Shown here: positions 1-32,247 of the stretch, in pieces
How positions within the stretch are numbered: position 1 is the stretch's first letter
Layout of the letters: every line of letters begins with the position of its first letter
From: a virus
Virus record (IMG/VR): IMGVR_UViG_3300044701_001532
Location: 1-32,247 of that record
Reading direction: 5' to 3' (one strand)
DNA length: 32,247 nt
Translations under genes and position numbers: made by a program
Notes under the pieces: model-generated
The model's input: the letters and a program-made list of their open reading frames with translations, nothing else
Database searches by the model: none
What the model was told of the DNA's origin: nothing

Positions 1-190
1 TTGTAAGGAATTGTTTTTGTGATGCGGTAAGTTTATTCTTCCAATCTTTTACATCTTCAAGCATTGGAACTTCTGAGTGTAACCAGTGAGCCTGTTCGTG
101 CTTTAACCATGCCTCGTAAGCCCATGGGTAGTTGAACGGTTTAAAGCTGTTTCTCTCGTCTGTTAGTCTTGTTTTTGTTTTCTTGATCAT
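1..190 (-). CDS. nrdB: Ribonucleotide reductase class I beta subunit (partial, N-terminus)
   Basis: Only the first 63 codons are inside the window; the gene runs off the left edge. The translation from ATG at 190 contains YPWAYEAWLKHEQAHWLH followed by SEVPMLEDVKDW, the characteristic N-terminal block of class I RNR small subunits. The beta subunit carries the radical-generating metal centre and works with NrdA to make deoxynucleotides. The metal ligands and radical tyrosine lie beyond the window, so the subclass cannot be judged. A Shine-Dalgarno sequence (GAGGAAG) sits just upstream of the ATG, in the 10-base gap after the aldolase-like gene. It is too short to appear in a typical ORF list but is clear by motif. 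Confidence 0.93.
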   Translation of the reverse strand, partial: MIKKTKTRLTDERNSFKPFNYPWAYEAWLKHEQAHWLHSEVPMLEDVKDWKNKLTASQKQFLT

Positions 191-200
191 TTCTTCCTCG

Positions 201-833
201 TTAAGCTAAGATTATTTTGCAAATATGTTCTAGTCTTTCAATGTGTTCAAATGCTCTCCATGGCGAAGAATCAATTGAAACAACACCATGACGATCTATT
301 CCCACAATATCATACTTAATTAAGCCTTTATACAACTCAAGATTCTTGACTGTTGCATTGGCTAATTCTTGTGAAATTGGTGCGACTTCTGGTACTGTTG
401 GTGCTACACTTGTATATCTACCTAGTTCTGGAAACTCTGATACAAGTTTTGTTAAATCAATTCCTTTATACATCGCTGCAACTGTGTATGTTGGATGCAT
501 ATGTAGTACAACACGAATTTCTGTTCTTGGTGAAAATTCTTTTTGCAATTCAAAATGCAATGGTATTTCACCTGATGGTTTTAGACCAGAAGAAATTGGA
601 GTGTACTCTATTTCTTGCCATGTGTGTTCCATTATTGGTGGTTGACCAAAGTAACCACTTTCTATATGTATTTTCTTAAACATTTCTGGCTGTAAATGTT
701 GTTTTCTGACACCAGAAGGAGTTATAAAAAAGTGTTTTTGATCCCTGTGACGTATAGATGCATTACCATCACGAGCAGATATCCAACCTCTCTGATAACC
801 TTCTTTGAACACTTCGCATATAGTTTCTAACAT
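201..833 (-). CDS. Class II aldolase/adducin-family protein
   Basis: A 210-residue protein with the family's motifs in order: GNAS (about 23-26, phosphate/substrate loop), SGE (about 87-89), HMHP (about 111-114, two zinc-binding histidines) and RHG (about 181-183, third histidine). Family members such as fuculose- and rhamnulose-phosphate aldolases cleave sugar phosphates with a zinc ion. The real substrate here cannot be read from sequence. An upstream in-frame ATG at 875 would overlap nrdA by 38 bases. I prefer ATG at 833, four bases after the nrdA stop, with AAGGG in the end of nrdA as ribosome binding site. The zinc ligands are intact, so it is probably active. Its position between nrdA and nrdB is unusual and suggests a link to nucleotide or pentose supply, which is inference. 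Confidence 0.85.
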   Translation of the reverse strand: MLETICEVFKEGYQRGWISARDGNASIRHRDQKHFFITPSGVRKQHLQPEMFKKIHIESGYFGQPPIMEHTWQEIEYTPISSGLKPSGEIPLHFELQKEFSPRTEIRVVLHMHPTYTVAAMYKGIDLTKLVSEFPELGRYTSVAPTVPEVAPISQELANATVKNLELYKGLIKYDIVGIDRHGVVSIDSSPWRAFEHIERLEHICKIILA

Positions 834-837
834 TTGA

Positions 838-2634
838 TTACCCTTGGCAAGCCAAACATTCATCCCCATCTGCAATTGCTTTCATATCAATCTCTTCAAT
901 TACTTTTCTTTCAATTTGTTTTGATACTTTATCTGCCTTTGCCAATTTCTCTGAACGGCAGTAGTACAATGTCTTGAGACCTTTTTTCCATGCTAAAAAG
1001 TGTGCAGCATGTAGATACTGGACATTTACATCTGGCCGAAAAAAGAGGTTAACGGATTGCGCTTGGTCAATGTAACTCTGTCTGTCAGCTGCGTGCTCCA
1101 CGATCCATCGTTGGTCAATCTCCATGCTCGTTTTAAATACATCCTTGGTCCACTCGTCAAGGAACTCAAGGTGTTGAACGGATCCATCGTTCGCAATGAT
1201 ACTTGACCAAATGTCTGAGTAATCGAGGGTTGTGTCAGCATTACATTTCTCCTGAATTATTTTGTCGAGGTATTTGTTTTTGTTGAGATAAGCTCCCGAT
1301 AGTGTATCTTGCCTATAAGCATTAGCACGATAAGGCTCAATAGAAGGGCTTGTGTTCCCCATGATGATTGAACTACTAGCATTAGGAGCCACGGCCATAA
1401 CATGGCTGAAACGACAACCAGTACCCACAGCGTCAGGAGCTTCACCTCTTTCCGCACCCAGTTCTTTATTTGCTGCATTTAATTTCTCCCTTATATTTTT
1501 AAACATCTGTAGGTTTCTAGATTTTGCTAGTGCTGATTCAAATGCAACATTGTTTCTCTGCAAGTAAGCATGAAAACCAAGAGCACCAATACCAATAGAA
1601 CGCTCTCTTGAAGCAGAATACTTTGCACGGGATACAGCATCAGGTGCGTTATCAATAAAATACTGTAGAACATTATCGAGCATCTCTGCAACATCTTTGA
1701 GGAATAAATTATCATTTTTCCATTCATCATAGTATTCTAAATTGACAGAAGACAAGCAACAAACAGCTGTTCGTTCTTTATCTGTTGGTAGAATAATCTC
1801 AGAGCACAGATTTGATTGTTTGATACTTAGACCAAGTTTCTTTTGAAACTCAGGCATTTCACGATTACTGGTATCAATGAAGTGCAGATAAGGTTCACCA
1901 GTCTGCATACGAATCTCTAGAATTCTCTGCCATAGTTCTTTTGCAGGTACAGAATCACGAACACTACCATCATGTGGATCTTTGAGATACCATGTATCAT
2001 CTGCATGTGGATCTTTCATACACTTTTCAATTAACTGCATGAAGTCATCTGTAATGTTGATGCCATGGTGCAGATTCAAGCAACGCATATTCTGATCGCC
2101 TGTTGGTTTTCTCATCTCAAGAAAAATAAGTATATCAGGATGAGAAATATCCAAGTAAGCGGCGTAAGAACCACGGCGAGTGCGACCTTGACGATAAGCA
2201 AGACTAGAAGCATCATAAGTCCGTAGATGAGGCATAACACCAACAGATTTATCGTCAGCTGAACGAATTCCAATACCAATTCCTACCCCTCCCCCTAACA
2301 TTGACAACCAATTTACTTCCGCCAAAGTGTCGACCAAGCCCTCTGCGGAATCGTCAAGATATGGCAGAAAGCAAGATATAGGAAGCCCACGCTTACTCCT
2401 ACCATAAGATAGAATAGGAGTGGAATAGCTGAGCCAATGTCTACTACTATATTCATAAAGTCTCTGAGCATGTCCAGGATTTGATCCAAAAGCCTTTGAA
2501 ACATATGCGAACCTTTCTTGTGGAGAGTTTTCATCTTCTCTCATGTAACTTTCTCTTAATCTTTTTTTACCTAGGTCATCAAATAATGAATCCCTAGAGA
2601 AATCAACGGTAATGCCGTGAACTATGTCAGCCAT
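838..2634 (-). CDS. nrdA: Ribonucleotide reductase class I alpha subunit, ATP-cone-less
   Basis: Catalytic subunit that reduces ribonucleotides to deoxyribonucleotides. Visible landmarks are a substrate-site cysteine in SCFLPYL (C88), the NLCSEI loop (N275, C277, E279), the partner cysteine pair near VCCLSSVNLEY (292-293), the radical-transfer tyrosines in KTLYYCRSE, APNASSS (the phosphate-binding segment), and a C-terminal CLAC redox pair (593 and 596). At 598 residues it is shorter than the roughly 750 of E. coli NrdA. The N-terminus goes almost directly into the catalytic barrel, so the ATP-cone that provides dATP feedback inhibition is missing. The start at 2634 has TGGAG upstream. It lies with thyX, an aldolase-like gene and nrdB in a nucleotide-synthesis run. 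Confidence 0.96.
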   Translation of the reverse strand: MADIVHGITVDFSRDSLFDDLGKKRLRESYMREDENSPQERFAYVSKAFGSNPGHAQRLYEYSSRHWLSYSTPILSYGRSKRGLPISCFLPYLDDSAEGLVDTLAEVNWLSMLGGGVGIGIGIRSADDKSVGVMPHLRTYDASSLAYRQGRTRRGSYAAYLDISHPDILIFLEMRKPTGDQNMRCLNLHHGINITDDFMQLIEKCMKDPHADDTWYLKDPHDGSVRDSVPAKELWQRILEIRMQTGEPYLHFIDTSNREMPEFQKKLGLSIKQSNLCSEIILPTDKERTAVCCLSSVNLEYYDEWKNDNLFLKDVAEMLDNVLQYFIDNAPDAVSRAKYSASRERSIGIGALGFHAYLQRNNVAFESALAKSRNLQMFKNIREKLNAANKELGAERGEAPDAVGTGCRFSHVMAVAPNASSSIIMGNTSPSIEPYRANAYRQDTLSGAYLNKNKYLDKIIQEKCNADTTLDYSDIWSSIIANDGSVQHLEFLDEWTKDVFKTSMEIDQRWIVEHAADRQSYIDQAQSVNLFFRPDVNVQYLHAAHFLAWKKGLKTLYYCRSEKLAKADKVSKQIERKVIEEIDMKAIADGDECLACQG

Positions 2635-2649
2635 AAAATACTCCAGTTA

Positions 2650-3306
2650 TTATTGTTCTACGAATTCTTTTGCCATGGGAAATACCTTGGCAATTACTTC
2701 AGCGCAGGCCTTTGCGACCTCTATGTGTTCTTTCTGTGTTCCGTTGCCAGAACGCAATTGTATGTAGTGGATCCATGATCTAAGTGTGCCATTCATGTAT
2801 AATCTTGATACTGTTAATCCTTCAGGTAATACTGCACGAGCTTGTTCTTTTGCAATTCCGTTTTTGATTGCCCAATCATATTCTCTTTTTGCGGCAAATA
2901 AAACTCTTTTCTGAGCTCTTTCCCATTCAATCTGTAACATATTGTCATCAGTTTCAATACTATTTTGACGATTCTTCTCGTCTTGTAATCTTGCCTCACG
3001 AATTACAAAATCCAAGTCTTTGGTTGGGTCTGCGTATCGTTGACTAAACTCTTGAAACGAAAATGAACGATGCCTTAACATTTGTCTTGCAATATCTCTT
3101 GTTGTAGTAATTTCCAAACACATTGACACCATCTCAAGCGGTGACCAGTGCTGATGTTTAATCAGATAACGAATTAACTTCTCAGATGTTTCTTTGTTAC
3201 TTTGATTACTTGGATTTGAAACTCTTGCACAAAACGCAACCAATTCTGTCATATTTTCTGCAAAATATTCTGACGGTTGACTATAACTAATCAATTCTAC
3301 TTTCAT
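2650..3306 (-). CDS. thyX: Flavin-dependent thymidylate synthase ThyX
   Basis: A 218-residue protein with the ThyX signature RHRX7S at 78-88 (RHRSFSFQEFSQRY). It also has a C-terminal segment RSWIHYIQLRSGNGTQKEH typical of the dUMP-binding region. ThyX methylates dUMP to dTMP using methylenetetrahydrofolate and reduced FAD, acting as a homotetramer. Length fits the family (about 210-250). It starts one base after the primase stop and ends 15 bases before nrdA, so the three are probably co-transcribed. Together with NrdA/NrdB and the deaminase at the right edge it gives the phage its own route to dTMP. Confidence 0.96.
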   Translation of the reverse strand: MKVELISYSQPSEYFAENMTELVAFCARVSNPSNQSNKETSEKLIRYLIKHQHWSPLEMVSMCLEITTTRDIARQMLRHRSFSFQEFSQRYADPTKDLDFVIREARLQDEKNRQNSIETDDNMLQIEWERAQKRVLFAAKREYDWAIKNGIAKEQARAVLPEGLTVSRLYMNGTLRSWIHYIQLRSGNGTQKEHIEVAKACAEVIAKVFPMAKEFVEQ

Positions 3307-3307
3307 T

Positions 3308-4339
3308 CTATACCTTTTTCCAAAATGTAAATCTTGTTTGCGCTTCTAAACTTCTAAATGTGTTACTACTTATAATACTTTCTATTTCATCAGGTGATAA
3401 ACCATTCATTACCATCTCATTTATATCTTTTCCTTGCATGTGATTAGGCCATATTACAACAAAATGATTGGATCGTATTGCATCCTGCATCATCTTCACG
3501 ATTTCTTTATTCCTAGGTTCATTGTCAAAGATCAAAATCTTTTCATTTGCATTAACCATTTTTGCCGTTAATGAAAGATTGGCATCACCACTTGCAAGAC
3601 AATTATTTAGAAAAAGAGAATCTAGAGGGCCTTCTACTATCTTTACTGGTTTTGTTAGATCAACTCTATCCATACCATATATCAGTTTATCTTCTGCATC
3701 ATTTGTGCGAATAGTGACATATCGCAAAGTCTTATCACTGGTTTCTAATGCACGACCAGACACAGCAATCAATTCATTATACTCGTTATAGAATGGAATT
3801 ACAAGCCTTGCATCATCATATAATTGTTTACCATGATCAGGTACAAGTGTCGTAACAAATTGATTATAATGTTGTGTGAAGAGTAATTTGTCGTAAAATT
3901 TTAAGGGAATCTGCCTTTTTGTCGCATATTCTAGGCAAAAATGTCCACTCGGTAGTTTACTAAGCCACTCTGCGTGTTCGAAGTATGGTTTCCTTTTGAG
4001 TTTGTCAAATCTTGTTGGTGTGACTTGTAGTATCTTGGAAACTGTGTTGGAGTTATTGGTTTCACCAGATTTGAATCTATCGAGTACATACTCTTTATAT
4101 AGAGATGGGTCGACATGTTTGACAAGGTTACCCACATTTGTTCCTACTCCACAATTATGGCATTTATAGAACAAATCATTAATTTTTTGGTAAACATAAC
4201 CACGAGCCTTTGTTAAGTTCTTTTTCGAATCACCACAAATAGGGCAACTAAATTGGTAAGTATTTTCCTTCTTCTGCTTGAAATTACGCAGCCGAGAGGA
4301 AACTAAGCGGATGTATTTATTATCAATGTGTAGAGACAT
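3308..4339 (-). CDS. 61: DNA primase (T4 gp61-like)
   Basis: A 343-residue DnaG/gp61-type primase. The N-terminal zinc-binding motif is CPICGDS...CHNCG (C32, C35, C60, C63). A TOPRIM-like core follows, with the acidic residues in KIVEGPLDS (E236) and ILIFDNEP (D272). It makes RNA primers for lagging-strand synthesis and would work with the gp41-like helicase encoded at 21930-23336. Size matches T4 gp61 (342 residues). The gene is separated from the other replication genes by about 17 kb and sits next to thyX. No strong ribosome binding site is visible before ATG at 4339. Confidence 0.92.
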   Translation of the reverse strand: MSLHIDNKYIRLVSSRLRNFKQKKENTYQFSCPICGDSKKNLTKARGYVYQKINDLFYKCHNCGVGTNVGNLVKHVDPSLYKEYVLDRFKSGETNNSNTVSKILQVTPTRFDKLKRKPYFEHAEWLSKLPSGHFCLEYATKRQIPLKFYDKLLFTQHYNQFVTTLVPDHGKQLYDDARLVIPFYNEYNELIAVSGRALETSDKTLRYVTIRTNDAEDKLIYGMDRVDLTKPVKIVEGPLDSLFLNNCLASGDANLSLTAKMVNANEKILIFDNEPRNKEIVKMMQDAIRSNHFVVIWPNHMQGKDINEMVMNGLSPDEIESIISSNTFRSLEAQTRFTFWKKV

Positions 4340-4377
4340 AGTACCATAATATAACAGAAAATCAAGTTGAAGTCAAG

Positions 4378-4860
4378 CTATTTTAATAGCATACCGATAA
4401 TATCCGTATTAATGTGCCCAAGTGCAAAACCGGTTGCAATTGCCACTCCTAATATCAGATATTTGTAGTTCTCTATTCTACTCAATATTTCATTAATTTT
4501 CAAGTTATTTTTGGTCTCATCATTGCCTTCATGGTTTTTTAATTCATTTCTTAAGGCATCTATCTTATCACCTAAATGTTTTTCGGTAGAATCAATTTTA
4601 TCATGTAATTCTCTAGTTACTGTAGTAATTCTAGAGTGTAATTCTTTAATATCATCTTTCAATTCGTTTTCCGTTTTTGTATGGATATCATGCTTTTGAT
4701 CATGCAAAGATATCATTCTCAGTAAATTACCATTCAACTCTTGAATTTTATCAATTGAATCAGATAATTTGTTAGTAATTGTAGTTAGTAGTTCATTATC
4801 TTTTTTGAGAAGACCTATTTCCAATTTTAGGTCATGTAATTTTGTCTCTTCTGGATACAT
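4378..4860 (-). CDS. Tail-anchored coiled-coil membrane protein
   Basis: Unrecognised 160-residue protein. Residues about 5-115 are highly charged with heptad-like leucine/isoleucine spacing, predicting a long coiled coil. Residues about 133-155 form one hydrophobic segment (YLILGVAIATGFALGHI), leaving a short tail. This is the layout of a tail-anchored membrane protein. It begins two bases after the outer-membrane spanin stop, with AAGG upstream, so it belongs to the same transcript as the spanin pair. A role in lysis (holin-like or XhlA-like accessory) is possible from context and layout, but no family signature was recognised. A structural or membrane-scaffold role is equally possible. Confidence 0.72.
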   Translation of the reverse strand: MYPEETKLHDLKLEIGLLKKDNELLTTITNKLSDSIDKIQELNGNLLRMISLHDQKHDIHTKTENELKDDIKELHSRITTVTRELHDKIDSTEKHLGDKIDALRNELKNHEGNDETKNNLKINEILSRIENYKYLILGVAIATGFALGHINTDIIGMLLK

Positions 4861-4862
4861 TT

Positions 4863-5252
4863 CTATTTACCTTTTTCTGATGACTTTGGGGGCTCATAGT
4901 AATTTTTATATTGTAATATAATTGTTCTCTGTTGTGCAATAAAATTACGCAATTCTGCCATTGTTATTGCCAACGATTCGTACCCGTCATCAGTCAAGGC
5001 AAACAAAACTAAATCTGTGTTTTCTTGGGTTAATTTTTGCCAAACTTGTTCGGCATTTTGTGGTGTTATTACTACCCATTTAATTTCCCTACCCTTTAAT
5101 GGAGTAGGATCTGCTATATTTAAAGGTGTCCTTTCTACTTGTTTTGTTTGTATCTCTATTGGTTTAACTTCTTCTCTTTTAAACCATGATAAAGCAGAAC
5201 AACCACTAATTAGGGGAACTATAAGCAGGATTAATAAGTGATGGACATTCAC
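4863..5252 (-). CDS. Outer-membrane spanin lipoprotein (o-spanin, Rz1-like)
   Basis: From a GTG start at 5252 this gives a 129-residue lipoprotein with a short hydrophobic signal and lipobox LISGC (acylated Cys about residue 18). A globular part of about 110 residues follows. The GTG is preceded by GAGG at a 6-base spacing. A longer ATG start at 5294 exists, with a lysine-rich N-terminus but no clear ribosome binding site, and cannot be excluded. The first 47 bases overlap the end of the inner-membrane spanin gene in another frame, the classic Rz/Rz1 layout. The two subunits bridge inner and outer membrane and fuse them at lysis. The mature part is longer than lambda Rz1 (about 40) and includes an ordered-looking region (KWVVITPQNAEQVWQ). 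Confidence 0.83.
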   Translation of the reverse strand: MNVHHLLILLIVPLISGCSALSWFKREEVKPIEIQTKQVERTPLNIADPTPLKGREIKWVVITPQNAEQVWQKLTQENTDLVLFALTDDGYESLAITMAELRNFIAQQRTIILQYKNYYEPPKSSEKGK

Positions 5253-5679
5253 GATTGGCCTCTGTTGGTGTTTTAGCGTTTTTTTCTTGTTCATTGAGTG
5301 GGGCACCTGACGCCAATTCCATACACCTAATTGCATTTTGGGTTCCACGATTCACAAGTCTCTCTACTACATTTGGTTTCTCTGATGCCAGAGCACCAAA
5401 ATCTCTTTTACTAAATTTTGTTGTAAGTGCTTCTTTATCTTTACTTAATTGTTCTTTTTGTTGATTTAATTCATCATTTATTTTTTTAATAGCTTCAATG
5501 TCAACCCTCATCTTTTCCATTAGTTCATGCTGATCTTTTATTCCTTGCTCAAGTTTAGCATTATTTGCCTGTGATACAGCAAGATCAGCTTTTAAATTTG
5601 TTACATGAAAAAACCCACCAGCTAATATTAATATGATGATGAGGTATATAATTGGTTTTACAAATGCAAGTGGATTCAT
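5206..5679 (-). CDS. Inner-membrane spanin (i-spanin, Rz-like)
   Basis: A 157-residue protein with one N-terminal membrane segment (about 8-27, FVKPIIYLIIILILAGGFF). It is followed by a long periplasmic coiled coil (about 30-95, rich in Ala, Lys, Glu, Gln) and a polar tail. This matches the topology and size of lambda Rz (153 residues). Its start overlaps the upstream gene as ATGA, so it is probably translationally coupled. Its last 15 codons overlap the lipoprotein gene in a different frame. Phage i-spanins diverge widely, so the call rests on topology plus the overlapping lipoprotein partner. Confidence 0.82.
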   Translation of the reverse strand: MNPLAFVKPIIYLIIILILAGGFFHVTNLKADLAVSQANNAKLEQGIKDQHELMEKMRVDIEAIKKINDELNQQKEQLSKDKEALTTKFSKRDFGALASEKPNVVERLVNRGTQNAIRCMELASGAPLNEQEKNAKTPTEANRECPSLINPAYSSPN

Positions 5680-7232
5680 TGTGGTTTTCTTGTGAACATG
5701 TTGAATGGTATAACTTTTTTCTTGTTCTTCTTATTGATACCTGGTTCACCTTGATCGCCAATTCCAAGACCTGCAATCTGACCACCACCAACATTGTTGA
5801 CTGGTACTCCACCAACCATTCCACCAAATTCTTCAGGCATTGATGCTAGTTTTCTTGCATCTACATTAGGGAATGATCTGGCAACTTGTGCTGCATAGTA
5901 TAGTTTATCATGTCTTTTATCAGTCTTTCTTTTTAAGAGGTCTGATAATGATTTCTTGGCTTTATCGTATTCATCAGAGTGAATATGTGGACTCAAAGCT
6001 TTCATAATTCCAAAGTCTTCATCTAATTCAACTTCTTCATTCAAACCATCTTTGCCAGGTGGTTGAATATTGTGTCTTGGTGAAGAGTTTCCAAATACTG
6101 AAGATGTCTTAACTTGTTCAGAGAATAAATGCACTCTTTTTTGACCTGTGACATTACCCTTTTCATCTTTTTGTGGAACAATAGCATGATAATGAATATA
6201 TTTGTCACCTTTTGGTGCTCTAGACACCTCTAATCTCGTCTCTGGGTCTCTAAGTATATTAGCAACTTTAGATTCATGTGGAACTTCTACTTTAGATGTG
6301 ATGCCAGTTCTTGCATTACCATTTGTTGTTACTTTTGAATATGGCATTGGTGGAGTTTCAGAAGGCTCATCGTTATTGTTTCCAGAATTCAAATAATTAT
6401 TTAAAAGATAATCTTTGACTTTTCTGTGTCCGTCTTCTCCAGAATTGATAGTATTTTGTAAATGTTCAACTATATGATCACGAATTCTAGCGTGTGTTTT
6501 AGATTTAATTTTTAAATATTGTTGATGAAACTTTTCATGATTTGAATCTGAAGAAATTTCTTGATTTTTATCTCTATTAATACGATTACCACTCAATTTT
6601 CTTAATGCTTCTTTCTTTTCATTATTAGTCATTGAAGAGAAACCAGGCATTAGTTTATTTACATGTTTGTGTAGATCATCATGAGCTTGCTGCCATAAGC
6701 CAGTAGTGTTTGTACCAAGTGCTGAATCCATATGTTTTGGAGATAGATTTTTAAAACCAATATCTCCTTTTGCTTTTTGAGTAGACTTGAGTGAGATGCC
6801 ATGATAGATCATCTTACCTGTTTTCTTGTGTCTTAAACCAACTGTAACATCAGATGGATTAACTAAAGCACTATCTTTATGTTTACCTTTTGTTGCTTTT
6901 TCAATTGCACCTTCAATATTTGTATGATGCACTTCTGTTATTTCATGATCTGGATACAACTCTGCCATATGACTTTTTATTCTCTCTGCTTGAGCAAAAC
7001 CATGGTTCTTTCGATTTTCCAAATCTTCTTTACTTAATTTTGGAGATGCAGTATCATAGACAGATTTAGCTCTAGACAATGTTTCTTGATTTTCTGGTTT
7101 ATTAAAATGTTTTGGGTGCAGGTGTTTGTGTATTAAAGCAGCTGCAGCAATAGTTTCAGTTACAGCACCAACTGATTGTTGTGTACCTGCACCTGAATCT
7201 TTTTCTATTAAAAATTCTATAAATCTATTCAT
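5676..7232 (-). CDS. Modular virion protein with head-targeting tag and possible nuclease motif
   Basis: A 518-residue protein. The N-terminus MNRFIEFLIE resembles the tags on its neighbours and the T4 internal-protein capsid-targeting peptide, ending in L-I-E, a possible prohead-protease site. Residues about 126-150 contain SDVTVGL followed by HGISLKS, a D...S-x-K arrangement compatible with a PD-(D/E)XK nuclease core (D128, K149). This is suggestive only. A linker with NEEVELDE (about 398-405) contains L-D-E, another possible cleavage site. The C-terminal block (about 475-515) is Gly-rich (AGLGIGDQGEPGI) and ends in a basic tail, a segment I associate with T4-like phage structural proteins. 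It overlaps the i-spanin gene (ATGA) and the gene before it. Function is unproven. Confidence 0.75.
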   Translation of the reverse strand: MNRFIEFLIEKDSGAGTQQSVGAVTETIAAAALIHKHLHPKHFNKPENQETLSRAKSVYDTASPKLSKEDLENRKNHGFAQAERIKSHMAELYPDHEITEVHHTNIEGAIEKATKGKHKDSALVNPSDVTVGLRHKKTGKMIYHGISLKSTQKAKGDIGFKNLSPKHMDSALGTNTTGLWQQAHDDLHKHVNKLMPGFSSMTNNEKKEALRKLSGNRINRDKNQEISSDSNHEKFHQQYLKIKSKTHARIRDHIVEHLQNTINSGEDGHRKVKDYLLNNYLNSGNNNDEPSETPPMPYSKVTTNGNARTGITSKVEVPHESKVANILRDPETRLEVSRAPKGDKYIHYHAIVPQKDEKGNVTGQKRVHLFSEQVKTSSVFGNSSPRHNIQPPGKDGLNEEVELDEDFGIMKALSPHIHSDEYDKAKKSLSDLLKRKTDKRHDKLYYAAQVARSFPNVDARKLASMPEEFGGMVGGVPVNNVGGGQIAGLGIGDQGEPGINKKNKKKVIPFNMFTRKPQ

Positions 7233-7621
7233 TTAATTTTCCTTAGAGCGTTTGCTATGTTCATGTCAACTTCTATGCTTGAAGACATTATATCACATCC
7301 TTTTATACCTTTTACTACATTTGGCATTATATTGAGAAACAACAAATATGTTTTTAGAGCTGAATAATCTTCTTTAGACATCTTATAGAATAACATTCGT
7401 ACAGCAGGTTCGGGACCGAAGACATTGTATAAAACGACTAGATGATTTAGTACTAATTGTTCTTTTAGATCGTTGTTTTTGCGATACTTGTGAAACAATC
7501 TTTTAATATAGTTAAATCTTTTCATATCTTCTTTAAATTCACTCATGATAGTGTTAGGTTTATCATAACACTTCATTGCAAACATTAAGAAGTTTTCATT
7601 TGTTAAATCATCAAAAGCCAT
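7229..7621 (-). CDS. Conserved phage protein of unknown function
   Basis: A 130-residue, mostly helical-looking protein with no signal peptide or membrane segment and no catalytic motif I recognise. It contains MFAMKCYDKPN near the N-terminus and repeated aromatic/basic helices in the middle (RLFHKYRKN). Such proteins next to head genes are common in T4-like phages and often stay unannotated. It overlaps the upstream gene by one base (TAATG) and the downstream gene by four (ATGA). It is therefore locked into the virion operon and probably expressed with it. It lacks the head-targeting-like N-terminus of its neighbours. Confidence 0.75.
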   Translation of the reverse strand: MAFDDLTNENFLMFAMKCYDKPNTIMSEFKEDMKRFNYIKRLFHKYRKNNDLKEQLVLNHLVVLYNVFGPEPAVRMLFYKMSKEDYSALKTYLLFLNIMPNVVKGIKGCDIMSSSIEVDMNIANALRKIK

Positions 7622-8052
7622 TAATTTTCTTCTTCGTCTTCCTCCTCATCCGACAGTAGTTCTTCCATACGAGCATCGTCTCCTACTTCAGCATAAAACT
7701 CATAGTGACCTTCATCGGTGAGATAATATAAAACATATAAATTTGTCGTAAGATTTTCTTGCCCAAACTGATTTATATCAAGTACAAATTCATCTCCTTC
7801 AGGATCAGCATCGTAAAGTGCTGGCAGATCAAAACCGTATCTGTGCAGCACTTTACGAATTGCCTGTATGCCACCTTCTGGAGAAAGAAATGGTTGATAC
7901 AACTCGTTCATAAAGCGATAATTCATTTCCATTTGAACTTTTGAATTGTCAATATCGGATCTGGCCTCGCCAGTAGGCTCATGAGCCTCTTCTGCTTGAC
8001 CAGCCTCGATATTTTTCAAATCAAGTTCTTGAAGATATTGTTTGAATCTCAT
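7621..8052 (-). CDS. Small acidic protein with head-targeting-like N-terminus
   Basis: A 143-residue protein starting MRFKQYLQE, nearly the same tag as the proteins starting at 15976 (MRFKDYLTE) and 20058 (MKFKDYLKE). It ends in L-Q-E, which fits the T4 prohead-protease rule of cutting after L/I-x-E. The body (about 40-125) looks folded, with a hydrophobic/aromatic stretch (NLYVLYYLTDEGHYEFYAE). The last 15 residues are almost all Glu/Asp. Such an acidic tail is typical of DNA-mimic or scaffold-core proteins, but no family was recognised. It overlaps both neighbours by one base (TAATG junctions). Confidence 0.77.
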   Translation of the reverse strand: MRFKQYLQELDLKNIEAGQAEEAHEPTGEARSDIDNSKVQMEMNYRFMNELYQPFLSPEGGIQAIRKVLHRYGFDLPALYDADPEGDEFVLDINQFGQENLTTNLYVLYYLTDEGHYEFYAEVGDDARMEELLSDEEEDEEEN

Positions 8053-8651
8053 TATAGAACTGTCAATACTACGTTAGCCGAAGTAACTGATGTTGCTCCA
8101 GAAGATGAAGCCACAACACGATATTTAGCAGTATTTGCATCCACATCAGTTGGAATAACAACTAATGTTGCTGATGTTGCGCCAGTATATGTTGTATTTG
8201 CTGGAGTTCCATTTGTAACATTTTCCCAAGTTCCAGAGTTGTCATATTGCCACTGATATGTAATTGTAGCATCTGGAGTGGATGTAACACCAAATGTAAA
8301 TGATGCAGTGTTGCTTCCACCAGTATTTGCAACAACTGAAGCATTTGTTGGTTGTGAAGTAATATTTAAAATTGCATCTGGATATACAACATCTTCTGAG
8401 TCAGAACTCATTGAACCCATTGCAACAAGAGTTTCTTCGATTATACGACCTTCACGACCACCTGAACCAACTGTACGAAGAATCCATCCTGCGTGACCAT
8501 TTATATTTTTAGCTCTTGCTTCAGTTGTATCAACACCCCATGTTCCAACTGGTGTTTGTTCAAAAGCCTCAACACCAGTAGCACCATTTGTAGTATTTAC
8601 TGTGTGCTTTGGTGCAGAAGATGCTTCATCTGTATTTGACCATAAAGCCAT
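8052..8651 (-). CDS. Virion surface protein with Ig-like domain
   Basis: A 199-residue protein. The N-terminal half (about 1-92) contains HAGWILRTVGSGGREGR, a pattern I associate with small structural proteins of T4-like phages. The C-terminal half (about 95-199) is a Thr/Ser/Val-rich beta domain with ITYQWQYDNSGTWENV and a YRVVAS strand, the tryptophan and tyrosine spacing of a bacterial or phage Ig-like domain. Such domains often decorate capsids, tails or fibres and bind carbohydrates weakly. ATG at 8651 is preceded by AAGGAG. A late-promoter-like element lies about 26 bases upstream. Decoration or fibre-accessory role is inference. Confidence 0.8.
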   Translation of the reverse strand: MALWSNTDEASSAPKHTVNTTNGATGVEAFEQTPVGTWGVDTTEARAKNINGHAGWILRTVGSGGREGRIIEETLVAMGSMSSDSEDVVYPDAILNITSQPTNASVVANTGGSNTASFTFGVTSTPDATITYQWQYDNSGTWENVTNGTPANTTYTGATSATLVVIPTDVDANTAKYRVVASSSGATSVTSANVVLTVL

Positions 8652-8675
8652 TTTTTTCTCCTTGAAATTTATGTT

Positions 8676-9812
8676 TTATTTATCTTCTTTTACTATCTCA
8701 CTTGAAAGCACAGGTTTTTCCTGATATGTTTCTGAATCATTCTTTTTCTTTTTAAAAATCTCTTTAATGATCTCTGATCTACGAGATTCTTCTAAAGATT
8801 CTTTAACTGGTTGTGTATACTTCTTCATCGCCTGTCTTGCAAGGTGGCGTGCTGTAGAATAACCAGCACCTTGTTTACCAACAATTGCCTGTTGCTTTGG
8901 TTTGTCTGGTGTAAATGGTGGTTTGAGTCTTTCTGTTTCTTGTCTTTCGATCTCTTGTTTTTTATAGAAACCTTCTTCAAGATCAACTTCTTCTTTCTTC
9001 ATGTCTTCAATTTCTTTTCTCTTTTGATCACGAAGTTTTAGATAGTAGTCAGGATCAGGAAGACCTCTTCTTTTTCTTTCATCTTCGTGTGCTTTTTGTA
9101 GAGACTTAGATGCTGGAACAGAATCATATTCTTCTTCAGTAATTTCTACTGATTCACTATAATGTTGAGCATTTCCAGTACTCAAATGTTTCTGAAGTGC
9201 TTTATGTATTTTACTTAAACCTGCTCTGATATGATTCTCAGCCATTTCACCAGCAGCATAACCATGATGTCTTAAAATTTCACCATGCATGTGATCTATT
9301 TTGTTTCCAATAAATTGACCAACACCACCTACAGCAGTACCAAGAAGACTCTCATCGATCTCTTCTTCTTTGACCATACCAGTACGGCGTTTCTCACCCT
9401 CAATGAAAGAATGAAGACTTTCAAACTCACTAAAAGATTTAGCAACTTTTACTTGATACCACTCTTCTACTTCACCACCCTTTTCAATATATTCTAATAT
9501 TTCTTTACATGCATAGCAAATAAAATGTAATTGAGATTGTGTCATCTCAACTTTTTCTGTAGTATCAGTTTCTTCTTTGTACATTTTATTTTGTTGCATT
9601 TCATATTTTTTTCTCGCATCAGTAGCTTTCATGTGTTGCAACTTTGCTCTTTCTTTTGCAGCCATATCTTTTTGAAACCTAACATCAGGGTGTTCTTCTT
9701 TCATTCTCTGCATTGGTTCTTTATTTGGTTTCTGCTTATAAGTCATAGCAGCCATAGAAGGCATATCTGGTTCTACATTAGTTTCTCTTACTAACTGTCT
9801 AAACTTTTTCAT
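8676..9812 (-). CDS. Modular head-associated protein with repeated protease-site-like motifs
   Basis: A 378-residue, very charged protein. The N-terminus MKKFRQLVRE is a variant of the shared head-targeting-like tag. Residues about 91-146 form a helical module with EYIEKGGEVEEWYQ and ESLHSFIEGEKRR. EEEIDE at about 149-154 (I-D-E) is followed by a glycine-rich hydrophobic stretch (LLGTAVGGVGQFIG) and a His-rich segment. KEEVDLEE at about 273-280 precedes a basic C-terminal module. The layout, folded pieces separated by acidic L/I-x-E linkers, suggests a polyprotein cut by the prohead protease. Neither the function nor the cuts can be proven here. It overlaps the upstream gene (ATGA). Confidence 0.75.
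   Translation of the reverse strand: MKKFRQLVRETNVEPDMPSMAAMTYKQKPNKEPMQRMKEEHPDVRFQKDMAAKERAKLQHMKATDARKKYEMQQNKMYKEETDTTEKVEMTQSQLHFICYACKEILEYIEKGGEVEEWYQVKVAKSFSEFESLHSFIEGEKRRTGMVKEEEIDESLLGTAVGGVGQFIGNKIDHMHGEILRHHGYAAGEMAENHIRAGLSKIHKALQKHLSTGNAQHYSESVEITEEEYDSVPASKSLQKAHEDERKRRGLPDPDYYLKLRDQKRKEIEDMKKEEVDLEEGFYKKQEIERQETERLKPPFTPDKPKQQAIVGKQGAGYSTARHLARQAMKKYTQPVKESLEESRRSEIIKEIFKKKKNDSETYQEKPVLSSEIVKEDK
8677..8684 (-). promoter_or_regulatory. Candidate late promoter GATAAATA
   Basis: On the minus strand this reads GATAAATA, one base from the T4 late promoter TATAAATA and matching the relaxed NATAAATA form reported for T4-like cyanophages. It lies about 26 bases upstream of the Ig-like virion gene. 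It overlaps the stop codon of the preceding gene in an AT-rich region, so chance occurrence is possible. Confidence 0.4.
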
Positions 9813-11212
9813 GCCTTCTCCTTCGCAATTTTAGTAGCAGTGGCGTATGCAACAGACTTGCCTCTCTCACCATAACGCTCTTTGAAACCTTTCATATTCT
9901 TTTTCATAGACTTGACGATTTCTTCTTTCTTGGCCTTTTCTGGTTCAGTAAGTGTGCGCTCTTCCAATTCAACTTCTTCATTTTTCAGTTTTTTATTTGC
10001 AAATTTTTGAGCATTTTTAGTATTCAACTCTCTGTCTTGTTGTGGTCCAGCATAATCACCATAACGACTTAATTGACTACCACTCATATGTTTATGAACT
10101 TCTTTTTTACTTGCACTCAAATATTTTTTATATGAATCTTTAGATAATTCATCAATCTGTTCAACTTCTTCTTGTTTTACTGCTTGTACAGAAGCCTTAG
10201 CAACCTCAGGTTGTTTCTTTTTTCCTTCCATACTTTTCTTTTGATCTTCTACTTCTTTGGTAAATTCTTCATTATCTGGTTCCTCTTTCATCATTGCAGC
10301 AATGAATTTTAAACCATGTGAATCATATGCCTCTAGAATATCTGTAAAACCAACTTGAACATCATCTTTTAATTCTCTACCAGAAACTCTTCTAGAACGA
10401 ACATAGTTCTGTCTGGCACCATATTTACCTCTTTTTGGTTTTTCATCATCTTTTTTGTAAGATGTTTCACCGTGTTCTTCTTCTTTACCTTGATATCCAT
10501 AGTCTTGTGTCTTTCTTCTTTGACCTGGTTTAGAAGCTTTTGGAAACTTCTTCTCATACTCTGGTGTACCTGGCCAAAGTGCCTCATCAAGTTCAACTTC
10601 TTCTTTCATTTTCTTTTCGTCAGAACTTTTACCAAAAGTCTTATGTACGAGTTTGTCTAGTTTATTATGAAACTTTCCTTCTTCTGACTTAGTGGCTTCA
10701 TTGACTTTCTTCTTTGCACGAAGGAGTTTGAAGTCATGTGCATCAACTTTTCCATTTTTGTTTGCATCAATCTTATGTTGATTGCCTTTTAATTCCTCAT
10801 CAATTTCTTCTTCCTCTTTAACAGGAACACAATTAGGTACTTTGCGACCATTCTTCATCTTCATACCAACAGCAGTATACCCTTTCCAACATGCATCTTT
10901 AAGACTACCAGTTGGTTCTTTTACATCTTCTTTATGCATTGCCTTTTCATGTTTAGCAACTTCACCTTTTTTACCATGCATTTTCTTTTCATGTTTGTCT
11001 ACGGCTTCTTCTGCCTCGTCTTCACATGATTCTTCTTTTTCTTCTTTTCTCAATACACCACGACCAATCAACACATCTTTGTGTGTGATTTTATCTTTTG
11101 GGTGACCCATTGCAGCAAGTTCTTTTTCCTTTTCTGTTTTTGGAGTAGAACCTTCTAAAATTCTTGCTGCTTCTTCAGCAACTTTTCTAGTGATATCATT
11201 ATTGAATTGCAT
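9809..11212 (-). CDS. Large modular charged virion protein with EF-hand-like loop
   Basis: A 467-residue protein made of short modules joined by acidic motifs: EEEEIDE (about 133-139), KEEVELDE (203-210), VEQIDE (350-355) and NEEVELEE (411-418). All contain L/I-x-E. A CWKGY...NCVP module (108-130) resembles one in the neighbour at 12528-13646. Residues 149-160 (DANKNGKVDAHD) match the spacing of a calcium-binding EF-hand loop. The last module (about 421-467) includes KERYGERGKSVAYATATKIA, a segment I associate with T4-like phage proteins. The start MQFNNDITRK lacks the standard tag, though RILEG at 17-21 has I-L-E. ATG at 11212 follows AGGAG. Probably a head-interior or scaffold-core protein. 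Confidence 0.75.
   Translation of the reverse strand: MQFNNDITRKVAEEAARILEGSTPKTEKEKELAAMGHPKDKITHKDVLIGRGVLRKEEKEESCEDEAEEAVDKHEKKMHGKKGEVAKHEKAMHKEDVKEPTGSLKDACWKGYTAVGMKMKNGRKVPNCVPVKEEEEIDEELKGNQHKIDANKNGKVDAHDFKLLRAKKKVNEATKSEEGKFHNKLDKLVHKTFGKSSDEKKMKEEVELDEALWPGTPEYEKKFPKASKPGQRRKTQDYGYQGKEEEHGETSYKKDDEKPKRGKYGARQNYVRSRRVSGRELKDDVQVGFTDILEAYDSHGLKFIAAMMKEEPDNEEFTKEVEDQKKSMEGKKKQPEVAKASVQAVKQEEVEQIDELSKDSYKKYLSASKKEVHKHMSGSQLSRYGDYAGPQQDRELNTKNAQKFANKKLKNEEVELEERTLTEPEKAKKEEIVKSMKKNMKGFKERYGERGKSVAYATATKIAKEKA
10584..10603 (-). repeat. 20-base direct repeat, copy 1 (encodes EEVELDE)
   Basis: The plus-strand sequence tcatcaagttcaacttcttc is identical to two copies in the gene at 12528-13646. 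It encodes the EEVELDE motif on the minus strand. Weaker versions occur near 6019 and 9960. Confidence 0.85.
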
Positions 11213-11228
11213 TTTAGTTCTCCTGAGA

Positions 11229-12527
11229 TTAATTTATATGTTCTTGCCAAGACAATGCCACAATCGCATCGTCGTTATTGGTTGTTGGTTCTATTGCTAC
11301 AGTGAAAATATCTCCATTTGCTGCATTTATTTTTCGTGTCAATTGAATAACTCCGTCTAATTGACTGAGTAAATCTATTTCTTTAGCAACTTCTAGACCT
11401 TTAAATATTCCTTCTTTTAACAATGTACCACCAGTCATGGCTGTTGCAGAAAGATCATATTCAACTGCACTAGAAGCATCTGTTGTTTGCCATGAAGCGC
11501 CTGTTAAACTTGTAACATTCTCATATATTCTATACTTAAATGCTGCGGCTTGAAGACCGTACATATCTACTGAAACTGGCACAACAACAGCATTTAATCT
11601 ATTAGTTTTTAAACGAATACTTACCATTGGATTGTTAATAAGATTCGTTAAATTTTTACCTGTTATTGGGGTTGAAGCTGACCGTGATTGATTAATCTGT
11701 GTATAACCACCTTCTGAAACTACAGAAGAACATATCTGTCTCATTGCTGTGTTTGAAGTAGTTACACCTTTATTAAATAATTCGTATCGCAAAGGTAAAA
11801 TAGCACTACGCATGTATGTTGTTGCATTTCTGTTGTCATTATGAAATATGTGTCCAGTTTTCAATAAACCATCAACAAGAAATCCACATCTCACATCACC
11901 AACACCGAGCCATTCAATATCAATCCAAAATAGATTTGATTTAGTAACATCTAAACCATTTTCATGTCCTGTTCCTGCCTGTTGAGAAGTATATCCTGTA
12001 CCATCAAATCTATCTACATTCCAATTAGTCTGTGCAACTCTTGTTTCAACAACATTTCCTGTTACTGAACTACGCAATACAATATAATTATTTCCAGAAT
12101 CATTTTCAAAATAAATTCCGTTGTTTGCACCATAATAACCAACTCGTTGAACAACATTGGCTTTTGGTTCTCCCATTACAAATGTATTCATAATCAACAA
12201 AGATTTACCTGGTTGATAAGGCATTACTCTTAAAGATTCACGAATAATACCATCATTGTTTGCAGTAGCAATTTCTAATTTAATTGCAGATTCATTTGGT
12301 AGATGTGTCTTTGTACCAGAACCAGTAATGAGTGTATCCCATTTATCATTCTCTACATCTTGGTGTTGAGAATCAAATATGGTATGTGGTTGTGAAACTC
12401 TTAACCGACCAAAAGCGTCAACTGCTGTGCCTGATGGTGTTAACCTATCAGACAACATCATGATTTCATATCTGGTAAATACTTGACCAGAATCTATAAT
12501 ATTTTTGTCGGTTCTAAACTGTGCCAC
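11229..12527 (-). CDS. Virion structural protein, beta-rich
   Basis: A 432-residue protein with few charged stretches and many Thr/Asn/Gly/Val residues, unlike its lysine/glutamate-rich neighbours. The N-terminal region (FGRLRVSQPHTIFDSQHQ) and the central part read like a structural protein found in many T4-like and other tailed phages, where it is annotated only as a virion protein. It has no coiled coil, signal or protease-site linker. It could be a fibre, baseplate or capsid-surface component. It abuts the upstream gene with no gap and sits 16 bases before the next, inside the virion operon. TATAAATT at 11231-11238, within its last codons, is a weak late-promoter candidate for the next gene. 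Confidence 0.75.
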   Translation of the reverse strand: MAQFRTDKNIIDSGQVFTRYEIMMLSDRLTPSGTAVDAFGRLRVSQPHTIFDSQHQDVENDKWDTLITGSGTKTHLPNESAIKLEIATANNDGIIRESLRVMPYQPGKSLLIMNTFVMGEPKANVVQRVGYYGANNGIYFENDSGNNYIVLRSSVTGNVVETRVAQTNWNVDRFDGTGYTSQQAGTGHENGLDVTKSNLFWIDIEWLGVGDVRCGFLVDGLLKTGHIFHNDNRNATTYMRSAILPLRYELFNKGVTTSNTAMRQICSSVVSEGGYTQINQSRSASTPITGKNLTNLINNPMVSIRLKTNRLNAVVVPVSVDMYGLQAAAFKYRIYENVTSLTGASWQTTDASSAVEYDLSATAMTGGTLLKEGIFKGLEVAKEIDLLSQLDGVIQLTRKINAANGDIFTVAIEPTTNNDDAIVALSWQEHIN

Positions 12528-13646
12528 TTAGCAATTCCACTTTCTTAATGCTTTATTAATACGAGAATCTGGATCATTTGCAGTCTTAGCAGAGGTCAAT
12601 TTTTTCTTCATCCCGCCCATACGACTACAAAATGATTTGCGTCTCTTTGCAGCCTTAGAATCTGGGTCTAGTTTAGATGGTTTTGTAGTCACAGCAGTCT
12701 GTAACTTTGAACCTGGATTCTCACGGCGATATGATTCAACACCTTTTTGATTGAGACCACCTTCAGGATTTTTACCTTTTTTTCTCTGCCATGCTGCAAC
12801 CTCATCAAGTTCAACTTCTTCTTTTACTTTTTTATATTGTTTCTGCAATACTTTTAATGCATCTTTTGTTACTTTATCAGTCTTAACTGGGTCTGCTTTT
12901 TTGCCTGTTGGCACACCCTCTGCACCACGACTTGAAGATGGTTGAGATTTATCCATTTCATCAAGTTCAACTTCTTCACTATATGAACGATTACTTTTTG
13001 GATCATAACCACCTAAAGGATATGCTGGAGGTGATGCAGGACGAGGAGCAACTGGTTTCTTTGCAGCTGCTTCATGTCTCTTTTTTACTTCTTCTGCATC
13101 TTTTGCTCTTGACTCTGGTGTTGAAACTTTTGCATTAGGAAATTTCTTTTTCATATCATTAACAAAATCTTCAATGTCTACTGCTTCCGCCACACCTTGC
13201 CTTAATGGACTTAATGGACTTTTTGGTGGAACATATTTCTTTCCAGTCCGCGGATCCACTCTCTGCGAGGGGTGATTTCCATAACCTTCTTCTTTGACAC
13301 AAGAACCAGGTTCAAATGCTTTTTTACCAGGTACTGGTTTGTATCCTGGCCAGCATCTTTCATCAACTTGTTCAGTATCTTCTTTCATATGGCCATATTT
13401 TTTCTTATACCAATCAGGCATACCATTTTTTTGTCTGAAATATCTAACTGTTGCAGAATCATTTGCTTGATCACGATACTTGTTTTCTGCTTGAGTATTG
13501 TGTCCTTTCATTGCTTCTGCTGCTTTATGAGCATCTTTAGCAATATAAACAAGTTCTGCATCTGTTTTGCGATGATATTCGTGTCCTTCAAGTGGGTGTC
13601 TTTGTGAAGGGCGACCTTCTGTTATGTAAGATTTAAATGACTTCAT
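12528..13646 (-). CDS. Modular head-associated protein with targeting tag and EEVELDE linkers
   Basis: A 372-residue protein starting MKSFKSYITE, a clear version of the shared tag ending in I-T-E. Modules in order: a helical unit about 24-85 (TDAELVYIAKDAHKAAEAM); CWPGYKPVPG...GSCVKEE (98-120), related to a module in the 9809-11212 protein; a Pro/Ala-rich linker (about 195-215); EEVELDE (224-230); EEVELDE again (276-282); and a C-terminal basic unit (about 284-372) with GKNPEGGLNQKG, RKSFCSRMGGM and RINKALRKWNC. I have seen that last unit in other phages as a small domain of unknown function. Two linkers share a perfect 20-base DNA repeat. Cleavage by the head protease is inferred from motifs. 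Confidence 0.77.
   Translation of the reverse strand: MKSFKSYITEGRPSQRHPLEGHEYHRKTDAELVYIAKDAHKAAEAMKGHNTQAENKYRDQANDSATVRYFRQKNGMPDWYKKKYGHMKEDTEQVDERCWPGYKPVPGKKAFEPGSCVKEEGYGNHPSQRVDPRTGKKYVPPKSPLSPLRQGVAEAVDIEDFVNDMKKKFPNAKVSTPESRAKDAEEVKKRHEAAAKKPVAPRPASPPAYPLGGYDPKSNRSYSEEVELDEMDKSQPSSSRGAEGVPTGKKADPVKTDKVTKDALKVLQKQYKKVKEEVELDEVAAWQRKKGKNPEGGLNQKGVESYRRENPGSKLQTAVTTKPSKLDPDSKAAKRRKSFCSRMGGMKKKLTSAKTANDPDSRINKALRKWNC
12802..12821 (-). repeat. 20-base direct repeat, copy 2
   Basis: Identical on the plus strand (tcatcaagttcaacttcttc) to the copies at 10584 and 12958. It encodes the second EEVELDE linker of its gene. Confidence 0.85.
12958..12977 (-). repeat. 20-base direct repeat, copy 3
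   Basis: Identical to the copies at 10584 and 12802. It encodes the first EEVELDE linker of its gene and lies 136 bases from copy 2, which could allow in-frame module loss by recombination. Confidence 0.85.
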
Positions 13647-15976
13647 CCTATTGGCCTCTTTGATCTAAATGTTTTTAGGTCCATACCTTTTTTCTTTAAA
13701 CCATCTTCAACTTGTGCAGATATAGATGCAGTTGTTTCATCACCAGTAAGTTCTTCTAATGGTTTTTTAATTTGTTTTACTTTTAATGTACCACGACTCA
13801 TGTTCTCACCTGATGCAGCCATTGAAAGACCAGGTTCTATCCCCTTGTCGATCTCGCTGAGGGTTTCTTCTTGAAGTTTCTCTTTTTTTGCCCTGATTTC
13901 TGCGAGGGTGATTTTGGTGCTGCGGGTTTCTTGGCTGGTTTCTTTTGTGTTACTGAGTCTGTAATCTGATCGTTCACTGAGGTAGGAAACGCCTTCTTGT
14001 TGTTCTTGGGTTCCACCCGAATATTTGGTGGAATCTCTGAGTACTTGTTGACTTTCTCTGTTGCTGCCCTCACTGGACCATCCAATGGATGACTCTGTGG
14101 TTTCTCTTCCGTCATTCCAAAAAATTTCTGTAATAGTTTCATTAACATCGTTATTCTCCTTTAATTGCACGACATAACCGTTTTTGTATCTCAAGACTAA
14201 TCCATTGTGTGTATGTGCTTCTTTTGCTGCAGCAGCTCTTAACATAAACACACGAACACGACCAGTCTTATCTTTCATTAACTTAGGTTCTTTTTCTTCA
14301 CCTATTTTAAAATCGTGTTCATCAATTGCATTACCAAGCAATAATAGATTCAATGCAGATGAGTCTGATAGTTCATATGATTCTTTGAACATCTTATCAA
14401 AAGCACTAAGTCTTGGTTTTGATTTTTTATTCTCAACCTTTGGTTTAGGTTTAGATTTTGGTGTACCAGATGAACTAGAAATAGGTATCTTTTGTTGTTT
14501 TTGTTCTTGTGGTTTCACTTCGACAAGTTTATCATGCACAGAACGATGTGTCACTCTTCCGTTCTTACCGTATCTACCAAACCCGTAATACTTAAGTCCC
14601 AATTCTTTTGCCTGTTCTGCTGCTCTAGAACCTTCATGTGGAACAATCTCTTTACTTGTGTCTACTTTATATGTGTCTTTTTTATCTAGTTCTGCTGCAA
14701 CCCATTCTTTTGCAGCTTTATTCTTAGGTGGTGCCGTAACAAATTTTTGTACAGTTTTAAATAACTCTGTAATCTCTTTTTCTTTTTGTTGCACTACTTC
14801 TGGTGGCGCACTTCTTAAATCTTCTGAGTTATCAAACTCTGTATAGTTTTGTCCAAACAATTTTGCATATTCAGGTCTTGCAGCCTGTACAGCATCCCAT
14901 TTTTGTTTACGAATGTCTTCTGGTACTGTACGACCACCTCTTTGTCCTCTTTCTACATTTCTTGCAGCAGAGACTTCATCATCAGTATTGACCATGATTC
15001 CACTTGTTTCATAACCATGTTTCTCAAGACTACTTTTAATTCTTTTAATCTTTTCTACATCATCACCTGTACCGTTAATAATGAGTCCATTCTTTCCAAC
15101 AAGTGCCAAGTATTGTTTTAATTCAGTAACATTTTTTGCACGACTACGAACAGCATTTCTAACTTCTGTTTCGGATTTAGGCATTGTCTTATCAAGACCT
15201 TCTTTGTCCATGAGAAACTCAAATGCCTTATCAGAATTAATTTCAATCAGACCTTGATTGTCGAGTGTTCTAGATAATACATAATCTTTTCCAGAACCTG
15301 GGCCACCAAAAAGAAATACTGCTTTGAATATAGATTTATCGTGAACACCTTCTACCAAGAATTCTTCAAACTCTTCGTTAATGTCTTCTCTAATCATCAT
15401 TCCTTTGCGAACATCATTGTACATTGCCTTGACTGTATCAAGTGGCATCGTAGATGGTGCGCCTTTTTTAAATTTTGCAAATTTTCCTTGTGCGGCAAAC
15501 TCACGCATTTTAGATGCAGAAATACCAGCAACTCCATCTGCATCAGGGTCTCTTTCGCCAGCAGAATGAACTTCTATCTTTTTAAATTTGAATAGATCAC
15601 CATTGTAAGTATTAAGTAATCTTTTGAATTCTGGCACACGATCAGAACCACCTACCATGTGTAGGTGTGTATATCCTGCCTTATACAGGTCTGCGGCTTG
15701 TGATAGAAAATTTGGGGAAGTTGCGTTTGAAGATTTAAATGTGACGCCAGGAAAAGACATTTTGGCGTATTTGACTTTTTGTGCTGCGGAGAGTGGATTT
15801 TTCTTTTTATCTTGAGTGTGGGAAAGAATAATGATTGCTTTTCCACCAACTTCTTGTGCTACAGCCTTGACTTTTTTAACCAATTCTTGGTGGCCGTTAG
15901 TAATAGGATTCATGCGGCCAAATGCCATAACCACATGTTTCTCTTCTTTTTCAGTAAGGTAGTCTTTAAATCTCAT
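13643..15976 (-). CDS. Nucleotidyltransferase-kinase fusion with head-targeting tag
   Basis: A 777-residue multidomain protein. Residues 1-9 (MRFKDYLTE) are the shared tag. Residues about 14-195 form a cytidylyltransferase-fold domain with GRMNPITNGH (20-29, the T/HxGH site) and GISASKMR (151-158), as in NMN adenylyltransferases and related enzymes. EEFLVEG (about 204-210) is a possible protease site. Residues about 215-410 are a P-loop kinase (GGPGSGKD at 224-231; a later RGGRTVPEDIRKQKW resembles Zeta-toxin-like kinases). The rest is modular, including KYYGFGRYGKNGRVTHRS, a low-complexity linker, and a segment around 610-711 that overlaps a second reading frame. A late-promoter element sits 31 bases upstream. 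NAD-related or nucleotide chemistry is likely; the substrate is unknown. Confidence 0.85.
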   Translation of the reverse strand: MRFKDYLTEKEEKHVVMAFGRMNPITNGHQELVKKVKAVAQEVGGKAIIILSHTQDKKKNPLSAAQKVKYAKMSFPGVTFKSSNATSPNFLSQAADLYKAGYTHLHMVGGSDRVPEFKRLLNTYNGDLFKFKKIEVHSAGERDPDADGVAGISASKMREFAAQGKFAKFKKGAPSTMPLDTVKAMYNDVRKGMMIREDINEEFEEFLVEGVHDKSIFKAVFLFGGPGSGKDYVLSRTLDNQGLIEINSDKAFEFLMDKEGLDKTMPKSETEVRNAVRSRAKNVTELKQYLALVGKNGLIINGTGDDVEKIKRIKSSLEKHGYETSGIMVNTDDEVSAARNVERGQRGGRTVPEDIRKQKWDAVQAARPEYAKLFGQNYTEFDNSEDLRSAPPEVVQQKEKEITELFKTVQKFVTAPPKNKAAKEWVAAELDKKDTYKVDTSKEIVPHEGSRAAEQAKELGLKYYGFGRYGKNGRVTHRSVHDKLVEVKPQEQKQQKIPISSSSGTPKSKPKPKVENKKSKPRLSAFDKMFKESYELSDSSALNLLLLGNAIDEHDFKIGEEKEPKLMKDKTGRVRVFMLRAAAAKEAHTHNGLVLRYKNGYVVQLKENNDVNETITEIFWNDGRETTESSIGWSSEGSNRESQQVLRDSTKYSGGTQEQQEGVSYLSERSDYRLSNTKETSQETRSTKITLAEIRAKKEKLQEETLSEIDKGIEPGLSMAASGENMSRGTLKVKQIKKPLEELTGDETTASISAQVEDGLKKKGMDLKTFRSKRPIG
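13837..14148 (-). CDS. Nested out-of-frame ORF (103 codons), basic Pro/Lys-rich protein
   Basis: This ORF lies wholly inside the nucleotidyltransferase-kinase gene, in a different frame on the same strand. It starts MLMKLLQKFFGM, a short amphipathic helix. The rest is rich in Pro, Lys, Ala and Ser and becomes strongly basic (KKPAKKPAAPKS, then a KKRNFKKK tail), as expected of a nucleic-acid or surface-binding peptide. A strong ribosome binding site (AAGGAG) sits seven bases before the ATG. Over this stretch the host frame turns into Ser/Thr/Glu/Gln/Arg-rich low complexity, and codons in both frames use more G and C at third positions than flanking DNA. Those are signs of dual coding. No family was recognised. 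Confidence 0.6.
   Translation of the reverse strand: MLMKLLQKFFGMTEEKPQSHPLDGPVRAATEKVNKYSEIPPNIRVEPKNNKKAFPTSVNDQITDSVTQKKPAKKPAAPKSPSQKSGQKKRNFKKKPSARSTRG
14156..14161 (-). promoter_or_regulatory. Internal ribosome binding site AAGGAG for the nested ORF
   Basis: The minus strand reads AAGGAG, then seven bases, then ATG at 14148. It lies inside the coding sequence of the larger gene (Lys-Glu codons), where no ribosome binding site would otherwise be needed. It is the main reason to treat the nested frame as a gene. Confidence 0.6.
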
Positions 15977-16006
15977 CTCCGCCTCTACAGCAGTTGTTTA
16001 ATGTAC

Positions 16007-16014
16007 TATTTATA
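16007..16014 (-). promoter_or_regulatory. T4-type late promoter TATAAATA
   Basis: The minus strand reads TATAAATA, a perfect match to the T4 late promoter core. It lies 31 bases upstream of the nucleotidyltransferase-kinase start, in the gap after the UDP-sugar dehydrogenase gene. It would be recognised by a gp55-like sigma factor, not encoded in this window, and would start the long virion transcript. Confidence 0.65.
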
Positions 16015-16018
16015 TATT

Positions 16019-16807
16019 TTACTCTTTACGAACTTTCAAATTGTATTTCCACGCAGATTCAAATAAAGAAGAATCAATATCATTTTCGTTAAGAGAATGT
16101 ATCAAAGCATTAATATCTTTTGGGAAACAATAACCACCAAAACCCATTAGACCATCAGGACCAGGAACTTTTGTATGTGAAGGACCAATTCTTTTATCAC
16201 TCACAATTCCATCTTTGACAGAATCAAAATTCATATCAAACTTCTCACAAATTTCATATAGATTGTTGAAGAAAGAAACTTTTGCAGCCAGAAATGAATT
16301 ACAGAAGTATTTAATTGTTTCCGATTCTTTTGACTTGACGATTTGAATTGGTGTGTTTGGAAAATGTTTTATGAATAGTTCTTTTAATTTCATACACCAT
16401 TCTTGTTTTCCACCAATAATATTACGATCTGTATTTCTAAAATCTTCTACAGCATTGACTGCTGTTAAGAATTCTGGGTTGTGAACGATCATTAAATTTT
16501 TATGTTTATCACACAATAAATCTGTCGTGCCAATTGGTACAGTTGACTTAATGACAAACAATGGATTGTAACCATTTGGAAGTTGTAAAGAATCAAAAAA
16601 ATTCATAATGTAAGAAAGATCACATTGCCCATCTTTTTTCATTGGTGTGGGTAAACACACAAAAACAATTTGAGTTTCTAAAGTATCAGCCAATGTATTG
16701 TAACATTTCTGTTCACGAACATCATATACTTTTACAAGTTCTTTATCTTTAAAATTTTGATAGATTGCATTACCAACAAAACCATTACCAATAATACCAA
16801 TTTGCAT
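16019..16807 (-). CDS. UDP-glucose/GDP-mannose dehydrogenase family protein, short form
   Basis: A 262-residue NAD-dependent sugar-nucleotide dehydrogenase. The N-terminal Rossmann motif is GIIGNGFVG (about 4-12). The middle has CLPTPMKKDG and the central-domain pattern IKSTVPIGTT. The catalytic loop is GFGGYCFPKD with the active-site cysteine at 227. UDP-glucose 6-dehydrogenases are usually 380-450 residues. This one stops soon after the catalytic loop and lacks the C-terminal UDP-binding domain. Because it keeps the cysteine it may be a compact phage form, not debris. It starts next to the epimerase gene and forms a sugar-modification set with it and the glycosyltransferase. Confidence 0.88.
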   Translation of the reverse strand: MQIGIIGNGFVGNAIYQNFKDKELVKVYDVREQKCYNTLADTLETQIVFVCLPTPMKKDGQCDLSYIMNFFDSLQLPNGYNPLFVIKSTVPIGTTDLLCDKHKNLMIVHNPEFLTAVNAVEDFRNTDRNIIGGKQEWCMKLKELFIKHFPNTPIQIVKSKESETIKYFCNSFLAAKVSFFNNLYEICEKFDMNFDSVKDGIVSDKRIGPSHTKVPGPDGLMGFGGYCFPKDINALIHSLNENDIDSSLFESAWKYNLKVRKE

Positions 16808-17698
16808 TTAGTTCTCCATTATATATTGTTTGATATCTTTAACAGGATTCCATCCCAACATATTCTTAGCTTTATCATTGTTTGCAAGTGTTTCTCTTGA
16901 TTCAGCCGGCCTTGGTGGAATAAATTTTATTGTACCAGAAATCATTTTAGCCAATTCTAAAATAGAATAATTTTTACCAGTTCCAATGTTAAAAGTTTCA
17001 CCAGAAATATTTTTGTATTCACCCATAGCTAAAATATTAGCATCAACAACATCACTCACATGAGTAAAATCACGGCGTTGTAATCCATCACCAACAATCG
17101 TAAGTGGTTCTCCTGCTTTAGCCTGTCTTAAAAAGAGGCCAACTACTGGCGCATAAGTTCCCTTTAATGGTTCTCTTGGACCATAGACATTGAAGTAACG
17201 AAAAATAACAGTCTCAAGACCAAACAGTTTTGAATACATTTTACACATTTCTTCACCAGCAGTTTTAGCAACAGAATACGGATTTAGACAATCGTTAGGC
17301 ATTGTTTCTGTTAATGGTAATGTATTTTTAAGACCATATGCTGAAGAAGTAGAAGAATAGATCACTCTTTTTACTTTTGCTTCTCTTGCACATTGAAGAA
17401 CTACGCCAGTTCCATATGCGTTTGTATTAAAACAAAGTAAGGGATTTTGAATTGCAGGCTGAATTCGTGATTCTGCTGCTAAATGAAAAACATAATCTAC
17501 ACCTTCAAATAAATGTCGTATTCCACAATAATCTGATATATCATTCTTGTAGTATTTAGCACTTGAGTTATACCAAAAATTTTCATGTGAAGTTGCAGAT
17601 TCATTATCAATCACAATTACATCATGGCCAAGTTCACACAATTTATCTACAATGTGACTTCCAATAAATCCTGCTCCACCAGTTACTATACTTTTCAT
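16808..17698 (-). CDS. NAD-dependent sugar epimerase/dehydratase (extended SDR)
   Basis: A 296-residue extended short-chain dehydrogenase. The nucleotide-binding motif is GGAGFIG (7-13), the catalytic serine region is YSSTSSAYG (about 114-122), and the YxxxK pair is Y141/K145 in NPYSVAK. FRYFNVYGPRE (about 166-176) is typical of UDP-glucose 4-epimerase-like enzymes. Length is slightly short of GalE (about 338). The exact sugar nucleotide cannot be fixed. The gene abuts the dehydrogenase and glycosyltransferase genes with no gaps, so the three probably act together on a sugar attached to virion protein, DNA or host glycan. Confidence 0.9.
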   Translation of the reverse strand: MKSIVTGGAGFIGSHIVDKLCELGHDVIVIDNESATSHENFWYNSSAKYYKNDISDYCGIRHLFEGVDYVFHLAAESRIQPAIQNPLLCFNTNAYGTGVVLQCAREAKVKRVIYSSTSSAYGLKNTLPLTETMPNDCLNPYSVAKTAGEEMCKMYSKLFGLETVIFRYFNVYGPREPLKGTYAPVVGLFLRQAKAGEPLTIVGDGLQRRDFTHVSDVVDANILAMGEYKNISGETFNIGTGKNYSILELAKMISGTIKFIPPRPAESRETLANNDKAKNMLGWNPVKDIKQYIMEN

Positions 17699-18538
17699 TT
17701 AACCACCATATTTAACATTAATTATATTTTCCCAATCTAATATTCTATCATACTGATGAACAATAGGATAAGGCACACCTTTACTTGTACAAACTAAACC
17801 ATCAATCATTTTAGGTGAAGGTTCAGTCAAATATGTTTTATCATATTTTGGAGCATGAATGTGTAATTGACATGCAAACCCATCTTCACTTTTATTGAAG
17901 TTTGTAATATTTTTATATGGATTCATCGACATTAAAATATTCAAACTGCTTTGATCTTGTATGTACTTTATTCTCTTATCATACATTAAAGATAAAGTAG
18001 TGAATAGATCAAGAACATAATCAAATTCTCCAGATACAATACCAACATTCATCACCAAATCATTTGCAGTTTTATCAAGGAATCTTTGACCAAAAACACC
18101 TAACATCGTTTCTCTATTCCAAGGCTCATCTTTAACTAATATTGATTCACAACAAATATTTAATTTTTTATCTCCAATATTATTTTCTAACCAAACAGAA
18201 GGATTTGATTGGAAAATCACATCTCTCACATCAGTAGAAATGATATATCTAAATTTTTCTTCTTTTGCTAAACTTTTCAGAAAGAATGGTATGTGTTCAA
18301 ATCGATCATTATTAATATTTAATGGATTTTTATAAACTAGTTTTCTGTTTTCATCATCTCTATCAAATGCAAGAACAATATAATTTCTTTCATTTAATTT
18401 CTCAACAACATCATAATCAATGTTATAGCATACCATTATTTTTTTACCAGTAAACCCACAATTGTCTAGTGAATTTACCCAATTTTTTATTTTGTCCCAA
18501 CCATAATTAGTTATAGCACCAATCACAATATCATTCAT
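17699..18538 (-). CDS. Putative glycosyltransferase (GT-A-like)
   Basis: A 279-residue soluble protein. It has an N-terminal Rossmann-like beginning (DIVIGAITNYGWDKIKNW) and, near residue 105, YIISTDVRDVIFQ, a D-x-x-D acidic motif on a beta strand. This is the form of the metal-binding DxD site in GT-A enzymes. A later DQSSLN motif and a conserved-looking C-terminus fit the same group. It is assigned from these features and its place beside an epimerase and a UDP-sugar dehydrogenase; donor and acceptor are unknown. An in-frame TTG at 18550 would lengthen it, but ATG at 18538 has GGAG six bases upstream and is the better start. Confidence 0.72.
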   Translation of the reverse strand: MNDIVIGAITNYGWDKIKNWVNSLDNCGFTGKKIMVCYNIDYDVVEKLNERNYIVLAFDRDDENRKLVYKNPLNINNDRFEHIPFFLKSLAKEEKFRYIISTDVRDVIFQSNPSVWLENNIGDKKLNICCESILVKDEPWNRETMLGVFGQRFLDKTANDLVMNVGIVSGEFDYVLDLFTTLSLMYDKRIKYIQDQSSLNILMSMNPYKNITNFNKSEDGFACQLHIHAPKYDKTYLTEPSPKMIDGLVCTSKGVPYPIVHQYDRILDWENIINVKYGG

Positions 18539-18553
18539 ACTATTCTCCAATAA

Positions 18554-18826
18554 TTAACCTCTTGTCAATTTTAAAATCTTTTGCATTTGTTGTTCTAATA
18601 CAGGACCACGATTAGGCCAATGAATATAAGGTTGTGATGATGATTTATAAAGATTAGTTAGGAATGGCATGACAATCTTTTCAACTTGTGCTAATCTTTG
18701 TTTATATTCTTCCACAGTTTCATCTTTTTGAGCAATTACAGCTTCATACTCTGCCTCATCTACCGCCGTAAAACCGAAATCTTGATCACCATATTCAGAC
18801 AGTATTTTATTTAGATCATATGCCAT
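18554..18826 (-). CDS. Small conserved phage protein, unknown function
   Basis: A 90-residue protein with a helical, charged middle (KDETVEEYKQRLAQVEKIVMPFL) and a C-terminal segment with YIHWPNRGPVLEQQMQKIL. No signal, membrane segment or catalytic motif is visible. It resembles small proteins that sit beside virion genes in T4-like phages, but I cannot name a family. Its ATG overlaps the stop of the ligase-like gene by one base (TAATG), so the two are coupled and probably expressed together late in infection. Confidence 0.72.
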   Translation of the reverse strand: MAYDLNKILSEYGDQDFGFTAVDEAEYEAVIAQKDETVEEYKQRLAQVEKIVMPFLTNLYKSSSQPYIHWPNRGPVLEQQMQKILKLTRG

Positions 18827-20058
18827 TACTTACTCCAATTCTTTGCAGCATTAAAATTATTTTTACTGAATTCTAATCTATCTATAAGTTTCAAAGCACC
18901 ACCACTCAATCTATCAACAGCAACAAAACCTTCTGGGCCTGTAACTTTAAATCCATCATCAGTTTTCACAAATGTATCTACAGAAGATTTTATAGTTTCC
19001 AATTTTTTAACTATAATATTTTTTGCCTCAACGATAGAGTTCATTAGATCAAATATAAGTTTTAGTTGTGCTGCATTTGTTCTATAGAACCTCATCAGAT
19101 CATTTTTTTCTGTTAATCGTTTTTGTTTCGTATCTTCTTTTTTAGATGCTAGAATTTCTTTGTTCAATCTTTCTTCAACCCATTTTTGCAATTCAGTCAC
19201 ATGTCTGGCTGTATTTGTGATTGCTTTACCTTCACGAACTTTAGTATTATTGAAAGTTTTAATTTGCATAAGAATTGTTGGAGATGCAGCGATACGATTT
19301 AGAACTAATGGTGTTATTGATCTAAATGTTCTACCTGCATCAGAAAGAATAGAAGTTATTTCTTTAGTTTCATCTTTAGTAAAAGTTGCTGTGCCAGAAG
19401 CATCAACAAAAGACGCATCACGAAACCAAACATCTTTTGTTGTTTTAAAATGACCAATATCTATGTTAAAAGTTGCCTTCAAAGTATCCATAGATTTACC
19501 AAAGTATGCTGTATGAAACACGATACCAATTTGTGCATCCAACATTTTACGAGCCATTATCGTATCAGAAGGAATAGCATATACGATAGTGTTTGGTTGA
19601 AATGTTATATATGAAGTTCCATCTATTTGTCTTCTATCTATATCACCTTTAGTGAACAATAGATCACCCTGATAGATTCCATTGAAACCAAGTTTAGGTA
19701 AAAATGCAAGTGCAGTTTTAAGTTTAGAATTTAAACCTGGATTAGGATGATTGTTGTCAATGTCTTCATCTGTGTAGTTTAGTTTGCCTTCTTTATTGAA
19801 TACCGATTTAGTACCAACGAAGAACTTTCCGTTATCTGGATTAATACCACAGATAACAGCAGGTGCGCCATCCCATTTTGTTGTGACATTTATTTTACTT
19901 TGAGAATGACCAGCCAACATGTCACGAAGAGATTGAAGAAAGTTTATCGATTCTCTAGCACCCATAATGCCACGATTAAGAACATTATCTTCCAAATGTT
20001 CAAGATGAAGGTTGGCGCCTTCTTTAGAAGACTCTTTTAAATAATCTTTGAATTTCAT
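18826..20058 (-). CDS. Ligase-like nucleotidyltransferase with head-targeting tag
   Basis: A 410-residue protein. MKFKDYLKE at the N-terminus is the shared tag ending in L-K-E. Residues 61-64 are KWDG in TTKWDGAPAV, matching motif I (KxDG) of ATP-dependent DNA/RNA ligases and capping enzymes, in which the lysine is adenylated. Downstream strands FVGTKSVFN, YQGDLLF and IGIVFHT occupy places expected for motifs Ia, III and IV, and an MQIKTF strand may supply motif V. The spacing is loose, so I call a ligase-like fold, not a proven ligase. The C-terminal third is helical. A late-promoter-like element lies about 27 bases upstream, consistent with a virion protein. Confidence 0.77.
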   Translation of the reverse strand: MKFKDYLKESSKEGANLHLEHLEDNVLNRGIMGARESINFLQSLRDMLAGHSQSKINVTTKWDGAPAVICGINPDNGKFFVGTKSVFNKEGKLNYTDEDIDNNHPNPGLNSKLKTALAFLPKLGFNGIYQGDLLFTKGDIDRRQIDGTSYITFQPNTIVYAIPSDTIMARKMLDAQIGIVFHTAYFGKSMDTLKATFNIDIGHFKTTKDVWFRDASFVDASGTATFTKDETKEITSILSDAGRTFRSITPLVLNRIAASPTILMQIKTFNNTKVREGKAITNTARHVTELQKWVEERLNKEILASKKEDTKQKRLTEKNDLMRFYRTNAAQLKLIFDLMNSIVEAKNIIVKKLETIKSSVDTFVKTDDGFKVTGPEGFVAVDRLSGGALKLIDRLEFSKNNFNAAKNWSK

Positions 20059-20084
20059 GTTTTCCTTCTTTAATTCGAATAGTA

Positions 20085-20092
20085 TATTTATG
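20085..20092 (-). promoter_or_regulatory. Candidate late promoter CATAAATA
   Basis: The minus strand reads CATAAATA, matching NATAAATA with one change from TATAAATA. It lies about 27 bases upstream of the ligase-like gene. It overlaps the stop codon of the methyltransferase gene, so chance cannot be excluded. Similar spacing at 8677 and 16007 supports it. Confidence 0.42.
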
Positions 20093-21377
20093 CGAAGAAA
20101 GAATCTAAGGCTCCTTTGTTTAGATACTTATCAATCAAATCAAACTTACCTTGTTTCTTACTAAAAGTCCAAACTGGTTCAATATAGATTTTGTCCATAA
20201 ACTCATCTAACTGTTCTTTTGGAATGTTCTTTGGTCTTTGCATGATACGCATACCTAATTGACCACAGAAATTGGCTCCATTCTTTACCATGTCATCAAT
20301 CAAGTCATCAGATGCAAAATATCTTTTAGTCTTGATCTTAGGATCCATGATGTTGACAAACTGATACCCATTCTCACTTAAAGATTCAAATGTTTTACGA
20401 TTAACAGGCAAATAGAAACCATCTCTCCATTGTTCATATGTAGTATATCGTGACCATGATTGTTCATCTGCATGTTTGCCATCTGTATTATACTTTTCTG
20501 TTGCAAAGTATGGCGGTGAAGTAAACGCACAATCAATTGGTGGAAGAATAGAATAGTCAAAGTCTTCAGCAGGTTTACGATGTATCTCTACTCTTTTGGC
20601 ACCTTCTACAATAAAGAAATCGTCAGTCTTATGTACAGATGGATTACCTTCTAAAAACTTTTCATATTCAATACATTGCTCGAAATACTTTTCATATGTT
20701 TGATCATTCGGATCAGTACCATAATATTGTTGTGCAGATGAGCAATAAAAACCTGCAAGACGATCACCCCAGCCACATGAAGAATCAAATACTGTCTTTG
20801 CATTTGAAATCTCATAAAGTATTTTGGCAACTTGTGGTTTAAATTGTGTTGCAATATAGGCACTCAAACGAAATGCCATGATATATGAATCAACACTCAG
20901 TTGGTTATTACCAAGACGCCACAATGCAAGAAATACATTACGAAGATTGTCTGAGTTGTTCCAACGATAGATAGGTGATTTGTAACCCCATGCATCACAA
21001 TTATATCTAAGTTCTTGATGAAAGAAATTACTTACATCATTAAATGTTGATCCCATCTGAATGACACCAAGTCCATAATCTTTATATGGCCTACCATAGT
21101 CTTCAAACTTTTCTAGAACCTTTACTTTGGCAACATCATGAGGTATCAATATGTGCTTTAAATTAGCCCATGTCAAAGACCAGAATGTATGCTTCATCGC
21201 TTCATAATTAATGGTACGAAGTGGGCATTTTGGTTTGGTAGTTTCAATAAGACGAATGAGCTCAGATATGATATCTTCTTTATCATAACTATCATTTAGT
21301 GCTTTCCATTCATCTTTATTCAGAATTGGAACACCATCTACTCTCTTCGACAAAAGATAATTGTACAGATCAGACAT
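20088..21377 (-). CDS. DNA methyltransferase-like protein
   Basis: From ATG at 21377 the protein has 429 residues. FDSSCGWGDRLAG (about 197-209) is an AdoMet-binding motif I, and TSPPYFATEKY (about 286-296) is the catalytic S/DPPY motif of amino-methyltransferases that modify adenine N6 or cytosine N4 in DNA. The N-terminal 190 residues are helical and may be a target-recognition part. No restriction partner is next to it, so it is probably an orphan modification enzyme protecting phage DNA. A GTG at 21392 would add five residues; the ATG overlaps the oxygenase stop by eight bases and is preferred, though no ideal ribosome binding site decides. Confidence 0.86.
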   Translation of the reverse strand: MSDLYNYLLSKRVDGVPILNKDEWKALNDSYDKEDIISELIRLIETTKPKCPLRTINYEAMKHTFWSLTWANLKHILIPHDVAKVKVLEKFEDYGRPYKDYGLGVIQMGSTFNDVSNFFHQELRYNCDAWGYKSPIYRWNNSDNLRNVFLALWRLGNNQLSVDSYIMAFRLSAYIATQFKPQVAKILYEISNAKTVFDSSCGWGDRLAGFYCSSAQQYYGTDPNDQTYEKYFEQCIEYEKFLEGNPSVHKTDDFFIVEGAKRVEIHRKPAEDFDYSILPPIDCAFTSPPYFATEKYNTDGKHADEQSWSRYTTYEQWRDGFYLPVNRKTFESLSENGYQFVNIMDPKIKTKRYFASDDLIDDMVKNGANFCGQLGMRIMQRPKNIPKEQLDEFMDKIYIEPVWTFSKKQGKFDLIDKYLNKGALDSFFA

Positions 21378-21933
21378 AATGTAAATAACCACCTATAATA
21401 TATTTAGGACCACTAATTGGTTTCATTCCTATGTGCGGGTGTGTCCACAAAGGAGGAAACATCAACAACCTGCCACAAACAGGTTTCACTTTTTGAAGTA
21501 TAATCGAATCTCTATTGTATTGAAATGCAGTCTCGCCACCTTTATCAACATCGTTCAGATAAAAAAAGTATACAAGAAAACGCCTTGCAGTGGCGTAATC
21601 TTGTACATCGACATGAAACTGAAATTCATCTTCATCATTTGGTAAATATCTTTTGATGCGAAACATTTCGTAACCGACTTGTTCTGGCCATGCCTTAGAA
21701 TCAATATTGAATTGAGTCATGTACTTACCTAAATTATACTGCATTACATCTAATAATTTATTTTGTACATCTTTCCATTCTTTATGTTTTGTAATATTGA
21801 TCTCTTTGAAAGAACGATGATCTTTTAAAACCGTAGACTCTTGTTGATCTACATTCTTTTCAAATCTATCAATAATACTTTGACAAAATTCTTTTTCCAA
21901 AGCATTGTCATAATAAGTTACATAGTGCATCAT
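21370..21933 (-). CDS. 2-oxoglutarate-Fe(II) oxygenase (prolyl hydroxylase-like)
   Basis: A 187-residue double-stranded beta-helix oxygenase. HVD at 107-109 gives the first two iron ligands. GGETAF (132-137) and KPVCGRLLMFPPLWTHPHIG (about 150-169) give the usual third strand and the distal histidine (165 or 167). GPKYIIGGYLHY supplies a lysine (177) in the usual 2-oxoglutarate-binding place. Such enzymes are frequent in T4-like cyanophages and marine phages; the substrate, a protein or possibly a modified base, is unknown. It overlaps the helicase stop as ATGA and lies directly before a DNA methyltransferase, so a DNA-modification role is worth considering but not shown. Confidence 0.9.
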   Translation of the reverse strand: MMHYVTYYDNALEKEFCQSIIDRFEKNVDQQESTVLKDHRSFKEINITKHKEWKDVQNKLLDVMQYNLGKYMTQFNIDSKAWPEQVGYEMFRIKRYLPNDEDEFQFHVDVQDYATARRFLVYFFYLNDVDKGGETAFQYNRDSIILQKVKPVCGRLLMFPPLWTHPHIGMKPISGPKYIIGGYLHYV

Positions 21934-23336
21934 ACTTTTAAGTTATTAAAGTTTCTAGAAAATTTACTTTCACGCATACCAAATGTATTGATTGGGCCAG
22001 TGTCTTCATCTTGACCAGAATCTACAATATCAGCTTGTGCAGATACTTCAGCATCATACAGTTTCATCTTCTCTCTGTCAACACCAATCACAAATCGTTT
22101 AAAATGATTTGGATCACCAAAACGATTCTTTAATTGTTTGACCATCATCTGATTCAGTTGTTGCAATTCTTCATTTGTAATAAGTGCAAACATGAAGTCA
22201 GCCGTTGCAGGTAGACCAAATGATTCTGATGTATCTTCAAGACCTGGATCAGAATTTGTATAACCACTTCTTGTAGTTTGTGTCGCACTAAAGATTGGCA
22301 AATCAAACTCTACAGCAAGACCACGAAGTTCTTCAGCAATAGCTTTGATATAACTATACGAGTTTACATTTGCACCAGGTTTCAATCTTGATGATGTACA
22401 AATATTTAGATAGTCGATAAAAATGATTTGTGGTTTGAAATTCTTCTTCAGATTCAATTCATTAAGTAATGACCTAAAATGCAATGAGTTAGCAGATGCA
22501 GTTGGATATTCTTTAATGATTAATTTGCCATGTGTTTTAACTCTGAGTGCTTCAAACTTTCTATCATATTCATTCTTGGTCATAGAATGTAAATCTTGCA
22601 TACTTACATTTAGCAGATTGGCATCGATTCGTTCCGCAATTCTTTCTTCTGCCATTTCCAACGTAATATACAACACATTCAATCCCTGTGAGAGACAGGC
22701 TGCAGCCATATGACACATGAACATAGATTTACCAACACCAGTACCAGCAAGACAAATACTCAATGTCTTGTTTGGTATTCCACCTTTAGTTATCTTATTA
22801 AAATAATCTAGGTCAAAAGGTATTCTTGATTCTTGTTTGTGGTAAAAATCAAATCGTTCAGTATAATCATTTATATAATCGTGACCAATATGCGAATCAA
22901 ATGATACTGCCAAAGCATTACTTAATAGTTTTGGTATCTCACCTTTAGTTTTAGTTGATGTCGTTCGATTGTCTAATATCTGAACAGATTCCATGATCGC
23001 ATTGTATATTGCCTTATCTTGGCAAAATTTTTCTGTGTTATCGATCAGCCATCGTTCATCAGTATTTACATCACGATCATTTTCTATGTCATTCAGAATT
23101 TCAACAGCATCTTTCAATTGACTTTCTGTTAAATTTCTAGATTCAGTCAGATTGATGATAATAGATTCTTTGCTTGGCAAAGAATTATACTTGTTGATGA
23201 ATTCTTGAATTTCTAAAAATAGAGTTTTTTCTGAGTTGTTTGTAAAATAAGTTGGTTGTAAAAATGGAAGGACTTTTCGTGTATATTCTTCACTGAAAAG
23301 TAGGTTTTTCAAAATTATCGATTCTATTCTGTTCAT
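21930..23336 (-). CDS. 41: Replicative DNA helicase (T4 gp41 / DnaB family)
   Basis: A 468-residue hexameric-type helicase with a helical N-terminal domain (about 1-150) and a RecA-like core. Walker A is GTGVGKS (198-204) and Walker B is IIFIDYLNI (about 305-313). A later SATQTTRSGY segment carries the glutamine motif H3. It would unwind the fork ahead of the polymerase encoded at 25443 and recruit the primase at 3308. Length and domain order match T4 gp41 (475). It overlaps the preceding small gene by 47 bases and is coupled to the next gene by ATGA. The ribosome binding site is weak, so coupling is likely. Confidence 0.95.
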   Translation of the reverse strand: MNRIESIILKNLLFSEEYTRKVLPFLQPTYFTNNSEKTLFLEIQEFINKYNSLPSKESIIINLTESRNLTESQLKDAVEILNDIENDRDVNTDERWLIDNTEKFCQDKAIYNAIMESVQILDNRTTSTKTKGEIPKLLSNALAVSFDSHIGHDYINDYTERFDFYHKQESRIPFDLDYFNKITKGGIPNKTLSICLAGTGVGKSMFMCHMAAACLSQGLNVLYITLEMAEERIAERIDANLLNVSMQDLHSMTKNEYDRKFEALRVKTHGKLIIKEYPTASANSLHFRSLLNELNLKKNFKPQIIFIDYLNICTSSRLKPGANVNSYSYIKAIAEELRGLAVEFDLPIFSATQTTRSGYTNSDPGLEDTSESFGLPATADFMFALITNEELQQLNQMMVKQLKNRFGDPNHFKRFVIGVDREKMKLYDAEVSAQADIVDSGQDEDTGPINTFGMRESKFSRNFNNLKV

Positions 23337-23610
23337 CTTCTATTTGTTTCATTAATAATGTAGTTAAGATATCACCCATCACTTTATGGAAATCTTGATT
23401 GGTGTTGAGTTCATCTATATCCCAATTGCCAGGTTCAACTATTGTATATTCAAAGTTCATTTTACCTTGGCCATCTTCTTCGGTAACACGAACTTTGTGA
23501 TAATGATACAATACATCTCTGTAATCGTCAAGCAATAATTTTATACCATCGATAGTTTCATCAACCTTAACGAATTCATAATGCACATTTTCATAATATG
23601 TATTATGCAT
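23290..23610 (-). CDS. Small protein between UvsX and helicase, unknown function
   Basis: A 106-residue protein from ATG at 23610. An in-frame ATG at 23694 would overlap uvsX by about 90 bases, so the shorter start is preferred. It overlaps the uvsX stop by eight bases, suggesting coupled translation. The sequence is acidic, with YENVHYEFVKVDETIDGIK, a central YHYHKVRVTEED and a polar C-terminal helix. No motif was recognised. Its place recalls the small gene between uvsX and 41 in T4, but similarity to T4 gp40 was not seen. A recombination or helicase-loading role is only a guess. Confidence 0.7.
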   Translation of the reverse strand: MHNTYYENVHYEFVKVDETIDGIKLLLDDYRDVLYHYHKVRVTEEDGQGKMNFEYTIVEPGNWDIDELNTNQDFHKVMGDILTTLLMKQIEDEQNRIDNFEKPTFQ

Positions 23611-24655
23611 TTTCGGTTTCTGGTTCTTCGACTTGAAGAATACTTCCAAAAGAAATTGAATACCTTTGTTTAATAAATTCTTTAAACTTTTCACTCTTTA
23701 AAATGTCCTTCCAAAACTCTTTTGTGTTTGTATCAGCTTCACGATACTTTTCACTTGCGACTTCGCCAGTGTCTTGATCTACCTTTGCATACCAACCAGG
23801 AGATGGTTTAGCAACAAACTTTCCTTCCATCGCAATTTCAAGAAGACCAGAATACTTGTTGATACCACCATCAAAAGATACGGTGATAGGAATCTTAGAC
23901 TTCTCACGAACATACCTAGACTTCTCAATATTGATGATGAAGTTATAACCAGAAAGTTCTGTTCCAGTTTTTTCTTGTTGGCGACCAAGAATCCAAATTG
24001 TATCAGCAGAATAATAAGAACCTGTACCACCACCAACAATATCTTTTGGAAACATACCAATTTCTTTATATGTGTGATTGACAACAACCATTGGTATATC
24101 TTTGATTGTCAGATGTGGTGTGATCATACGAAACAAAGATTTAATTTGTTTAGCACGGGTCATGTCTGCAACTGATTTGCCTTCTAAACTATCTTCGACT
24201 TCTTTTCGTGATGCAAGATTACCAATAGAATCTAGAATGAGAATAACTTTATCATCTTTGGCAAGGCCTTGCAATTGATTCATCACATCGTGTTTCAATT
24301 CTTCAACATCAGTAATTGGGGTATGAAGAACACGACCCATATCAATATCAAATGTTTCAAAATATTTTTGTGGTGTTCCAAATTCAGAATCATAGAACAA
24401 CACAACAGCATCTTTATATTTTTTAAGATATGCTGATGCCATCAAAAGTGCAAATGCAGTCTTAAAATGTTTTGATGGACCAGCCAACATTGTAAGACCA
24501 GGTGTTAAACCACCTTCAAGATTACCAGAGAGTGCAACATTAATCATTGGCACATCTGTGGGAATCATATCTTTCTCGGTAAAGAATTTAGATTTATCAA
24601 GTATAGAAGAATCTTTGATTGTAGTATTCTTCTTCAATTTATCAAGTAATGACAT
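23603..24655 (-). CDS. uvsX: UvsX RecA-like recombinase
   Basis: A 350-residue RecA-family protein. Walker A is GPSKHFKT (59-66), the distinctive T4 UvsX form. Walker B is VILILDSIGNL (about 136-146). VVNHTYKEIGMFPKDIVGGG follows, covering the motif that contacts DNA and nucleotide. It forms filaments on single-stranded DNA and drives strand exchange and recombination-dependent replication. The length is slightly shorter than T4 UvsX (391). The ATG at 24655 is preceded by GGAGGT, one of the strongest ribosome binding sites in the window, consistent with high expression. It overlaps the membrane-protein gene by one base. Confidence 0.95.
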   Translation of the reverse strand: MSLLDKLKKNTTIKDSSILDKSKFFTEKDMIPTDVPMINVALSGNLEGGLTPGLTMLAGPSKHFKTAFALLMASAYLKKYKDAVVLFYDSEFGTPQKYFETFDIDMGRVLHTPITDVEELKHDVMNQLQGLAKDDKVILILDSIGNLASRKEVEDSLEGKSVADMTRAKQIKSLFRMITPHLTIKDIPMVVVNHTYKEIGMFPKDIVGGGTGSYYSADTIWILGRQQEKTGTELSGYNFIINIEKSRYVREKSKIPITVSFDGGINKYSGLLEIAMEGKFVAKPSPGWYAKVDQDTGEVASEKYREADTNTKEFWKDILKSEKFKEFIKQRYSISFGSILQVEEPETENA

Positions 24656-25446
24656 TAAAAAGTACCTCCATTCATATTGGCAATTTTAGATTTAGGGACG
24701 ATCTCGTTATCTTCTAATGATACACTATTTGTAGTGCGTTTGTCAAGCCTTTTAGTCTTTCTTTTATTGGTTACATTCAATCTTTTATATGTTTGATTTG
24801 CGGCAATTAATAATAATACTGCCAAAGGATCAAACACAAATATAATTACCAATATTACAACTCGTACTGCTTTGTCTATAAAGTCTGGGTCTTCTTTAGT
24901 ATATAGCATTTCTGCAATGTACTTGATTGGCCCAACTTCTGCCATTAGTTTATTTTCTTCTGTAAGTAATGGCAATTTTTCTTGGCTAATTCGTTTTAGT
25001 TCTGCCTGTGTTTCTTGTATAGAACGATCTGTTGCCCTAGATATTCTTTCTGGATCATCACCTGCTTTTTTCAGAAGATAATCTAATCTTTCTTTGGCAA
25101 TTTTTTCTTGTGAATTTAGTATATCTAATTGTACAGAGTTTGCGCCAACAACAATATTAGATTCAATGTGAGCTCTAGATAGAAAACCAAATATTCCCAT
25201 CGAAGTAATGAGCATCAGAAGAACAATTGCTGTTATAAAATAATAACGCATTGCTCGCACAGTAACATTCCAATTGTTATATAGCCAGGATACTGTTACC
25301 AACTTCGCAACCTCTAGTACAGTACCCATGATTACAACTGGCAGAAAAGAACCAGGAAAAATCTGTGCAAGACCAATTACAGAATAAAATGCCGCAATAG
25401 CCGACAAAGCTATTGCGGTCAGAAAAGGTAATAGTGCTTGCATCAT
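24655..25446 (-). CDS. Four-helix membrane protein with cytoplasmic coiled coil
   Basis: Unrecognised 263-residue protein. Three hydrophobic segments lie at about 5-27, 34-55 and 68-90. A charged helical region (about 105-185, with LDYLLKKAGDDPERI) follows, then a fourth membrane segment at about 195-217 (VVILVIIFVFDPLAVLLLIA) and a basic, polar tail. It overlaps the DNA polymerase gene by ATGA and uvsX by one base, so it is made with the replication proteins. That is an odd place for a membrane protein. It could anchor the replisome to the host membrane or act in superinfection or host control; neither is shown by sequence. Confidence 0.8.
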   Translation of the reverse strand: MMQALLPFLTAIALSAIAAFYSVIGLAQIFPGSFLPVVIMGTVLEVAKLVTVSWLYNNWNVTVRAMRYYFITAIVLLMLITSMGIFGFLSRAHIESNIVVGANSVQLDILNSQEKIAKERLDYLLKKAGDDPERISRATDRSIQETQAELKRISQEKLPLLTEENKLMAEVGPIKYIAEMLYTKEDPDFIDKAVRVVILVIIFVFDPLAVLLLIAANQTYKRLNVTNKRKTKRLDKRTTNSVSLEDNEIVPKSKIANMNGGTF

Positions 25447-27977
25447 GAGAAGAAACTATCCAATGTATTTCGTTTTTCCACATCCCAGCCAATACAATTC
25501 AAAATGATCTTGATTGGTTCGATGAAAGATTTTTGAAACTGCATTTCATAATCAACATAACTTTGCAATTCCAATTCCTTTGGCATCCTAAGTGGATAAG
25601 ATATGACATTCTCTTTAACTGGATTAGGAGTCTTGAGATATGTGAATCTCAATTTTTCTCCCTCTTTAATCATAGGATATTTTTTATCTAGTCCAAACTT
25701 TTCCAAGTAGTGATTATATAGAATTGCACCTTTGACATGTATTGGAGTTCCTTTCTTGTACATGGTAACTGAATCTGAATACTCAGAAATACCATTCACA
25801 CTTCTAGGAAAAGAAATCTCTTCTACAGGCAATTTTCTAAACTCTTCGTGAAATTCTTCAATATAATCTTGTACCGTACTCTCATCAGAATTTATAATCA
25901 AGCGAATAACTTCTCGCATCTTCTCTTTCACAGCAGCAGGCGTAGAAGATTTGACAACTTCTAAACCCATGATCTTCATATCTGGTTCGTTGTACTGTAC
26001 ACCTTCGTTGTTATAAACATTCAACACATATCGTTTCTTTGCAGTCCATATTCCTTTGTCTGCAAGAGCCTCTCGTTTCATTTGCATTTTTTGTTGAAAC
26101 GCATTAACATACTCAGCAAGTTCCTCGTAGCTCTTATCAATATACGGTTGAATTTTATCCTCACATACCTTATCCATGAAGGCGATGACTTTCTTAGTAT
26201 CGCTTGTTTCTGTGAACACAGAACCCACCAGAGATGAAAGATTGAGATAAATCGAGTCAGTATCCGATGCAATAACATAATCGTTATCCGTTTTGAGAAT
26301 TTTGTTTAGATATTGATTTAGTTTTCCTTCGATCCAACGAATAGACAATTGACCAGCAAGTGTGATCGCAAGAGCCTGTCGTAGATCATAGAATCTGAAA
26401 TATTTAGATCCCATTGCACCATAAGCTGAGTTCAAAGAAACTTTTTTTGCAAGTTGAAGATTATTATATCTTGCAACTAGTTTTTCAATTTCAATCTTCT
26501 TTTTAGGATCTTTCTCGTTCTCATAGTCTTGTTTTGCCTTCAGCATCAACTTCTTAAAATTCTTACGATCTTCATACATTTCTTCCATCATCTTAGGTAA
26601 GAAACCTTGAATATCAGTTCTGAAGAATTGTCCATTTGGTGTTAGACATGCATCTTTTAATCCACATTCTTTGATTCGTACTTCTTTGTTCAATAATCTT
26701 TCTACACTTACACCTTGACCAAGAATATGCATCATAGGTGGTGTATATTCAGAAGTTTCAATCAAAGTCTCTGGTGAGATATTGTACTGAATCATCAGGT
26801 GAGGATACAGACTGTTCAAGTCAAACGATGCGACCCAATTGTGCAAACCTACCTGTGGGTCTTTTACATATGCACCTTCATATGCTGCATCTTTTTCCTT
26901 TCTTTCTTTTGGCGGAATAAGAATATTCTTTTCAAGAAGATAAGAATAGATCAGAGAGTCCCACATTCTTGTCTGAGCAAAAACATCTTCATAATTTGTT
27001 TTTGTATCATAGGCAAGAGTGAGAGCCAACTCAATCAATTTCAGTTTGTCTTCAAGTTCAAAAATAAGTTCAACGTCAACGATATTATACTCAATAAATT
27101 TTTGAAAGTTTCTTTTGTAGAGGGTATGCAGATTATCATATTCTGAATAGTCTACTTTCTCTTTGTTGAGTTCTGAATATGCAATATGATTCAGAGTATA
27201 GTTTTCTTGAGATTTGCCATTTGGAGCATACCATCTGTAAAGATGAATATAATCTAATAGAGCAACGCCAAGAATTCCATAACTCTTTTTTAGTTTGCCT
27301 TTGACCATGACTTCTCTCTCAGAAACATAATTCCAAGGCGAAAGTTTCCTACATTCTTGTTCACCAAGAATACGATTGAAACGATTGATGATATATGGCA
27401 CATCAAAGAATTCTGTATTCCAACCAGACAAAACATCTGGGCAATATTCTTGCCACCACATCAAAAACTTTTTACATAGAGTGTATTCATCAGGACACTC
27501 TACATATTTTTCATTTCCTTTTGTGGTGTATTTGCCACAACCAAAAACAATCGTCTCACCACTTAAGTATTTTAAGCAGATTGAAACGATTGGTTCTGTT
27601 GCCTTGTATGGGTCAGGAAATCCATTCTCTGATCCGACTTCAATATCGATTACAGCAATAGAGATATCATTAATATCCCATTCGATAGATCCTTTGTGAT
27701 GATCAGCAATAAAAGCATACTCATACCTATCATTGCCATAAATTTTAAAGTTCTCAACTTCTTCATACCTTTTTACAAAATCTTTAGCCTCACGAATAGT
27801 TTCAAACTTTTTAGCCTCTAGTGGCTCATTGAAAAGAGTTTTAAACTCTGTTTGTTTTTTAGTTGGCAAATATAAAACTGGAGAGTACTCTATTCTATCT
27901 TGAATTCGTTTACCATTTTTTATGCCACGATATAGAACATTGTTACCCTGAACTGCTATATTTGTATAATATTTCAT
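25443..27977 (-). CDS. 43: DNA polymerase, family B (T4 gp43-like)
   Basis: An 844-residue replicative polymerase. Proofreading exonuclease motifs are DIE (111-113), NTEFFD (187-192) and YNIVD (297-301). Polymerase motif A is DLNSLYPHL (386-394), motif B is KVSLNSAYG (512-520) and motif C is DTDS (572-575). KKRYVLNVYNNEGV further on is the typical thumb-region motif. All catalytic carboxylates are present, so it is functional by inspection. No intein or split is seen. It is a little shorter than T4 gp43 (898). It overlaps the small upstream gene by one base (TAATG) and has no clear ribosome binding site, so coupled translation is likely. Confidence 0.97.
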   Translation of the reverse strand: MKYYTNIAVQGNNVLYRGIKNGKRIQDRIEYSPVLYLPTKKQTEFKTLFNEPLEAKKFETIREAKDFVKRYEEVENFKIYGNDRYEYAFIADHHKGSIEWDINDISIAVIDIEVGSENGFPDPYKATEPIVSICLKYLSGETIVFGCGKYTTKGNEKYVECPDEYTLCKKFLMWWQEYCPDVLSGWNTEFFDVPYIINRFNRILGEQECRKLSPWNYVSEREVMVKGKLKKSYGILGVALLDYIHLYRWYAPNGKSQENYTLNHIAYSELNKEKVDYSEYDNLHTLYKRNFQKFIEYNIVDVELIFELEDKLKLIELALTLAYDTKTNYEDVFAQTRMWDSLIYSYLLEKNILIPPKERKEKDAAYEGAYVKDPQVGLHNWVASFDLNSLYPHLMIQYNISPETLIETSEYTPPMMHILGQGVSVERLLNKEVRIKECGLKDACLTPNGQFFRTDIQGFLPKMMEEMYEDRKNFKKLMLKAKQDYENEKDPKKKIEIEKLVARYNNLQLAKKVSLNSAYGAMGSKYFRFYDLRQALAITLAGQLSIRWIEGKLNQYLNKILKTDNDYVIASDTDSIYLNLSSLVGSVFTETSDTKKVIAFMDKVCEDKIQPYIDKSYEELAEYVNAFQQKMQMKREALADKGIWTAKKRYVLNVYNNEGVQYNEPDMKIMGLEVVKSSTPAAVKEKMREVIRLIINSDESTVQDYIEEFHEEFRKLPVEEISFPRSVNGISEYSDSVTMYKKGTPIHVKGAILYNHYLEKFGLDKKYPMIKEGEKLRFTYLKTPNPVKENVISYPLRMPKELELQSYVDYEMQFQKSFIEPIKIILNCIGWDVEKRNTLDSFFS

Positions 27978-28276
27978 TAGATTTTGGGAATTGCTGATGC
28001 TATTGTAATACCTGAACCAAAAATTTTACTGTACTCATTTTCAAGTTCAGTAACCGGATTGTTAATAGTAAGAATGTCAATTATATTGAAAGTAATTCCT
28101 GTTTTAAACTCTTGACTAAACTCTAGAAATGGAACAAATCCCATCATTGGACCATCTTTACTAGGTTGTACAATTACTTGTACAGGCTCTTTAATAGTAA
28201 TAGTTTCTTTACTCTGATCAACAACATTACCAATCAATGTTTGATTGGTTTTAAATGTAATTAATTTATTGCTCAT
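27977..28276 (-). CDS. Small beta-rich protein upstream of DNA polymerase (Sm-like suggestion)
   Basis: A 99-residue protein. Its first 50 residues alternate hydrophobic and polar residues with LIGNVVDQSKETITIKEPV, a pattern that recalls LSm or SH3-like beta barrels. The rest is ordinary. It has no catalytic motif, signal or membrane segment. It sits between a small unknown gene and the polymerase, overlapping both (ATGA and TAATG). A role in RNA binding or translational control of polymerase would fit the fold guess, but the fold itself is uncertain. Confidence 0.7.
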   Translation of the reverse strand: MSNKLITFKTNQTLIGNVVDQSKETITIKEPVQVIVQPSKDGPMMGFVPFLEFSQEFKTGITFNIIDILTINNPVTELENEYSKIFGSGITIASAIPKI

Positions 28277-28497
28277 GTTGGAATCTCCGTTTCATAATCA
28301 AATACTTTAAGTGTTACCCAGCGTTTAGGAAACAACATTTCTTTTCCAACAAAATCTTTGATGTTGTAATTTGGATCAGGAACTAATCCAATCAACTCAA
28401 TTTTGTTATCATAATCTCTGAGATAGAGATCATACTTGTCAGCAGCAATAGTTCTATTCCTAATGGCCAACTTCTTTGCAATTTCTTGTATACTCAT
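28273..28497 (-). CDS. Small phage protein, unknown function
   Basis: A 74-residue protein with a helical start (IQEIAKKLAIRNRTIAADKY) and a beta-rich end (RWVTLKVFDYETEIP). Nothing in it identifies a family. It overlaps the MazG gene and the next small gene, both by ATGA, placing it in the replication transcript. Confidence 0.7.
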   Translation of the reverse strand: MSIQEIAKKLAIRNRTIAADKYDLYLRDYDNKIELIGLVPDPNYNIKDFVGKEMLFPKRWVTLKVFDYETEIPT

Positions 28498-28871
28498 ACT
28501 TTTTCTCCATTAACAAACTTACTAAAATCAGGTGGTTGCCAACCTTCAGGTTTCAAAATTTTACCATCATCTCTACGCAAAACTTGTTTGGTATCTTTAT
28601 CAATTTTCCTTAGATTGCTCAATGCACCTTCATCCCAGATTTTATCACAATCCCAGCCTTTTGACAACATATAACCCACAATTACCCAAATCATATCAAA
28701 ACAAGCATCGATTTCTTCTACTTCATCATTATTTAAACGAGCATCAGTAAACTCATTGAATTCTTCAACAATAAGTTTATGGTAAAGTTTTGCTTGCGTG
28801 AGATTGTTTACAACTGTAGATTGACCTGCAGCTTGCATGAAGACTTGTACATCAGAAAACACTTTAGTCAT
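28494..28871 (-). CDS. MazG-like nucleotide pyrophosphohydrolase
   Basis: A 125-residue all-alpha NTP pyrophosphohydrolase. The metal-binding motif is EEFNE (36-40) and the paired acidic motif is EEIDACFD (52-59), the EExxE...ExxD layout of the MazG/HisE group. Family members hydrolyse NTPs, dNTPs or (p)ppGpp to monophosphates. In T4-like phages they are thought to act on nucleotides or the alarmone response, but the substrate here is unknown. The ATG at 28871 has GAGG five bases upstream. It is the first gene after the structured element at 28883-28956 and probably starts the replication transcript. Confidence 0.87.
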   Translation of the reverse strand: MTKVFSDVQVFMQAAGQSTVVNNLTQAKLYHKLIVEEFNEFTDARLNNDEVEEIDACFDMIWVIVGYMLSKGWDCDKIWDEGALSNLRKIDKDTKQVLRRDDGKILKPEGWQPPDFSKFVNGEKV

Positions 28872-28882
28872 TATAACCTCAT

Positions 28883-28956
28883 AAAAAAGTAACCCCGAAT
28901 GGTGCGCTTTGCCATTCCGCTAGTGGAATGTATCACAGTCAAGAGGCGTTCGGGGT
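28883..28956 (-). terminator. Structured intergenic element with terminator-like end
   Basis: On the minus strand an 8-base stem (ACCCCGAA with TTCGGGGT, 28949-28956 and 28892-28899) closes a loop of about 49 bases. The stem is followed within a few bases by six T residues (28883-28888). Inside is a second hairpin, CATTCC with GGAATG (28913-28918 and 28925-28930). CCATTC (28912-28917) can instead pair with GAATGG (28897-28902), which would break the outer stem. It fits a terminator after the DUF3501-type gene, or a switch-like leader for MazG. The loop is larger than in a simple terminator. No known riboswitch consensus was recognised. Confidence 0.5.
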
Positions 28957-28980
28957 GTTGTTACGAATATTTAGTATACT

Positions 28981-29556
28981 TCAAACAAAATCTTTTGTCA
29001 AGTTTTCTTTTGTAGTATCTTTTAATTCTACCGATGTTTGATAGGTATCATGATCTACACCGACAATAAACTTCTTACCACTCTTAATATCTTGAATCAT
29101 TTTTGGTGTGAATTCAAATCGCATAAAGTGTACCGCAGAAGTTTTGTCTTCAGTACTTCTTTCCATATCTTCATCGGCAATTGCAAAAACAGGATTGTGG
29201 CCATCTACTTGCATATAAACTTTATGTTCAATACCAGTAAGTTTCTGCAATTCAACCTTTCTTTCTTCTGGATTTCCATACTCAATAAACATTGTTGCTT
29301 TGAGATTTGTTCCAGTAGGAATTAAAGGATTGTAAGCATCTAGTTCGTCTTGAATACCTTCTTGTTCAAAGGTTCTTTCAATACGAAGCATTTCTTGAAT
29401 TTGATACTTAACAGTTTTTGCATCTTCAAAAGTTAGAGTGATGTGATTGCCCAATTCAACTTGGCGTTGTTTTTTATGGGCAATCGCTTCTTCTCTAAAT
29501 TTAGGACGCAAACGACTGTATTGTTCTAAAGAATACAAATCGTTTACGGTCAACAT
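28981..29556 (-). CDS. DUF3501-type protein
   Basis: A 191-residue protein that reads closely like bacterial DUF3501 proteins. Recognisable blocks are [19 protein letters not shown] near the start, [20 protein letters not shown] (about 41-60) and [20 protein letters not shown] (about 68-87). The function of the family is unknown. In many proteobacteria it is encoded beside rubrerythrin and a large iron-sulfur protein, suggesting an oxidative-stress or redox role. Here it starts two bases after the rubrerythrin stop, with GAGG in the end of that gene, so the pair is surely co-expressed. The iron-sulfur partner is not in the window. Confidence 0.88.
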
Positions 29557-29558
29557 AA

Positions 29559-29990
29559 TTATGCCTCTGCTTTGTATGCGTCAAGAGTTTTCTTGAACTT
29601 GCCAGCATGTGAACGCTCTGCCTTAGCAAGAGTTTCAAACCAGTCAGCAATTTCATCAAAGCCTTCGTCACGGGCATCTTTTGCCATACCAGGATACATG
29701 TCTGTGTATTCATGTGTCTCACCAGCAATAGCAGACTCAAGAGCCTGTACAATGTCTGCGGCAGGAAGACCAGTTTCTGGATCACCTGAACCACCATTGA
29801 TTAGATACTCCATGTGACCATGTGCGTGACCAGTTTCACCTTCAGCAGTATGACGGAAGATAGATGCTACTTCTGGTGCACCTGCGATATCAGCCATGTT
29901 TGCGAAGTAAAGATAACGGCGATTTGCTTTAGACTCACCTGCAAAAGCATCTTTGAGGTGTTGTTCAGTTTTTGTTCCTACGACTTTCAT
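29559..29990 (-). CDS. Rubrerythrin (ferritin-like di-iron protein)
   Basis: A 143-residue four-helix di-iron protein. Iron-ligand motifs are [11 protein letters not shown] (first helix), [10 protein letters not shown] (second), [13 protein letters not shown] (third) and [11 protein letters not shown] (fourth). Rubrerythrins reduce hydrogen peroxide to water. This one lacks the C-terminal rubredoxin domain of classic rubrerythrins, so it needs another electron donor. The ATG at 29990 is preceded by AAGGAG. A terminator-like hairpin lies upstream (30059-30094), so it may have its own promoter, which I could not pin down. It forms a tight pair with the DUF3501-type gene and is an auxiliary metabolic gene, probably host-derived. 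Confidence 0.93.
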
Positions 29991-30058
29991 TTTTTCTCCT
30001 TATAAAGTTCATTAATAGTAACAACCTATCGTTATTACTTATTCATAGTATACATCAA

Positions 30059-30094
30059 AACCATTGAAAAGTCTATTATTATTTTTCAATGGTT
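30059..30094 (-). terminator. Hairpin, probable terminator after the pstS unit
   Basis: A 12-base perfect inverted repeat (AACCATTGAAAA with TTTTCAATGGTT) flanks a 12-base loop, followed on the minus strand by TTTTGAT. It lies just after the 38-residue ORF and before rubrerythrin, as expected for a factor-independent terminator. The stem is AT-rich and the T-run short, so it may be leaky. Confidence 0.55.
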
Positions 30095-30109
30095 GTCATA
30101 GACAAAAAC

Positions 30110-30226
30110 TTATTTACCTTTTAATTGTCTAATCACTTCTTCAATCTCACCTCGGATACCCTCACTTGAGGAAGGTATCCAAGGCAAAATATGTTGTAAC
30201 AATTTTATTACATCATGTGGATTCAT
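30110..30226 (-). CDS. Small ORF (38 residues) coupled to pstS
   Basis: A short ORF whose ATG overlaps the pstS stop as ATGA, the usual sign of coupled translation. The start reads MNPHDVIKLLQHILPWI and the second half IRGEIEEVIRQLKGK, giving two amphipathic helices around a Ser-rich turn. It has no signal peptide, membrane segment or known motif. A bulged hairpin (30154-30180) lies within it. It fills the only sizeable space after pstS and is followed by a terminator-like hairpin, which supports it being the last gene of that unit. It could still be a chance ORF. Confidence 0.5.
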   Translation of the reverse strand: MNPHDVIKLLQHILPWIPSSSEGIRGEIEEVIRQLKGK

Positions 30227-31239
30227 TTGTTATTAATTTGACTCCATACTCTTTCACGAATTTGTTTTGTTAGTGTATCAGGAAGTGGAACATAGTCAAG
30301 CTCTAATGCTAATTGTTTGCCATTCTTGAAAGCCCAGTCAAAGAACTTTAGGACTTCTTGTGACTGTGCTTTGTCTGCTGGATCTTTGTACATAATGATA
30401 AACGATGCAGTAGATACTGGCCATGCATCTTTACCTTTCTGATCAACAATACTCAGACCCATACCTGGAACTGAGAACCAATCAGCACCTGCGGCAGCTG
30501 CAGCAAAAGTCTTATCATCTGGGTCTACAAAGTTACCATCTTTGTTTTGTAGTTTCAAATGAGGAATCTTATTCTTCTTGGCATATGCATACTCAACATA
30601 TCCAATAGAACCTTTGATTCGTGTCACATTTGCAGCGACACCTTCATTGCCTTTACCACCAACACTGCTTGCTGCTGGCCATTTTACTGCTGCACCTCTT
30701 CCAACTTTTTCTGCCCACTCTTTACTCACAACAGTAAGATAGTCAGTCCAATTAAAAGTTGTACCAGAACCATCAGCACGATGTACGACAGTAATGTTTT
30801 CATTTGGTAGTTTCTTTCCTAGGTTTAATGCAACGAGTTTTGGATCATTCCATTTGGTGATAGTTCCCATAAACATTTCAGCAAGAACTGGACCAGTTAC
30901 TCTTAACTCACCTGGTGCAAATCCATCTAAGTTAAAAACTGGAACAGTGCCACCAATAACTGCTGGGAATTGTACTTGCCCATTCTTATCTAAGTCTTCT
31001 CCTTTTACTGGAGCGTCAGAAGCACCAAAAGTGACTGTTCTTGCATTGATCTGTCTAATACCACCAGAACTACCAATACTCTGATAGTTTAAGCCAACAC
31101 CAGTTTCTTTCTTGTAGGCTTCTGCCCACTTAGCATAGATTGGGTATGGGAATGTAGCACCAGCACCTGTAATATCTGCGGCAAAAGCAGAAACAGATAC
31201 TACAGATGCAATGAAAACACTTAACAATTTATTAATCAA
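30223..31239 (-). CDS. pstS: Phosphate ABC transporter substrate-binding protein PstS
   Basis: A 338-residue periplasmic phosphate-binding protein. Residues 1-20 form a signal peptide (basic start, hydrophobic core, cleavage after AFA). ITGAGATFPYPIY follows, and phosphate-binding loops SSGGIRQ, GASDAPV and RADGSGTT are visible. It would load phosphate onto the host PstCAB transporter during infection. The start is an unusual TTG at 31239, chosen because AAGGAG lies six bases upstream and the signal peptide begins there. No later ATG keeps the signal. By eye the protein resembles beta-proteobacterial PstS. An inverted repeat lies upstream at 31266-31284, but no convincing PhoB box was found. 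Confidence 0.94.
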   Translation of the reverse strand: MINKLLSVFIASVVSVSAFAADITGAGATFPYPIYAKWAEAYKKETGVGLNYQSIGSSGGIRQINARTVTFGASDAPVKGEDLDKNGQVQFPAVIGGTVPVFNLDGFAPGELRVTGPVLAEMFMGTITKWNDPKLVALNLGKKLPNENITVVHRADGSGTTFNWTDYLTVVSKEWAEKVGRGAAVKWPAASSVGGKGNEGVAANVTRIKGSIGYVEYAYAKKNKIPHLKLQNKDGNFVDPDDKTFAAAAAGADWFSVPGMGLSIVDQKGKDAWPVSTASFIIMYKDPADKAQSQEVLKFFDWAFKNGKQLALELDYVPLPDTLTKQIRERVWSQINNK

Positions 31240-31265
31240 TTTTCTCTCCTTTATTCAAGTTCAAT

Positions 31266-31284
31266 GACAATTGTAATAATTGTC
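31266..31284. promoter_or_regulatory. Inverted repeat upstream of pstS
   Basis: GACAATT and AATTGTC flank five bases, about 27 bases before the pstS start. Such a short palindrome can be an operator or a weak hairpin. TTGTCAT on the minus strand nearby resembles one PhoB half-site, without a good second half. The function is unknown. Confidence 0.35.
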
Positions 31285-31349
31285 TAAATTATTTAACATG
31301 ACGAACATCAAAAAACAGCGTTTTCAAATATTAAATTTTTGTTACAATA

Positions 31350-31826
31350 CTATGCGATGATGCCAGGCTTGTAAACAGTTTTTCCATTCTCTTTCATAGC
31401 AGTCATTACCTGCTTTTTCAAATTAGACTTATCATAGCTAACATGCACCCAACCAGAATCAGGAACACCAGGAGTGTAAAATTCAAGAATGAGTTGAGTA
31501 AATTCCAAATTGTTTTTAATCCATTCTGCAAGATCCGCATTTGCTACTCCTGGTATTTCAATGTCTGCTGCCTGTCCTTTGCAATGGTCAGAAGTCTTTG
31601 AACCTCCAACTGCCGCATTTACTTCTGGATGTCTAAAACCAGAATTTACTTTGACGCCTTTTTTGTAATGTTCACGAACTGGTTGTAAAACTTTTTCAGC
31701 AAGAAGTTTAAGATTGTCTACCTCTGTTTGACCTGGTGTATTATCTAATCCATGTCTAAGAGCTGTTTCGCTCTTTACCATCTCCGACAATGTGAAGTTT
31801 TCGCTGAGTTTTTGTTTTAGGTCCAT
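31350..31826 (-). CDS. M15-family peptidase, probable endolysin
   Basis: A 158-residue zinc D-Ala peptidase of the M15 family. The metal-binding motif is SDHCKGQAAD, with H81 and D88, and the third ligand is H128 in WVHVSY. SGFRHPEVNAAVGGSKTSDH is the usual lead-in. It would cut peptidoglycan cross-links or stem peptides to lyse the host, together with the spanins at 4863-5679 and a holin that I did not identify. It has no signal peptide, so it needs a holin. The start has AAGGA upstream. Its first 71 bases overlap the AbrB-like gene in another frame. Length is normal for small phage lysins of this family. Confidence 0.92.
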   Translation of the reverse strand: MDLKQKLSENFTLSEMVKSETALRHGLDNTPGQTEVDNLKLLAEKVLQPVREHYKKGVKVNSGFRHPEVNAAVGGSKTSDHCKGQAADIEIPGVANADLAEWIKNNLEFTQLILEFYTPGVPDSGWVHVSYDKSNLKKQVMTAMKENGKTVYKPGIIA

Positions 31827-32007
31827 TTTTATTATCCTTTGTTATATTAGTTATTTGAACACCATTATCTAACATATCAAAGTTTAATTCGTCACCTATA
31901 TTCCAATCAAGCACATCAATCAATTCTTCTGGTATTTCAATGACTGCATCACCATTATCTAGTATTTCTAGAACTTTGGATTCATACTTTTTCAATTGCA
32001 ACACCAC
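31756..32007 (-). CDS. AbrB-like DNA-binding domain protein
   Basis: An 83-residue protein whose first 50 residues match the swapped-hairpin AbrB pattern: a strand (ESKVLEILDNGDAVIEIP), EELIDVLDWNIGDELNF, and a final strand (GVQITN). These proteins bind DNA as dimers and serve as regulators or antitoxins. The remaining 30 residues are basic, polar and look disordered. They are encoded where the gene overlaps the endolysin gene. The start is GTG at 32007 or 32004; GGAG lies four or seven bases upstream. It could regulate the late lysin or be a host-control factor. No toxin partner is adjacent. Confidence 0.75.
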   Translation of the reverse strand: MVLQLKKYESKVLEILDNGDAVIEIPEELIDVLDWNIGDELNFDMLDNGVQITNITKDNKNGPKTKTQRKLHIVGDGKERNSS

Positions 32008-32247
32008 ATTTCTCCAAAAATTTTAAGCCATCTTCTGTTCTATAAGTATTTCTGTAGAAGATTTTTCTGATACCAGATTGAAAAAGAGACTTTGCACATT
32101 CTATACATGGTGCATGAGTAATAAACATGTCTGCACCATCAGAAGAGTTTGTCGATCTGGCAACTTTACTGATTGCATTTATCTCTGCATGAATGACTTC
32201 TTTCTTAGTTTTTAGTATTGGACCATCACCTTGTAAGTATGGTAATG
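31982..32247 (-). CDS. Deoxycytidylate-type deaminase (partial, C-terminal part)
   Basis: The gene enters from the right edge; 87 residues are visible. HAEINAI carries the zinc-binding histidine and catalytic glutamate, and APCIECAK carries the two zinc-binding cysteines (PCxxC). Together these are the signature of cytidine/deoxycytidylate deaminases. The dCMP form is typical of T4-like phages (T4 gene cd): it makes dUMP, the substrate of ThyX encoded at 2650. The N-terminus is outside the window. It overlaps the AbrB-like gene by about 26 bases. Confidence 0.9.
   Translation of the reverse strand, partial: LPYLQGDGPILKTKKEVIHAEINAISKVARSTNSSDGADMFITHAPCIECAKSLFQSGIRKIFYRNTYRTEDGLKFLEKCGVAIEKV

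Follow-up and report, generated by a model that had tools for sequence, protein, structure and literature searches.

What is the role of the GC-rich, structured patch that stands directly ahead of the MazG gene in a T4-like phage? The stretch of DNA analysed here, referred to below as the window, comprises 32,247 nucleotides of IMG/VR virus record IMGVR_UViG_3300044701_001532. An earlier note, made from the letters alone, had singled out positions 28883–28965 as a possible attenuator or ligand-sensing leader with two mutually exclusive folds; the sequence features that it listed are all present, and it left the strand unstated. Here we show that the element is an RNA of conserved structure rather than a two-state attenuator. 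Sequence and covariance comparisons give good support for its identity as a variant of abiF RNA (Rfam RF03085), which is the RNA antitoxin of AbiF/AbiD (Abi_2, HEPN) abortive-infection toxins. By analogy with that role, we propose that the element is probably a stand-alone phage antitoxin RNA that would neutralise host AbiF in trans.

A structured element at the head of the MazG operon

All window genes lie on the minus strand, which is therefore the one to read for the element (28963–28883, the coding strand). From 5′ to 3′ the region runs TTGACA-N17-TATACTAAATATTCG TAACAACACCCCGAACGCCTCTTGACTGTGATACATTCCACTAGCGGAATGGCAAAGCGCACCATTCGGGGTTACTTTTTT ATGAGGTTATA-ATG, the last being the MazG start codon. 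The GC-rich stem of the earlier description consists of 8 bp (ACCCCGAA/TTCGGGGT) and encloses exactly 49 nt, the interior does hold a hairpin of its own, and a T-run does follow the outer stem (Table 1). The patch also stands out from its AT-rich surroundings as had been noticed, with a GC content of 54% against 35% for the window, in which equally GC-rich 68-nt stretches make up only 0.09%. An exact, GC-rich inverted repeat of 7 nt with TTTTT directly behind it should occur about 0.02 times per strand; the minus strand has a single such site, which is the element.

Table 1. Features of the element and its surroundings in the window
Feature	Position	Strand	Details and basis
Sigma70-type promoter TTGACA-17-TATACT	28973–29001	−	11/12 consensus matches; consensus match alone
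TAAATA, T4-late-type box	28968–28973	−	N4 ahead of TAACAACACC; sequence comparison
abiF-type RNA, conserved part, 78 nt	28886–28963	−	UAACAACACCCC ... GGGGUUACUUU; R1, R2 and Rfam scores
P1 5′ strand ACCCCGAA	28949–28956	−	pairs with 28892–28899; covariation, phage and bacterial copies
P2 5′ strand CGC	28946–28948	−	pairs with 28905–28907; compensatory changes, 12 phage copies
Extra apical hairpin CATTCC-ACTAGC-GGAATG	28913–28930	−	alignments and predicted fold
P2 3′ strand GCG	28905–28907	−	pairs with 28946–28948; compensatory changes, 12 phage copies
P1 3′ strand TTCGGGGT	28892–28899	−	pairs with 28949–28956; covariation, phage and bacterial copies
T-run TTTTTT after UUAC	28883–28888	−	sequence; bacterial copies likewise end UUACUUU and more T
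MazG-type pyrophosphohydrolase, first gene past the RNA	28494–28871	−	PF01503 / phrog_671

The start predicted from the sigma70-type promoter falls a few nucleotides ahead of the RNA. The arrangement TAAATA-N4-TAACAACACC is exact in the window, in its sister contig (L089) and in the copies of L459 and L462. The T4 late box is TATAAATA, and the spacing would thus place the first nucleotide of the RNA at the start expected for a late promoter of the T4 type.

The window is a fragment of a T4-like phage, with a DNA polymerase about 50% identical to those of cyanophages and 65–71% identical to those of IMG/VR contigs. Its minus-strand order is PstS, rubrerythrin, DUF3501, promoter, element, MazG, 74 aa, 99 aa, DNA polymerase, which bears out the placement of the element in the leader of a MazG-74aa-99aa-DNA polymerase operon. 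The sister contig (L001/L089) is 98% identical over the 5.8 kb that end at the element's 5′ edge (28963), and its element is identical save for one extra T. This T shifts a 14-codon frame that ends at the MazG start, and that frame was dropped as a candidate leader peptide.

Several observations concern the neighbourhood at large. Between 28963 and 30112 a module has been swapped relative to L089: the window has rubrerythrin and DUF3501, the sister a different rubrerythrin only; the window module carries stem-loop and promoter at its left, and the exchange stops exactly at the RNA 5′ edge. Rubrerythrin followed by DUF3501 (28981–29990) is a recurrent pair in aquatic phages (L081–L087, L298, L357, L360), DUF3501 having a Pfam match at 9e-72 and no PHROG match. 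A full-length pstS-like phosphate-binding protein gene lies at 30223–31239. Some T4-like contigs carry a permuted tmRNA of the two-piece type near rubrerythrin (L300:1240–1622 and L305:1945–2317, with Rfam tmRNA_permuted scores of 151.5 and 119.5 bits; also L313 and L347), and others have arrays of 13–24 tRNA genes beside the DNA polymerase gene (L120, L124, L130); ARAGORN found no tRNA in the window. In L012 and L014 a small ORF adjoins MazG with nothing between.

Folding of the element

Folding of the single sequence is modestly better than that of shuffled controls (z −0.9 to −2.1). The proposed pairing of CCATTC with either GAATGG or GGAATG exists on paper, but the case for the two exclusive folds that it was taken to give is weak. 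The alternative comes to −17.0 kcal/mol against −20.9 kcal/mol, with a pairing probability of about 0, and even while the outer stem is still incomplete it reaches only about 7%. The view that the element is not a plain terminator was upheld; its structure is conserved, and covariation in relatives, the check that the earlier note itself had named, was found in phage and bacterial copies alike.

Homology to abiF RNA

The family was hidden from most direct searches. Rfam gave nothing useful on the whole window, where the apical insert hides the RNA. Exact and gapped DNA patterns (a 19-mer, the outer stem with T-run, the inner hairpin) returned only the sister contig and chance hairpins, a 20-mer had no match in genome contigs, and BLAST of the phage copies had none in phage records. 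Apart from the sister contig, the element was absent from the regions upstream of MazG relatives and from rubrerythrin loci in phages and hosts. A diverged copy came to light in L459–L461 when operon heads ahead of 74-aa gene relatives were read, and further copies were found in L462 and L124, the latter of 51 nt between tRNA-Gly and tRNA-His.

A covariance model built from four phage copies only (R1) scores the window copy at 94.3 bits. It gave a strong match in a Zwartia genome and matches in 10 of 200 genomes of that family. The Zwartia match is Rfam abiF RNA (55 bits) and lies directly before a 311-aa Abi_2 protein; other bacterial R1 matches precede AbiD/AbiF-type reading frames, one of them apparently truncated (L545). 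In that locus the AbiF frame downstream of the RNA looks broken off at about 150 aa, and the RNA may have outlived its toxin. One match, in G011 (L555), was ruled out as abiF RNA; it is an ordinary terminator.

The reciprocal search gave the same link. R2, for which seven bacterial RNAs were the sole input, scores the window copy at 45.7 bits as its only match in the window, with an E-value of 1.5e-9 (E-values of both models are rough, from short calibration), and the L459, L462 and L124 copies at 46–50 bits. These scores are conservative, because the inner helix was specified one column off and P2 adds nothing to them. Homology thus extends to RNAs of genuine AbiF operons, at bacterial loci with Abi_2/AbiD proteins. 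With Rfam RF03085 the window copy scores 25.0 bits, below the gathering cut-off of 37 bits on account of a 30-nt apical insert, and the L124 copy 37.0 bits, at the cut-off.

The fold points the same way. The window RNA has P1 and P2 with an asymmetric internal bulge, the same structure as the Rfam consensus. Among the four phage copies, P1 has every cell paired and three pairs with two-sided changes, P2 has one such pair, and both helices covary across phage and bacterial copies. In 12 distinct phage sequences, 97.5% of P1/P2 cells are paired and 16 cells are two-sided compensatory, against 3.9 in shuffles; P2 alone is 100% paired, through C-G/A-U/U-A compensatory changes. The apical part measures 38 nt and has an extra hairpin in the window, as against a loop of about 12 nt in bacterial RNAs; this hairpin is absent from the bacterial RNAs recovered here.

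Copies without a toxin gene in unrelated phages

A bacterial-type 52-mer compared with phage records matched intergenic sites of lytic phages. Among nine cultured phages with a copy or candidate copy, six pass the Rfam cut-off for abiF RNA (S-CREM1, S-SZBM1, Rhizobium RHEph21, Aeromonas PZL-Ah8, Salicola CGphi29 and Mycobacterium Redno2), and R2 additionally finds Pasto and Pan2. Only the site in S-CREM1 carries an RNA annotation. In PZL-Ah8 (L561:2440–2553) the abiF RNA starts a few nucleotides after CTGACTATAGGGATA, which resembles a T7-class phage promoter.

No Abi_2 (PF07751) gene was found in the window, so that no toxin gene stands beside its RNA, nor in the nine complete cultured phage genomes, nor in 50 large T4-like contigs, which are fragments of genomes that may hold an abiF gene elsewhere. 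The RNA lies in tRNA arrays, between capsid genes or upstream of a gene of unknown function. Such unrelated contexts better fit an RNA gene acting in trans than a cis-regulator of MazG. They also speak against the ligand-sensing leader proposed earlier: the genes or tRNAs downstream differ each time, where a riboswitch would have a related set. A search of 100 whole IMG/VR records, mostly T4-like, found only copies already known, so the RNA is sporadic. Anti-defence genes usually are.

A probable antitoxin RNA acting against host AbiF

At bacterial loci the order is promoter, abiF RNA, T-run or terminator, and toxin gene. The window keeps promoter, RNA and T-run, with MazG standing in the toxin's place, and the simplest reading of this layout is an antitoxin RNA supplied by the phage. 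In the proposed course of events, whose steps of expression, binding to AbiF and phage protection we infer, transcription would begin from a promoter starting at or just before the conserved UAACAACACC, with sigma70-type and T4-late-type motifs both present, and the RNA would fold into P1, an asymmetric internal bulge, P2 and an enlarged apical part. Phage takeover would stop resupply of the host's own antitoxin RNA; the phage RNA would bind host AbiF/AbiD (Abi_2, HEPN RNase) in trans and keep the toxin inactive; abortive infection would then fail and the phage would be protected. In C. difficile an RNA with abiF motifs binds AbiF directly and neutralises it, in trans as well as in cis (PMC12373285), one RNA is bound per monomer in the PbAbiF structure, as reviewed in PMC12737573, and phage PhiTE escapes ToxIN, another type III system, by an antitoxin-like RNA, a proven precedent (PMC5449768). 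In the copies of the window, L459 and L462, the enlarged apical part might make AbiF binding weaker or different. L089 and L459/L462 have the late-type promoter motif only, and late expression there could come too late against an abortive-infection toxin.

A role in cis is the foremost alternative, and an unlikely one: the hairpin and T-run would partly stop transcription and set the MazG–polymerase level, perhaps through a fold switch. They do lie immediately ahead of the MazG ribosome-binding site, too close for another promoter to fit between, a strong predicted promoter stands just upstream of the hairpin, and the C. difficile abiF-type RNA likewise ends at a terminator before its toxin gene (PMC12373285). 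Yet the alternative fold is less stable by 3.9 kcal/mol, and the element is missing from the MazG operon of near relatives. Members of the family also stand ahead of unrelated genes and inside tRNA arrays, so control of MazG cannot be what the conserved part is there for. MazG and polymerase transcripts coming from upstream must nevertheless pass the hairpin, which makes a side effect on the operon likely, and partial termination for the MazG operon is a possible secondary role in cis.

That the RNA persists without function, as the vestige of a captured AbiF system whose toxin gene was lost, seems less likely still: the layout of promoter, RNA and T-run is that of bacterial loci minus the toxin gene, but compensatory changes keep the helices in diverged phage copies, toxin-less copies recur in several unrelated phage groups, and compact phages rarely keep a useless GC-rich RNA. 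We give very little weight to an ordinary terminator or a PeSL-like promoter/stem-loop cassette at a module-exchange site of a T4-like phage. Promoter and stem-loop are present, and the sister contig ceases to be collinear exactly at the 5′ edge, 28963, but such a cassette leaves the match to abiF RNA and the conservation of UAACAACACC, GCC, GCGCACC and UUACUUU unexplained. Equally improbable is an RNA partner or guide of an unrecognised effector encoded by the phage itself rather than of host AbiF. AbiF-type proteins are relatives of Cas13 that use RNAs of this kind (PMC12373285, PMC12737573), and the T4-like contigs are incomplete; against this, no neighbour gene is common to the contexts seen, and complete T7-like genomes of about 40 kb have the RNA but no Abi_2.

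Discussion

The RNA family and its antitoxin role were already known. New here are the enlarged T4-like variant, its spacing from a late-type promoter motif, the link to bacterial AbiF loci in both search directions and the finding that toxin-less copies recur across unrelated phages. The literature covered, which included few subscription papers, contains no proposal that phage abiF RNAs without a toxin serve in anti-defence. The known RNA-based counter-defences are few; PhiTE pseudo-ToxI is one, and RNA anti-CRISPRs are another. There is perhaps an even chance that toxin-less abiF RNAs form a widespread phage class of RNA anti-defence (in T4-like, T7-like and other phages) that neutralises AbiF, with the enlarged apical hairpins of freshwater T4-like phages tuning toxin range or resisting AbiF processing. 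As a defence AbiF is widespread, and it is reported to be the ancestor of Cas13 (PMC12373285, PMC12737573). If the proposal is true, a small, recognisable RNA in unrelated lytic phages would be a ready-made AbiF inhibitor, and phage escape from Abi_2 systems would become a directly testable question. Phage genomes, in which nearly all copies found here are unannotated, can be screened for the RNA. It may also explain an older report, cited in PMC12737573, of a lactococcal phage sk1 DNA region that gives another phage protection from AbiF.

With abiF RNA RF03085 the element shares P1, P2, the internal bulge, the CCC..GCCUCU..GC.CA..GGG blocks, the flanks UAACAACA and UUACUUU, a sigma70 promoter before and a T-run after; it differs in having no toxin gene, an enlarged apical part with its own hairpin, a T4-late-type box at a fixed distance and a score below the Rfam cut-off. 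The abiF sRNA of cyanophage S-CREM1, annotated in 2023 with no antitoxin role proposed there (PMC9964418), is likewise toxin-less and in a T4-like phage; it lies within a tRNA array, like that of L124, and unlike the window copy has a compact apical loop of the bacterial type. RCd22 of the C. difficile prophage phi027 is also a phage-borne RNA with abiF motifs, upstream of a gene and followed by a terminator, but it carries a tandem pair of motifs, and its AbiF toxin gene is present (PMC12373285). PhiTE pseudo-ToxI, as described in PMC5449768, has in common with the role proposed here that a phage RNA mimic of a type III antitoxin overcomes abortive infection, whereas it imitates ToxI repeats against ToxN and arose from repeat expansion in escape mutants.
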